Shown: piece by piece, positions 1 through 55,736 of the stretch
Layout of the letters: every line of letters begins with the position of its first letter
How positions within the stretch are numbered: the stretch's first letter is position 1
IMG/VR virus record: IMGVR_UViG_3300027985_001320
Span: 1-55,736 of that record
Length of the DNA: 55,736 nt
DNA from: a virus
Direction: 5' to 3' (one strand)
Notes under the pieces: generated by a model
Seen by the model: the letters and a program-made list of their open reading frames with translations, nothing else
Told to the model about the DNA's origin: nothing
The model's database searches: none
Program-made: the position numbers and the translations under genes

Positions 1-330
1 TATTATATTAAATATTTATAAATATAAAAAACCAAAGAATTAATAAATAAAATAAATTTTATTTATAATACTCTTTACGCGTGGCATACGCACACGCGAT
101 AGAGAAGCAAGATTTTTCAAAGGATATTTTTCCTTCGGAAAAACCTACCCCTCCGGGTTAAAACCCGGTAAAATCTATCGGGTAACCATCGCAAAAAATC
201 CCCTGGAGGGGGATTTATAAAAAATTCAACAGGGTTTACCTGGTAATGCTGTTCGCCGCAATTATACGCGCGCGCGGGCGCGGGCGCGCGACTGAGAGTT
301 GCAGTAGAAAAACCCTGAAAACAACGCTAA
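1..330. other. AT-rich and hairpin-rich gene-free region
   Basis: No convincing gene lies here. The first 70 or so bases are almost pure A and T and include a TATAAT box at 64-69, so the tract could be a promoter or an easily melted site. Three hairpins follow: 127-143 (TTTTTCC/GGAAAAA), 153-168 (CCGGGT/ACCCGG) and 196-216 (AAATCCCC/GGGGATTT). A 24-bp tract of only G and C, mostly alternating CG, spans 267-290. Such a mix could be a transcription boundary, a replication start or a packaging site; the sequence alone does not decide between these. Confidence 0.5.
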
Positions 331-674
331 GTGTTTGATTCTATGGGGAAAAATGCGAAAACGGTAAAAAAATACTTGCGTGACACATGGTTTGAACGTG
401 AAGCTGCGCAGTGTCTCCCACCCATCGCCAAGTGCGAGCACTGTCTCCCCGTGACCCCAAGGCTTGGCCCCATGGCTGAGGGATGCTGCGTAAAACTTCA
501 CGTCACTGCACGATCGTGTGCTTGGAACCCGTAACACCACCACGGAACTGGTCGACTTACCCTCGAAATGTTTCCCCCAACGGTGTGTGCTACGGGCAAG
601 GCAGGAGGCCTTGCTCGAACGAGGACCCTGTGCGCCTACTGGGCATACCGCCCCCCAACCATCGGAGCATCACG
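331..674. other. Leader region without a confident gene
   Basis: An open frame at 331-534 would give a Cys-rich 67-residue product, but it has no ribosome binding site and codon use does not look like the neighbours. A perfect 10-bp palindrome lies at 509-518. The stretch may be a structured leader for the two small genes downstream, or may contain an untypical small RNA; I could not fold it into a tRNA. Confidence 0.35.
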
Positions 675-893
675 ATGAATTCACCGCAAGTTATCACGAT
701 CGCTGTACAAGGCGATTGCAGCACCGGTACCCCCAGCGTGGTCAACGTGATCCGCCAGGCGCTACTCCACGCCTATGGTGCCCAGACCGCCATCCTGGTT
801 GAGTCCTCGGGAGACGCTGTGGCGCTCGCCCCGTCAGCGGATACCCTGTTCGTGCTGAAAGAAAAAACCACCCCGACTTTCTCGAATAGCTGA
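675..893 (+). CDS. Unknown 72-residue protein
   Basis: I do not recognise this protein. The frame stays open upstream to 483, but the ATG at 675 is preceded by GGAG at 664-667 with 7-nt spacing, which decides the start. The N-terminal half (ITIAVQGDCSTGTPSVVNVI) looks like a beta strand, a glycine/serine turn and a helix. It resembles the start of the next gene (IRIAVAGSGATTVLRLIEK), so the two may be distant paralogues, this one shortened. The 11 bases around both start codons are identical (CATCACGATGA). It lies 37 nt upstream of the 169-residue gene and probably shares its transcript. Confidence 0.6.
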   Translation: MNSPQVITIAVQGDCSTGTPSVVNVIRQALLHAYGAQTAILVESSGDAVALAPSADTLFVLKEKTTPTFSNS

Positions 894-930
894 TACCCTA
901 TCGGCCGCTACGTTGGAGCGAGACATCACG

Positions 931-1440
931 ATGAGTCATTCTGATAATAAAACCATTAGGATCGCCGTCGCCGGTAGCGGCGCAACTACCGTATTGCGCC
1001 TGATCGAGAAGAACTTGCGCGCCACCTATCCGGACGCGGTCGTTCAAGTGTCGGCGGATATGCCCGATGAATCTGGCCTTCTTTTTGTTAACGAGGCGAG
1101 TCTGTCGAGGCACGAAACAACAATCCCGCTGGAACCCCTAGGGATCAGGCAAGTCCTCGACTTGGTCGTTAAAGCCCGTGAAGCCGTGGCGATCGATCAC
1201 ATCGAGACTGGGTTATGGGCAGCAGAACTCTGTGAGCTGTTGCCGCCGGAGGTTAAGGCTGACGTTAGCCGCATTAAGCAGGCCATTCGTGAAAACAGCA
1301 ACCCGTTTATTGGGTTTGATGATGAGCGGACGGAAAACTTGCACCACTACCTGACCACCTGCAGTAAAGATTTTCTCCAGCGTGAAATTCAGGCCTTAAT
1401 GAAAACAATCGAGTTCCTTAAACCTTACAGCGAAGAGTAA
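931..1440 (+). CDS. Unknown 169-residue protein
   Basis: Unrecognised soluble protein. A TTG start at 913 is possible, but ATG at 931 is preferred because GGAG lies upstream and the start context matches the preceding gene. Residues 8-45 look like a strand, glycine-rich turn and helix, reminiscent of a nucleotide-binding fold, but there is no true Walker A motif (no GK[ST]). The C-terminal half is helical and charged. It is followed by a tRNA gene within 50 nt. No function can be assigned. Confidence 0.75.
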   Translation: MSHSDNKTIRIAVAGSGATTVLRLIEKNLRATYPDAVVQVSADMPDESGLLFVNEASLSRHETTIPLEPLGIRQVLDLVVKAREAVAIDHIETGLWAAELCELLPPEVKADVSRIKQAIRENSNPFIGFDDERTENLHHYLTTCSKDFLQREIQALMKTIEFLKPYSEE

Positions 1441-1488
1441 TCCCTTCACGTAGGCAAAAGGTCGGTTGCAGGAAAGGCAAACCTTAAC

Positions 1489-1575
1489 CCCCCGGTGGTG
1501 AAATTGGTAGACACAAGGGATTTAAAATCCCTCGACCCTTAGGTTGTACCGGTTCGACTCCGGTCCGGGGGACCA
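1489..1575 (+). tRNA. tRNA-Leu (anticodon UAA)
   Basis: An 87-nt tRNA with perfect 7-bp acceptor stem (CCCCCGG pairing with CCGGGGG), D-loop GGTAGACAC, anticodon stem AGGGA/TCCCT around loop TTTAAAA (anticodon UAA, reads UUA), a long variable arm typical of class II leucine tRNAs, T-arm GGTTCGACTCC and an encoded CCA end at 1573-1575. It sits between two short genes in the same direction and probably is cut from a shared transcript. It is the only tRNA I can find in the window. Confidence 0.96.
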
Positions 1576-1595
1576 CTTACTAAAGCGAGACGGAT

Positions 1596-1838
1596 ATGGA
1601 CAGGACTGTGGATGACGATAAGATCGCTGAAATAATCGACCTACCCGTTAAGTCTGACCTCATTACCGATCGGGTAAAGGGACCTGAGAATCGCTTTAAA
1701 GAAATGATGGCAATGCGAAAAGCCATCAGTATCGGGAAACGGCCAAATTGCTTACGCAATAAGACCTGCCTGTGCGGCAGTGGGTTAAAGTTCAAACAGT
1801 GTTGTGGCCGGGTGCGGCGAGCCGATAAAACGAATTGA
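1596..1838 (+). CDS. SEC-C zinc-motif mini-protein
   Basis: An 80-residue protein whose C-terminal third carries the SEC-C signature CLCGSGLKFKQCCG (residues 58-71) with C58, C60, C69 and C70 as likely zinc ligands. The family is named after the C-terminal tail of SecA, where the motif binds zinc and contacts SecB or ribosomes; stand-alone copies occur in many bacterial and phage proteins, where the role is usually unknown. The N-terminal 50 residues are charged and match nothing I know. It starts 20 nt after the tRNA and ends before a strong terminator, so tRNA and gene probably form the end of one transcript. Confidence 0.85.
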   Translation: MDRTVDDDKIAEIIDLPVKSDLITDRVKGPENRFKEMMAMRKAISIGKRPNCLRNKTCLCGSGLKFKQCCGRVRRADKTN

Positions 1839-1874
1839 GTGTTGTCACTAACGGTAAGACTAGGTTCTAACCGA

Positions 1875-1914
1875 CCAAGGTAGCGGGTGGCTACTACCTT
1901 GGGTTTTTTTTTTT
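1875..1914 (+). terminator. Intrinsic terminator with long T-tract
   Basis: Hairpin CCAAGGTAG/CTACCTTGG at 1875-1902 followed by G and 11 T residues. This is a classical factor-independent terminator ending the 675-1838 transcript, and it is the only plus-strand hairpin in the window with a long T-tract. Confidence 0.92.
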
Positions 1915-1954
1915 GCAAAATCTATGATTCCGACTACGACTAAGGCCGCCTATC

Positions 1955-3286
1955 ATGCTTACGTTAACCCCAGAACTACAGTCGTTATACACTGATGAGG
2001 ATGTTCTTGCATCCCTTCAGGCTGTTGACACCCACGTATCCGTACAGGCTAATGAACCGATCACCGCGGACATTAAAAAGATTTTCGATGAAGAGTGCAG
2101 TGACGTGGTTTTCGACCGCGCGCTTTTGAAAAACATGGTGGAATACGTCCAACGGTTTTTGCATAAAAACAGCGATCATGTTGATTTTTTCGGGGGTAAC
2201 TTAACCGGTGTGCAAGTGGTACGGTTTACCGATGCGGACAGCAATCGACTCTTCGATGAAATCTTGGAAGTCGATGAAGATACCATGCAACGTAAACTGA
2301 ATGCCCATCCGAAAATTGATCCGGAATGGAAGCGCGTGAGCAGTATCTATAACGTGACCATGCTGTGGTTACTCTACAGCTTTCAGAACGCTTCCAAACT
2401 TAATGCCAAAGAACGTCGTCAGGGACAGATGTCAACACTGATCATGTTGCAGGCTAAGTTTTTAACCAGCTATTTGTTTCAAGCCTACCGGTATCCGGCC
2501 GACCCTGATATTGCACAAGCGGCCGCCGAACAACTGAACCGTAAGTTTATTTTGAAGCAGGCAGGGAACTGGTATAACGTGCTGGTGATTCGGGCAACCT
2601 ATATCCTCGATAATAAATACCCCAACCTGTGGGCTCATTTTAACGATGACAGTGAAATCATCGATGCGGTTCAAGACATACAGCAGGGGATTAAATCCGT
2701 TGCTAAGAGCGTTACCGCTGTCTTCTACGACATGCATAAGGCGGGTAAACGCGTCATTTCCACATCGAACATTATCGACATCGAAGGGGAATCTCAGATC
2801 CGAGCTACCATTCGTCGGGTAACGGAATATAAGCGCTACCTGCAAGATATATCGCATGATGCAAAGGACCTGATCAAAGATGAGTTGGTTAAGATCATCT
2901 TGGAATATATGCCTACCGCCAGTGAGCGCTTTTTCCGTGAGACCTTGGTGTTTATCGCTGAGTCTCGGGGGAGTCGCCAATATGAACGGCTTATTAACAC
3001 GTTCATTGATAACCTCATCATCCATGCCTTCGGGGTAATGGATCGTGACCGCGCGCAGTTGGCTAAGGGACATTTTGGGGAGATTTTAACGCGTCTGCAG
3101 GGGGTCTATATGTCTGCCCGCTCGACCGACCCCAGCTTGTTGGAGTTGCGTCAGATGGGGGAGCAGTTAGTCGTTAAGGGCAGCCATGCCACTTCGCAAG
3201 GTACCATCGCCGCCGTACGCACCAGCTTAATGCTCTACTTAGTGCTACGTGCCTTAGCCATGAAACACTATCACCAAATGAGCTAA
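1955..3286 (+). CDS. Unknown 443-residue helical protein
   Basis: Unrecognised. The protein is mostly predicted helix with many charged residues, no signal peptide and no clear membrane span. It stands alone between a T-tract terminator and a hairpin shared with the oppositely oriented terminase gene, so it has its own promoter within about 40 nt (no sigma70-like boxes visible). Its place beside TerL, where phiKZ-type phages keep structural genes, makes a virion or packaging role possible, but this is inference from position only. Confidence 0.85.
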   Translation: MLTLTPELQSLYTDEDVLASLQAVDTHVSVQANEPITADIKKIFDEECSDVVFDRALLKNMVEYVQRFLHKNSDHVDFFGGNLTGVQVVRFTDADSNRLFDEILEVDEDTMQRKLNAHPKIDPEWKRVSSIYNVTMLWLLYSFQNASKLNAKERRQGQMSTLIMLQAKFLTSYLFQAYRYPADPDIAQAAAEQLNRKFILKQAGNWYNVLVIRATYILDNKYPNLWAHFNDDSEIIDAVQDIQQGIKSVAKSVTAVFYDMHKAGKRVISTSNIIDIEGESQIRATIRRVTEYKRYLQDISHDAKDLIKDELVKIILEYMPTASERFFRETLVFIAESRGSRQYERLINTFIDNLIIHAFGVMDRDRAQLAKGHFGEILTRLQGVYMSARSTDPSLLELRQMGEQLVVKGSHATSQGTIAAVRTSLMLYLVLRALAMKHYHQMS

Positions 3287-3288
3287 CG

Positions 3289-3321
3289 AAGAGAGGCCCT
3301 TAGGGCCTCTCTTCTATGCTG
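3289..3321 (+). terminator. Convergent hairpin terminator with TATGCTG
   Basis: Perfect 11-bp stem AAGAGAGGCCC/GGGCCTCTCTT (3289-3313, loop TTA) between two converging genes. There is no T-tract; TATGCTG follows one base later (3315-3321), a one-mismatch form of the TATGCCG found after several other hairpins here. Confidence 0.85.
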
Positions 3322-3330
3322 TGGGTTAGG

Positions 3331-5475
3331 TTAGTGTCGGATCCTGATGGTAATATTGCCGCGCTGATGTTGATGGTCCTGTCGTTTCTTAGAGGCGTTA
3401 ATAACCGCATCGATTGATTCCAACAGCGTATCATCATCTTTGACTTTTCCCGCCAAGACTTTAAGTCGCGATTTGATAATTTCTTGCTGTATCGGACTGT
3501 CACAATTCTCCAGCATCTCTGTCATGGCCTCGATGGCACCGCGCAGACGACCTTGTTCCTCTCGCTGATACTGCTCTGCGACACTAAGGGTGGTGGATTC
3601 CCGTTTACAGGCGGATAATACCCGGCCCGGGTCAATGCCGTAGTAGCTTAAGTTAAGCCCGTGCATAAGGAACCACTGTGCCAGGAGCCAACTCACCACC
3701 CGGTCATCATGCTGCCCTTCACTGTGGTCGATGCGACCGTCCTTCACTACCAACGCCATGAGTTCAGCCGCCAGGTGTTCATCGTAGATCCCATGGGCAC
3801 AGATCGATGTGGCACGCTTAAAGACGTTTACATACAGTTCCCGCCGACTGTCCCCGGTGGTTACAAAACCGAAAAAGCCTTTGTACTTTACGTACACGGC
3901 GGGATCCCGGCGGTGTAACGGCCCCTGAATGAGCTTAAAGGCCTCTTTTGTCGGCCCTGAGGCTTCATGTACCACTCGGTTATAGATCCGTTTAAAGGGG
4001 TCTTCACCGTGTTCTGGCAGCATCGTTAACAAAGTATCGATGATGCTCTGCGCGGTGGACTTACGTTCGATCACCAGGACCGTATTACGGTTAGCCACCA
4101 TAAACTCCAAGAGGAACTGAGTGTAACGGTTTAAGAGGGTTTCATTACACGCCATCGACCCCACGGTTTCTCCGGTCTCACTGTCCACCAGCTCCAGCGA
4201 CAGTCGGTCACGCCCGATACCCTCACTGGTATCAAGCCCAAGGATGTAGGTCTTGTGTGGGTTATGCTGCGGCCGTTGGTGTACCGGTACAAACCAATCG
4301 AAGAGGTACTCACCGCCAAAGAGTTCGGTATCCACCGCCGGCCGTTTTACACGAAGAATAATGGCCCGCGCCTGTTCTTCAAGGGGCGACATCAGGTCAC
4401 CGGAGGTCCAGATATTCAGTAGATCACGGTCAGCGGCTTCACCACTTAAACCCGTTTCCTTTGCGGTTCTAAAGAGCCACTCATCACTGTACCCTAACTG
4501 GCGGTGTGAAAAAACCGCCGACACGATATTCTTATCCCCAGGCGAATACTTAGTAACGATCTTTTCAAAATGGTCCTTATCGATCGAGTCCATCAGGGGC
4601 TCTGACCACGGACACCCACCGGTTAATAACCCATAGACGTACGCCCCGTCTCGGCTATTCAATTTACCAGCGGTCGTGGTTAGCATCGTGCCGTAGGGGT
4701 TACCGCTTTCAATAGCCTCTCTGCGTGCTGCGATACCCCCCGGCATCGCTGCTTGCATGGTAACCTGTATGTTGAAGAAGAAGGGCGACTCGTCGATTTG
4801 GCGCACCGGGGTAGTCATCCCACGCCCTAGGTTATCCGCACCCTGGACACTACTGCGGGCTACCCCCGTGATATACCGGTTATTACGGGCATAGTAGGTA
4901 ATCTCATGTTGGTTATCGAGGTCAACCCCTTTCATTGTTTCGTTAAGATAGGACGGCATGCGTGCCATTAATGCTTTCATGCGGTGAATGTTCGCGCGCC
5001 GCAGCGGATCGTCTTTAGTGAGCATGGTGTGGTCGGTGTTATTCGACCAGAACATTAAACAGCCACTTTGAATACAGTCAGCGATAATCGACTTACCCGT
5101 TTGTCGTGGTTGAATCAACAGGATATCTTGTCCAGCCCAGAATGTCCAAAAGAGGGCCATATTGCCTCGGTCAGCCCGAAACTGAAACCCATCCCCCGCG
5201 GACGCCCGGGGCGGAATGCGGATAATTTCACGCAATACATACGTGGGGTTCAACTCACACTCCACTCTAATGCGTGTTTTTAACTCCCCCGATAAGTTGG
5301 GGTCACGGGGATTAACCCCCACAAGCTCACGGTCCAACAACGCCAGTGGCCATTGATGGTTTTTGATGTGCATGTTTTTATAATCTTGCGCCAACGCCAG
5401 AAACGTTTTATTCGTAGTGTTGGTGTCAATAATAGCCCCTGGATGATTCATCCAGTCGTGTCGGAAGATAATCAT
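3331..5475 (-). CDS. terL: Terminase large subunit
   Basis: The motor that cuts concatemeric DNA and drives it into the prohead. The ATPase has a Walker A-type loop QPRQTGKS at residues 122-129 and a Walker B-like VRQIDE at 224-229, with E229 as probable catalytic glutamate. The C-terminal RNase H-fold nuclease shows its acidic residues in ILGLDTSEG (D415), VLVIERKS (E470) and HDDRVVS (D590/D591). At 714 residues it is somewhat longer than T4 gp17. It is the last gene of a minus-strand set whose upstream members look like virion proteins, the order known from phiKZ (TerL, three structural genes, sheath). The ribosome binding site is weak. No small terminase subunit is visible nearby, as is usual in this lineage. 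Confidence 0.95.
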   Translation of the reverse strand: MIIFRHDWMNHPGAIIDTNTTNKTFLALAQDYKNMHIKNHQWPLALLDRELVGVNPRDPNLSGELKTRIRVECELNPTYVLREIIRIPPRASAGDGFQFRADRGNMALFWTFWAGQDILLIQPRQTGKSIIADCIQSGCLMFWSNNTDHTMLTKDDPLRRANIHRMKALMARMPSYLNETMKGVDLDNQHEITYYARNNRYITGVARSSVQGADNLGRGMTTPVRQIDESPFFFNIQVTMQAAMPGGIAARREAIESGNPYGTMLTTTAGKLNSRDGAYVYGLLTGGCPWSEPLMDSIDKDHFEKIVTKYSPGDKNIVSAVFSHRQLGYSDEWLFRTAKETGLSGEAADRDLLNIWTSGDLMSPLEEQARAIILRVKRPAVDTELFGGEYLFDWFVPVHQRPQHNPHKTYILGLDTSEGIGRDRLSLELVDSETGETVGSMACNETLLNRYTQFLLEFMVANRNTVLVIERKSTAQSIIDTLLTMLPEHGEDPFKRIYNRVVHEASGPTKEAFKLIQGPLHRRDPAVYVKYKGFFGFVTTGDSRRELYVNVFKRATSICAHGIYDEHLAAELMALVVKDGRIDHSEGQHDDRVVSWLLAQWFLMHGLNLSYYGIDPGRVLSACKRESTTLSVAEQYQREEQGRLRGAIEAMTEMLENCDSPIQQEIIKSRLKVLAGKVKDDDTLLESIDAVINASKKRQDHQHQRGNITIRIRH

Positions 5476-5504
5476 GACTGTTTATACCTGTTTGATAGTG
5501 TAGG

Positions 5505-5546
5505 CGTCATAGGGCCCTAAAAGAGGGGTCCCAAAGGACCCCTCTT
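5505..5546 (-). terminator. Hairpin between structural gene and terL
   Basis: Perfect 11-bp stem AAGAGGGGTCC/GGACCCCTCTT with loop CAAA (5521-5546). On the minus strand it is followed 9 nt later by TATGACG (5511-5505), a one-mismatch form of the TATGCCG seen after other hairpins, and there is no T-tract. It would end the transcript of the 557-residue gene or lower read-through into terL. Confidence 0.75.
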
Positions 5547-5560
5547 ATAACCCCCCATCA

Positions 5561-7234
5561 TCAGGAGGGGGGATTGACCAAGGTATGTATCGGCAAGGCA
5601 GCCATGCCGACTTGTAACGTTACCCCGTTGGCGAGGCGTTTTTCGAAGTGGATGGTGACCAGACTCCCTTCGGCCAGTAACGTCCCCACGGTAAACACCG
5701 TGTTCCAGTAGGTGATCGGGTACGTCGTACTGACACCCGCCAGGGTTAACCGGAAGTGGGTCGGAATCAGATCGTCCAGGGTCTCTACTTGATCATTCAG
5801 CACCGGCAAGCCTTTGCGCAATAGCTCGTCGACCCAGATAGCCATGTCACTGATACCCGAATCGATCTTGACATTGTACAGATTGGTGTTGACATATGCA
5901 ATCGTTGCAAAGAGGTTTTCACCGTACCAGCTCGGTTGTTCCGTGGTAAACTTCACCGCCCAGTTACCGGCGTAGGTCGTGCCGATATTCTTCAACCAGA
6001 TCTTTTCCGTCTGCACGTGATTGTAGTTACTGAAGCGACCATTAACCGACCGCAGGTTAACCGTAAAGGTTAGCGTTTGCTCGGCCACGTAGTTGGTTGG
6101 GTAGAACGGGTTAGAGTTCGCCCCTAACTGTACATACGGCGTAATGTAGTAGAACGCATTACGATCGATCATGTACAGATAATGTTCAAGGGTATACCCT
6201 TCGGCTTCACTGATCCAGCGCGGGAAAGTGAAGATCTTACAGTTATATGCCCCCTCCGCTTGAATCGCTTTGACAGTATACGGCTGTTGTATAGAAGCTC
6301 CGTCCGGTGCTACCACCAATGACGACGTCGTTTCGCCTTCACCGAAGTAGTATTTCAGCACGATTTCTCGCGTCGCATCCGGAATCATCACGTTGAAGTT
6401 CGTCAGTCCCAGAATCGCAAACTTGTTACCGTCGATGGCGATCCGCAGCGATGTCCCGTCGGCATAATTAACCACCCCTCGCATCAGGATCCCGTCCAGG
6501 TTGACGTTGTTAGGCACTTCCAACATACGATCGTCAGTGGCAGAGAGGAACTCACACTCCAGCCCAATTGAGTCAACCTGTTTGGGTGCGGTGGCATAGT
6601 CTGGAATGTAGTTCGTCTGCATTACGATCAGCGGCTGAACCTTCACAATCCCGCCCGTCGCACTGTAACCAACGAAGACCACTTTCTCCCCATCGGTCAC
6701 ATCCCGGGTCGTGTACCCGATCACCGGGTGCTTAGTGGTGACGTTTTGGTACTCATCTGTCGACACCAGTTCCATTGGAATCTTGTTGCTGACAAACTCA
6801 CCTGACGCATTGAACCACGCACTGATGATCGCATCTTCATTCGACAGATCCGTCCCGACAAAGATGGCATAGCTGACGACTGAAGAGTCATGTGTCACCA
6901 GCGAGCTATCCACACCCATCCGGGCAGGGACGACATCGTAGTTGATATAACACCGAAACATCTCGGTTTGATGCCCCCCTGAAAGCCCCAGCAGACCATC
7001 CTCTACCGAGGTATCAAGGTCACTGGTTGGGTCAGACCAGGGTTCGAGTTCAGACGTATAGTCTTCATTGACGACGGTGACGATCCAAAACCCCGTCAGT
7101 CGGTCCCATGCCATATCACCCACATTAGGAACGGCCCGTCCCGTTCCATCCTGACCCGTGTAGAGACTGTCCAGGGCATGGAGCCGCCACTGCTCATCGG
7201 TGGGGGGGATGGGGACAATAATATCCACTGCCAT
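5561..7234 (-). CDS. Probable virion structural protein (557 residues)
   Basis: Unrecognised by motif. The sequence is rich in beta-forming and aromatic residues, Asn, Thr and Gly, with few charged helices, the look of a phage structural or baseplate-wedge protein. It is encoded 11 nt after the 882-residue gene in the same direction and between that gene and terL. phiKZ has three structural genes between its terminase and sheath genes, so this is probably the counterpart of one of them. No enzyme motif, signal peptide or membrane span is visible. Confidence 0.8.
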   Translation of the reverse strand: MAVDIIVPIPPTDEQWRLHALDSLYTGQDGTGRAVPNVGDMAWDRLTGFWIVTVVNEDYTSELEPWSDPTSDLDTSVEDGLLGLSGGHQTEMFRCYINYDVVPARMGVDSSLVTHDSSVVSYAIFVGTDLSNEDAIISAWFNASGEFVSNKIPMELVSTDEYQNVTTKHPVIGYTTRDVTDGEKVVFVGYSATGGIVKVQPLIVMQTNYIPDYATAPKQVDSIGLECEFLSATDDRMLEVPNNVNLDGILMRGVVNYADGTSLRIAIDGNKFAILGLTNFNVMIPDATREIVLKYYFGEGETTSSLVVAPDGASIQQPYTVKAIQAEGAYNCKIFTFPRWISEAEGYTLEHYLYMIDRNAFYYITPYVQLGANSNPFYPTNYVAEQTLTFTVNLRSVNGRFSNYNHVQTEKIWLKNIGTTYAGNWAVKFTTEQPSWYGENLFATIAYVNTNLYNVKIDSGISDMAIWVDELLRKGLPVLNDQVETLDDLIPTHFRLTLAGVSTTYPITYWNTVFTVGTLLAEGSLVTIHFEKRLANGVTLQVGMAALPIHTLVNPPS

Positions 7235-7245
7235 GATATCACCCT

Positions 7246-9894
7246 TTATTCAAAGGCCCCGAGATAGGTATCCAGGGCTAAAACTGTGAGATTCGTGCCG
7301 GACTCATAGGGCACCACTTGGTAGTGGGTCGCCATATCCAACCGCCCGTTGAAGTAGACCGCGTTTACCCGGTCTAGGAACTGATACTGATAGATGTTGA
7401 CACTGACTTTGAAGTTATACGCATGGGGATGGACGTACTGATACTGCTCGTCGATCCCCTGGTAAGCAGGGTCATACGCTAAGGCCCACTCGTAATCCGC
7501 TAACCACGACTGAAGCTCCATCTCCGTATAGGTCGATTCGACCTTTGCCCGATCGATATATTCCCCCAACATCATCCGAGTCACGATGAGGAAAAAAGGT
7601 GAGTACAGGCGATGAAGGATAGGTGTCGTCGTGGGTAGTGTCTTCTCAGGCTCCGGTAGTAACGGTGTCATGTAGTTACTGATCCGACGATCGAGGTCCT
7701 TACTCACGGCGCGCATCGAGCGCATCGTTGAGACCGTCACCTCGTGTAACGGCACAATGACATCATCAATCGCATAGGGCATCCCGTTAAGCGACTCATC
7801 TACTGCCACACCACTGTCGGCTTCTGAAAAGAGCAAATCGTCACGGTGCACAACAGCCCCGCCTACAGTAATGCGGCTGACCTTATCGTCCCGAATATCG
7901 TAAATCGAGTTACGGGACAAGAGACCCCATTTCACAAACCCGCTGTCTTGATCCTGTTCTCGCTCCAGCGCCGCACTGGGGTGACCGCTGATAAAGGCAT
8001 AGATTACATCCACATCAATGCCTGTCTGATGGCGATAACGTTTGTTATAGACCATGACGTTCGGCCACTCGATTTTGTAATCGATCCCTTCAATCAGTGC
8101 TTTACCGTTCATCCACAGATACACTGTGCCTTTCGGGAACACTAGGTTGATAGGGGCTTCATCAACCCCATCGGACTGAATCGACGTCAATTGGAAGAAT
8201 AACGTGTCATCAACCCGGTCGGTCTGCGGGGTGATAAGATTAACAACGTTATACCGATCCGATACGATCAGGGTGTGGGTTAAGTTCGGATTGATCGACC
8301 ATACGACCTCATTCGCTGTGTTCACCACCACCACGCTGGGATCATCCGTCACATCGACCCAGGCCTCGGTTGGATTACCAACGCCATCATCCGGACAGGT
8401 GTAAAAACGCCAGCCGTAGAATGGGTCTATCGTAAAGGGGGTCCCGTTATTGTGTGTATCGCGGTATTCATCGAAGCGATCACGACGTTCGCCGATGTAC
8501 GCTTCCACGAGGGTCGCGTCCGCGTTTTGACAATAATACCGGGTCCCTGATGGGTGATTATAGATCCCTAACAAATACCCATCGGCCCCATATTCACAGA
8601 GCGTAGCCCCAAATTGTAGCGAGAAACTGAGGTCGACCCCTTTAGTGCCCGAAAAATCAACCACCTTAATCGGACTATCTGCCACCAATTTACTGATCGC
8701 ATTATACCCATAGGCCCGATCGATCAGCGCTTGGGTCACCTCTGTTTGTTTTGCACGCATCAGTTCGACGTAACCTGCAGTCTCCAGTTTGGGGGCTGAC
8801 CATTCCGCAAGCGTGCTGAGCGTCCCTGTAAGGGCCGCTATGAGGTCTTCGTCCGAAAGCTTATACAACTCCTTAATACGACTGTTCTCGTCTACAAGGG
8901 GCCGTTTGAAGCCTGCACGGCGAATGATCATGCGAACCGTCATATCCTCGATCAGTGTACCATCCCCCAAACCATCCACTAACGCCTGCACGTGGTCAAT
9001 ACGAATCGCATAGTCCCGATGTGTCAACATCCGCACCGCACTGCGTAGATTACGGTGATAGTAGATGCCAGTGAAATGTCCCAGGGCATCTTTTTTCACC
9101 AGGTAGATATCGACATCATCGAAATATTCAATGGTATCGACGTCCACCCCACCATAATGCAAGATATATTTCCGGGTATTGTCCAGCTCACTTAAGAAGG
9201 TCGGGCAGTCCGGAATGGGGATGTCCACGATCCGCTTGACAGAACCATCCCACACCAATTCCGCATAATCACCGATCGCCATATTCGCGACTGTTAAGGC
9301 GTCCACCAACCGCCCGTTAATAAAGGCATTGGTGTGCCCCGGCATCGCCGCGTAGGTGGCGTACTGCTGCGCCATAGCCGTTTTATCCGATACAGAACCG
9401 ACATTCATGCCATTTGCATACGTCGCATACGGATAATCATCTGACCGGACGGACCCATAAAACGCATTGGTATAGAAGCGAAAGAATAAACTCTCGCCCA
9501 TGAAATCTACATCGAACCGAGCGTCTTTACGGATCGCTACGATCACGTTACGGTTAGCGGTTACCTGTATATACCCGTGGGTCAGGGGCAGGTGGTTACC
9601 CCGTTCACCGTACAGGTCGATAATCATGTTACTCTGATTAACCACGTAGTTAAAGGACACCCAGGCTGACTGTATATCCAATAACCCCATGATCGCCGGG
9701 TGTAGCTGACCGATCTGGTAGACGTGCCACAGACTACCGGTATCCGGTAGGCCATAATCCCGGTACATGATACGGATCCGCCGCCGGATACCGGTAGGGG
9801 ACGTCAGTCGGGCGGCTTTAAAAGTATACTGGCGATCCTGGTAAGGGGAGCACCACACATTCGCAATCGCATGTTCGCGAAGAAAACTGTACAT
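7246..9894 (-). CDS. Probable virion structural protein (882 residues)
   Basis: Large beta-rich protein with many Tyr, Asp and Val residues and no recognised catalytic motif. The start is set by a strong GGGAGG ahead of the ATG. A helical, Pro-rich stretch (LLPEPEKTLPTTTPILHRLY) near residue 755 separates the beta-rich body from a C-terminal domain. Its position between a 308-residue gene and a 557-residue gene, all on one strand and close to the sheath gene, fits a tail or baseplate component. The assignment rests on context and composition, not on a recognised family. Confidence 0.8.
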   Translation of the reverse strand: MYSFLREHAIANVWCSPYQDRQYTFKAARLTSPTGIRRRIRIMYRDYGLPDTGSLWHVYQIGQLHPAIMGLLDIQSAWVSFNYVVNQSNMIIDLYGERGNHLPLTHGYIQVTANRNVIVAIRKDARFDVDFMGESLFFRFYTNAFYGSVRSDDYPYATYANGMNVGSVSDKTAMAQQYATYAAMPGHTNAFINGRLVDALTVANMAIGDYAELVWDGSVKRIVDIPIPDCPTFLSELDNTRKYILHYGGVDVDTIEYFDDVDIYLVKKDALGHFTGIYYHRNLRSAVRMLTHRDYAIRIDHVQALVDGLGDGTLIEDMTVRMIIRRAGFKRPLVDENSRIKELYKLSDEDLIAALTGTLSTLAEWSAPKLETAGYVELMRAKQTEVTQALIDRAYGYNAISKLVADSPIKVVDFSGTKGVDLSFSLQFGATLCEYGADGYLLGIYNHPSGTRYYCQNADATLVEAYIGERRDRFDEYRDTHNNGTPFTIDPFYGWRFYTCPDDGVGNPTEAWVDVTDDPSVVVVNTANEVVWSINPNLTHTLIVSDRYNVVNLITPQTDRVDDTLFFQLTSIQSDGVDEAPINLVFPKGTVYLWMNGKALIEGIDYKIEWPNVMVYNKRYRHQTGIDVDVIYAFISGHPSAALEREQDQDSGFVKWGLLSRNSIYDIRDDKVSRITVGGAVVHRDDLLFSEADSGVAVDESLNGMPYAIDDVIVPLHEVTVSTMRSMRAVSKDLDRRISNYMTPLLPEPEKTLPTTTPILHRLYSPFFLIVTRMMLGEYIDRAKVESTYTEMELQSWLADYEWALAYDPAYQGIDEQYQYVHPHAYNFKVSVNIYQYQFLDRVNAVYFNGRLDMATHYQVVPYESGTNLTVLALDTYLGAFE

Positions 9895-9918
9895 AGGACC
9901 TCCCGCCGGGTCGAAAGA

Positions 9919-10845
9919 TTAAACCGTAATCAGTGCACCCATTTGCTGCTGGTAACGCTGCCGTTCGGCCAGGGGGGCGGCCTCCAACAGTTCGGCGATC
10001 TTGGTTTTACGGTAACTCCGATCTCCCAGGGCCTGCAGCGCCAGCGCATGAAACAACGGCGGGTACTCCAGTGCGATGGCCACACTCTCACGGTGCGCCG
10101 CCCCCATGAAGGTATTTTGGAGATAACTGTAAAGGACGCCGATATCCAAGCGCGCCAGGCGTATCGGGTCCGCCCGTTTGAGTAACTCGACCAGCGAGTG
10201 AATATTCAGGATCGGACCGAACTCTTCTTCACGGAAGCGTATGAAAATTTCATCGGCATTGACGCGTGTAATCACCCCCAATTTATTGGTGTAACGCCGC
10301 AGCACCAGATCGCTGCTCAGATCCACCGGGGTCTCTTCAAACAACATCAACCAGTAAAGCGCCGTGTAGACACTGACCCATTTCATGGCTTCCGGGTTAA
10401 GCAACTCCCGTTGACCTAACACGCCGGTGATCCAGCGGGAAAATACACGACCGACTAAGCCACTGATGGCTAACAGATCCAGCGGCCCGTTATTAATCCA
10501 GGCCTTGGAGATGGCCGCCCCAAACAACGGAATGCCGCTGTCGTAACTGTTCGGAATCCGAAAACTATGAGTGCGTGTATCTTCCTGAACCCACCCCTTA
10601 CCATAGACCGCTACCATCCAACTTTCGGTAATGGAAAGATGGGCGGATTTGAACAGAATCGGATGTTTGAACTGAGCGACTTCGGTGTTACTCGGTGGGA
10701 CAACCAACACCCCTTTTACATCTGTTCCTTTAATACTGTCGGATAATATGAGTAAGTCACTGACTAAAGACCGCTGTAGCTGACGGACGATGCTGGCAAC
10801 GGACATTCCGCTGCACAGAGTAGTTTCATATGGCGTCTTAAACAT
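9919..10845 (-). CDS. Probable virion/tail protein (308 residues)
   Basis: Unrecognised 308-residue protein, mixed helix and strand. It leads the minus-strand unit 9919-10845, 7246-9894, 5561-7234, terL and diverges from the sheath gene across a 114-bp gap. AGGA lies 9 nt before the ATG. By order it corresponds to the phiKZ gene next to the sheath gene. A role in tail completion or head-tail joining is possible; nothing in the sequence proves it. Confidence 0.8.
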   Translation of the reverse strand: MFKTPYETTLCSGMSVASIVRQLQRSLVSDLLILSDSIKGTDVKGVLVVPPSNTEVAQFKHPILFKSAHLSITESWMVAVYGKGWVQEDTRTHSFRIPNSYDSGIPLFGAAISKAWINNGPLDLLAISGLVGRVFSRWITGVLGQRELLNPEAMKWVSVYTALYWLMLFEETPVDLSSDLVLRRYTNKLGVITRVNADEIFIRFREEEFGPILNIHSLVELLKRADPIRLARLDIGVLYSYLQNTFMGAAHRESVAIALEYPPLFHALALQALGDRSYRKTKIAELLEAAPLAERQRYQQQMGALITV

Positions 10846-10959
10846 CTCTTTGTTCCTTCTCTGTGTTTTTAGCTAAAAACATTGCATAACTGGGTAGCAA
10901 TACCCTTGTTTTACCGCACCCGAGCACTATACAATACAGCCCTAAATTAGGAGCACCCG
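10846..10959. promoter_or_regulatory. Divergent promoter region with perfect palindrome
   Basis: This 114-bp gap must hold promoters for both the minus-strand terminase unit and the plus-strand sheath unit. It contains a perfect 16-bp palindrome, GTTTTTAGCTAAAAAC, at 10865-10880, and a TATACAATA box about 30 nt before the sheath ATG. The palindrome's half GCTAAAAACATTG resembles sequences in three other divergent gaps (25449-25464, 40101-40115, 45064-45079). Confidence 0.5.
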
Positions 10960-13041
10960 ATGACAACACTCATCAAAAACGGAGCACCGAAGTTCATTCC
11001 GCTCGGCGCCCAAGATATTTCGGCAGCTACGTCTGAAGAAAACACGCCAGTCTATCCGGTGAACTTCCCGCATCTGTACATCTATGCGCAGCGCGGCCGT
11101 CTCGAACCGCTGGCGTTGTTTTTGAGCCAGGCCTACAAGGAATACGGCGACGAAACGTTTAACGAACGTAGCGTCTACTTTAACCACCAGACCGTTTTTG
11201 CCACCAAAGCGTTTGGCCCGAAAGCCAACAAAATGCTCCTGCAGCGTTTGAAACCCGATGACGCCAACGACCCGGCGACCCTGGTGCTGTGGGTTGACGT
11301 ACTGGAAGCCGACCTCCCAGTCTATCAGCGTGAGGCTGATGGCAGTTACACCTACGTCGACGGGGCCCTGGTGGATACGGGTACTACCGTGGCCGGGGTA
11401 AAACTGTTGTGGTCGGTGGTTCCGTTGGACCGTGATGGCGGCGAGACCCTGAAAGGACTGCAGACGAAACCCGGCACGATGGCCGGTACCCTTGACGGTT
11501 CACCGGTGACCTCTACGCTGTATCCGATCCTGCCGTTGGAGGTTTCCAGTTTCGGCGCCTACGGTAACAACATCGGGATTCGCCCGTATGCCCCGACCCT
11601 GTCCAGCACCACGCCGGTCGATGAAGACCTGATCGATGACCAGTCGGCTTACCTTTACCGTATCCAGATGGTCGAAAAAGCCACCACCAGCACCACACCT
11701 GTGGTGACGCGGACGGCCGATGGCGACAACTACGTCGAGTTCATGCTGAAACCCGGTGCGGTCAACACCAAACTGAATAGCGACCTGTATATCGACGACG
11801 TCGTCATTTCGGCTTACAAGCCGGAAACGCTGTATGCCGCTGACTACTACGACGATGCACCGTTCGGCCAGCTGTATGTGTATCAGGATAATATCGATAC
11901 CGTCCTCGGTAAGATGTACGCCGCGGAAACGGCGGAAGGCACGCTGGACCTGCCGACCACGGCGGATGCAAAATACATCATGAACCTGTTTTCCGCGACG
12001 ACGTATGACGATGTGCCCTACTACGCCGTTCAGGTAGCGGGCGTGGATGACGGCGGTGTGATCTTTACCGAAACCTCTACGCATTATGCGGCCGGCGGTT
12101 CTGACGGCACTATGAACGATACCGCGTTTGCAGCACTGGTGAAACATCAGCTGGATAACTACGGTGAGCTGGAATACGACATCGCTAACGCGCTGCGTTA
12201 TCCGGCCTCCAGTTACTGGGACACCGGTTTCCCGCTGGAAACCAAGTACTCGTTCTTCAACATCCTGAATAAGCGCTCCGACGCGATCCCGTTTGTATGT
12301 ACCCAGGATGTCAACGAAGAACTCAACACCGCCAGTGAAGATGGGTCTGTAGCTGTCAGTCTGGTTACCCGTGCCCGGGCTTACCCGGAATCAACCTGGT
12401 ACGGTACACCCACCGCCCGCGCCGCCCTGTTCGGCTGGGCCGGTAAGCTGATGAACTCGAACTACAAGAAAAACGTGCCACTGTTGATCGAGTTCGCGGC
12501 GATGTACGCAGGGATGCTGGGGTCCGAAAGCCCGCTCTTTAACGAGCGCAAAGCCTTCGATACCCCGAGCGGTAAGAAACTGAGTCTGATCGACCCGGCG
12601 ACCACCAACGTCGTGACCCTGACCGAATCACTGCGCAACAAAAACTGGGCAAACGGTCTGGTGTACGCCGAATACTGCGACCGTAACCAGTTGGCCTTTA
12701 CGCAGTTCCAGACGGTACATGAAGACGATACGTCGGCGCTGAACACCATCCTCACCGCCTCGGCGTTGTGCCTGATCGACCGTGTGTGTCGTCAGACACA
12801 TATCGATCTCTCCGGTACGACCAAGTTCGAAACGGAACTGGAGTTCCTGGAAGAAGCGGATCGCCGGACAACTGAAGCCCTGCAGAAGATCCTGTCTGAG
12901 CGCTTTACGTTCTCGGTGCAGTCCGAGGGTAACGACCCGCGGGGGTATGTATGGTACACCAAAGTCTATCTGGGCGCCAATATCCAGAAGACGGTTAACG
13001 TACAGACCACCATTGTTCACCGTAAAGATACTGGAGTATAA
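10960..13041 (+). CDS. Contractile tail sheath protein
   Basis: At 693 residues this matches the length of the phiKZ sheath (gp29, about 695) and has the expected order: an acidic, beta-rich insertion in the first two thirds and a helical, conserved C-terminal part from about residue 470 that ends in strands (VNVQTTIVHRK), as in contractile sheaths that link neighbouring subunits. It is the first gene of a two-gene unit with the tube gene 2 nt downstream, and its codons favour those of well-expressed genes (more GC-rich third positions than neighbours). The promoter is probably the TATACAATA box upstream. Identification rests on length, layout and C-terminal style, so a profile search would still be useful. 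Confidence 0.85.
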   Translation: MTTLIKNGAPKFIPLGAQDISAATSEENTPVYPVNFPHLYIYAQRGRLEPLALFLSQAYKEYGDETFNERSVYFNHQTVFATKAFGPKANKMLLQRLKPDDANDPATLVLWVDVLEADLPVYQREADGSYTYVDGALVDTGTTVAGVKLLWSVVPLDRDGGETLKGLQTKPGTMAGTLDGSPVTSTLYPILPLEVSSFGAYGNNIGIRPYAPTLSSTTPVDEDLIDDQSAYLYRIQMVEKATTSTTPVVTRTADGDNYVEFMLKPGAVNTKLNSDLYIDDVVISAYKPETLYAADYYDDAPFGQLYVYQDNIDTVLGKMYAAETAEGTLDLPTTADAKYIMNLFSATTYDDVPYYAVQVAGVDDGGVIFTETSTHYAAGGSDGTMNDTAFAALVKHQLDNYGELEYDIANALRYPASSYWDTGFPLETKYSFFNILNKRSDAIPFVCTQDVNEELNTASEDGSVAVSLVTRARAYPESTWYGTPTARAALFGWAGKLMNSNYKKNVPLLIEFAAMYAGMLGSESPLFNERKAFDTPSGKKLSLIDPATTNVVTLTESLRNKNWANGLVYAEYCDRNQLAFTQFQTVHEDDTSALNTILTASALCLIDRVCRQTHIDLSGTTKFETELEFLEEADRRTTEALQKILSERFTFSVQSEGNDPRGYVWYTKVYLGANIQKTVNVQTTIVHRKDTGV

Positions 13042-13043
13042 CG

Positions 13044-13898
13044 ATGAGTCGTCTCGCTAATACCATCGTCCGCACGAGCAGCTTGGTGCGCAGCGATGCG
13101 CAGTCCAAGATGGTGGACCCGCGCAACAATGGGTTGTCCGGCGGGATGCCGGACTATCAAAGCATCGTCAGCAACAGCGCGTACGTACGACGCGACCTGG
13201 TCGCGGTTCTGATCACTGAACCGAAAATGTTCAGTCAGTACACGGACGCCGCGGCGCTGACTGCGATGCTGAAAGCCTGCGTCGAAATTCACTGGGACTG
13301 GACCGGGATCAACGGTACCCTGACCGTTGAATCGGATGAACGTCAGGTCACCAAAGGTGGCCAGATGATGCAGACCCCGACCAACGTTACCCGTCAGCCG
13401 TCCGTGCCGGTCGCCGCCAGTTATGAACGTCCGGGACGTGTGTTCAGCCGTCTGATTGATTTCATCATCCGTTCGGGCATTCGCGATGAGCGTAATGCTC
13501 GCGCCACGGCCATGAACTCCGGTGATGTGACCGATCAGCTGTTGGACTTCTACAGCATGCAGGTGCTGTTCTTCGAACCGGACCCGACCGGCCAGTTCGT
13601 GGAGCGTGCCTGGTTCTGCACCAACATGTATCCGAAAGCCGGTAACGATAACTCTGCCAGCAAAACAGCGGCACAGGGGGGTGAAGCGTTGGACTTCAGC
13701 GTTGAGTGGGCATGCATGGACATCGTCAACGATAACGTTGATGCCATGGCACAGGCCTACCTCGATGGTCTGAAAGACAGCTACTTCGATCCGCAGGCCC
13801 TGGCGATCCCGGATACGGAACGTAGTGCAGCGGTTCAGGCGGCTGAGTATGGCTATGCTGAATCCATTGCGGCAGCTAACGAAGCGGCGGGCGTGTAA
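13044..13898 (+). CDS. Tail tube protein
   Basis: A 284-residue protein beginning 2 nt after the sheath stop, the classical sheath-tube arrangement; phiKZ has a protein of about the same size directly after its sheath gene. The body alternates strands and helices, and the C-terminus is an Ala-rich helix. The GC-rich codon use is like that of the sheath gene, fitting high expression. The tube would form the channel for DNA and for injected proteins. A strong hairpin with TATGCCG follows. Confidence 0.78.
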   Translation: MSRLANTIVRTSSLVRSDAQSKMVDPRNNGLSGGMPDYQSIVSNSAYVRRDLVAVLITEPKMFSQYTDAAALTAMLKACVEIHWDWTGINGTLTVESDERQVTKGGQMMQTPTNVTRQPSVPVAASYERPGRVFSRLIDFIIRSGIRDERNARATAMNSGDVTDQLLDFYSMQVLFFEPDPTGQFVERAWFCTNMYPKAGNDNSASKTAAQGGEALDFSVEWACMDIVNDNVDAMAQAYLDGLKDSYFDPQALAIPDTERSAAVQAAEYGYAESIAAANEAAGV

Positions 13899-13925
13899 CG
13901 AAAAAAAAAAAGTGTACTCGGGTTA

Positions 13926-13970
13926 AAAGGAGAGAGGGGCCAGCGCCCCTCTCTCCTTTCATTTATGCCG
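13926..13970 (+). terminator. Hairpin terminator with TATGCCG after tube gene
   Basis: A 15-bp perfect stem, AAAGGAGAGAGGGGC with its complement (13926-13959, loop CAGC), followed after 4 nt by TATGCCG (13964-13970). It has no T-tract. It lies between converging genes and ends the sheath-tube transcript. Confidence 0.9.
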
Positions 13971-13972
13971 CC

Positions 13973-15442
13973 TTATTTTGTTTCGTTGGCCTGATCCGCA
14001 ACGACACTGTGGATGGCCGCTGTCAGTTCTACCATGGTCGGTACCCCCATATCGGCGGCCGGGTCATCCACCGGGGCTTCAGTTTGCTTTGACATGCGCC
14101 GTGCTTTCAGTTTACCGAGTTCGGACTTCTGTTCGCGACGATACTCCAGATCACGCTGGAGACGATCGTCTACCCGTGCATCGAAGTGCAGCCGGAACAG
14201 GTCCTCGGCTTTTTCACTGATATCCTGCAGCAGCCGACGCTCAGTATCTGTTAGCCGGTAGTAGTCCGGGTATTGCGTCAGATGATTGTTCTCCTCGATA
14301 ATTGCTGAATACAACCCGTAAATAAGATAAGATTCCAGCGGCAGGTTAAGCGAGTCACTCGCCTGTTCCAGCTCCGCTTTAGCATAGGCTGCTTCCCACC
14401 CCATCTTCAGGCTCTTGAAGATATCCCGTACGTTGGTCTGTACATCCGAGTTGGCATAATCGATGTAGCAGAACGCTCGATCGGTAATCAGCTCGGCCAG
14501 CCGTTCGTTCGCCTCTGGGGTATCCATCTTATCCAGGGAGACCATTTCCTCGAAGATGGGCCGTTGGGCATAGCTCATGTGGCCGAGCATGTTGTCGATA
14601 AACGCCCATTCTTGTGCAGTCGCTGCCAACAACTTACCGTCATGATGACGGTCCAGATAGCAACGGTTATCGACATCCGGGAAGCCGATAGCAATAAACC
14701 CTTCGACATAGGCGTTGTAATAGCTGATGCCATCCACGATGGAGATCGCGCACCGGTTCTGCTCACACAGCGTACACAGCATGTCGTATACTGCCATCGG
14801 TGAGGTGATGTCGTCACGCGTATCGACGATGAACTTGTGGGGTGGGGTTTCAGTTTCCAGTTGTTCGTAGAAATAGGCGGCGTTGCCGATCATGGTATCG
14901 ACGATATGTTTACACCCCATCGCCACAAACTCATCGTGGTTTTCAGCAGCCTGGAGCAGGATAGACTCATTGCCTTCCAGCAATTCTTTCTCGATCAAGT
15001 ACGTGACGAGTCGATTATAAACCTTCACGCCATTCGTCGTGCTATGCGGCACACCGGCCAACTGACACAGTTCACGCAGGAAGTTACCTTGTCGCGTGAC
15101 GTTGGTATGCATCATATCCAGCCACTCGATACGGATCAGGTCCGCATCACCCTTTTCGACCATGGTCTCGTAGTAAAACTTAGCGAAGACTTCACAGTGC
15201 TGGTCCACCGCGTCCGTGTTATCGGCCACCTGCGACCCTTGTGCCGTCAGCAGGGCGACGAGTTCTTCTTCTGATGCTTCATCGAAGAGGGTCATGTTCG
15301 GTGCGGCGTCATCACTGTCCGGATCGGGTTGTTCTTCCGCGGTTTCGACTTTGGTCTCCAGCGCATCCTCATCGATCATCTCATCGAACATTTCATCGAT
15401 CAAGGTGTTGATAGTATTGGTCGTGTTGTTTGCTTCGGTCAT
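13973..15442 (-). CDS. Unknown 489-residue acidic/helical protein
   Basis: Unrecognised. An ATG at 15457 is also in frame but lacks a ribosome binding site; the ATG at 15442 has GGGA 9 nt upstream and is preferred. The first 70 residues are strongly acidic (many Asp and Glu), then a helical body, then a basic helical segment (about residues 420-460) rich in Arg and Lys. It lies between the tube gene and a small helical gene. Position and the acid/helix pattern would suit a tail assembly chaperone or a head scaffold-type protein, but this is inference. Confidence 0.75.
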   Translation of the reverse strand: MTEANNTTNTINTLIDEMFDEMIDEDALETKVETAEEQPDPDSDDAAPNMTLFDEASEEELVALLTAQGSQVADNTDAVDQHCEVFAKFYYETMVEKGDADLIRIEWLDMMHTNVTRQGNFLRELCQLAGVPHSTTNGVKVYNRLVTYLIEKELLEGNESILLQAAENHDEFVAMGCKHIVDTMIGNAAYFYEQLETETPPHKFIVDTRDDITSPMAVYDMLCTLCEQNRCAISIVDGISYYNAYVEGFIAIGFPDVDNRCYLDRHHDGKLLAATAQEWAFIDNMLGHMSYAQRPIFEEMVSLDKMDTPEANERLAELITDRAFCYIDYANSDVQTNVRDIFKSLKMGWEAAYAKAELEQASDSLNLPLESYLIYGLYSAIIEENNHLTQYPDYYRLTDTERRLLQDISEKAEDLFRLHFDARVDDRLQRDLEYRREQKSELGKLKARRMSKQTEAPVDDPAADMGVPTMVELTAAIHSVVADQANETK

Positions 15443-15466
15443 CGTTAAAAATCCCATCGATTACAG

Positions 15467-15853
15467 TTAGGTTGCGCTAGTACGAATACGGTTGATGATC
15501 GTCTGTTCCATAGTGTACATGTCACGCCGGAACGTATCAGTGATACTTCTAACCAACAGCATACCAAGATCTTTTTCAAACGTTTCTTTGAACAGTTGGA
15601 TCAACACTTCATTGTTGTTGTTGATCCAGTCCTTGGCAAATTCAGTCATCCACTCTTTGATCACTGCCTTAAAAAGCTCTTCAGCTAAACTGGGGGACCA
15701 TTGATCGTCTCTGGCGAAGAAAAAACGTTCCAAAGAGGTCTCGACCATTTTAATCATTTGTTCATCGGTCAGCAACGAGGCGAAATGTTCTCGCATCAAG
15801 TTAACCGCACGATCTTCAAACGTTGTTTTGATATCAAGTTCTTTATTAGCCAT
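15467..15853 (-). CDS. Unknown 128-residue helical protein
   Basis: A short, almost wholly helical protein with alternating hydrophobic and charged residues, no Cys and no membrane span. GAGGGAG precedes the ATG. It ends 24 nt before the preferred start of the acidic 489-residue gene, so the two are probably co-transcribed. The upstream leader holds an inverted repeat. No family recognised. Confidence 0.75.
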   Translation of the reverse strand: MANKELDIKTTFEDRAVNLMREHFASLLTDEQMIKMVETSLERFFFARDDQWSPSLAEELFKAVIKEWMTEFAKDWINNNNEVLIQLFKETFEKDLGMLLVRSITDTFRRDMYTMEQTIINRIRTSAT

Positions 15854-15869
15854 GTTACGCTCCCTCTAT

Positions 15870-15887
15870 CTATTAGCTGTCTAATAG
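15870..15887. promoter_or_regulatory. Inverted repeat upstream of the 128-residue gene
   Basis: Perfect inverted repeat CTATTAG-CTGT-CTAATAG, 16 nt before the start codon at 15853. It could be a protein-binding site or an mRNA leader hairpin just ahead of the ribosome binding site. It overlaps no gene. Confidence 0.45.
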
Positions 15888-15945
15888 AATGCGCCATGTA
15901 TGTACTGGGTTACGTTTATTAGCGCCGCTGCGCATTAAAAAATAA

Positions 15946-15987
15946 CGGCATAGATGTCGAGTAGTAGGGGTTAGCCCCTACTACTCG
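15946..15987 (-). terminator. Hairpin terminator with TATGCCG (minus strand)
   Basis: Perfect 13-bp stem CGAGTAGTAGGGG/CCCCTACTACTCG (15958-15987, loop TTAG). On the minus strand, after 5 nt, comes TATGCCG (15952-15946). It follows the stop of the 157-residue gene at 16010 and has no T-tract. This is the one exact case on the minus strand, which shows that the motif belongs to the transcript and is not a by-product of convergence. Confidence 0.9.
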
Positions 15988-16009
15988 TTAAACGTATAAC
16001 GCGTGAGCC

Positions 16010-16483
16010 TTAGGTGGACAGCTTCTCCAGACCGTAGGCCTGCAGGTCCTTACGGACATTGCTGACGACCGTATTACGGATGTCACGTTTGGCCCAGGCA
16101 ATAACGGTATTGCCGTACACCGTCTTGGTCTTCTGTTTTTCCCCCTCGGCGATCCGGCCAGCCGGCACCTGAGATTCACGGCTGGTGGTACCTTTCAGTG
16201 TATCGTTGCCGATCTTGACTTTGCCCATCGTCACCGACGGCAGGCTGGGATTCTCTGCCATCATTTCGATGGCGTCGCGGCCGAAGGCGTAGAGAAAGGC
16301 AGCGTGGATGTTGCCGTCAGCGACCTGGTGTTTGATATGTTCGTCCAGGTCGATGCCCAGTTTGTCCAGGATGTAGGTGGCCGCTTCATCAGAGGGGGTG
16401 ATCGTACCCGCTTCCGGGTCCTTCACGTTGAACTCACGCAGTTGTTCACCGAGCTCTGCGATCATGGGTTTTACTTCGGACAT
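16010..16483 (-). CDS. Unknown 157-residue protein with basic C-terminus
   Basis: The frame is open to 16549, but the ATG at 16483 has AGGA 8 nt upstream and is the likely start. The first half is acidic and helical; the second half (from about residue 85) is Lys/Arg-rich, with GNTVIAWAKRDIRNTVVSNV near residue 125. This could bind DNA or RNA. It has its own 147-nt leader and its own TATGCCG hairpin, so it is a single-gene unit, often a sign of a highly expressed product. Family unknown. Confidence 0.75.
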   Translation of the reverse strand: MSEVKPMIAELGEQLREFNVKDPEAGTITPSDEAATYILDKLGIDLDEHIKHQVADGNIHAAFLYAFGRDAIEMMAENPSLPSVTMGKVKIGNDTLKGTTSRESQVPAGRIAEGEKQKTKTVYGNTVIAWAKRDIRNTVVSNVRKDLQAYGLEKLST

Positions 16484-16630
16484 GTCATGTTCCTTTTGTG
16501 GGACGCTATGTTTTGGGTTTGCAAACCAAAGGTGTGCTTTCTCGTGCACATGTAGTGGGTGCCACGTTCTGTTTTACGCTGTACACACTACACCATGGTA
16601 ATACGGGGTTGAAAAATCTTACAGTCTACC
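16484..16630 (-). promoter_or_regulatory. Leader region with 12-bp palindrome
   Basis: This 147-bp gap precedes the 157-residue gene. It contains the perfect palindrome GGTTTGCAAACC (16516-16527), 33 nt before the start codon. It may be an operator or leader structure. No gene is visible. Confidence 0.35.
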
Positions 16631-18568
16631 CTACCGGATAACCCCTCTCGCCATCGCGGACAACACTTGTCCAGGTAATGTACCTGCCGTAATTAATGCC
16701 ATCCGGTTAGGACTGAAGTATTGGTCAAACTGACCCATCATTCTAGCGACGTTGATCCGCAGTTTTTTCCCGACGTAAATCTGATCCTGTAAACTTAACG
16801 ACCCCAACGTGGCCAGGTAGTCCGTATAGTTATTGTCATCATCGAATAACGCCTGAAGGCTATCCAGTGGCCCGGCGTCGGGTTTTACGGGCATGAAGAG
16901 AGCTTTACTCAGATCGGCCACGGTAAAGGTGATGTCGATCCCTAAGGCGCGCCCCTCTTTATTCCAGCCGATGTTACCGGTCCCGCGTTCGATCGTGATA
17001 TTTTTAATGACACCGGTTCGTATTTGCTGGTGACCTTGAAAGAACATTTCGCACAACATCGGCGAGGTCCATGACTGCCGGCCCGTCGCCAACGGCGCAG
17101 CCCCACAAAAGATCATGGAAAAGGGTAAGTAGATGGCCATCAATTGAGAAAATACGTTACCGTACGGACTGCGCAGTGGGATGGTAAAGGTCGTAGTCGG
17201 AAATTCCACATCGGTGGTATCGTACATGTCCGGAATGTCAACAAACGCCCGACCGGCAAAGGCCGCCACCCCCGACAGCTGGATCTTATCCAAGAACCCC
17301 ATGGTCAAATCCCCAATCGCCCCGCCGACTTTCTCGACGATATCGAAAAGGCCATCCCCGATATTACCGTCTGCTAAAGAAAAGCGTTTTTCGCGAGCAC
17401 TGTTGATAGCGGAGTTCATCGACTCCGCTAGTGGGGATGTTTTGGTGTTGTTCGTTAGCGATTCGGATACCGTACCGACGTGGTTGACACGAAACCCGAC
17501 AAACATTGAACCGTCGTTAACATCCGCTTCACCCGACGTAATGAATTGTTGCAACTTCGACGTCCATGTATCCGTATCATTAGCCGCCGCATCGACTTTA
17601 CTACTTTCCGTCTGGTTATAGCTGCGGCTCATGTAATCGTTAATAAACGCATCGAAACTGCGTCCCCTATCCACCAGGTTACTTTCCGCGGTATTATCAA
17701 AATAGGCAGCGATTTTAGTGCGTGCATCCTCCGCGGATGTCGATACATCCAAAATGTCAACGATCTGTTCATACTGCTGCATACCCAAGCGCTGCGCCCG
17801 GTTGGCGATCCGGAACACGTCGATGTTGCCGTTATCATCGAATACATCCGGCATGAACTGATGCATCTGTTCACGAATCTCGGCGGTCAATTCGACCCCA
17901 TCGGTTGCCTGGTTTGACAAGTTAACCCCCGGCTCGGTGCCTCGCGGGCGCCAGCCTAAATTCGCGGCGATACCATTGAACATCGTATTGACGGCGGACC
18001 AATAGACCGCTGGGTTAGGTTCGACATACATGTACTTACTGCGCGGTTTGTTTAAGAAGAAGCGAATCATTCGTCCCGCCATGACCAACGGCATGAGTGG
18101 AATAGTCGTGACCGTACCGGCGATGGAACCCACCGAATAAAAGAAGCCAGGGGCTTTACCGGTCCGGGCGACCGACGACATTGACGGGTTATAGAAGTTA
18201 CCAAAGAACTGTGTCAGTGAATTAAAACGCGCCAGCCCAAAGCGTAAGTAGATACGCTGCTCGTGGGCCGAAAAGACCTCTCCGTAGATGCGTGTAAGAC
18301 CACCCCCTACAGCCTTTGCATTGGCTTTGATATTCCCGACACGCCGCTCAACCGTATCCTGCGAATTGAAGCGCCCCGGTATCCGTAAGTCGGCAAAATC
18401 ACAGGGCTGGGGTAACGGGTTACACACAAATGACCCGCCGGGGGCGGTATCGATAAACTGCAGACTGACTTCTGTCCCTTCCCGAATCTTTTTGTCGATA
18501 GAGGTCAGCGACGATCCGGGGACCATAAACGACCGCCCGATCCAATCCACATCTTTTAAATTTGCCAT
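16631..18568 (-). CDS. Probable baseplate/tail virion protein (645 residues)
   Basis: Unrecognised at family level. It starts with GGGAG 8 nt before the ATG. Two hydrophobic stretches (about residues 147-170 and 490-520) could be membrane-active or buried. The C-terminal third includes NITIERGTGNIGWNKEGRAL followed by IDITFTVADLSKALFM, a beta-hairpin style common in tube-initiator and baseplate hub proteins of contractile tails. It lies just downstream of the giant transglycosylase gene, and in phiKZ the neighbour genes of gp181 encode virion proteins. The tail role is inferred. Confidence 0.75.
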   Translation of the reverse strand: MANLKDVDWIGRSFMVPGSSLTSIDKKIREGTEVSLQFIDTAPGGSFVCNPLPQPCDFADLRIPGRFNSQDTVERRVGNIKANAKAVGGGLTRIYGEVFSAHEQRIYLRFGLARFNSLTQFFGNFYNPSMSSVARTGKAPGFFYSVGSIAGTVTTIPLMPLVMAGRMIRFFLNKPRSKYMYVEPNPAVYWSAVNTMFNGIAANLGWRPRGTEPGVNLSNQATDGVELTAEIREQMHQFMPDVFDDNGNIDVFRIANRAQRLGMQQYEQIVDILDVSTSAEDARTKIAAYFDNTAESNLVDRGRSFDAFINDYMSRSYNQTESSKVDAAANDTDTWTSKLQQFITSGEADVNDGSMFVGFRVNHVGTVSESLTNNTKTSPLAESMNSAINSAREKRFSLADGNIGDGLFDIVEKVGGAIGDLTMGFLDKIQLSGVAAFAGRAFVDIPDMYDTTDVEFPTTTFTIPLRSPYGNVFSQLMAIYLPFSMIFCGAAPLATGRQSWTSPMLCEMFFQGHQQIRTGVIKNITIERGTGNIGWNKEGRALGIDITFTVADLSKALFMPVKPDAGPLDSLQALFDDDNNYTDYLATLGSLSLQDQIYVGKKLRINVARMMGQFDQYFSPNRMALITAGTLPGQVLSAMARGVIR

Positions 18569-18591
18569 TGCAAATGCTCCCTATGTCAAAA

Positions 18592-18613
18592 GCGGGGAGG
18601 TTACCCTCCCCGC
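18592..18613 (-). terminator. Hairpin after the giant tail gene
   Basis: Perfect 9-bp stem GCGGGGAGG/CCTCCCCGC with loop TTAC, between the stop at 18629 and the start at 18568. On the minus strand it is followed by a short T-run (TTTTGAC) and no TATGCCG. It may attenuate read-through into the 645-residue gene. Confidence 0.7.
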
Positions 18614-18628
18614 GCTACACCGTATACA

Positions 18629-21600
18629 CTAACTTACATTACGCTCAGCATTGATCCTGAACCCCCGACCCCGTTCCCGCTGCGGGGAGGTTTTCGCAGG
18701 TGCAGTCGCCGCGACGGGTTGTGGGTTCGTCGCTGCCGGCCGGTCCCGTGTCAAGGTGACCAGGGTAGTCAACTCCTCACGGATACCTTTCTGCACTGTG
18801 AGCTGTTCACTCAACAACCCGGCCATCGTTGACAACTCCTCAACCATGGTCTCCCGGAGCGTCTCTTGGCGCGCCTGGACCTTATTCCGCAACCGTTCCC
18901 GCTCCGCTTGTAGCGGATTAGCCGGTCCCGTTGGGGTCGGCGTCCCGTAGGTGGCGGAGGCCGCGGCCCCAGTGATACTGAGGGACGACTTCGGTGCCAC
19001 GCCAGTCATCGCCCCTGTAAGATCCGCCGGACTATCCTCAGTGGTCCGTTGCTGAAGTTTTAAGGCTTGCTTGAGTGCGGTCACTTTAGTCGGCCCGGAC
19101 GTCACTGCCCCTTTAATCGTTTCAGGCGGTAAGAGGGGTGCTTCGGGTGTGGTATTGGTAGTGGCTTCAACGACCTCCTGGGTTGTTTTATCGAAGTTAA
19201 CCCCCGCAAACTTGGACGAGTGCTTACGCACCAATCCATCCATGTGTTGGTACAATTCACCCACTGTCCGCGCCCGACCGCCCTTCGTAAAGAAGATCGA
19301 CGGGTTGTTCCTTGCCCCGCTCGGATCAACGGCATTTGCTGGTGCTGAACTGTCCGCCCGTAACATGATGGACGCTTTAGGTGCCCCTAGGAAATGGGCC
19401 AGGTAGATATCCGTATCCGTTACCGGACGGTCTAACACTTTGCTCAGTGCATCATAGTTCTCCTTGATGAATTCAGCCCCCATCAGTGCTGAGGCCCGCG
19501 GATCCAACCGACTGGCGTTCGGGGAGAGCCCATATTTGGCCCCGTGGCGAGACAACATCGTAGCCCACGTACTATCGATAAACTGATAGAGTCCGGTCGC
19601 GGACCCAACCGGTGCCTTAGCCCCCGCCTTGAATCGGGACTCAATGCTCGCCATGGTCATCATCAGGTGTGGATCAACACCCGCCATCGCGGCTACCGCC
19701 CCGATGAGATCATAGTAGTACTGTGCATCCCCATCCCCAGCCGGTATCGGTAAGTTATTGATATCACCGACCGTACCCTTACCTGGGTGGACGACGATCG
19801 CCCCTAACGGCAAGGGGGGCGGTGACGTCAGATGGCCCGCGGAGCGTTGGGCTTGCCGTGTTTGCTGGCGCTGTGCTAACTGCGTGTTCTGTGCCGGCGT
19901 CCCCGACGTGTTGCCAGATGCTGAGCGCTGACCCCGGTTTTGTAACCGGGCCTCACGGGCGGCGTTGCTGGTGCCCACCTTCGGCAGCGGGGAAGGTTTA
20001 TACTCCTCTTGTTTTGCATTCTCCCGCAGTTGGTCGATGATGGCCTTAATGTCACTTAAGGTCGTCTCATAGGACTCCCCACTAAAGGGCCCGTACGGCA
20101 CGTTGATAACACTCATGCTACGTTTGTCATACGTAACCTGCGTACCGACTAACGCCGTAGCGATCGCCAGTTTATCATTCCACGTCATCCCGATTAAACC
20201 CGACGTGACCGTCGCTGTAGGCGCCACTTGGTGTAGGGCACTGATAAAGGTTTGGATCACGGGTAAGAACCGGTATTCTACCCAGTTGCCCCAGGCCAGA
20301 CGATCCTCTTCGGTGACGATCCCAAAGTTACCCCCTTCGCTCGCCACCAGATCAGCGATTGAGCCGGTAAACTCAACGCACCCCCCCGCCAACACGGATA
20401 GGCTATCCACAACACGACGCTCCAGTGACATCAAGGCATTGACACTGGGTTTGCTGTAGCCGATTAAACCATAGAGTGCCAAACGGATCTGCATCAAAGG
20501 ATCCAGCTCCACACCCTGTGTGCCCACCATGCGAGCGGTCACCCCTAATCCGGTTGTTGTAGCGACAGCACCCACTACAGCGCCTGTAGGCTTCCTCAGG
20601 GCCTCACTACGTGGCGTTGCGGAGACAGCAGGGGGTTTGGCTAGGGCAGTCGCTGCAAGCGCTCCAGCCGCCATTCTAGGAGCTTTATCACCTTTTGACG
20701 AATCCTCACTGTGTTCAGCAATGATCGCAGCGCGTAAATTAGCGATGGCGGACTGGTCGTTAAAGGGGGTCACTGAAGCCAGCGGCCCGATCTGTGCGTT
20801 GTACGACACGGTTCCAGTGGCGGATGCAACATCGGCGACGACTTGACCCGTCATCCGACTAAGGTCTTTAAAGGACTTACCTACGGCATACCGCTGTTTC
20901 GCACTGACATGTGCCAGAAAGACCGGTTTGAAGCGCTGCTGGAACCACTCCATCCAGTTCCGCACCGCTGTCATATCGCTTTCATCAATGCCGAACGCCT
21001 GAATAACCTCACCCAGACCCTTACCCGGGGAACGTAACTGTGGACCTTGCTCTGTAAACGCCACATAGTCCTCACAGTACGTTTCCAGCCCCAGCGCCGC
21101 TTCCGCAATGCGTTCATGATCCGGATTGACCCCATACTCCATGATACGGAGTTTACCCAAATCGTTACGCTCACGCCGGAACCAGCGGTAAATGCCATAT
21201 CCCGCTAACCCCGCCCCGGCAACGACACCCGCGCCGACTAACACCGGGGCTGAAAACAGCCCCCCCAGCACCCCAGCGATTGAACCACCGACGCCGCCTA
21301 AAGACCCCAATATACCGAGCATGCTAGTGCCGCCCGCTGTGATCCCGGACAAAGCGGCACTCCCTAATGAAGTAGTTCCCGCCAGCAGCCCTAGTTTACC
21401 TAGCCCAGTTGACGCTACGCGACCGACCGTCTTAATGAGGCTTTTCGGCCGCTTCAAAAGACGCCCCGCTTTTTTCTTCAGCCACTTCCCGCCTTTCTTC
21501 AAACGATCCCACAGACTGCCATCCATGATATCGGTGATGTCATCTGCGGTATCCACGGCATCCAGCAGTGAGCCCTCCTCGTCGTCGTCTTCCTCGGGTT

Positions 21601-24600
21601 TCTTATTCCGTCCGGTGATGAGGCTAATCAGACTTGCCAGACCACCCCCAAACAACGACGGCCGTTTAGCGTCCGGCACCGGTTTACCGTCGCTATCCAC
21701 CGTCCCCGCCTGTGCGGCACGCTGTGCCTGCCAGGACCCGGTCCGCAGTGTCGGTTCGAGTCGTTCATCCAGAATGTCACGGATATCCGTCAACAGGCTA
21801 ACCTGCTGCTTGCCTGCCGTCCCGAAGGCGATCAGGGGATTACTCTCCCCGTCACCGACCACGCGGTTGAATAACCCACGACCTACATCAAAGGCGCCTT
21901 TATATAAACGCCCGGTCATCCGGAGCATCGACAGCGGGAGATTGAACGCCATTCGAGCAAACTCACCCGCCCGCTGTTTAATACTCTTAAAGGGTTTACC
22001 ATACTGGTCGACCAGATTCGGCAAATCTTCAAGGGCGATCCGATCCTTATTGTTGATATCTACGATAGGACCGGTGATATCACTGACCCGTGCGATCGGG
22101 GTGGTGCTGCCTTTAACGAAGTATCCGCCGTTGGCCATAACCGTCCCGACCAGGCGTGGACTGGATTCACCTTTAACATAAACCGACTGCGGACCATCGG
22201 CGAGATCCCGGAGGAACCCAATGCCGCTCTGAACGGCATGTACCCCCATCATGGGCAGGCTGAACGCCATACCCAGATACTTACCGTAGCCCTTAAGGAT
22301 GGTTGAAATTAAATCCGTTAACACCGGTTTACCCATCCGATCGGTCAGGCCCTTCTTGTAGTCCGCATAGGACAATACGATTTCACCCGACGCGTCCAAG
22401 ACATCCCCGGAGATATCTTCCCAGCGTGTTAAGACCTTCCGCGTATTGGCATCAATGTACTCGCCGTTCAGTAGCTTTTCTTTCAATAAGCGCGGCCGGC
22501 GCTCCCCACGCACGTACAGGTTGATCCATTCGTTGGCCCGCGCCACTGTGGAACTGATCAGGTTCCCCGTCATCGACGCGGCCCCGGATAATCCTTTCCC
22601 AAAGAGACCAACGAGCCCGGCATACCCAGTGAGAAGCTGACCACCCGCTTTACGGAAGGTCCCGCCGACCGTCATCGGAGGGCGCCCCTCATTTCCACCT
22701 TTCCACTGGAACCGTTTGATATAACGACTCATTCGCCCAGACAGTTCACTATCCTCCTGGATCAATGACCGGATATAGTCAGCATTGTAGTAACGGCCGG
22801 GTTTAACATGATCCCCCCGGTTAATCCGCTCTTCCAAACTATCCAGCCACTGCTCTGGGTCAAACGGCTCATCACTTTTCATGGCAGCGTCAAGTGACGT
22901 TCGGATTTCAGCCTTTATTCCCCGTAACCGTTCGAGGCGTTCCCGTCCGGCTTCCGTGATCGAAGAGGCGGCATCGGTAACCGAGGCGCGCATTCGACCT
23001 ACCCAGCCCGTACGCCCCCACCGTTTCGGATCAAAGTCGGCTAGCGACAAGCGTGGTTTTCCGCCTGGGCCCACCGGGCCTGGACCACCCCCACCACCGT
23101 TGGGTCCCGCCCCACCTGGAACCCCCTGATTATCCCATTTGGTCAGCAGGATCAGAATCTCACGGCTGACATTACGGTTATCATGGTGATCCATCAAGAA
23201 GGCATTGGTTGCATTGGCGGTACTGCGCGTATTCTGATCGATGGATAACAGAAGGTCATCGAACTTGGCCAGCGATTCTTGATTATCCGGATTGACCCCG
23301 GGCGGTGGGGTCATGCGAATATCCCGAATCGCCTCCGCAATCATTCGGGCGGTTTCTTGGCCCACCGCCGTAACATCATCAGCCCATGCCGGACGAGCGC
23401 TATCAGTGCGACGATCAGCATCACGCTGCATGTCACCAACAGTCGCCCCAGCGCCCGGATACGTCGGCGCAGCTGCATCACTTAATCCCTCATCCTGGCT
23501 ATAAAGGTAATTCGCAAGGTTATCAAAGTTGATACCCACCTGGTTATTACTAAACTGCGTCAGCCCCAGGTCGCTCAAAGCCCCTAGTCCATATTGGCGA
23601 GCGATAGTGTTCAGCACTTCCTGTGCTGATGTGGTATTGCTGATCGAACGCCAGCCATACGAGGCCTTCGCGCGGCGATCATACTGCGCCCGACGTTCTT
23701 CATTTGACAGATCCGTACGGGTATATTCACTGAAGAACGCGGCCAGCTGCGCGGCGTCGTTGGGGCTACCATACCGGCGGTAGGTATCCTCATCCGCCAA
23801 GACGGCCATGTTGATGCCGTGCCCGGCCATCCGGGCAAAGGTAAAGTATTTACCTAAGATAGCACGCGCGCTGGCGGATAGCTGACCGTCCGGATCAAAG
23901 GCGTCGATCATGGAGGTGACATAGGTTTCACTGGGGTTTAAGCGTGACCGTAGCGTGGATTCAATACTACGCGTTACGGTGCGCCGATTCTCCACTCGAC
24001 CCGTACGTGGGTCGAAGATCGACTCTTCACCCCCTTCTCCAGTCAGGATACCCAGGCGCTGATGGATTTTTGCTAACCAGGACGGAATCACTTCGCGAAT
24101 AGCGATGTCCGTATCGGAGGTATACGGGGTCGATTCCCCCATATTACCAAACTCACTCTCATTCTTGCGCAGCGTGCCGTCGACCGTAAAGGTATCCATC
24201 ATACTGCGCAGCCAGTTCACTACGGGGTTAAGTGCCCGGCCTTTAGTGGTCATGGGGTCAAAGAGATCGCTACCGCTTTTGGCAAAGTCGTTGATCTGGC
24301 CAATGTAATCGTTCCCGAATACCGCGGCCCGGTTACCCCCTTCTAACAACCACGGGTAACGCTCCAGCAATCGCCGAATCTTAGGCGCCAGCCACATCGC
24401 CCCTTCGCTGCCGAGGATACTCCCCCCAGCGAGCCCCGCCATCTCGGCCCCAGATGGACCCGGCATATCGCTAGCCATTGCATCCATGCCCATCGTCGCT
24501 TGGGATATCTGCCCGCCCAACGATGATAACTGGTTCTGTAGTGCGCCGCGCAGGTTCTTCGCCGTCCGCTGGGCGAACGTGCTCATGTAACGCCCTGCCG

Positions 24601-25438
24601 TATTGTACGTTCCGCTTAAAATACGCTCACGGATAATGGCGTCCCCCGTTTCCCCCCACCGCAGTTTGAGGAAGTCAGGTAACCCTGTGTTTTTGATCAC
24701 GGCCCGCATCCGTTCATTCATGTCTTTACCAAAAGCGGTAAAGGCTTTAAAGTGGTCACGGGCCACATAGAGATGCCGGTATTTTAATTCCAGCGATTTT
24801 TGCTGGTAACGCAGGGTAATAGTGTTCTGATACCCCGAAAGCCGTGCCGTATCACGGCGAATATACTCCAGCTGCTTAAGGGTCAGTTTCGTCCCTTCTT
24901 CGCTGCGCATTTCCCGCAGATTATCGAGGTCGAGGCGGTATTTATCCTGTTCCGCCTGGAGTGTCTGTTGTCCTTCACTGATCGCTAAGAGTGTCTGTTC
25001 GACCCCCGCTTCTTCCATGCTCGGCAGTGCGCCGACCCCTGGTCCTTTCTCAAGGGCGCGGTTAATACGGTCCCGCATCCGCTCGGGCAGAAATTTACCG
25101 CCTTTCTCCATTACGCCGCGGCCAAGCCGCTTGACGTCTTCCGCGTAAGGCGCAAGGTCGTGCTTGGCCGTATCGTATAGGTCGCCAACGACACGGGATA
25201 CGTCGTTATACGCTGGGGCTACAGCGCTATAACGTTCAGGTAGCGCATCCGAAATGGCCCGGCGAACAGTATCCGGTTGAGTTAGTTGATCCAGTGCCCC
25301 ACTGAAAACGCCTTTACCCACCTTTTCTACTGGGCTGCGACTATCATCGACTTCGTCTGGTAACGAACCATCGAATAACCCATCATCAAAATCATCAAGG
25401 TCAACGTCGTCAACATTAATATCGTCGTCTTTGGCCAT
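18629..25438 (-). CDS. Giant tail protein with lytic transglycosylase (SLT) domain
   Basis: A 2269-residue protein. An SLT-type murein transglycosylase domain lies at about residues 1895-2030: IESRF near 1933 supplies the catalytic Glu, and GSATGLYQFIDSTW carries the second family motif. Residues 1340-1416 form a long Gly/Ala-rich hydrophobic region able to span or enter a membrane, ending in YRWFRRER. The N-terminus is acidic, followed by long charged helices (about 130-260), and the C-terminus has a coiled stretch. phiKZ gp181 is of the same size, has a transglycosylase domain and sits beside virion polymerase genes; this is almost certainly its counterpart. It would cut the cell wall at injection and may also set tail length. 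It is transcribed divergently from the polymerase genes. Confidence 0.9.
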   Translation of the reverse strand: MAKDDDINVDDVDLDDFDDGLFDGSLPDEVDDSRSPVEKVGKGVFSGALDQLTQPDTVRRAISDALPERYSAVAPAYNDVSRVVGDLYDTAKHDLAPYAEDVKRLGRGVMEKGGKFLPERMRDRINRALEKGPGVGALPSMEEAGVEQTLLAISEGQQTLQAEQDKYRLDLDNLREMRSEEGTKLTLKQLEYIRRDTARLSGYQNTITLRYQQKSLELKYRHLYVARDHFKAFTAFGKDMNERMRAVIKNTGLPDFLKLRWGETGDAIIRERILSGTYNTAGRYMSTFAQRTAKNLRGALQNQLSSLGGQISQATMGMDAMASDMPGPSGAEMAGLAGGSILGSEGAMWLAPKIRRLLERYPWLLEGGNRAAVFGNDYIGQINDFAKSGSDLFDPMTTKGRALNPVVNWLRSMMDTFTVDGTLRKNESEFGNMGESTPYTSDTDIAIREVIPSWLAKIHQRLGILTGEGGEESIFDPRTGRVENRRTVTRSIESTLRSRLNPSETYVTSMIDAFDPDGQLSASARAILGKYFTFARMAGHGINMAVLADEDTYRRYGSPNDAAQLAAFFSEYTRTDLSNEERRAQYDRRAKASYGWRSISNTTSAQEVLNTIARQYGLGALSDLGLTQFSNNQVGINFDNLANYLYSQDEGLSDAAAPTYPGAGATVGDMQRDADRRTDSARPAWADDVTAVGQETARMIAEAIRDIRMTPPPGVNPDNQESLAKFDDLLLSIDQNTRSTANATNAFLMDHHDNRNVSREILILLTKWDNQGVPGGAGPNGGGGGPGPVGPGGKPRLSLADFDPKRWGRTGWVGRMRASVTDAASSITEAGRERLERLRGIKAEIRTSLDAAMKSDEPFDPEQWLDSLEERINRGDHVKPGRYYNADYIRSLIQEDSELSGRMSRYIKRFQWKGGNEGRPPMTVGGTFRKAGGQLLTGYAGLVGLFGKGLSGAASMTGNLISSTVARANEWINLYVRGERRPRLLKEKLLNGEYIDANTRKVLTRWEDISGDVLDASGEIVLSYADYKKGLTDRMGKPVLTDLISTILKGYGKYLGMAFSLPMMGVHAVQSGIGFLRDLADGPQSVYVKGESSPRLVGTVMANGGYFVKGSTTPIARVSDITGPIVDINNKDRIALEDLPNLVDQYGKPFKSIKQRAGEFARMAFNLPLSMLRMTGRLYKGAFDVGRGLFNRVVGDGESNPLIAFGTAGKQQVSLLTDIRDILDERLEPTLRTGSWQAQRAAQAGTVDSDGKPVPDAKRPSLFGGGLASLISLITGRNKKPEEDDDEEGSLLDAVDTADDITDIMDGSLWDRLKKGGKWLKKKAGRLLKRPKSLIKTVGRVASTGLGKLGLLAGTTSLGSAALSGITAGGTSMLGILGSLGGVGGSIAGVLGGLFSAPVLVGAGVVAGAGLAGYGIYRWFRRERNDLGKLRIMEYGVNPDHERIAEAALGLETYCEDYVAFTEQGPQLRSPGKGLGEVIQAFGIDESDMTAVRNWMEWFQQRFKPVFLAHVSAKQRYAVGKSFKDLSRMTGQVVADVASATGTVSYNAQIGPLASVTPFNDQSAIANLRAAIIAEHSEDSSKGDKAPRMAAGALAATALAKPPAVSATPRSEALRKPTGAVVGAVATTTGLGVTARMVGTQGVELDPLMQIRLALYGLIGYSKPSVNALMSLERRVVDSLSVLAGGCVEFTGSIADLVASEGGNFGIVTEEDRLAWGNWVEYRFLPVIQTFISALHQVAPTATVTSGLIGMTWNDKLAIATALVGTQVTYDKRSMSVINVPYGPFSGESYETTLSDIKAIIDQLRENAKQEEYKPSPLPKVGTSNAAREARLQNRGQRSASGNTSGTPAQNTQLAQRQQTRQAQRSAGHLTSPPPLPLGAIVVHPGKGTVGDINNLPIPAGDGDAQYYYDLIGAVAAMAGVDPHLMMTMASIESRFKAGAKAPVGSATGLYQFIDSTWATMLSRHGAKYGLSPNASRLDPRASALMGAEFIKENYDALSKVLDRPVTDTDIYLAHFLGAPKASIMLRADSSAPANAVDPSGARNNPSIFFTKGGRARTVGELYQHMDGLVRKHSSKFAGVNFDKTTQEVVEATTNTTPEAPLLPPETIKGAVTSGPTKVTALKQALKLQQRTTEDSPADLTGAMTGVAPKSSLSITGAAASATYGTPTPTGPANPLQAERERLRNKVQARQETLRETMVEELSTMAGLLSEQLTVQKGIREELTTLVTLTRDRPAATNPQPVAATAPAKTSPQRERGRGFRINAERNVS

Positions 25439-25495
25439 GGTATACCCCCACTGTAAAACACTGTTGAATCATAGGTTCAGCGTCAGGAGCCGCCA
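25439..25495. promoter_or_regulatory. Compact divergent promoter region
   Basis: Only 57 bp separate the start codons of the giant tail gene and the polymerase beta-prime gene, including both ribosome binding sites (GGGGG for the minus gene, CAGGAG for the plus gene). CCACTGTAAAACACTG at 25449-25464 resembles elements in three other divergent gaps and may be the promoter element. Confidence 0.45.
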
Positions 25496-27139
25496 ATGTT
25501 GCCCTTTAATATCGAATTATTGGACGTCACACCGTTCACACGCCAGATGCGTCCGATCAAAGTGTTAGATACCTTCGAAGGAAACACGACTAACTTTCAT
25601 CCCGACGGTCTTTTTTCAACAGAGATCTTTGGGCGTGTGGGTGATGATGTCCGCGATCAGCGGTACTCGTACATTGAATTGAACACGACCATTTTACACC
25701 CGATTATATTCCGACTGTTTATGCAGTTAAAACGGCTTTATGTCGGGATACTGGAAGGCACGCAGTATGCGCGCTGGGATCCTGAACTGAGTGACTTCGT
25801 GGCAGCGAATGCCTTGGAGGGACAGACGGGTTATGCCTTCTTTATTAGCCATTGGCGTGAGATCAAATTCAAGCCGACTAAATCCCCGATTCGCCAAGAC
25901 CGCATTAAAGCGATTGTAGGGCACCAGAAAGGGCTAGCCTCCGCCGCTGAAGTATCACGTGTCTTGGTGATCCCTGCGGGTCTGCGTGATGCTGAAATCA
26001 AAGATGACGGTCACCGTGTCGAAGATGAGATCAACACCTTTTACCGCGACATCCTGCGGATTGCTAATACAATTGGCTTCACGACTGGCGAAGTAAAAGG
26101 TAACCAGTCCAGTATCATCGATAACTCACGCTACATCATGCAGCAGCGTTTTAATGCGATCTACTGGCAAATACATAACTTCCTGTTTAAGGGGAAAGGC
26201 AGCTTTATGCTCAGTACGGTGATCTCTCGCCGTATCTATAATGGTACCCGTGGGGTCTTTACCTCGATGGATATGCGGGCTGGAAACCTGACGGCCGATA
26301 ACTACCCACGCTTTAACCAAACGGTCCTGGGGCTGCACCAGGCCTCCCGTGGTGCGCTGCCCAAGGTTATCTATGCCCTCCGTCAAGGGTGGTTGGCAGA
26401 CGTCTTCAGTGGTCAGGAGGGAATGTGTACCCTAGTAGACCCTAAGACACTTAAACCGACGGAAGTGCGAGTACAGCCCGATACATACGACCGGTGGACG
26501 ACTACCGAAGGTCTCGAAAAAGTGATCGCGATGCTGGATGAGGTATCACTACGTAACCATCCGATTATGGTAGAAGGGTTCTATCTGGGGCTGGTGTACA
26601 TATCACCCCTCGGGCATAAGCCCCTCACGTATCGTATCTTTAACAATATCGACGACCTCCCCGAGGGTTTAGACCGAGCGAATGTCTATCCACTTAACTT
26701 AACCCTACTTATCTATTTAAGCGGGCTCTCGGTCTGGGATACGTTGTGTATGTTGGTGACACGCTATCCAATTACCGGGTTAGGGTCAATTTACGGGAGT
26801 GAGTTGTATCTGAAAGTCACGCTGGACTCTACGGAACGTTATCAGTTGGATAACGAGTGGAACCCAACTGACATCAAAGCCCGGGAGTTTCCTTCTATTT
26901 CGGAAGAAGCCCGATTTATCGATACCATTATCCCAAACCCGTCTCGCTTACAGGGGATGGGCGCCGACTTCGACGGTGATACGGGCAGTGCTACGATCAC
27001 GTATACGGATGAGGCGCTGGCTGAACAGAAACGGTTACAACAAACCCGTGAGTTCTGGCTATTGCCGGACGGCCAACTGAAAGCTAGCGCTAGCTACCAT
27101 ATCACCAACTTATTCTTTAAAAACATGACAGGTAAATAA
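25496..27139 (+). CDS. RNA polymerase beta-prime subunit, N-terminal half
   Basis: A 547-residue protein containing the metal-binding active-site loop of multisubunit RNA polymerases: MGADFDGDTGS at residues 488-498, matching the NADFDGD signature, with D491, D493 and D495 holding the catalytic magnesium. The gene stops about 50 residues after the loop, so it is only the N-terminal half; in phiKZ the subunit is split the same way, and the other half is encoded elsewhere. That half is absent from this window. Placement next to the gp181-like gene and the beta gene matches the virion (injected) enzyme rather than the non-virion one. CAGGAG precedes the ATG, and the beta gene starts one base after the stop codon. 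Confidence 0.95.
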   Translation: MLPFNIELLDVTPFTRQMRPIKVLDTFEGNTTNFHPDGLFSTEIFGRVGDDVRDQRYSYIELNTTILHPIIFRLFMQLKRLYVGILEGTQYARWDPELSDFVAANALEGQTGYAFFISHWREIKFKPTKSPIRQDRIKAIVGHQKGLASAAEVSRVLVIPAGLRDAEIKDDGHRVEDEINTFYRDILRIANTIGFTTGEVKGNQSSIIDNSRYIMQQRFNAIYWQIHNFLFKGKGSFMLSTVISRRIYNGTRGVFTSMDMRAGNLTADNYPRFNQTVLGLHQASRGALPKVIYALRQGWLADVFSGQEGMCTLVDPKTLKPTEVRVQPDTYDRWTTTEGLEKVIAMLDEVSLRNHPIMVEGFYLGLVYISPLGHKPLTYRIFNNIDDLPEGLDRANVYPLNLTLLIYLSGLSVWDTLCMLVTRYPITGLGSIYGSELYLKVTLDSTERYQLDNEWNPTDIKAREFPSISEEARFIDTIIPNPSRLQGMGADFDGDTGSATITYTDEALAEQKRLQQTREFWLLPDGQLKASASYHITNLFFKNMTGK

Positions 27140-27140
27140 C

Positions 27141-30100
27141 ATGGCCCGTTACGACTCGCTCTATCGTCGCTATGGTGCGTTTAAGCTCACGCAGTTGGCA
27201 AACCCCCCGATCAATTTTACGACAGAGTTTGAACTGCCGCTAAATGCGCTTTATCACTTTGTACCGCAGGTTATCCATGATCGTGGACCGTCCATGGACG
27301 ATTTCATGGTCAAGCGGTATAAACACCCGGTCCGGGTTGATCACGTCAGTCAGTTGACCGTTGTTGAAGGGACCCCCCGGCATCTGTCCACCGATATCCG
27401 TAACTTGGCCCGGGATTACCACCGCGCCCATCCACACTTTCGGCCGGCACGAAACGTGGAGGCGACCTTGAATGACGGCCAGACCTTGCTGGTCGAAAAC
27501 TACGGTCTGCTACCGTCCATCTACCGGTATACCGCCAGCATGTACAGCGACTACTATCGGCGGATGAACCTTAACGAAACCGTAATGGCCCAGGTCGTTG
27601 CGTTTAATAAACGCAGTGATCGTCATCAGTTCATTCGCATTAAGTTGCCCGAAGCCCTGCCGACCTACGCCTTGTTACGCAGTGTGGTCGACGCCCGTCA
27701 GAATAATAATGCGCGCCGCTTCCGTGAGCTGATGTTGGAGCACTTCAATACGTTTGAACTCTATTTCATCGCCTTTCTATGGGCGGAAATGGTCGCGCCG
27801 ACCCATCCACTGGAGGCTTATGATAATTTCAACGTGGTGTTCTATGACTACGGTAAGTTCACCTGGTTGAATGTCGGCCAGTTGATTCGGTGGGCCCAGA
27901 ACGATAAGGGGGTAAGCCAGCAAGCCTTGGGTGATGACGAGCACATCGACTGGGTGGCATCGAGTGACGCCGAGGCGTCACTCCAAGGTATCGACCGTAA
28001 GATCGTCGACGTGCAGATGCGTTTCTTGCGCCATCTGATCGCGCTGATGGAGGTGCGGACGAAAAATGATGTTCAGGATGACCCGACCGAACACCCTGAG
28101 CCGGAAGAGGTGGGATATAGTGAAGAAGAGACGGTCGTTCTGGATCCGGAAGACATTGATCGTGATATTGCTCACCTGGAAAAGGTCGCAGAAGCGAATG
28201 TCACCAATGACACCATTGACCGTCCGGAACCCACGATTCTCGACGGCGTAAAAGTCGTCGCCGATGAGATGGCGGATGCTGGACTTGTTTCCGGGGCGGA
28301 ATACCGTCGGATGTTGAAAAACGCTGATCGGTTTAAAGAAGTGCCTAACCCCTATGGGGGCCCGGGGACCCTAGCCGATCTGGCGGTGGTCACCCATGAG
28401 GAGATGCAGATCACGGCGCCGAAAGTGATCAAGTCGATCGAGGGGGTGACGGACACCTCCATGTTGAAACAGACGTTTAATGCCGCTGACAAAACCTACA
28501 CTAAAAATATCCTGCCGAAGCATATTACTCAGGCGGTCATGCAGGTGCAGAAAGAGGGTTATTCTGTCGTAGGCTATACCGTCGAACCGGTCATATCCGC
28601 TGTTAATGACTACAGCATCCACCGGGTCACGATTATGCCGCCAAAAGGCAGCCCATTTCAAATGACATTCCGGCTACCGACGATCAATGCCGGTGGGACG
28701 ATGTTGATCGATGGGACGGAGTATCGGTTTCGACCGCAACGTATCGACATGCCGATCCGTAAAGTCAGCGCCAGCCGCGTGGCATTAACAAGCTACTACG
28801 GTAAGGTCTTCGTCGACCGTGCAGAAAAGAAAGCGTATAACTTGACCAACTGGCTGCAGCGCATTATACAGGACGCGATCAGCGATAATGAAAATACTAC
28901 CCTGACGAACGGCGTATTTGGTAATGCCTTTTATAAAAACATCCACGTACCGTTGCACTACAGTATCATTTCACAACAGGTCAGATCGTTTGACCTGAAC
29001 GGGATCGCGTTCTATTTTGATTATGAACGCCGGGTGGACCATTTCGGGGCCAGTGTTGTAAAACAGGCCGAAACAAAAAACTTTATTCTGGTTGGCCTGC
29101 GTAACCAGAAACCCGTGGTCATGGGAAATGATAACGTGGTGTATGAGGTTACCCCTCGCGGTCCGGAGCCGTTGGGTACGATCCCGGCGCTGATGGGCTA
29201 CAGTGCAGACCAAGTGCCGATGATGATGGCGACCGTCATGGTCTATGGTAAACCGGTACCCTTAGGGCTGGTGTTGGGGTATTACATTGGGTTACCGCAG
29301 CTGTTAACCCTCACCGGGGCGGAATACCGCTTAATGAATGCGCGGACGCGCGACCAGATCGCCCCCGATGAATTTGTTATTCGGTTTTCCGACGAATGGT
29401 TGGTTATCAACCGGGATAGTCCCCTGGTGGAATTGATCTTTTCCGGTTTTTTGGAAGCGAGCAAAATTCTACCGCGGTACAGCTACGCCCAGTTTCGTCA
29501 GCCCGAAATCTACATCGGTGTTCTGGAGCAGATGAAGATCAGCGTGACCTATGCCCGGGAGATACGGGACCTGCGCACGCGTTTCATCGACAACATTACG
29601 GTGGGACTGTTAGAACAGATGGGGGAACCCACCGCGTGGGTGCCGTTACTGTTACGTTCAGCTAAACTGTTAACGACGGAATGGCATCCTGACGAGATGT
29701 CCATGGCGTACCAGCGTTTCCGTGGATCGGAACGACTAGCGGGGACCGTCTACAATGAAATCAGCCGGGCGATCAAACAGGAGACCGCGAAACCAGCGAG
29801 CGCCCGTGGTAAGTTGACGATTAACCCAGAAGCCGTTTGGATGTCCATTGTCACGGATGCGGCGATGGATATTGCTAAAACCTCTAACCCTATCGCACAG
29901 ATCCGCCAGAACGAGACGGTGACGCACACGGGTAAAGGCGGACGCGGTGGTAAGAGCATGGTCTATCGGACGCGTAAATTCTCCGATGAGGACCTGGGGG
30001 TAACCTCAGAAGGGACCGTCGACTCAGGTAGTGTTGGGATCGTGAGTCAAGTATCACCCGCGGCGAATATCACGTCATTGTACGGTACCACGCGACCTTA

Positions 30101-31307
30101 TAACCCTGAAACCGATGGCCCGGCCTCTGTAGTCTCCAGCGCGGCGCTGTTAGCCCCGTCCGTTGAACATGATGCGATCCAACGTATCATCTTCGTAGGG
30201 ATTCAGCAAAGTGCGGGGGTGTCGGGGATCGGTTATCAACCGTCACCGGTGAATACCGGCTATGATAAGGTGATCGCGCATGATACGGACTACCGCTTCT
30301 CCGGTATCGCAGAGCAGGATGGTGTTGTTACAAATATCACCGACCGTGTCTTATCGGTACGGTATAAAGATGGCACCGAAGCGCACTTTGAACTGGGCCG
30401 TATCTACGGAAAGGCGGCGGGTCTGGGTATCCCGCACACCTTAGTTGCCAATGCAAAAATAGGCCAGTCGTTTACCGCGGATGACGTGCTGGTCTATAAC
30501 AAGGAGTATTTCCAGCCGGACTATAATGAACCCAGTCAGGTCATCTGGAAAGCGGGCGTTTTAGTCCGTACCGCGCTCGTCGAACGCGACAGTACCCATG
30601 AGGATGCCTCTGAAATCTCTCCACGGGTAGCACAGTTGTTGTCGACCCCGATCACTAAGGTACGAGAGATTACGCTGCGTTATGACCAAGCGATCAGCGA
30701 ACTCGTTAAACCTGGAGCGTCTGTCAACGCTGAGGATATTCTATGCATTATAGAGGATGCGGGATTATCTGAAAGTGGGGTCATCAGCGATGAGAGTCGG
30801 ATGACGTTGCGCCGACTGGGGCGCGATGCACCTTCGGCGGATATCCGTGGGACGGTGGAGCGGATCGAAGTACTGTACAATGGTGATTTAGAGGAGATGA
30901 GTCAGTCGCTGCGTGCGGTGACACGACGTTCTGATCTGGAGATGCAGCGCCACCATACCGCCATGGGGCGTCCCGGTAAAATGTCCGGTGCGGTTACCGC
31001 TTCGTATCGTGTGGAGGGTAATCCGTTGCAGGATGGTAACGCGGTTATTCGCATCTACATCAGTACATTGATTCCCATGGATATAGGGTACAAGGGGGTA
31101 TACGCTAATCAGATGAAATCCATCTTTAGCGGTATTATGTCCGGCCCCAACACCATGGCAGACGGTACTGATATTGATGCCTTCTTTAGTTATCAGAGTA
31201 TCAACAACCGTAACGTTGACTCCGCCATCCGAATCGGCATGGCTAACTTTAACTTGGAAACCCTGGCCCACAATGCCATAGCCCTGTATAAAGGAACGAC
31301 ACAATGA
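27141..31307 (+). CDS. RNA polymerase beta subunit, apparently with both halves
   Basis: A 1388-residue protein close in size to E. coli RpoB (1342). Near residue 517, GGTMLIDGTEYRFRPQ matches the bacterial N-terminal signature GTFIINGTERVIVSQ. Near residue 1313, GYKGVYANQMKS matches GDKMAGRHGNKG with the two active-site lysines at the same 8-residue spacing, followed by DGTDIDAFFSY, which aligns with the GTPVDIVLNP region. Both catalytic regions are therefore in one chain, whereas phiKZ is described as splitting beta into two proteins. About 500 residues precede the first signature, including an acidic, low-complexity segment (about 310-360), more than in bacterial beta. It is one base from the beta-prime gene and has an ATGA overlap with the next gene. 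Confidence 0.9.
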   Translation: MARYDSLYRRYGAFKLTQLANPPINFTTEFELPLNALYHFVPQVIHDRGPSMDDFMVKRYKHPVRVDHVSQLTVVEGTPRHLSTDIRNLARDYHRAHPHFRPARNVEATLNDGQTLLVENYGLLPSIYRYTASMYSDYYRRMNLNETVMAQVVAFNKRSDRHQFIRIKLPEALPTYALLRSVVDARQNNNARRFRELMLEHFNTFELYFIAFLWAEMVAPTHPLEAYDNFNVVFYDYGKFTWLNVGQLIRWAQNDKGVSQQALGDDEHIDWVASSDAEASLQGIDRKIVDVQMRFLRHLIALMEVRTKNDVQDDPTEHPEPEEVGYSEEETVVLDPEDIDRDIAHLEKVAEANVTNDTIDRPEPTILDGVKVVADEMADAGLVSGAEYRRMLKNADRFKEVPNPYGGPGTLADLAVVTHEEMQITAPKVIKSIEGVTDTSMLKQTFNAADKTYTKNILPKHITQAVMQVQKEGYSVVGYTVEPVISAVNDYSIHRVTIMPPKGSPFQMTFRLPTINAGGTMLIDGTEYRFRPQRIDMPIRKVSASRVALTSYYGKVFVDRAEKKAYNLTNWLQRIIQDAISDNENTTLTNGVFGNAFYKNIHVPLHYSIISQQVRSFDLNGIAFYFDYERRVDHFGASVVKQAETKNFILVGLRNQKPVVMGNDNVVYEVTPRGPEPLGTIPALMGYSADQVPMMMATVMVYGKPVPLGLVLGYYIGLPQLLTLTGAEYRLMNARTRDQIAPDEFVIRFSDEWLVINRDSPLVELIFSGFLEASKILPRYSYAQFRQPEIYIGVLEQMKISVTYAREIRDLRTRFIDNITVGLLEQMGEPTAWVPLLLRSAKLLTTEWHPDEMSMAYQRFRGSERLAGTVYNEISRAIKQETAKPASARGKLTINPEAVWMSIVTDAAMDIAKTSNPIAQIRQNETVTHTGKGGRGGKSMVYRTRKFSDEDLGVTSEGTVDSGSVGIVSQVSPAANITSLYGTTRPYNPETDGPASVVSSAALLAPSVEHDAIQRIIFVGIQQSAGVSGIGYQPSPVNTGYDKVIAHDTDYRFSGIAEQDGVVTNITDRVLSVRYKDGTEAHFELGRIYGKAAGLGIPHTLVANAKIGQSFTADDVLVYNKEYFQPDYNEPSQVIWKAGVLVRTALVERDSTHEDASEISPRVAQLLSTPITKVREITLRYDQAISELVKPGASVNAEDILCIIEDAGLSESGVISDESRMTLRRLGRDAPSADIRGTVERIEVLYNGDLEEMSQSLRAVTRRSDLEMQRHHTAMGRPGKMSGAVTASYRVEGNPLQDGNAVIRIYISTLIPMDIGYKGVYANQMKSIFSGIMSGPNTMADGTDIDAFFSYQSINNRNVDSAIRIGMANFNLETLAHNAIALYKGTTQ

Positions 31308-31504
31308 ACACCACAATGACCGAAAAAGAGTGTTACCTGCAGAACTTAGCCGTGCTGAGTACGCTGGCGGAACTGGTGAGCGACGTACTGGTTGATATCG
31401 CCGGTAACGACATGGCAGCCGGTATCGGTGACGACCCTCTGACGAAGGCAACGGCCGCTAACTTTGCCGCCGCGCGCCTGAACAATACCGTCCTGGCAGG
31501 GTAA
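31304..31504 (+). CDS. Unknown 66-residue protein
   Basis: The start overlaps the beta stop codon (ATGA), and AAGGAA lies upstream inside the beta gene, so translation is coupled. The product is Ala- and Leu-rich and helical, without Cys or a membrane span. Direct coupling to a polymerase gene makes a small polymerase-associated protein thinkable, but there is no family match. Confidence 0.65.
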   Translation: MNTTMTEKECYLQNLAVLSTLAELVSDVLVDIAGNDMAAGIGDDPLTKATAANFAAARLNNTVLAG

Positions 31505-31549
31505 CCCCCTGCCGTTTGTGTTTAATCTGTAAAGGTTGAGGAAGTTACC

Positions 31550-33016
31550 ATGTTGAGTCAAACCGCTGTAAGCGCCATGTCGGTGCTGGCCTATGAGCTG
31601 GCGAAAAAAGGTAAAGTGGTATCGGTTGTACACGAGACAGTCATGGCCGCTGGGATGGGGGCGTTACAGCCAGGGCTGGTTGCCACTACTGCCCCGGTGG
31701 CCGACAATACCCTGGTTAACGGTGAACCGGAATACACCGTGGTGGAAGCGTCTCGCTATAAAGATGCATCAGGCGCCTATCTCCATGATGAAAAAATGAA
31801 AGAGCTGCGTCAGCTGGTCGGTGACCAAGTACTCGCCAATATGGCGCTGGCCCGTAATACGGTGCAGCCGTTGGTGCGGCGGGTATACGACGCCATCGAT
31901 GCGCGCACCGAAGAACGGTCACGCCTTGCCATGATGCCGATCAGCATTTTGACGCATCGGCCGGCGGCGATCTGGCGGGCGGATGCCCTGCTCCAGGAGC
32001 TGAGTAATCTGGAACTCGTGGCCATCGAGAAGATCAGCACGACCCCGCGGTGGCCGTTGCCGACCCCGGATGTGATTACGGCCCGGATGTTAACCGGGGA
32101 TCCGGCGTTCGATGCCCTGGTCGCGGCTTTTATCGAACAGGAAGGTATCGACAACATCGTGCAGGTTTTCCGCGAACTGTTCAGTACCGCCGGTGCCACC
32201 AGTGCGACCCAGCGCCTGAATGATACCAGCGAACGCTCCGCCAATTTCAATCTGACCGCCTACCTATTGGCCCGTGGTCTTCAGCGTAACCCGCTCGAAG
32301 GACTGCGTATGTCAGAGGTGGACTATGACACGCTGCTGCGTAAAATCTATCAGCAAGCCGGCCGCTCACTGTCCCGGGTGATTAAACGCCGGCTCGATGA
32401 TGAACGGACATCAAACCTGCGGCTTGACTATGAGATCAACGTCACCAGCCTGCCGGCGCAAACGCCCTCAACTATCCACGTCTACGGGCCGTCCTACGTG
32501 AAATGGCTGGAGGCAGGGGGTACCCCTGAGGTGTTGATGGGGTCTGCCGTCAGCAACCGGAACATCGATGGGGCCGATCTGATCAAACATAAGGACTACT
32601 ACATCGAGAAGTGGACAGTCTTTAATGACCGTAACCAGCGCTTGGTGGAAGAGCAGCTCTACAACTACCGGTGTGCCGCAATTTGCGACGAGGTCCGTAA
32701 GATCATCGGGGAAGGTGAATACAATAACGACGTTGACCCGACCGTGCTCTATGCTCGCCTTAACGAGGTGTTTGCCAATACCCCGCGGACGGTTCGGACA
32801 ATGCCCGTCGCCATGGCACGTCGTTTGGTGTGTCGTGTACTGTTCCCGAAATCGGATGCGGAGTTGATTCTCTCTGAGCAGGAGGCCGCGATGTCACGTC
32901 ATCCTGGGATGACTGCCCGTGAGGCCGCGTTAGTCGCCGGGGAAGTGATCATCACTGACTTCCTCGGCAAACAATTGCAGTTGCAATCGATCACGATCGC
33001 AAACGCTAATCGCTAG
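31550..33016 (+). CDS. Unknown 488-residue protein, probable virion component
   Basis: Unrecognised. GAGGAAG precedes the ATG. It is largely helical with a basic patch around residues 260-280 (RSLSRVIKRRLDDER). It lies within the plus-strand block that runs from the polymerase to the prohead protease, a position where phiKZ and SPN3US have virion proteins. No motif for the missing beta-prime C-terminal half (such as the trigger loop or bridge helix) is visible, so I do not call it a polymerase subunit. Confidence 0.75.
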   Translation: MLSQTAVSAMSVLAYELAKKGKVVSVVHETVMAAGMGALQPGLVATTAPVADNTLVNGEPEYTVVEASRYKDASGAYLHDEKMKELRQLVGDQVLANMALARNTVQPLVRRVYDAIDARTEERSRLAMMPISILTHRPAAIWRADALLQELSNLELVAIEKISTTPRWPLPTPDVITARMLTGDPAFDALVAAFIEQEGIDNIVQVFRELFSTAGATSATQRLNDTSERSANFNLTAYLLARGLQRNPLEGLRMSEVDYDTLLRKIYQQAGRSLSRVIKRRLDDERTSNLRLDYEINVTSLPAQTPSTIHVYGPSYVKWLEAGGTPEVLMGSAVSNRNIDGADLIKHKDYYIEKWTVFNDRNQRLVEEQLYNYRCAAICDEVRKIIGEGEYNNDVDPTVLYARLNEVFANTPRTVRTMPVAMARRLVCRVLFPKSDAELILSEQEAAMSRHPGMTAREAALVAGEVIITDFLGKQLQLQSITIANANR

Positions 33017-33033
33017 CGATAGGGAGAGTCACG

Positions 33034-33747
33034 ATGGATGTCAGTCAGTTAACCCGAAACCGCCAGCAGATCGCGGCGGCGTTAACCGATCCGTCATCCG
33101 GTAAGTGCCTGGCGAAGCGGCCGTTGAAGGTACATATCCTGAAACGGTTTACCGAGAACCAGCTGGCCTTCATAGGCCAGCATGTTCTCACGCTTGCCGT
33201 CTTTGGTATCATTATCGATGACACCTACTATAACCCGTTTAGTTTACCGACGATGGTTGAAATGCATCCGGATTCAATCGTCAGCGTTAAAATAGACGAT
33301 GTTGAGTATCTGGAGCTCAGTTTCGATAAAGGCAGTGCCGTCATTGCGAATAGTCGTGTGGTGCAGAAAAACACCTTACCGTACTATGAACACAATGACT
33401 TTATCAGTAAAGGTAAAGGGGCTTGGTTTTTAAATGCCGATGACATGGCACGGTTATTTACGTATTGTCGTAAATACGCCGGCCGTCCCCGGGGCGCTAA
33501 TCGGGCGGTGATGGAGATGATCACGTCGTTTATCCTGCGACGCCCTGGGGATTTAACGCAGTTTTTCCGAACAGATCCGTCGGCCGGTCCGGACGACTTT
33601 ACCCTGGTACGGTTTGAATCGGTCAGCTATGGTGCCTCCAACACCCTGGCCAAAGTGGCCGGCTCCTACAGTGAAGAGGGTGAAATTTCAGCCCTGGTCA
33701 ACCCCAGTGATCGACTTGAACGTATTGAAGAATATGTACGTATGTAA
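33034..33747 (+). CDS. Unknown 237-residue protein, probable virion component
   Basis: Unrecognised mixed alpha/beta protein, with AGGGAGAG before the ATG and no signal peptide or membrane span. It ends 12 nt before the prohead protease start, and the pair is probably translated from one message. phiKZ has a structural gene in the same place upstream of its protease (gp175). Role unknown. Confidence 0.75.
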   Translation: MDVSQLTRNRQQIAAALTDPSSGKCLAKRPLKVHILKRFTENQLAFIGQHVLTLAVFGIIIDDTYYNPFSLPTMVEMHPDSIVSVKIDDVEYLELSFDKGSAVIANSRVVQKNTLPYYEHNDFISKGKGAWFLNADDMARLFTYCRKYAGRPRGANRAVMEMITSFILRRPGDLTQFFRTDPSAGPDDFTLVRFESVSYGASNTLAKVAGSYSEEGEISALVNPSDRLERIEEYVRM

Positions 33748-33759
33748 AGGAGCATGAAC

Positions 33760-34572
33760 ATGGCCATCCCGATGAGAATGATGGGAAACTCGATCCGCCC
33801 GGGGGTGGATGGGTTTCAGTTTCGGTGTACCGCATTAGAGGGCACTGGAAAACAAGGTATCCTACCGCAAAATAGCGATGGGTCTTACACCGTCGTCGTT
33901 GGCGGATTAGGTATCGTTCACAGTAACGGGGAAGTCCATAACCCGGAGCGCCTGCGCGAATGCCTGCAGGCTAACAGCGATTTAATGCGCCGCATCACCG
34001 AAGGGACACTGCGGGGCGAGAATGGCCATCCCGTTCGGGACCCCAGTATGTCCCGTATGGATTGGTTCAAACGGATTATGACCATTGCGGAGTCGCGGAT
34101 CTGTGTTCATTTCGACGACCTCACCGTCGGGGCCGAGCCCGCTAAAGATCGCATGGGGCAGTGGGTAACACCCATCATCGCCCGTATCCGCCCCGCCGGT
34201 GAGCTGGGGTATGTAACGGAGCAAGAGATCAAAGATCCGAAACAGAACATCTGTTTTTCTATTCGTGCGCTGGTGACCCCGATGATGTCGGGCGGACGCC
34301 GTGAGAGCTACATCAATACGCTGGTCACGTATGATAAAGTGAATGAGGGGGGTGCGCCGGTGGCGCGGAAATGGTCTTCTCCGTCGCTACAGAACCAGGT
34401 GGTCGAGGCGGACGAATTAGATTTCTTTAACCACCAGATCATCCATGCGGTTTATGAAGAGATGCAGACGCATCCGGAATCGTTGCACCAGTCCTATGAA
34501 ATGATCATGGACCTTCGGAGCCAGATGAAGCGTTTGCAGATGGACCGCGCGGCTGCACCGGTGACCTGGTAG
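33760..34572 (+). CDS. Prohead protease
   Basis: A 270-residue protein of the T4 gp21/phiKZ gp175 type of serine protease, which trims head proteins during capsid maturation. RGENGHPVRD puts the likely catalytic His at residue 90, and NICFSIRALV puts the likely catalytic Ser at 167. Both motifs and their spacing are typical of phage head proteases with a herpes-assemblin-like fold. An in-frame ATG at 33754 is only one base from GGAG; the ATG at 33760 has proper 7-nt spacing. Related enzymes cut after small-X-Glu sites and are known in this lineage to process many head proteins including polymerase subunits; I infer the same here from the gene neighbourhood. Confidence 0.82.
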   Translation: MAIPMRMMGNSIRPGVDGFQFRCTALEGTGKQGILPQNSDGSYTVVVGGLGIVHSNGEVHNPERLRECLQANSDLMRRITEGTLRGENGHPVRDPSMSRMDWFKRIMTIAESRICVHFDDLTVGAEPAKDRMGQWVTPIIARIRPAGELGYVTEQEIKDPKQNICFSIRALVTPMMSGGRRESYINTLVTYDKVNEGGAPVARKWSSPSLQNQVVEADELDFFNHQIIHAVYEEMQTHPESLHQSYEMIMDLRSQMKRLQMDRAAAPVTW

Positions 34573-34582
34573 GGGGTGTACT

Positions 34583-35926
34583 GTGAGTGGCTACTATGAC
34601 GCACTGCCCTTACCCATCCGTCGGCAACTAACCTTAATCCCCCCTGAAGATCGCCACACCCAACCCTACGCGTACCATGTCAGTAAAGCACCTAACATCA
34701 AACGGTTTTTCCCCTGGGTACCGGACACTACCATGCCGGGTGAAAACCGCTCGGTATTGCGTGTGCCCTGCGCGTTGGATGTGCTCTATTGCTTTGCGGG
34801 CAACGGGACGATTACTGGCAACTTCTTTGATCGGTTTTACAATGGCGAATCACCCATCCGGTGGACGCTCTACCGTATCACCTCGGAGGAGCTGTACCAG
34901 CCGGCGGAGAAACTACTGCCGGATGTCGATAAAACAAAAGAAGTCTGGGTACTACCGAAGGATAAAACCGGCTATGTGCCGGAGATCGTCGGCGAAATCT
35001 ATGTCGTACGGTACCATGAAGACCTTAACTACTACAAAGATCATCGCACCAGTATCGAGATGGCCATCAAGATCTTTCCGGGCGGTAGCGCCTGGGTCGA
35101 TGGGCGCGAGGCTACACCCGGAACCTACCTCTTTACCAGCCGCGGTCAGCACACGTACGGTTTGCCGATAGGCGCTAGTCGCCTCTATCCTATCTCTGAA
35201 GCGCGTTATGCTGAAGTGATAGCAGGAGAAGGCTCTACGCAAGAAATAAGCCCTGTGGCCATTCTGGAGCGTCTGAGCTATATCCCTGAACGTGTGCGTA
35301 AAAAGATCCGCATCGATAGCAAGGAGGACTTAGGGGAGGCTGACCTGCTGTACGTGAGTCTTAAGGGAAAGGTCGGTCGCCTAGTACCCGAATATCGGCG
35401 AGTCAACGACACGGTGGATGGCATCTCACAGTTCCTTCCCCACGTTGAGGTCTACCGCTATCTGGAGTTGGCCTTAGAAGCCTTTAATCTTCCCTATGAC
35501 CCCAACCCGAGTCGCCTGAGTGCCGACGATAACCCTATACTGCATCTGTACAGTGTAGATTACGCGCACGTGATCACCGTCGATAATCCGGGCTACAAAG
35601 ACCGCTGGTTTTTGCTGGAGGAACCGCCTGTCTATCGGTATTACTTCCCGGTAGAACACGCGCAGGTCATGGTTACGCACCATGTGCAGCGCACCATAAA
35701 CGGCGCCACCACAACGGATTTGGTGATTTTGGTTAATGTGTTACGGGAAGGTAAGATCGCGACACTCTCAGAGGCGACCTTAACACAAGGGGTCTATGAG
35801 ATTAAATATCTCAACATTCAGGAGGGGAGTTTGGGTAAAGGTGGCACAGTGATGCAGACCACGCAAACACTGTGGGATGAGGCAATGGCTAAGGTCAGTG
35901 TACAAGGCCTACCGGTTGAATGGTAA
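34583..35926 (+). CDS. Unknown 447-residue protein, probable virion component
   Basis: Starts with GTG after AGGGGG, 10 nt after the protease stop. Rich in Tyr, Pro and beta-forming residues, with several short acidic helices. No motif recognised. It is the last gene of the polymerase-protease block and ends at a TATGCCG hairpin. A structural role is inferred from position and composition. Confidence 0.75.
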   Translation: MSGYYDALPLPIRRQLTLIPPEDRHTQPYAYHVSKAPNIKRFFPWVPDTTMPGENRSVLRVPCALDVLYCFAGNGTITGNFFDRFYNGESPIRWTLYRITSEELYQPAEKLLPDVDKTKEVWVLPKDKTGYVPEIVGEIYVVRYHEDLNYYKDHRTSIEMAIKIFPGGSAWVDGREATPGTYLFTSRGQHTYGLPIGASRLYPISEARYAEVIAGEGSTQEISPVAILERLSYIPERVRKKIRIDSKEDLGEADLLYVSLKGKVGRLVPEYRRVNDTVDGISQFLPHVEVYRYLELALEAFNLPYDPNPSRLSADDNPILHLYSVDYAHVITVDNPGYKDRWFLLEEPPVYRYYFPVEHAQVMVTHHVQRTINGATTTDLVILVNVLREGKIATLSEATLTQGVYEIKYLNIQEGSLGKGGTVMQTTQTLWDEAMAKVSVQGLPVEW

Positions 35927-35930
35927 TCGT

Positions 35931-35971
35931 GTGTAGGAAGGGGGAGTTCCCCCTTCCTACACGTTATGCCG
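35931..35971 (+). terminator. Hairpin terminator with TATGCCG after the polymerase-protease block
   Basis: Perfect 14-bp stem GTGTAGGAAGGGGG with its complement (35931-35962, loop AGTT), followed after 2 nt by TATGCCG (35965-35971). No T-tract. It separates two converging genes. Confidence 0.9.
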
Positions 35972-35974
35972 ACC

Positions 35975-37114
35975 TTAAAGTGTCGTGTTGTAAAGTGCAT
36001 TAAAACAGGATAAAAGCGGTTGCTGCGTATACATCCCGCTGATGGCACAGGGCATTCGGTAGGCAGATAGGGGTGACAGAAGCGTTAACGCGTCCTCACT
36101 GGCGGCCATAAAAGGCGCTAGATTCAAGACCGTGGTTGTCCCCCGGGTAGAACGGTCCCACATAGGGTTCAGTTTTACCAGCAGCAGGGGTAACGCTATC
36201 TGATCGGCTTCACGCGCCGCCCGATCCATATCGCTATAGAATCGATAAAAGGCTAATACCAGTGTCGGTAACGTCGGATACAAAACACGCGTGGTTTCAA
36301 TGGAAATGGCATCAACCAAAAGCTCTAAGATCGCAATGAACCCCCGGGTATAGGCCAGTTTGATCGCTTCCGTCACCGCGATCAATTTAATGTCCGCATC
36401 CGTAATAGCGCCCAGCGCATTGGTTACCAGAGTGGTAGAACCCGTATAGACCGCGCGCTTTAGGGTTTGTCGTGCTAACGATAGTCGGGTCGCCTGATCC
36501 GTTTGCGTATCACTCTGGCTTTCCAGTGTGGTGTACAGGTTAAATAAGGCTACGGCCCCGGTGACATACGTGGCATCGATTCCCCGCAGCGTAATCGTTT
36601 CGCCATCGATTACCACGCGGTTCCCTGTCACTGTGGACACCGTACTGGCTAAATCACCCAGCACCTCTTTGTAGAGATCCTCCGCTGACCCCAATACACT
36701 GTCTGAAAGCCCTCCGGTCATTTCAGACAATTGTGCCTCCAACCCGTCCAGATCCCCAGCGACCAGCTGCCCTGCCGCTTCGAGTGAACTGATGCCGGTC
36801 AGTTTTCCCAACTCGGCTAAGTCCTGTAACCCTTGTAGTCGTGCCGTCTCGGTTAAGATATCAATCCCTGGGATATCCCCTGCGATTTTAATCAGATCTT
36901 TTCCGGTTAAGGCTTCGCCTATGCCGACGATACCTTCTAGTGAACCAAAGCGCTTATCCCCTAAAGCCTCGAAGAGCGCATTACCGGTATCGGATAACAA
37001 CGCCGGTAACGCATTTTTAACTAAGGTGTCGCCGGTATCATAGACATCCAGCGCTAACAACGCATCTTTCGGTCCGGCCGAAAATACTGAGGATGCTATT
37101 TTATTCGTCGCCAT
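35975..37114 (-). CDS. Unknown 379-residue helical protein
   Basis: The frame is open to 37153, but the ATG at 37114 has AGGAG 6 nt upstream. The product is almost all helix with many Leu, Ala, Thr and Asp. Residues 60-150 contain repeated Leu-Ala-Asp-Leu type heptads that could form a bundle. There is no signal peptide. The gene is alone between two terminators. Abundant helical proteins of this sort occur in the inner head of phiKZ-type phages, but the identification is only a guess from style. Confidence 0.75.
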   Translation of the reverse strand: MATNKIASSVFSAGPKDALLALDVYDTGDTLVKNALPALLSDTGNALFEALGDKRFGSLEGIVGIGEALTGKDLIKIAGDIPGIDILTETARLQGLQDLAELGKLTGISSLEAAGQLVAGDLDGLEAQLSEMTGGLSDSVLGSAEDLYKEVLGDLASTVSTVTGNRVVIDGETITLRGIDATYVTGAVALFNLYTTLESQSDTQTDQATRLSLARQTLKRAVYTGSTTLVTNALGAITDADIKLIAVTEAIKLAYTRGFIAILELLVDAISIETTRVLYPTLPTLVLAFYRFYSDMDRAAREADQIALPLLLVKLNPMWDRSTRGTTTVLNLAPFMAASEDALTLLSPLSAYRMPCAISGMYTQQPLLSCFNALYNTTL

Positions 37115-37169
37115 GACAAACTCCTGGGAAGGTTGACTATAGCATTTAAGCAAAAAAAAAAATAAGTAG

Positions 37170-37202
37170 GCTATAGACAGGGGCGTTTCCCCTGTCTATA
37201 GC
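37170..37202 (-). terminator. Intrinsic terminator of the small-gene block (minus strand)
   Basis: Perfect 14-bp stem GCTATAGACAGGGG with its complement and loop CGTTT (37170-37202). On the minus strand it is followed by CTACTTA and a run of T residues (about 37152-37162). It ends transcription coming from the 37323-40060 gene block. Confidence 0.88.
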
Positions 37203-37322
37203 AAACAAGAGTCAATATTAATTACCCCGTGGTTATGAGGATAACGTGTTAGCTGAAAAAACGCGCTGAGTAAAGCACTTTACTTGCGACTGTCGTGTTG
37301 ATCGCGCGGGGCGTTACGAATG
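37203..37322. other. Short gene-free gap
   Basis: About 120 bp between the terminator and the stop of the last small gene of the block. I see no gene or clear signal in it. Confidence 0.5.
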
Positions 37323-37697
37323 CTAGTTTATTCGAATAACGGTTCCACTAAAAGGTAGGTGAATTAACAAGTCGCGGAAGAAGGGCACTACTTCGAGGGG
37401 AACATCCCAACCTTTCAGTTCCCAAGTAGTTGGGACAATGACGAACTCTCCCGTGTCGTCATAACCGCCTATGCTACATTCAAACTGCATCATAAGTACT
37501 GAAAAGCGCGATGATTCATCAAGAACCCGTAATGGTTTATCGGGGTTCTCACGTCGCCATTTAGCATTAGCCTCGATAGCGATGCGTGGATCAATTCGAT
37601 CTTCTTTTACGGGATCATCGTAAGAACCGAGTAACCAGTTACTTAAATCGATTGGAAATAAGAAGCCGGCGCGTGTACCGCGTTGTTGTGCTTTCAT
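37323..37697 (-). CDS. Small paralogous accessory protein A (124 residues)
   Basis: The open frame extends to 37856, but the ATG at 37697 with TAGGTG 5 nt upstream is the likely start and avoids a long overlap with the next gene. The C-terminal part DDTGEFVIVPTTWELKGWDV continues to PFFRDL and closely matches the 94-residue neighbour (DETGEHVIAPTTYRARGWDV, then PFFRKL), so the two arose by duplication. The shared unit has a Gly-Glu turn, Pro-Thr-Thr, Gly-Trp-Asp-Val-Pro and Pro-Phe-Phe-Arg. Function unknown; such drifting tandem copies are typical of phage accessory genes aimed at the host. Confidence 0.75.
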   Translation of the reverse strand: MKAQQRGTRAGFLFPIDLSNWLLGSYDDPVKEDRIDPRIAIEANAKWRRENPDKPLRVLDESSRFSVLMMQFECSIGGYDDTGEFVIVPTTWELKGWDVPLEVVPFFRDLLIHLPFSGTVIRIN

Positions 37698-37731
37698 ATT
37701 GACACCTATTAAAGGATGGATTACGATACAA

Positions 37732-38016
37732 CTAGACTCGTGGAATAAGACGAAGCTTGCGGAAGAAAGGGATAGCCTCATTAGGGACATCCCATCCGCG
37801 TGCTCTATAGGTGGTGGGAGCGATGACATGTTCCCCGGTCTCATCGATACCTTCAACCCAGGCCGTAAAACAACTATCGAAATCGACTTCTTCTACCCGA
37901 CCGAGCACCTGTTCTTTGGGTACACCCAAAAGGCGAGTAACGGCTTCATTAACCGCCCGTTCCCTGAGAAACCGATTACCGTAGTCGGCATCGAAATCAA
38001 AGAAATCGTTAATCAT
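37732..38016 (-). CDS. Small paralogous accessory protein B (94 residues)
   Basis: Start codon overlaps the stop of the 175-residue gene (ATGA), with AGGA upstream. The N-terminal 40 residues are acidic and differ from paralogue A, whereas the last 40 residues are clearly alike. The product ends soon after the PFFRKL motif. Function unknown. It is translationally coupled to the gene before it. Confidence 0.75.
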   Translation of the reverse strand: MINDFFDFDADYGNRFLRERAVNEAVTRLLGVPKEQVLGRVEEVDFDSCFTAWVEGIDETGEHVIAPTTYRARGWDVPNEAIPFFRKLRLIPRV

Positions 38017-38540
38017 TGGTCATTCCTTTTTTTAGCTCTTGAAGCAGTGCGGGCCGCGAGTGCTTTCTCGAATAGTGCTTTGGCTTGCTGAAAACCGCCA
38101 TTCTGTTCCATGTCCTCGCGCGTTGTTATACCTGTCACTAGAACAGCGTTATAGGTCGCGCCAAGCAATTCGTCCGATGAGCAGGTGATGGCATGGTCCT
38201 GACTCTCCGCCGTATAGATCGCCGACATGGCATAAGCTACCAGATAACTGACACCCAAATGGCGTGTGCCGGTGGTGACGCCTTCAGCCAATTCCAAATA
38301 GTAACGCACGACCAGATAAAGTGCTTTGGCTCGTTCTCGAAGATACTCGACGACACCTGCTTTAGACAGTTCATCCATATAGCGAACCATCTTGTTTGGC
38401 GTCGGCACATCATCGGTAATATTCACGGTAACGCCCATGCGTTCAGCCCATACCCGGGTATTGTGTCCGAGGTTATAGAGGTTACAGCTGAATTTACAAC
38501 CATATTCCTCATAACGCTTTATTGCGGTTTCAAAGTCCAT
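38013..38540 (-). CDS. Unknown 175-residue protein
   Basis: Mostly helical, with four Cys residues and a basic, Ala-rich C-terminus (AARTASRAKKRNDQ). GGAG lies 7 nt before the ATG. The start overlaps the preceding gene by 11 nt and its stop overlaps the next start, so it is embedded in a tightly coupled small-gene run. No family recognised. Confidence 0.72.
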   Translation of the reverse strand: MDFETAIKRYEEYGCKFSCNLYNLGHNTRVWAERMGVTVNITDDVPTPNKMVRYMDELSKAGVVEYLRERAKALYLVVRYYLELAEGVTTGTRHLGVSYLVAYAMSAIYTAESQDHAITCSSDELLGATYNAVLVTGITTREDMEQNGGFQQAKALFEKALAARTASRAKKRNDQ

Positions 38541-38877
38541 TGGCTGTCTCCTTCACCTGTTCAACATTAAGTGTTATCCGGACAGTTCGAGGGAAACTCA
38601 CCACGCTACTGGGTATCTCACTTCCCAATGTAGAGTACAGAGATTTTACGGTAACCTGCTCACCAGCTGAATTCAGTCCAGTTATCTCTACCGTAAGTTG
38701 TTTATCAATTTCGAGCGGATGGCCAACGATACGTTTGGTGCCGATAGTGACCACGGTTTTATCGACATATCGTCTTGGTGACAATTGACGATGGAGTACA
38801 AACGAAAGTGTATCCGTTCTCTTTTCTTCCGAATTGGAATGATGTATATCCATGTTGCCGTCATTTGACAATGTCAT
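38530..38877 (-). CDS. Small accessory protein C (115 residues), likely distant paralogue
   Basis: The frame is open to 38958, but that would run through a terminator hairpin (38912-38944). The ATG at 38877 with AGGGGAA upstream is the real start. Its C-terminal part (GLNSAGEQVTVKSLYSTLGS, then PSSVVSFPRTVRI) follows the same pattern as proteins A and B: a Gly-Glu turn, strands, Gly, Pro and a final Phe-x-Arg. It is therefore probably a third, older copy. Function unknown. Confidence 0.7.
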   Translation of the reverse strand: MTLSNDGNMDIHHSNSEEKRTDTLSFVLHRQLSPRRYVDKTVVTIGTKRIVGHPLEIDKQLTVEITGLNSAGEQVTVKSLYSTLGSEIPSSVVSFPRTVRITLNVEQVKETANGL

Positions 38878-38911
38878 GATATTTCCCCTAGTAGATTCAG
38901 TAAAAATATGA

Positions 38912-38944
38912 AAAGAAGAGAAGGGTCGGTCCCTTCTCTTCTTT
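38912..38944 (-). terminator. Hairpin inside the small-gene block
   Basis: Perfect 14-bp stem AAAGAAGAGAAGGG with its complement (loop TCGGT). On the minus strand it lies between the stop at 38969 and the start at 38877, followed by CATATTTTTACTG. It may end the 39547-40060 transcript or serve as a processing site; a new promoter could lie between it and 38877. Confidence 0.75.
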
Positions 38945-38968
38945 AGGGTTAAAAACAAACGTTTGGTC

Positions 38969-39547
38969 TTAAAACTTATCAGTTGAGGTTATCTGGAAGT
39001 CAGATGGGATGATCATGCCCAATTCCGGATTCACCTCGTAGGTCATGCCATCGATGATGATGTGACCTATACCACTATTGTTTAACTTGACGACCGGCAC
39101 GCCGTCGGTCCCACCGGGTTCTGATTCGGCGACTTCAGTCAGTCCCTCTATATCGACCTCAAAAGGAAGGGTAGCTAATCCTTCTTTATTCTTTCGATCG
39201 TAGATGACTTTTGAGTGCACCGTCGTGCCATGCTCCCATTCGTTGAGGATGATGAGTTTAGACCGTAGCGGGTTGACGAAATGGATAGCCATTAGAAAGC
39301 CACCCCATGTCATACGGTTACTGGTGAGTTGCTTAACGATGTTGCCCCGATCACGTCGTCTGGATTTACCTTGCGCCGACAAACGGCTGGCAGGGTCATT
39401 CAGAAACTGGTTCATCTTGGTTTGCCACATGGCCATGTTCATTCCAAGATCCCCTATGATCGTACGCCATAGCCGAGTGAATACATCACAGGCTTCATTG
39501 ACGCGCTTATCGGGGTCATCGAGGAGCGCTTTCACGATCCTTGACAT
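38969..39547 (-). CDS. Unknown 192-residue protein
   Basis: Basic N-terminal half (residues 40-75, KMNQFLNDP then KSRRRDRGNIVKQL) and an acidic beta-rich C-terminal half (FEVDIEGLTEVAESEPGG, then IIIDGMTYEVNP). GGA precedes the ATG. It lies 12 nt after the previous gene. No family recognised; the basic part could bind nucleic acid, but this is only a reading of composition. Confidence 0.72.
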   Translation of the reverse strand: MSRIVKALLDDPDKRVNEACDVFTRLWRTIIGDLGMNMAMWQTKMNQFLNDPASRLSAQGKSRRRDRGNIVKQLTSNRMTWGGFLMAIHFVNPLRSKLIILNEWEHGTTVHSKVIYDRKNKEGLATLPFEVDIEGLTEVAESEPGGTDGVPVVKLNNSGIGHIIIDGMTYEVNPELGMIIPSDFQITSTDKF

Positions 39548-39559
39548 AACGAGTCCTGT

Positions 39560-40060
39560 TTAGTTGAGTAACTGCAACAGTGCATGCGTCGCACACAGTG
39601 CAGTGCTCACAGTAGTAAAACCCATCCGTGCGATAACGATGTTATCGAGGTATGGGGCTAACGCTGACAAAGTTTTGATTAGGTCATGATAAACTCCTTC
39701 TGGGGGTAAGTTATGGTGGGCATCGTCTTGTAGAAAGTATTCCAAAGATACCGTGATCGCTTCACGTCGAGGAAACCGACGTGGTTTGGGTGGATAGTCA
39801 CCCCGGCTACACTGTTCGGTGAAATCAGTCAGGCTAGGCAGAAGCTCCGGCACGGTACGTGCCCGTGTCGAAAACTGGAGTTGTTCCGCTCGACGGGGCG
39901 AGTAGCGGTCAAAGTGTATCCCCGACAATTGTGCGTGTAGCTGCAATAACGCCTGTACGTATCCGGAAAGCTCTTCCGGTGTCCGTGGCAGTGGTCGAGC
40001 AAGAAATTTACGACATAGATGCCGATGGCGACGTCGACGACGCCAGTCTGTAAACCACAC
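39560..40060 (-). CDS. Unknown 166-residue Arg-rich protein
   Basis: Starts with GTG at 40060, fixed by AAGGAG 6 nt upstream. The N-terminus is strikingly basic (WRRRRRHRHLCRKFLARPLP), and the C-terminus is hydrophobic (about residues 140-165) and might be a membrane or protein contact. It leads the minus-strand block of small genes. Base use is more skewed to Arg than in neighbours. No family recognised. Confidence 0.7.
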   Translation of the reverse strand: MWFTDWRRRRRHRHLCRKFLARPLPRTPEELSGYVQALLQLHAQLSGIHFDRYSPRRAEQLQFSTRARTVPELLPSLTDFTEQCSRGDYPPKPRRFPRREAITVSLEYFLQDDAHHNLPPEGVYHDLIKTLSALAPYLDNIVIARMGFTTVSTALCATHALLQLLN

Positions 40061-40145
40061 AGTTAACTCCTTACACCTAGCATCTCACAATGATAGTATA
40101 GGACTGAAAAACTATTTATTGGACGTACGTTCATGGAGGTATATG
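40061..40145. promoter_or_regulatory. Divergent promoter region
   Basis: Holds ribosome binding sites for both flanking genes, a TATACT-like box near 40095 on the minus strand, and GGACTGAAAAACTAT at 40101-40115, an element resembling those in other divergent gaps. Confidence 0.4.
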
Positions 40146-40679
40146 ATGTCAGATATGAATACAGAATTACAGACATCGGCGGCGGCTGAAGATCAGGTCC
40201 AGGTTGCCAATGAGTATCTGGCTGAAGTGTTTAAACACTTTGCCGACCAGAACCCGGCTAAGGAGATCGCTAAAGACCCCGATGCCTTAAAGTTGATGCT
40301 TCAGCTCAACGGTGCCATCAATACCAACTTCGTCCAGATGAAACGGTTGGGCATCGAAGAGAAAGGTAAGATTACCGATCGGATGGTTCAGGAAATGGCC
40401 CGTCAGGTATTGGAGAAAATGCGGGAGAATATGTCCCCTAGCGGCCGGGTGATTGACGCGACTGCCGAGGTGATCGTCCCCGAACTGGACCTTCCGGATA
40501 TTACCGATGCCAATCCCGACCGCCTCCATATGGGGCGGGACTTTCGCGGTAGTTTTGACGACATGGTTGAGGACTACCGTGAACACGGGGCGGTTACCTT
40601 ACCGACAAAACCCGACGAGTCCAGCGAACGCCTTATCCGCTCCGATCCCGCGGCAATCATTCCGCCGGATCTTGCGTAA
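40146..40679 (+). CDS. Unknown 177-residue acidic protein
   Basis: A TTG start at 40119 and an ATG at 40143 are possible, but GGAGGT at 40135-40140 sits best for ATG 40146. The protein is acidic; residues 10-110 are helical, and the C-terminal part is Pro/Asp-rich and probably flexible. It is a single-gene unit with its own promoter and TATGCCG hairpin, which suggests strong, separate control. Unrecognised; a small virion or scaffold-like role is only a guess. Confidence 0.75.
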   Translation: MSDMNTELQTSAAAEDQVQVANEYLAEVFKHFADQNPAKEIAKDPDALKLMLQLNGAINTNFVQMKRLGIEEKGKITDRMVQEMARQVLEKMRENMSPSGRVIDATAEVIVPELDLPDITDANPDRLHMGRDFRGSFDDMVEDYREHGAVTLPTKPDESSERLIRSDPAAIIPPDLA

Positions 40680-40683
40680 TAGA

Positions 40684-40725
40684 CGCAGGAAGGATTATCC
40701 TTCCTGCGGTTTATGTTTTATGCCG
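40684..40725 (+). terminator. Hairpin terminator with TATGCCG, overlapping a stop codon
   Basis: Perfect 11-bp stem CGCAGGAAGGA/TCCTTCCTGCG with loop TTA (40684-40708); the loop is the stop codon of the converging gene. TATGCCG occurs at 40719-40725, 10 nt after the stem, inside the last codons of that gene. Confidence 0.85.
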
Positions 40726-41453
40726 GATAAATCGATCAAACTGAATTCCGCCACCGGATGAATCGCCAGGGCGATAAACTCCGCCATAAACAACTCCAGC
40801 GCCGCAAACGGATTAGATTGCACGGGCGTGTCAACCCCATAGAAGACCTGCGGTTTCGTAGCGAGGGTCGCATCCAGAGCAGGTGCTACCATATAAGTGG
40901 CTGGTGTCGGTTGTTTGGCTAATGCCTCGATGTGTAAACCAAGCCATTGGTTAAAATCATACACCACGACCAAACTGTATTCATCGCGCAACCGTTTGGG
41001 GGTCAGCGCTTCGGGTGGAATACTGACCATTTCGATCGTGGTGTACGGTGCACTATAATGCGATGACATCACTTCCGCAATAAAGTGCTGCTCCCGTGCG
41101 GATAAGACGTAGGGGTAATAGTTGATTTGTAAGGTAAGGTCTTGGGTTACGGGTTCGTTAAACCCGTTTTGTTCAAGTTTACGTAGCATCGGTTGAAGGT
41201 GGGCGATCAGGTCCGTGGGCCGTGAGGCTTCGAGGACAGCATGGTCCCGTGCCCGGTACCGTTCGGCGAATGCTTCGTTACTCACCTTCCCATGGGTGAG
41301 AAAGGACCAGTTGTCTGAAGCCCGGGTAGTATACCGTGGACCCAACAGCCCCGCCGCCGCCTCTTCATCCAGCAGCGCCAGAGTGCCTAGCCGGGTATCT
41401 AGCAAACAATCGAGTTCGATCAACAGATGGGAGTCTTCGCCAATAAGATTCAT
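40695..41453 (-). CDS. Unknown 252-residue protein
   Basis: A GTG at 41459 is possible, but the ATG at 41453 is favoured by AGGAG upstream. Mixed helix and strand with many Leu, Tyr and Pro; no catalytic motif or membrane span. It is the last gene of the minus-strand RecA-like block and starts 12 nt after the previous gene's stop. Function unknown. Confidence 0.75.
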   Translation of the reverse strand: MNLIGEDSHLLIELDCLLDTRLGTLALLDEEAAAGLLGPRYTTRASDNWSFLTHGKVSNEAFAERYRARDHAVLEASRPTDLIAHLQPMLRKLEQNGFNEPVTQDLTLQINYYPYVLSAREQHFIAEVMSSHYSAPYTTIEMVSIPPEALTPKRLRDEYSLVVVYDFNQWLGLHIEALAKQPTPATYMVAPALDATLATKPQVFYGVDTPVQSNPFAALELFMAEFIALAIHPVAEFSLIDLSGIKHKPQEG

Positions 41454-41465
41454 CTTCACCTGCTC

Positions 41466-42047
41466 CTACTGTGCTTGGTGTGTCTGATGTTCCAGCACGT
41501 GTGCCAACTCAATCAACATCTGCTGCAGTAGTGGGTAAATCATCAGATGTACCACCATCCACGGATGTAAGGCGATAACCGTCGAGAGTTCTTCCGAAGA
41601 GGCCAGACGACCATAAAACTGATCACGCTCTTCGCCCGCCGCGATGCGCACATTACGGCTATAGCCGAGAATCATTTGTGATTTAAAATCACGATAATTC
41701 AGATCCGTCCGCATCACCGTAAAGGGAATATAGGTGATGGTGGGGATTGCCGTCACGACTTCAGCATAACCGGACACTTCCTCCCAACAGGCACTCGCGA
41801 CCTCTTTGGTTAAAAAGGCCGGCGGGTACCGGCGCATGATGGTCAGCCAGCGCGTGATCGGCATCAGGCTCCCGTGTTCCTGCAGCAATTTTTCGATGGA
41901 AATACCCGCTGCACGATTAGTCGGCTGTTGTTTATAAACCTTAGCCGTTAAGGTTAATTCCAACTTGGCCTCTCCCATCAAGAAGGCGCGGGTTTCTTTT
42001 AACGCTGTGGTGAGTAGTGTCGAATCCAATTCCATGCTAGCTAGCAT
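41466..42047 (-). CDS. Unknown 193-residue protein
   Basis: Helical protein. Two starts are possible (42047 and 42035); neither has an ideal ribosome binding site, although AGG directly precedes the first. The C-terminal helix is His/Gln-rich (HVLEHQTHQAQ). It sits 5 nt after the upstream gene and so is probably coupled to it. It shares a style with the 252-residue protein (both have a helical ALxxHPxxx segment near the C-terminus), but no clear homology is visible. Confidence 0.72.
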   Translation of the reverse strand: MLASMELDSTLLTTALKETRAFLMGEAKLELTLTAKVYKQQPTNRAAGISIEKLLQEHGSLMPITRWLTIMRRYPPAFLTKEVASACWEEVSGYAEVVTAIPTITYIPFTVMRTDLNYRDFKSQMILGYSRNVRIAAGEERDQFYGRLASSEELSTVIALHPWMVVHLMIYPLLQQMLIELAHVLEHQTHQAQ

Positions 42048-42052
42048 CCTGA

Positions 42053-42724
42053 CTAAAAGTTATTGTTAAGGTGCATTCCGAACATCAACGTCGAAGCGGT
42101 TTCGACGGACTTCGGCCGGCTCCGATCCATGGGATAAAACGATTGACGGAAGTTACCCGTTTCAGCGATCATCTTATTCATGGCCCGCATCGCGTCTAAG
42201 TCACCCCCACGGAACTTTAACATCTCGATAATGGTTTTATCCATCTTCTGGGCAAAGACCATTTGCAGTTCAGGGTTGGACAACTTAGAGGCTTTCGATT
42301 TACCGGTCACCTGGGCACTTAGGTCATCTATGTGTTTGTTATCTTTCGGGATGTTTTTCTTCTTATCCAGGATCTGTTCCTGGGCGCGCAAAGGCAAGAG
42401 CAGAACAGGATAAGGCTTCGGGGTCTCATAGATCATACCGGTCGCATTATCGGACAGATGGAGTTTCTGCCAGATGGGTCGCCCTAACGCCACTGATGCG
42501 GTCCGCATTAAGTCTTTATCGATGGACATCCCTTTGAAGTTAGGGAGCGTTACCCGCAGCGTTTCGGTACGCGCTTCTAACCGGGCCATGTAGTCGTCAA
42601 ACTGACGGTCGGTCATCCGGTTGAACTGGGCGGCCATGCGTGCTTGGTTACCCGTGCCGGGAAAGAGCTTCTCAATCCACTCCAGGAGGTAGTTCTGCGT
42701 TTTCTGACGATTGACAAGTGCCAT
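42053..42724 (-). CDS. Unknown 223-residue basic protein
   Basis: The ATG at 42724 with GGAG 8 nt upstream is preferred over GTG 42733. The protein is basic, with VTGKSKASKLSNPELQMVFA near residue 140 and a C-terminal MDRSRPKSVETASTLMFGMH. The lysine-rich, short-loop style would suit a nucleic-acid-binding or virion protein. Its start lies 53 nt inside the preceding SLOG gene, an unusually long same-strand overlap. I do not recognise a family. Confidence 0.75.
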   Translation of the reverse strand: MALVNRQKTQNYLLEWIEKLFPGTGNQARMAAQFNRMTDRQFDDYMARLEARTETLRVTLPNFKGMSIDKDLMRTASVALGRPIWQKLHLSDNATGMIYETPKPYPVLLLPLRAQEQILDKKKNIPKDNKHIDDLSAQVTGKSKASKLSNPELQMVFAQKMDKTIIEMLKFRGGDLDAMRAMNKMIAETGNFRQSFYPMDRSRPKSVETASTLMFGMHLNNNF

Positions 42725-43265
42725 GGTATTCACTCCACGTGATGGGCATACGGACTATAAAATAGACGACGCCCCGCGCCTCCTCATGATGGGCGGCGAG
42801 CTTCATCATGTGTCCGCTGCCGCGAGAAAAACCGTCCCAGAAAATACCGATATGGGTGGCGATGTCCGCCATCTTGACATTACGGATCATCCCCGCTTTA
42901 ACCCCCAACCCGTTCCAATCGGCCCGCTCCACCCAATAAGACCAGCCGTGGGTGCGACAATACTCCTCTATAATTGCATCGACCCCCGATGCGCCCCCAA
43001 TCACGATGAGGGTGTCCTCTCGATCAAACTCACGCAACCCGGCATCCAAAATCCCATAGATCGTATTCAGGCACCAAATATCACGACTTCCCGAAAACAC
43101 CAGCCGGTTAGCATAGGCGTCAGCAGCTTCTTCCAAAGTGTTGTGTTTAACCGGCGGTTGGTAGATCCGCTTTTGCGGCAGTTCGATATGGTGACCCCAA
43201 ATCTCACTCTCTAAGTAGCTATCGTCCTCACAGACCCAAAGATCATCACAAGGATTCATTGACAT
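42672..43265 (-). CDS. SLOG-fold protein, YspA/DUF2493-like
   Basis: A 197-residue protein with the hallmark motifs of the YspA-type (cpYpsA-related) SLOG family: VFSGSRD (residues 56-62), VIGGASGVDAI (88-98), ADWNGLGVKAGMIRN (115-129) and GIFWDGFSRGSG (140-151). The SLOG fold is Rossmann-like and binds nucleotides or nucleotide-derived ligands; members are linked to nucleotide and ADP-ribose metabolism and to anti-phage signalling. About 50 extra residues precede the domain. It overlaps the genes on both sides (20 and 53 nt), so it is locked into the RecA-like block. The ligand and role cannot be read from the sequence. Confidence 0.85.
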   Translation of the reverse strand: MSMNPCDDLWVCEDDSYLESEIWGHHIELPQKRIYQPPVKHNTLEEAADAYANRLVFSGSRDIWCLNTIYGILDAGLREFDREDTLIVIGGASGVDAIIEEYCRTHGWSYWVERADWNGLGVKAGMIRNVKMADIATHIGIFWDGFSRGSGHMMKLAAHHEEARGVVYFIVRMPITWSEYHGTCQSSENAELPPGVD

Positions 43266-43557
43266 ACAACTCCACGATCACAGGAAGAACAAACCGACTG
43301 ACTTCAATCATCCACAAGTGGGGATCAACCAGCCGGTCATCTAACGCTTCACGCGCATCAACCCCCCGAGGACCCTTATCTTTCAGGAGCCGTCTCAGTG
43401 AATAGTTGAGCACCGGTATCTGCTCCTCGTACGGACGATCGTTGAACTCATCGATATCCCGCCCTTGGGCCTTAATGCGTTCATTTAGCAGAGTAGCGGC
43501 GCCTACGCACCGCTGCTCCAAACGATACAGCATTAAGGCTAGTAAGTTACTAGCCAT
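43246..43557 (-). CDS. Unknown 103-residue protein
   Basis: Helical, charged protein (NERIKAQGRDIDEFNDRPYE) located between the RecA-like gene (3 nt gap) and the SLOG gene (20-nt overlap). No motif recognised. The close packing suggests that it acts with its neighbours. Confidence 0.72.
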   Translation of the reverse strand: MASNLLALMLYRLEQRCVGAATLLNERIKAQGRDIDEFNDRPYEEQIPVLNYSLRRLLKDKGPRGVDAREALDDRLVDPHLWMIEVSRFVLPVIVELYVNESL

Positions 43558-43560
43558 CGG

Positions 43561-45045
43561 TTAGTCATCCTCTTTAGTGGCCGGCAGCTGATCCAACGGC
43601 GTGCGCGCATGTTTGGGTACGGCCGCGGCGTCCATCCAATAAGGGACGTATGTCCCTTTACACATTTTCAACAGGTCTTCCGTCGAGAGCTCTTTACGGG
43701 GGTTGGCAGCCTCATCCTCTAAATGGACCCAGTAGAAACGACATTCCAGCAACACATCCCAGTCATACCCTCGGCGGGTTAAGATATCACGCATCGCTTT
43801 CGGCGTCACCAGGAGTTCACGCGAGTACGCGAGTTTTTCATGGGTTAACTGACACAGTTGGGCGGTGATGTGAATCGCACTTTGCAGTTTATAGTCATTA
43901 TCCAATTCCGTACGGATCGTCGTCCGTTGATATTTCTTACCAGGGTACAGATCGACTTCCATAAACTGCTGTGACCCCCCTAAGCCCCAGTAGTTGTAGT
44001 TTTTACGCAGATAGTGGAAACTGGTCAAGTCGATCCGAATCCCTTCCTCCTGTGATAACACAAGATCGACATTGATGCCGGAGGAGCCCCCTTTCCCGCG
44101 TAGCTGACGGTAGGTGATCAACTGTAAGTCGGTGGCACCCGCCATTTTGTTTTCGATCTCATTGCGCGGGTACTCCGGGGCCTTGGTGGACTTGTTATTC
44201 AGCATCTCCATGTGCACCCCTAACCAGAAGTTAGCGGTCATGAAGGTAAACCGTTCCGGGCAATACTTCAGCGATAAGTTACCCATGAAACTGAGTTTCT
44301 TCTTATTGGTCGGAAAGAGTTCCAGTTCAACACGGTCACCCACATGTGCCGTCATCAAGGCATACATCTGCCCAATCGCTAATACCGACGGGAGCTGATT
44401 CAGCATCTGTGTTTTCGCCGCCCCCAGCCGTGCGGCCTCCATGTTCATGCCGCTTTCACCGACCTTGTTGTCGGTATGCATCTTCTCTAATGAGCTGAAC
44501 ATCATCATGGAGATAGAATCCAGCAAAATGATCGCCGGTGTAAATTGGGTGATCGGTACCAACTTACCGTCAGTGTCTTCGTTGCCAAAGGGCGCCGTCC
44601 GGGTGATCTTTTTAGCATCCGCTACCCGTCCATCCCGCCAGAGCTTCATCTGGTGGAAAATACCATCACCGGTATACTTGGTCATGTCGGTGTAGATATA
44701 CGCATTCGTTTGAAACTTCAGCTCGTACTCTTCATCCCCCGTATGGTGATAATAGAGTTCTTTTTTACGATTGATCGCCCCTGAATCTTCATCATCGTAA
44801 CACAACAACTGACTGCCATTATAGCGATGCAACGCCCGCCCACCTAAAAACTCGATGAGCGTCGTTTTACCCATGTTACCACGTGCGGCGACCCCCGTGG
44901 TGCGTGAAATGCCGCCATTAACAATCGAGTTACCATGAACGCCCGGTAAATAGTCACCGGTGATAAGATCAAAAAGGCCACCGACATTAAGGCTAGGACG
45001 TACATCGTCCGCCGGGGTAATTACAGATGCAAGATCAGATGACAT
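43561..45045 (-). CDS. RecA/UvsX-like recombinase ATPase
   Basis: A 494-residue P-loop ATPase. Walker A is ARGNMGKT (residues 54-61, of the A-x4-GKT form), and Walker B lies in TPAIILLDSISMM with D176. The order of nucleotide loop, acidic strand and a later Gly-rich loop (RGKGGSSG, near 320) fits the RecA/RadA/UvsX core; phiKZ encodes a UvsX-like protein of similar size. The N-terminal 50 residues form a short lead domain, and the C-terminal 130 residues are an extra helical domain. Expected work: strand exchange in phage replication and repair. It leads the minus-strand block, with GGAG 8 nt before the ATG. A DnaB-type helicase is a less likely alternative. Confidence 0.78.
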   Translation of the reverse strand: MSSDLASVITPADDVRPSLNVGGLFDLITGDYLPGVHGNSIVNGGISRTTGVAARGNMGKTTLIEFLGGRALHRYNGSQLLCYDDEDSGAINRKKELYYHHTGDEEYELKFQTNAYIYTDMTKYTGDGIFHQMKLWRDGRVADAKKITRTAPFGNEDTDGKLVPITQFTPAIILLDSISMMMFSSLEKMHTDNKVGESGMNMEAARLGAAKTQMLNQLPSVLAIGQMYALMTAHVGDRVELELFPTNKKKLSFMGNLSLKYCPERFTFMTANFWLGVHMEMLNNKSTKAPEYPRNEIENKMAGATDLQLITYRQLRGKGGSSGINVDLVLSQEEGIRIDLTSFHYLRKNYNYWGLGGSQQFMEVDLYPGKKYQRTTIRTELDNDYKLQSAIHITAQLCQLTHEKLAYSRELLVTPKAMRDILTRRGYDWDVLLECRFYWVHLEDEAANPRKELSTEDLLKMCKGTYVPYWMDAAAVPKHARTPLDQLPATKEDD

Positions 45046-45135
45046 TAGGTATACTCCATGTCGTTACTAAAAACACTGTGTGCTCTCCTAAATAATGTGT
45101 GCTGCTAGTTTAAATTAACGTGAGGATTTATATCC
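45046..45135. promoter_or_regulatory. Divergent promoter region
   Basis: Contains TTACTAAAAACACTG at 45064-45078, the element seen in other divergent gaps, and two copies of TGTGTGCT 26 bp apart (45078-45085 and 45104-45111) flanking a CTCCTAAATAAT stretch. The repeats might be a regulator site controlling the RecA-like block and the plus-strand gene. Confidence 0.4.
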
Positions 45136-45957
45136 ATGACTGAAACGTCTACGCTGTTGCCGCTGGTCACCACTTTGGACCGGCATGTTACCTGGGCCGA
45201 GCATGGCATCCAGCGACCGCTGGAAATCTCCACTCAGGGGTTGTCCGATTATTTTTCTGGTGTCACTCAGGCCTTCAACGCGACGGACACGTTCACCGGA
45301 TATATTAAAGGCCTGTTTTCATCCACCCACCGCATGGTGCGTTATCTGAATAGCGCCACCTATTCGCAGCTGAAAGATAAAGAGTTCTATGTGCCGCTGG
45401 GGTTTACGGGTAACCTGTACGAGTACGTTCAGGTACTGACCGATTCGGGCCGCTATATCGAGTCAGGGCTGGCGTTTATTACGGACGCTATCAAGTGGAT
45501 GGGGTCGTTGAATAACGACCCAGACCAGTTTCGTAACCGCACCCAGCCCCGTTTCAACTATCCCGACACGGTCACGATGCAGAAAGCATTGAAGCCGTTC
45601 TTCGACAACACCGAGCACACCACGCAACCGTTCGGGGCCATCGTTATGAATGTCGGCCAGTATCGCGATGCGCTGTTACAGATGAACGAGCTGTCCGATC
45701 GCAGTACCCTTAAAGTAACAGAACAGGTCCATCAACAGATGACCACGTTCGTGACCTATGCGAAACTGTTGGTCGAACAGATCGAAGATGCCTATGACCC
45801 CGTGCCGGTCTCAAAAGAAACCCATCAGATGCTATCGGCCTTGTTCAAGGAAGCGGATGTATTCTTTTCGATGACGGCGATCCTGCTTTATAACCGTAAG
45901 CGATTGGCGGTGGCGCTTCAGGATAATGAAGCGTTGTTAAAGAAATTTGTGAAATGA
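45136..45957 (+). CDS. Unknown 273-residue helical protein
   Basis: Long amphipathic helices throughout, no Cys and no membrane span; GAGG lies upstream of the ATG. It is a single-gene unit with its own promoter and TATGCCG hairpin. GC-rich codons like those of sheath and tube hint at high expression. A head or inner-virion protein would fit, but no family is recognised. Confidence 0.75.
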   Translation: MTETSTLLPLVTTLDRHVTWAEHGIQRPLEISTQGLSDYFSGVTQAFNATDTFTGYIKGLFSSTHRMVRYLNSATYSQLKDKEFYVPLGFTGNLYEYVQVLTDSGRYIESGLAFITDAIKWMGSLNNDPDQFRNRTQPRFNYPDTVTMQKALKPFFDNTEHTTQPFGAIVMNVGQYRDALLQMNELSDRSTLKVTEQVHQQMTTFVTYAKLLVEQIEDAYDPVPVSKETHQMLSALFKEADVFFSMTAILLYNRKRLAVALQDNEALLKKFVK

Positions 45958-45966
45958 TCGACATAC

Positions 45967-46005
45967 GCCAGAGAGGAGGGGTGCCCCTCCTCTCTGGCTA
46001 TGCCG
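45967..46005 (+). terminator. Hairpin terminator with TATGCCG
   Basis: Stem GCCAGAGAGGAGGG with its exact complement around GTGC (45967-45998). TATGCCG follows immediately (45999-46005). No T-tract. It lies between converging genes. Confidence 0.9.
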
Positions 46006-46015
46006 TTTCGTGCAT

Positions 46016-46477
46016 TTAGGCCAATACCAACTCGGGGTCCAGCAGAACATCCAGATCGCGCCGCATGTCGTCAGCGCGGCCATAGCGAAACCAATCGGGA
46101 CACCGTTCGATAAATAACCGTTTTAAACACTCCCGCCCTTCCGGTTCACGCATCACACTTTCCAGATCTTTACCGTGACAGAGTTCATCAATGGCGACTT
46201 CAATATTCTCACCATACCACAAAGTGGCATGGATGGCCGCCGGCCACTGTAACGCAGCCTGTGTCTGACTCAGTTTCAACGCATCCACAATCCGTTGTAG
46301 CGCGTCGGGCTTAGGGTCTGACGTGTGGTTGAGAACACCGTAAAGCGAGCCGATATACATGGCGCGTTGCGTTTGCCCCGACACCCAACACAACATGGAC
46401 CGGATCACCGCCACGGCGAGCCGTGTCGATAATCGACGCGACGCATCACTACAATGCGCATGTAGATGTGTTTTCAT
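46016..46477 (-). CDS. Unknown 153-residue protein
   Basis: Helical protein with a His/Arg-rich N-terminus (MKTHLHAHCSDASRRLSTRL) and an acidic C-terminus (MRRDLDVLLDPELVLA). AAGGTG precedes the ATG. It begins 16 nt after the RNase H stop and is the last gene of that minus-strand unit. Function unknown. Confidence 0.72.
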   Translation of the reverse strand: MKTHLHAHCSDASRRLSTRLAVAVIRSMLCWVSGQTQRAMYIGSLYGVLNHTSDPKPDALQRIVDALKLSQTQAALQWPAAIHATLWYGENIEVAIDELCHGKDLESVMREPEGRECLKRLFIERCPDWFRYGRADDMRRDLDVLLDPELVLA

Positions 46478-46493
46478 GTGTTATCACCTTGCC

Positions 46494-48143
46494 TTAAGTT
46501 TGTTTAAACCGCATGTTGGAAAACGGAGATTCCCATAGACCATAACCTTCGGCACACGTAATGTAGGTCGCATACCGAATCACGATTGGTGTTTCTGCCC
46601 AGGTCACGAGCGTAACAGTCGGCTGTTGGTCTTTGATTCGACCAAACAGGTTACGGGCCGGTAGATCCAATCCAACACATACCCGTACATTACCTTCGGT
46701 TCGGTCTTGCTGTCCGGTCGGGTAGTAGTGGCACGGAATATCCAGATGGTGGGTCGTGGCGGGCAATACCACGCGGGTAACCGGTTTCTCTTTAACCACA
46801 GTCGTCTCAAAGAAACGGTCAGTTATATCCGTAAATGCAAAGAACTTTGACTGTTCCCCCTCGTTTCGAATGGTTTGCAACCGTTCATCCATCGCGATGA
46901 AATGATCAAAGGCACGACGTGCTAACTGCGGCGGGTGGAGATGCGTGCTCACCGGCTTTTGATCCATCAGCGAGAGGTTAAGGTTACCTGTCCCAAAGAC
47001 CAACGCTTCACCTTGACTCTGCTTAATCAACTGCGTGTTCTTGGGTGGAAAGATTTCATCTAACCGGACGTAGAACAGCGTCTCGTAATCATCCCACTGG
47101 GGGCTATGGTGTCCCCGAGGGACGATACGATCAAAGTCCGCAATCAGCCGACTGTGCTGGCGTGCCAGCACTTGGTTAAATATATCATCGACCGTTTTGG
47201 TGTAAATGACCGCCGCACTGGTCGTACTCAGTAGTTTCCCCACCTGGGCGTCTTCTTTACTGTCATGGTTGCCCAAGGTCAATACATAGTAGTCTCCCAC
47301 CTTGGGCAGTTCCCGCTGGCGACTGGTGAAATACCATTTCGGCTGATCAATCAGCCCGGTTTCAATCCGATCAGGGTTCCAGTATTTGGCCGCCTCACTC
47401 ACTAACCACTGGGCTTGGGTACGACACAAGGCGATATCACCCTGGTTATTGATAATACCCAACGTAGCGTTCTGGTCCGCCTGTTTATTACCCGGACTCA
47501 ATGAGTGGCCTTTACACCAACTGATAAATAGCGTGTTGTGCTCACAATACGTGGTGATTAATGCCTTCATCTCCAACAGGAGTTCACTATTGGGTACGCC
47601 GGCCAGTTCCTGCGGTGTTTTGCGCATGGCATTGATTACGTAGGTACTATCGGGACGGAGCACCAGCACGGTAATCTTTTCCGCTATCGCAAAACGTATG
47701 GTTTCGATCACGGCGGTAATCTCCGCCGTATTATTGGTGCCTTCACGGCTCCCTGCGAGGAACAGATCCACGTAAGACGTGACCGTAACCTGTGGCAGCA
47801 GTCCCGTCTCTGTCGCCGCTAACGGGGTCTGTGCCTCGGTAAAGAGCGCCTGCAGTGCACCCCACGTATCCACGTCCGGTGGGGTCAGTTGACTAACGTC
47901 AGCGGTATAACTGCGGCGCCAAACCTTTTCTTTATCATCATTAGGTTCACCTTGCTGCTTTTCGATCTTAGCCGCTTCCAGTCGATACCCTAACGGGGTG
48001 GCGGTAAACCCATTCGCGCCGATCCCTTTTTTCTGTAACACGGGGGTATAGAAATACCCGTGCGCCCCGATGCCGGTAACGCCGTGGCTCGGGCGGGCGC
48101 CCCCATCCGTATAAATAACAGCATAGCGTGCAGTGGCGGTCAT
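46494..48143 (-). CDS. rnhA: Ribonuclease HI with insertion and C-terminal extension
   Basis: All five catalytic residues of RNase HI are visible: D13 in VIYTDGG, E141 in NNTAEITAVIE, D165 in LRPDSTYVI, H213 in WCKGHS and D223 in KQADQNATLG. It would cut the RNA strand of RNA-DNA hybrids, for example primers or R-loops. The protein is 549 residues, far above the usual 155. About 90 residues are inserted between the first strand and the helix carrying E141, and some 320 residues follow the domain. That tail is beta-rich with no motif I know. The frame is open to 48200, but AAGGA 6 nt before ATG 48143 decides the start. phiKZ also encodes an RNase H. Confidence 0.93.
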   Translation of the reverse strand: MTATARYAVIYTDGGARPSHGVTGIGAHGYFYTPVLQKKGIGANGFTATPLGYRLEAAKIEKQQGEPNDDKEKVWRRSYTADVSQLTPPDVDTWGALQALFTEAQTPLAATETGLLPQVTVTSYVDLFLAGSREGTNNTAEITAVIETIRFAIAEKITVLVLRPDSTYVINAMRKTPQELAGVPNSELLLEMKALITTYCEHNTLFISWCKGHSLSPGNKQADQNATLGIINNQGDIALCRTQAQWLVSEAAKYWNPDRIETGLIDQPKWYFTSRQRELPKVGDYYVLTLGNHDSKEDAQVGKLLSTTSAAVIYTKTVDDIFNQVLARQHSRLIADFDRIVPRGHHSPQWDDYETLFYVRLDEIFPPKNTQLIKQSQGEALVFGTGNLNLSLMDQKPVSTHLHPPQLARRAFDHFIAMDERLQTIRNEGEQSKFFAFTDITDRFFETTVVKEKPVTRVVLPATTHHLDIPCHYYPTGQQDRTEGNVRVCVGLDLPARNLFGRIKDQQPTVTLVTWAETPIVIRYATYITCAEGYGLWESPFSNMRFKQT

Positions 48144-48159
48144 GCGGAATCCTTTTTCT

Positions 48160-48579
48160 TCAGTGCTTCGTAGCTTGACTATTAGATAGGCCTGCCCCAT
48201 CGCGTTTTACGTTAAGCGGTGCAGGCCTTAGACATTCCCGCCGTATCTTCTTCAGCAACCCTTCCTGTTCATGTGACAGCGCCCGAATGTAGCTCCGTAA
48301 TTCACTGATATGCGTAATTAAACGACGTTGAATGTAATCCCGGTCATGCAGTTTGTCTTGGGGGATCACCGGCTTCTCGGGTAAGGGGGGGACCGTGGGA
48401 CGTAGTAGGTCACGACACCGATCGTCCACTGCCCCGGCCGTATTTAGCTGATCAACATGAATCCAGGTGTAGTTGTTCAACACTGCATTAGGATCAGGTT
48501 CATACAACGCTCCATTCGGGAAACTACACCCGGTTAGTCCAACACACACTATCCAGACGACGTGACGATTGATAAACAT
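48160..48579 (-). CDS. Lipoprotein, outer-spanin-like
   Basis: A 139-residue protein with a lipoprotein signal: short basic N-terminus, hydrophobic core VVWIVCVG, and lipobox LTGC (residues 15-18), with C18 as the lipidated Cys. The mature part has a Pro-rich linker (TVPPLPEKPVIPQ) and a coiled helix (LRSYIRALSHEQEGLLKKI). A TTG at 48588 would add three residues; ATG 48579 is preferred. It follows a membrane-anchored coiled-coil gene by 23 nt. The pair resembles two-component spanins, which fuse inner and outer membranes at lysis. It is longer than many outer spanins, so this stays a proposal. Confidence 0.7.
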   Translation of the reverse strand: MFINRHVVWIVCVGLTGCSFPNGALYEPDPNAVLNNYTWIHVDQLNTAGAVDDRCRDLLRPTVPPLPEKPVIPQDKLHDRDYIQRRLITHISELRSYIRALSHEQEGLLKKIRRECLRPAPLNVKRDGAGLSNSQATKH

Positions 48580-48602
48580 AATAGACAACCTTGTCTTAAA
48601 TT

Positions 48603-49112
48603 TTAGTCGATATCGCGTAATAACCGGTTAACATCAGCACCGGGTTCTGCCCGGCGATACCCTTGATTAGGGACCGGTAGAGGTGCCACGGCCCCTTGAC
48701 CGAGTTGACGTTTTAAATCTTTTACTAAGATCACCAGCTCAGCCCCCCGTTCTTGCTCGACTGACAACGCTAAGCGGTATTGCTCTAGCAAATCAGTCAT
48801 CACAAGTAAGCGGTCTTCGGTCTGTTCACCGAGTGCCCGTGCGTAATCCAACGCTTGCAGGGTTTTATCGTGCTGATGCGTCAGTGCCGCCAATTCAGCA
48901 TGGACCCGGACATTCTGCTGATTAACGGTAAAGGCAAAAAAGGACATATACGCAAAGAAGAGAAACAACAGCGTCCCCTCCAACATCAGCATGCTAAACG
49001 GATTGGTTTCTTTCCGCCCAAACTGCGTATCCTTACGGTTCGTATAGGCTTCTTTTATAAACGGTAAAAACAGCACGACAAACCGAATCAGTGAGCCTAT
49101 AAAGTTGTTCAT
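48603..49112 (-). CDS. Membrane/coiled-coil protein, inner-spanin-like
   Basis: A 169-residue protein with a clear transmembrane segment at about residues 43-65 (LEGTLLFLFFAYMSFFAFTV), a further hydrophobic stretch at 5-20, then a coiled-coil region (about 68-135, QQNVRVHAELAALTHQHDKT onward) and a Pro/Gly-rich tail. GGAG lies 8 nt before the ATG. Together with the lipoprotein encoded next it looks like an inner spanin. The extra N-terminal hydrophobic part is unusual; a tail-linked membrane protein is the main alternative. Confidence 0.65.
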   Translation of the reverse strand: MNNFIGSLIRFVVLFLPFIKEAYTNRKDTQFGRKETNPFSMLMLEGTLLFLFFAYMSFFAFTVNQQNVRVHAELAALTHQHDKTLQALDYARALGEQTEDRLLVMTDLLEQYRLALSVEQERGAELVILVKDLKRQLGQGAVAPLPVPNQGYRRAEPGADVNRLLRDID

Positions 49113-49293
49113 CTACATCACTCCAACTATTGACAGCCTGAACCGTCGGATATTTGCTTACTGTGGGGCCTGATTATATAGATCTTGAGGGTCTTTTTAC
49201 CTCAGTTAACCGGTGTAAACCACCGATCAAGCTTAGGCGTAAACGCTTAAACTAGAATCATACTTTAGCGGTCACAAAGAAGAGGGGCGACCT
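49113..49293. promoter_or_regulatory. Divergent intergenic region before the fibre genes
   Basis: A 181-bp gap between the membrane protein gene and the first fibre gene. It contains an AT-rich stretch with TTATATAG near 49175 and a perfect 12-bp palindrome, GCGTAAACGCTT-like (core GCGTAAACGC near 49234). No gene is visible; promoters for both directions are expected here. Confidence 0.4.
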
Positions 49294-51552
49294 ATGTATA
49301 CCTTAAAGGGCTTTATCGAACTGCCGGGGTGGGAAGATAACGCCAGTAACGCACTTGCACGTTTCGGTGAACTAGCCCCGATCCGACGCACCTTCGCTAA
49401 AGACAAAGGGATCTACAGTGACGACACCTATCCCGGTGTACGGTTACTGGCATTTATGAGTGAAGACGCCACCGGCGTCGTGACGGCGCCCGTGGACGTG
49501 ATCTCCGTGGTGCTCAATCTGGCCCACTGGCTACGTGGCCATGCGGTGGCCGGCACTCTGAGCGATACGGAAACGGACTTAGCTGCCGCGATTATCGGCG
49601 CCTTTGGCACACAGGTCGCTAACGTCGACGTCGGGACCATTGTTGAAGAGGCTGTCACCGGCTACCGTCTCCCTATTCGTCTGCGCTTTAACGTCACCGG
49701 TGGCACCGATACTCAAGATGTGAGCCTGTGGTTCACGGATGCTGAATTCGCCACGACTTATCCGGAATACTCTATCGCGGTCATCCCCCCGGTGGCCGAT
49801 CTGGATGCCTTCTATAACCAGCTGTCGGCGGCGGTCCAAACGCAATACGTACCGCGCACCGTGACGGAAACCCTGGCATTAGTACAAGCCAACCGTGGCC
49901 TGTATCCGGAAACATTGTCAGCTGGGCTTGAGTTTAACGCGTACTTCGTCAATGCACCGGGTACCCCGTTTATTTCGACCGTATGGACCTACATGAACTG
50001 GGGGGTGGCAGGCGATAACATCGATGTTATCCGCACCGCCTTACAAAACTACATTCTGGATAATAGCACCCACACCCGGGCGGAGTGGACGCCGATTCTC
50101 CCTGACCTGTTCTTGTCGACGGAGTTTGTGATCGTCCCGGGGTGGAATGTTTATGCGATTCCGAACCAGGAACTGGTCAGCGGACTGTACAGTCCCCAGC
50201 TGTCGTACGTGCAAATCAACCGCCTGCTCGGGAATGGGTTACCTGCTGAGTATCTGGCGAACGAAGCACAACTGCAACTCACGGTCGTGGTTACCGCGTC
50301 CATGTACAAATCATTGGGGTTGGTGACGGCCGGTGGGCCTGAAAACCGGGCGGGGATGGAACGGTTAAACCAGGTGATGACCGACTATATCGTCGTCCCA
50401 ACGACCAACTCTGAGTTCAACCGAATGAGTAGCATTACCCGTGAGTGGGTCGTCTTGCTGAACAAAGCGTTGTTACAAGCCGAAGTCGCCGACGACAGCT
50501 ACGAGTTAACGCCCGGCTTTAGCCGTGTCATCCGCGATGACCGCGTGTATATTTCGTTTTTCTACGACAGCGTACTTTATCTGGTATTAACCAAAGCCAC
50601 GCTGAGTGATCAGGATGTCAATAACGTGCTGATCCTGGATACCAGCGGGGACGGCACAGGTACCACCGTCACCTATTTTGGTGATGTGGGTTATTTCGCA
50701 TCAGGTATCTTGAGCTCCACTGCACTCACCCCGAATATCGACGCCATCGACTTGACGCAACTGGCGGATGCCGTCTCCTTCAGTGCACTGACTGTCGAAC
50801 GCAAGCAGTTGGTCGCGAGTACCAACGGCTCCCGCGGTGTCTTCGGGGGCGGTTGGGTCAGTGAAACCGAAACGGCGGTCTCCAGTTTGGAGTACCTCGA
50901 CTATGTGTTGCCGGCATTGGTGCAGACGTTTGGGGCTCTGGTGCAAGGGCGTCGAGAGATGGCCGCGGTTTCCGGTAGTGGCTACGCGGTCTTCGGGGGA
51001 GGCTATAGCACCACCTACCAGAACCACCTGGACGTGATTGACATTGCGATCCCAGGGGATGCTGTGTCGTTCGGGACATTGGCCACCGCCCGCTACGGGG
51101 CCGCCGGCACGTCGAACAACTTGACGGGGTATATTGCCGGGGGGATGACCAATCTACCGCTTGATACTTTGGAGTCGTTTGACATCCTGACCCAAGCGGA
51201 TGCGGCCACCTACAGTTTGTTGACGGTTGCCCGTGATCATCTGGCAGCGGGTTCTGATGGTACCACCGCGGTCTTCGGGGGCGGTAATACCGGCACGATG
51301 GTTAATACGATCGACAAACTAGCCTTTGCCGTTCCGGGCGCGACGACCGACTTCGGCGACTTAACGGTGGCGGTGGATGGCAATGCGGCCGCGCACAATG
51401 CTACCCGTGTTCTGTTCGCTGGCGGGCGCAGTGCAACCACCATTCCCGTCGATAATATCGGCGTGATTCTGCCGACCACCCCTGGAAATGCGACACCCTA
51501 TGGTAATCTGCGGTCGGCCACCGCGTCGTTGGCTGGCACGTCCGGCGCTTAA
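49294..51552 (+). CDS. Tail-fibre-like protein 1 with Kelch-type repeats
   Basis: A 752-residue protein. Residues 1 to about 445 form a domain shared with the next gene (both begin MYT-x-x-GFIE and share YAIPNQE and ALQNYILDNS). From about residue 470 come roughly six repeats of the pattern FG-x-L-x3-R, a variable stretch, then VFGGG, a Kelch/galactose-oxidase type beta-propeller signature found in phage adhesins and other binding proteins. The last repeat is cut short (YGNLRSATASLAGTSGA). It is likely a receptor-binding or fibre protein with a constant attachment domain and a variable binding domain. GAGG precedes the ATG. Confidence 0.72.
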   Translation: MYTLKGFIELPGWEDNASNALARFGELAPIRRTFAKDKGIYSDDTYPGVRLLAFMSEDATGVVTAPVDVISVVLNLAHWLRGHAVAGTLSDTETDLAAAIIGAFGTQVANVDVGTIVEEAVTGYRLPIRLRFNVTGGTDTQDVSLWFTDAEFATTYPEYSIAVIPPVADLDAFYNQLSAAVQTQYVPRTVTETLALVQANRGLYPETLSAGLEFNAYFVNAPGTPFISTVWTYMNWGVAGDNIDVIRTALQNYILDNSTHTRAEWTPILPDLFLSTEFVIVPGWNVYAIPNQELVSGLYSPQLSYVQINRLLGNGLPAEYLANEAQLQLTVVVTASMYKSLGLVTAGGPENRAGMERLNQVMTDYIVVPTTNSEFNRMSSITREWVVLLNKALLQAEVADDSYELTPGFSRVIRDDRVYISFFYDSVLYLVLTKATLSDQDVNNVLILDTSGDGTGTTVTYFGDVGYFASGILSSTALTPNIDAIDLTQLADAVSFSALTVERKQLVASTNGSRGVFGGGWVSETETAVSSLEYLDYVLPALVQTFGALVQGRREMAAVSGSGYAVFGGGYSTTYQNHLDVIDIAIPGDAVSFGTLATARYGAAGTSNNLTGYIAGGMTNLPLDTLESFDILTQADAATYSLLTVARDHLAAGSDGTTAVFGGGNTGTMVNTIDKLAFAVPGATTDFGDLTVAVDGNAAAHNATRVLFAGGRSATTIPVDNIGVILPTTPGNATPYGNLRSATASLAGTSGA

Positions 51553-51562
51553 ACCGGTCGCT

Positions 51563-51587
51563 GGGGAAGGGGGTAACCCCCTTTCCC
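51563..51587 (+). terminator. Hairpin between the fibre genes
   Basis: Stem GGGAAGGGGG/CCCCCTTTCCC with one bulged T and loop TAA. No T-tract. TATGTCT occurs 14 nt later, which is not counted as the conserved motif. It may limit read-through from the first to the second fibre gene. Confidence 0.6.
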
Positions 51588-51620
51588 GGCACCCTGAATT
51601 ATGTCTCCATGGAGCCTGTT

Positions 51621-54600
51621 ATGTATACCGTCAATGGTTTTATCGAGATCGCCGATTGGGTCGACAATACCACGGCGACAGTGGCGCCGGTGGGGGAACT
51701 CTCACCCATTGCCCGCACCTATGCGCAAGATAAGGGCCGCTACGCCAGTGAGTCGTATGAGGGATACGAACTCATCACATTTATTAGCCGCGATCAAGAT
51801 GACCAGTACGTCACCTTGCCACAGGTAGCGGTGGATGCGGTATTTGACGTGGTGTTGTATTTGCAAAATCTTGCCGATGCGGGCATCTTGCCCTTGACCG
51901 CCGCGCAGCTGAAATTGGATCTGATTAACCGATACACGAATGGCTATAGTAACTTCGCCCTCAGCGAGGTAGTCGCTACCGGGATCGGGCAACAGCGGTT
52001 CATCAATCGCCTGAGCTTCAACTTTACTAGCCTCACCGGTCAGTCCTTTGCCTTTGCGTTGTGGTTTTCCAATGCGGAATTTATCGCCACCTTTCCCGCC
52101 TTCCTTACGGCGGTGATTCCGCCAGATGAAGACCTGAATACGTTTTATCTCAAAATGGCGGGCTATACAGCCGATACTTTTACCGCGGCCCCCTTAGTGG
52201 ATGTTTTAATGGCGATCCGCTTAACCCGTGCGCAGTACCCCGAAACCTTGCTGACGACCCGGGAGTATACCGCCCACTTTTTCAATCTGACGCTGGTTGA
52301 ACAACCCCTAGTTAACTTTGCAACCACCTGGACGATCCTGGTGTGGGGGACGCAATCCCCAGCCGAATCCACTATTCGGGCGGCGTTACAAAACTACATT
52401 CTGGATAACAGCGATTATACACGCAGCCAGTGGGCGAAAGTCTTTCCCGAACTCTTTAACGCTCAAGAATTCATTGTTATCCCCGACTGGGATATTTATG
52501 CGATTCCGAACCAGGAAGTGGAGGCTGGTCTCTATAGCCCAGCGGTTAATTACCACCAGATCAACCGGATGGTACGGGAAGGGCTACCAGACGATTATAA
52601 CGCGCATCTCAGCGACGTTCAGAAAAACCTGGAGCTGACTACCTTTATTTACAAATCGCTCTCTCTGGCGGTTATAGGCGGCCTTGACAACGCGATCGGC
52701 ATGACGTTACTGTCGGCGGTTTTCCCAGACTACGTTTTAGTTGATTCACTGGATCCCCGTTTTGCTCGCATGGCCCCACGGACGCAAGCATTTGTCTTGC
52801 TGCTAGAAGCAGCGATCATGGAGGCTGAAGGGTTGACGCCGTACAACCAATTGGATGTTCGGTTTAGTCGAGAATTCCGCGACGGGCGCTACTATGTCAC
52901 CTTTGACTATGAGGAACTCCATTATCTCGTACTGGCGAAGCGGTCGATGCACGTGCAGGACATGGATAATCACCTGCTGTTGGATACGGCACTTCATACG
53001 TACGTTAACCCGCATGAGGAAGCGATCGAGGTGCCACCGGAGCCCGTACCAGACCCCGTGTATACGTTCTTGGAGAGCAAAACGGTCGCCAGTGATGAGA
53101 AAGGGATTGTTTTCATCGACGATGATGGTTACATCAAACCCTTTGCTGAAGATTATAACGTCCGGGCGCAAGATGCGGTGTTGGGATGGGGGCGTGTTCC
53201 AGCAATGATCTCAGCGTCCTGTACGGGCAATTTGGTGTTGGTTCTGGATACCGCCGGTGAGGTCACTTTCCTTGGAACCAGCGGCCAATTTAACGTCAAT
53301 GATTACCGCCTTGAACGGTTTAAGAATGTAGCGTATGTTAACGCCAGTTTTTACGATGCCGCCTTGATGGTCTTTCTGGACGGGACCGTTCACGCAATTG
53401 GTGCCGACTGGTATGGTGAAATCTCTGGGGTGAATAACGCAGGCATTACGGACGCGATTGCTATCTGTGGCGGTTTCTTTCATACCACAGTGCTGCATGA
53501 AGGGGGAACCTGCTCAACGTATGGGATTGTCTCTGAAGCCTATTTAGCCCGTGAAGCCGAAGTGACCGGAGTTGTTAAATTATATCGTAGCGATACCTTC
53601 AGCATCTATCAGTACAGCGATAACAGCATTGAATTTAACTCGATCTATGACACGATCTCGCCAACATCTGCATACGCTTTGATGTCTGACACTGATCGTC
53701 AGAATGTTAGAGGTTATGCTATCGCCGCTAGTGTCCACATCATCATGTACCTGGATGGGACCGTCAAAGCTTTTGTGGCGGCAGGGTCGGATGACTACGA
53801 TATTGCTGCGGATATTAACGCCGCGGGGATTATGGATGCTGTGGAGGTGGCCGGCGGGCGCCGTAATGCTATGATCCGCCATGCTTCTGGTGCGATTACA
53901 GTGTATGGGACTACAGTCCTGAGTAGCATCATTTCGGCGTGGCAGCAGGACGGTGTGGGTTTTGCTGGGGTGTTTGATGCAGTCGCGATGGAGGTCGACG
54001 CAGCATGTGGCTATGCATTACGCAGCGATAATACCCTGATTAGTTTTGGGGATAATTACTATCGGAACAGCCCTACCGCTTCACGAGGGTTTGGCGAAGG
54101 GAACCTCGTTAAGGTCGAGGATTATGATGACTGTTATCTAGGGTTATTTGATAACGGTTATGTCCGTTGGACCGACCTCATAGTCGATAAGCAAGATACT
54201 CAAGTCGTGCACACTGATGCGGTTGATATCGCGATCGGCTACTACAGTTATAAGAACACACCGGTCGTGGTACGCTCTGACGGGGGCGTTGACGTTACGA
54301 TCAGCACTACGGAGGGTGACCTGATTGCGGCGTCAGTCAGTGGAATTACGGATGCGGTGAAGGTGGCGGCAGGGAAAGGTTATCTGGCCGTTCTTCATGC
54401 CACTGGACGTGTCAGTATGCATGGGGTTGATACGTATGGTACCTTCGCCGAGGTAGAAGCGTGGACGGATATTATTCAGATATTCGGTGAAAGGACCTAT
54501 GTCATTGGGGTGGATGCTACGTTAACTGCGTATACTGCGGGTAACTTTGCGTACGGCCCGCAGGGCGAGACGGACGTGGTAGGGGTCAGTACGTATGCGG

Positions 54601-55517
54601 ATAGTTGTATGTGCATGTACCCCAATGGTTCGGTCAAGGTGTTCGGTCCCTATCACGGTACGGTCATTGAGTACGTTGGTAACTTTATGCGCAGCATCGT
54701 TCAGATTCACCGTGACTATGACCGCGCCGTCATGATGGATGATGCTGGACATTTAATCAAGTACACATATCATGCCGAGGCGGCCGAAGCAACTAACCTC
54801 CAGGGGATCACGGTCACCCCCACCGGAACAGTTCAAGCCCCTGAAGTGCCCATATCAGCCCTACCCGATACACCCTCTCCTCATGGACCACGTGGGTATG
54901 TTATCGGAGGGGACGATGTCGGGTTTCGCAATGATTACACGGATTTGATCCAGATCATCGATATTGCGACACCGGGCAACACGGGCTATTTCGGTAGCTT
55001 GATTTATGCCCGATCTGAAGCGGTGGCCGCGTCAAATGGTCACCGTGCCGTCTTTAACACCGGGGAGGGGTATGGTCCGACCTGGAACCGTACGGTTTTT
55101 GACTACATCCAGTTAGGGACACCTGCGTTAGCGGCGATCTACGGTGACAGTGGATTGTCGGTAGCCTGGGCACAAGGGTCGTCGGTGGGGGATGTGGCTT
55201 TGTTTGTGGGCGGATATGATACCGATACCTGGGACAGTATCCGCACCATCTTCCAGTGTCAGCTCTCCACACCTGGCACAGTCGCCAGTTATTCGGACCT
55301 GAGTAAGGAGCTGGAGGAGGGGACGGCCACGTCGGATAACAGCCGCATTTATCTGATCGGCGGATATGAAACTCTGGACTATAACTACGCCATGGGCGTC
55401 ACCGTTCTGGATCCGATCCAACAGACAGAAGCCAATGACTTTGCCACCTTCACAGTATCGTTGGGGGGAAATATGTCGGCGGCGTCGACCTCAGGCCGTA
55501 ACAGGTGGTGGTTATAA
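51621..55517 (+). CDS. Tail-fibre-like protein 2 with RCC1-type and Kelch-type repeats
   Basis: ATG 51621 (GGAG 6 nt upstream, same start as its paralogue) is preferred over 51609, giving 1298 residues. Residues 1 to about 445 are the shared attachment domain. Residues about 485-1055 contain repeats of the RCC1/regulator-of-chromosome-condensation type (such as GGFFHTTVLHEGGTCSTYG and AAGKGYLAVLHATGRVSMHG), a seven-bladed propeller fold. From about 1090, Kelch-type repeats like those of fibre 1 follow. The frame stops at 55515-55517 inside a repeat (ASTSGRNRWWL), while the repeat continues in the next frame. The protein is therefore either truncated or the sequence contains a frameshift. A receptor-binding role is inferred. 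Confidence 0.7.
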   Translation: MYTVNGFIEIADWVDNTTATVAPVGELSPIARTYAQDKGRYASESYEGYELITFISRDQDDQYVTLPQVAVDAVFDVVLYLQNLADAGILPLTAAQLKLDLINRYTNGYSNFALSEVVATGIGQQRFINRLSFNFTSLTGQSFAFALWFSNAEFIATFPAFLTAVIPPDEDLNTFYLKMAGYTADTFTAAPLVDVLMAIRLTRAQYPETLLTTREYTAHFFNLTLVEQPLVNFATTWTILVWGTQSPAESTIRAALQNYILDNSDYTRSQWAKVFPELFNAQEFIVIPDWDIYAIPNQEVEAGLYSPAVNYHQINRMVREGLPDDYNAHLSDVQKNLELTTFIYKSLSLAVIGGLDNAIGMTLLSAVFPDYVLVDSLDPRFARMAPRTQAFVLLLEAAIMEAEGLTPYNQLDVRFSREFRDGRYYVTFDYEELHYLVLAKRSMHVQDMDNHLLLDTALHTYVNPHEEAIEVPPEPVPDPVYTFLESKTVASDEKGIVFIDDDGYIKPFAEDYNVRAQDAVLGWGRVPAMISASCTGNLVLVLDTAGEVTFLGTSGQFNVNDYRLERFKNVAYVNASFYDAALMVFLDGTVHAIGADWYGEISGVNNAGITDAIAICGGFFHTTVLHEGGTCSTYGIVSEAYLAREAEVTGVVKLYRSDTFSIYQYSDNSIEFNSIYDTISPTSAYALMSDTDRQNVRGYAIAASVHIIMYLDGTVKAFVAAGSDDYDIAADINAAGIMDAVEVAGGRRNAMIRHASGAITVYGTTVLSSIISAWQQDGVGFAGVFDAVAMEVDAACGYALRSDNTLISFGDNYYRNSPTASRGFGEGNLVKVEDYDDCYLGLFDNGYVRWTDLIVDKQDTQVVHTDAVDIAIGYYSYKNTPVVVRSDGGVDVTISTTEGDLIAASVSGITDAVKVAAGKGYLAVLHATGRVSMHGVDTYGTFAEVEAWTDIIQIFGERTYVIGVDATLTAYTAGNFAYGPQGETDVVGVSTYADSCMCMYPNGSVKVFGPYHGTVIEYVGNFMRSIVQIHRDYDRAVMMDDAGHLIKYTYHAEAAEATNLQGITVTPTGTVQAPEVPISALPDTPSPHGPRGYVIGGDDVGFRNDYTDLIQIIDIATPGNTGYFGSLIYARSEAVAASNGHRAVFNTGEGYGPTWNRTVFDYIQLGTPALAAIYGDSGLSVAWAQGSSVGDVALFVGGYDTDTWDSIRTIFQCQLSTPGTVASYSDLSKELEEGTATSDNSRIYLIGGYETLDYNYAMGVTVLDPIQQTEANDFATFTVSLGGNMSAASTSGRNRWWL

Positions 55518-55736
55518 TTCGTCGGCCACGAGTTTGATGTTCTACTTCGATACCGCGGTGGGGGGTAACGCTGCATCATTCGGCCAGTTAACGGCGAGTC
55601 GTAAGGCCGGTGGTGGAACGTCCGACGGCACCCAGGGTGTCTTTATCGGCGGTACTGTAAGTTATACCAACAGTAAAACCATCGACTACTTCACGTTCGA
55701 TAGCCCCGCCAATGCGGCGGACTACGGTGATTTAGA
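55498..55736 (+). pseudogene. Out-of-frame continuation of fibre 2, cut by window end
   Basis: Read from 55498 in the plus-one frame, the sequence encodes VTGGGYNSSATSLMFYFDTA, then SFGQLTASRKAGGGTSDGTQ and GVFIGGTVSYTNSKTIDYFT, with no stop to the window end. These are exactly the repeat patterns of both fibre genes, so they belong to fibre 2. Either one base is extra or two are missing near 55491-55503 (a sequencing error or mutation), or there is a +1 ribosomal frameshift, for which I see no classical slippery signal. Confidence 0.75.

Follow-up and report, generated by a model that had tools for sequence, protein, structure and literature searches.

The last large open reading frame of the virus record IMGVR_UViG_3300027985_001320 stops inside a series of repeats while an overlapping frame carries repeat sequence onward, which raises the question of whether this phage makes two forms of one protein, carries a truncating mutation, or owes the break to the way in which its sequence was assembled. 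The window analyzed here is the entire IMG/VR record, 55,736 bases long and of class linear; a record of this class is often a fragment. An RNA polymerase beta-like subunit is encoded at 27141-31307; it shares about 36% identity with its counterpart in Xanthomonas phage LucasX and has matches in 283 phage records, the phiKZ-like jumbo phages PhiPA3, Noxifer, and PA1C among them. This subunit also matches the PHROG RNA polymerase beta subunit. Additionally, a UvsX-like recombinase gene, an RNase H gene and a gp157-like gene occur in the order known from phage 201phi2-1. Because of the RNA polymerase matches and this 201phi2-1-like gene order, the contig is, as judged from its gene content, a piece of a phiKZ-like jumbo phage genome.

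The break falls in the second of two tandem genes (Table 1). By profile alignment, the N-terminal domains of both gene products, about 440 residues each, are full-length members of phrog_3293: residues 1-437 of the first match with an E-value of 1.2e-108, and residues 5-447 of the second align to positions 1-431 of the 436 in the profile with an E-value of 1.1e-98. The N-terminal domain of the second gene product also matches a solved chain, PHIKZ157 (PDB 9xqd_J; E = 2.5e-40), and we refer to the pair as gp157-family genes. A search of NCBIfam returned no match. The first-pass annotation had named the second gene a tail fibre. This name is an unproven assumption, because PHROGs files phrog_3293 under head and packaging; the KTN4 record labels its own gp157-family member a putative structural head protein. 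In the middle of the second gene (52971-54815), weak RCC1-like repeats were seen (PF25390 and PF13540, below cut-off), and this region may hold further propellers.

Table 1. Features of the tandem gp157-family genes and of the frame change in the second gene.
Feature	Coordinates	Strand	Basis or remark
First gp157-family gene ("fibre 1"), 752 aa	49294..51552	+	PHIKZ157-like domain at aa 1-437, five kelch-like blades
Five kelch-like blades, first gene	about 50770-51468	+	Blade profile matches
Second gp157-family gene ("fibre 2"), frame-0 ORF of 1302 aa	51609..55517	+	PHIKZ157-like domain, RCC1-like middle (weak), four kelch-like blades, break
Four kelch-like blades, frame 0 of second gene	54828..55406	+	Blade profile
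Six-G run, only in-phase XXX_X site (at 55464) in the overlap 55366-55514	55463..55468	+	Judged not to be the break site
Frame-change interval, frame 0 to frame +1, within fifth blade	55484..55502	+	Codon usage, blade profile
Plus-one frame: remainder of blade five, blade six (55570-55695), start of a further blade	55495..55736	+	Cut by contig end
TAA stop of frame 0, reached past the break	55515..55517	+	Sequence

Beyond these domains, the C-terminal parts of both gene products consist of degenerate blades of about 47-51 residues each. Ten such blades align without gaps over 42 positions, and an anchoring GG is present in all except one, which has TG. The blades are variable in both genes, and since the best pair within the two genes is 73% identical in DNA, the earlier description of the repeats as perfect has to be dropped. 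Their scores against curated kelch models fall below the cut-offs (14 bits against 25.3 for Kelch_6, and 15.2 against 50 for Kelch_KLHDC2_KLHL20_DRC7), and AlphaFold2 models of both proteins were too poor to be read for a ring fold (mean pLDDT 44.7 and 30.0). We call these regions propeller-like from their repeat pattern, with the propeller as a candidate fold.

As first described, frame 0 of the second gene ends in ASTSGRNRWWL followed by a stop codon. The plus-one frame is free of stops from 55357 to 55734, and the two frames are open together over about 158 nt (approximately 55357-55514). By codon usage, frame 0 is preferred up to about 55490 and frame +1 from about 55500, and the optimal break follows a frame-0 codon whose last base is at 55490-55502. 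A seven-state Viterbi path through the whole window changes frame at 55489/55490 and follows the plus-one frame for the rest of the contig. When a blade profile was made from the nine other blades, leaving out the one in the plus-one frame, it picked up that blade too, besides the five of the first gene and the four that the second gene encodes in frame 0. The plus-one blade is more than a chance match: its E-value was 5.5e-8 in a search of the window's 1600 stop-free stretches, of which the best outside the two genes reached E = 0.39. The plus-one blade region is 35.5% identical over 76 residues to the upstream blades of the second gene. Accordingly, the claim that repeat sequence continues in the plus-one frame to the window end stands on codon usage and on the blade profile. 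These results confirm that the frame change is present in the sequence and that the plus-one frame is more than a chance open frame. The fifth blade begins in frame 0 and finishes in frame +1, with the break in the middle of the blade, and the predicted frame-0 product has four complete blades and part of a fifth.

If ribosomes were programmed to shift by +1 (or -2) at this place, the gene would yield two products, a four-blade short form and a long form carrying the whole set. In favour of this, the two frames overlap, the overlap contains a run of six G with an in-phase GGG_G site, and rare codons and stop-codon pausing are described as able to drive +1 shifts (PMC10885494). However, codon usage favours a junction later than the G-run, and the in-phase site lies some 20-30 nt before the preferred one. 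GGG_G sites are also common (133 in the 11,745 codons of 14 ORFs). A shift at the run scores 4.1-4.2 bits against 9.9 for the best jump and would swap out the blade residues between the run and the junction, and single-step shifts as a class match the blade profile worse than longer jumps do. No shift-prone codon was found at the junction itself. RNA folding of 55480-55600 was at the mean of shuffled sequences (z = 0.04, with 99 of 200 shuffles folding at least as well), although a stimulatory RNA structure is not always required for a programmed frameshift. Viral contig searches found no relative with both these blades and the two-frame layout, and our literature search found no account of a frame break or of recoding in jumbo-phage tail proteins. 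The authors of PRFect note in the same paper that sequencing errors may account for annotated frameshifts in which none of their motifs is present (PMC10885494). With neither a shift-prone codon nor unusual folding at the junction, the suggestion that a programmed +1 frameshift makes two fibre forms is not supported, and we consider programmed frameshifting very improbable. The corresponding biology, a jumbo phage with four-blade and full-set forms of a propeller-bearing virion protein produced by recoding inside a blade, is just as doubtful. Were it true, the phage would vary its host recognition while its genome stayed the same, and one genome could build two receptor-binding forms.

The size of the step between frames bears on what kind of event took place. 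Read-through peptides over the junction were scored against a ten-blade profile, and frame 0 alone gave -0.1 bits and frame +1 alone 3.8 bits. Jumps of +1 or -2 reached at best 4.9 bits each, jumps of +4, +7, and -11 reached 5.0-5.8 bits, and a jump of -5 or -8 reached 9.9 bits. The differences at the junction are small, and intact blades left out of the profile score 3.3-37.8 bits against it. Blade spacing only leans toward the loss of a few bases, a somewhat better fit than a slip of one base. The blade profile disfavoured a one-base gain at the junction by a margin of only about 5 bits, and when residues are counted by eye onward from the aromatic one that opens the blade, a two-base loss fits as well.

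We infer that the frame change is an unprogrammed small indel, and that a consensus or assembly error at the contig end is somewhat likelier than a true mutation, with a probability that we place just above even. On this reading, an error of consensus or assembly would have introduced a small indel into the last ~240 nt of the contig, within the fifth kelch-like blade encoded by the second gp157-family gene, and the phage itself would have one unbroken frame through the blades. Both sides of the break have normal coding usage and belong to the same blade family. An error at the contig end fits because this frame change is the sole one seen inside a gene across 55.7 kb and the contig end is about 241 nt away; the probability of a random break that close to either end is about 0.009, as calculated after the fact. 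Coverage usually drops toward contig ends, and strain variants of a variable surface gene can be misjoined in assembly. The position would also be consistent with a variable gene, if its strain variants mutate and at the same time bring assembly to a halt. A candidate second break near the other contig end (~893) was rejected, as the two reading frames at that place look like distinct genes, each with its own ATG.

Some observations speak against an error. The rest of the contig reads clean and gives no hint of frequent indels. Losing several bases at once is more characteristic of replication slippage, or of a junction between strains, than of short-read error. The variable blades of both genes also make a true mutation there plausible. 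To a genuine frameshift mutation, either fixed or a minority variant, that truncates the second gp157-family protein within its propeller-like C-terminal region we assign a lower but still appreciable probability. The loss could be tolerated with a paralogue of the same N-terminal domain and blade type encoded just upstream, and that first copy could keep the basic function. Across the gp157 family, C-terminal additions are dispensable: 25 of the 30 related loci whose gene ends were checked stop no more than 16 residues beyond the domain. Yet such a mutation would need to be very recent, given that codon usage is still normal in the plus-one stretch and a blade is clearly recognizable there, and it would have to have fallen at a contig end by coincidence. 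Phase variation, in which slippage at a short repeat switches the C-terminal blades on and off, is compatible with a blade-length misfit that points to the loss of a few bases, but the junction showed no tract of tandem repeats. Locally, the sole direct repeat is 82% identical with its copies 46 nt apart, and the homopolymer is just six G and outside the preferred junction; we regard such switching as the least probable of the readings, below even programmed frameshifting. Of the earlier interpretations, an assembly error and a plain truncating frameshift have held up as the two best, and programmed recoding has not. The break is most likely an artefact or an ordinary mutation, and it gives no evidence of two fibre forms. 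It serves mainly as a caution that breaks near contig ends need a check of the reads before they are given a biological reading.

We looked for relatives of the region in several collections. No sister phage emerged from viral_contigs when it was scanned with either gp157-family gene, with the RNA polymerase subunit, or with the plus-one stretch; a viral contig search for an exact 29-base pattern gave no match, and the one genome_contigs scan gave no relative. For the RNA polymerase, even the best segments of the nearest matches did not exceed 44% identity. With the four-blade piece as query, two weak loci were recovered (L128 and L129; 32% identity over ~90 residues, E = 4e-4). Six-frame translations of 128 other loci held no blade at E <= 0.01 in a search of low sensitivity, run with default filters, that missed L128 and L129 too. 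Among named phages, blade pieces of the second gene had no match, and the sole matches to blades from the first gene were in Synechococcus phage S-SKS1 (HQ633071 and NC_020851), at 28 places in the 2 records.

The tandem arrangement of two propeller-tailed gp157 genes matters more than the frame break. A search of named phages with the first gene gave 299 matching places, spread over 273 records. S-SKS1 accounts for 14 places in each of two records, and the remaining 271 records have 271 places, therefore one gp157 copy each. All seven annotated relatives that were inspected are single genes of 437-452 aa, too short to hold blades. In IMG/VR, where 78 loci were found, 44 of the 50 records searched have exactly one gp157 match and the other 6 have none; a blade match at E <= 0.001 occurred in none of the 50, in a search run without a positive control. 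Longer gp157 C-termini were nonetheless present among the 30 loci with checked gene ends, extending by 48 residues in one (L098) and by 109-111 residues in four (L100, L108, L122, and L126). Short C-terminal additions thus recur, and a tandem gp157 pair with long blade regions was seen only here. From these gene ends, the gp157 C-terminus seems to accept added domains. The tandem propeller-tailed genes suggest that this conserved virion protein of jumbo phages uses its C-terminus as a display site for extra domains. The present genes therefore resemble the phrog_3293 / PHIKZ157 family in the ~440-residue N-terminal match and in lying near RNase H as in 201phi2-1, and they differ from it in being two tandem, extended copies, where the family usually has a single copy without C-terminal repeats.

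Two known systems offer points of comparison. One is phiKZ gp131, which has been described with a C-terminal seven-bladed propeller (PDB 4GBF) and speculatively assigned a role in receptor binding (PMC4901313). Like the proteins here, gp131 is a jumbo-phage virion protein with a C-terminal propeller-like region, a likeness in kind only; the second gene had no gp131 match in a PDB search at E <= 0.1, which reported only 9xqd_J. In Salmonella phage SEGD1 (KU726251.1; L130), the gp157 gene is likewise interrupted, being annotated as two coding sequences with a gap between them, and in its relative SPN3US the gp157 gene was matched in one piece. Unlike the break described here, that of SEGD1 lies within the gp157 domain and not in blades.

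Two further features were observed elsewhere on the contig. A tRNA-Leu gene with anticodon TAA lies close to the contig start, at 1489-1575. On the minus strand, 18629-25438 encodes a 2269-aa protein with a transglycosylase SLT domain that matches phrog_3201, a PHROG named tail fiber protein.
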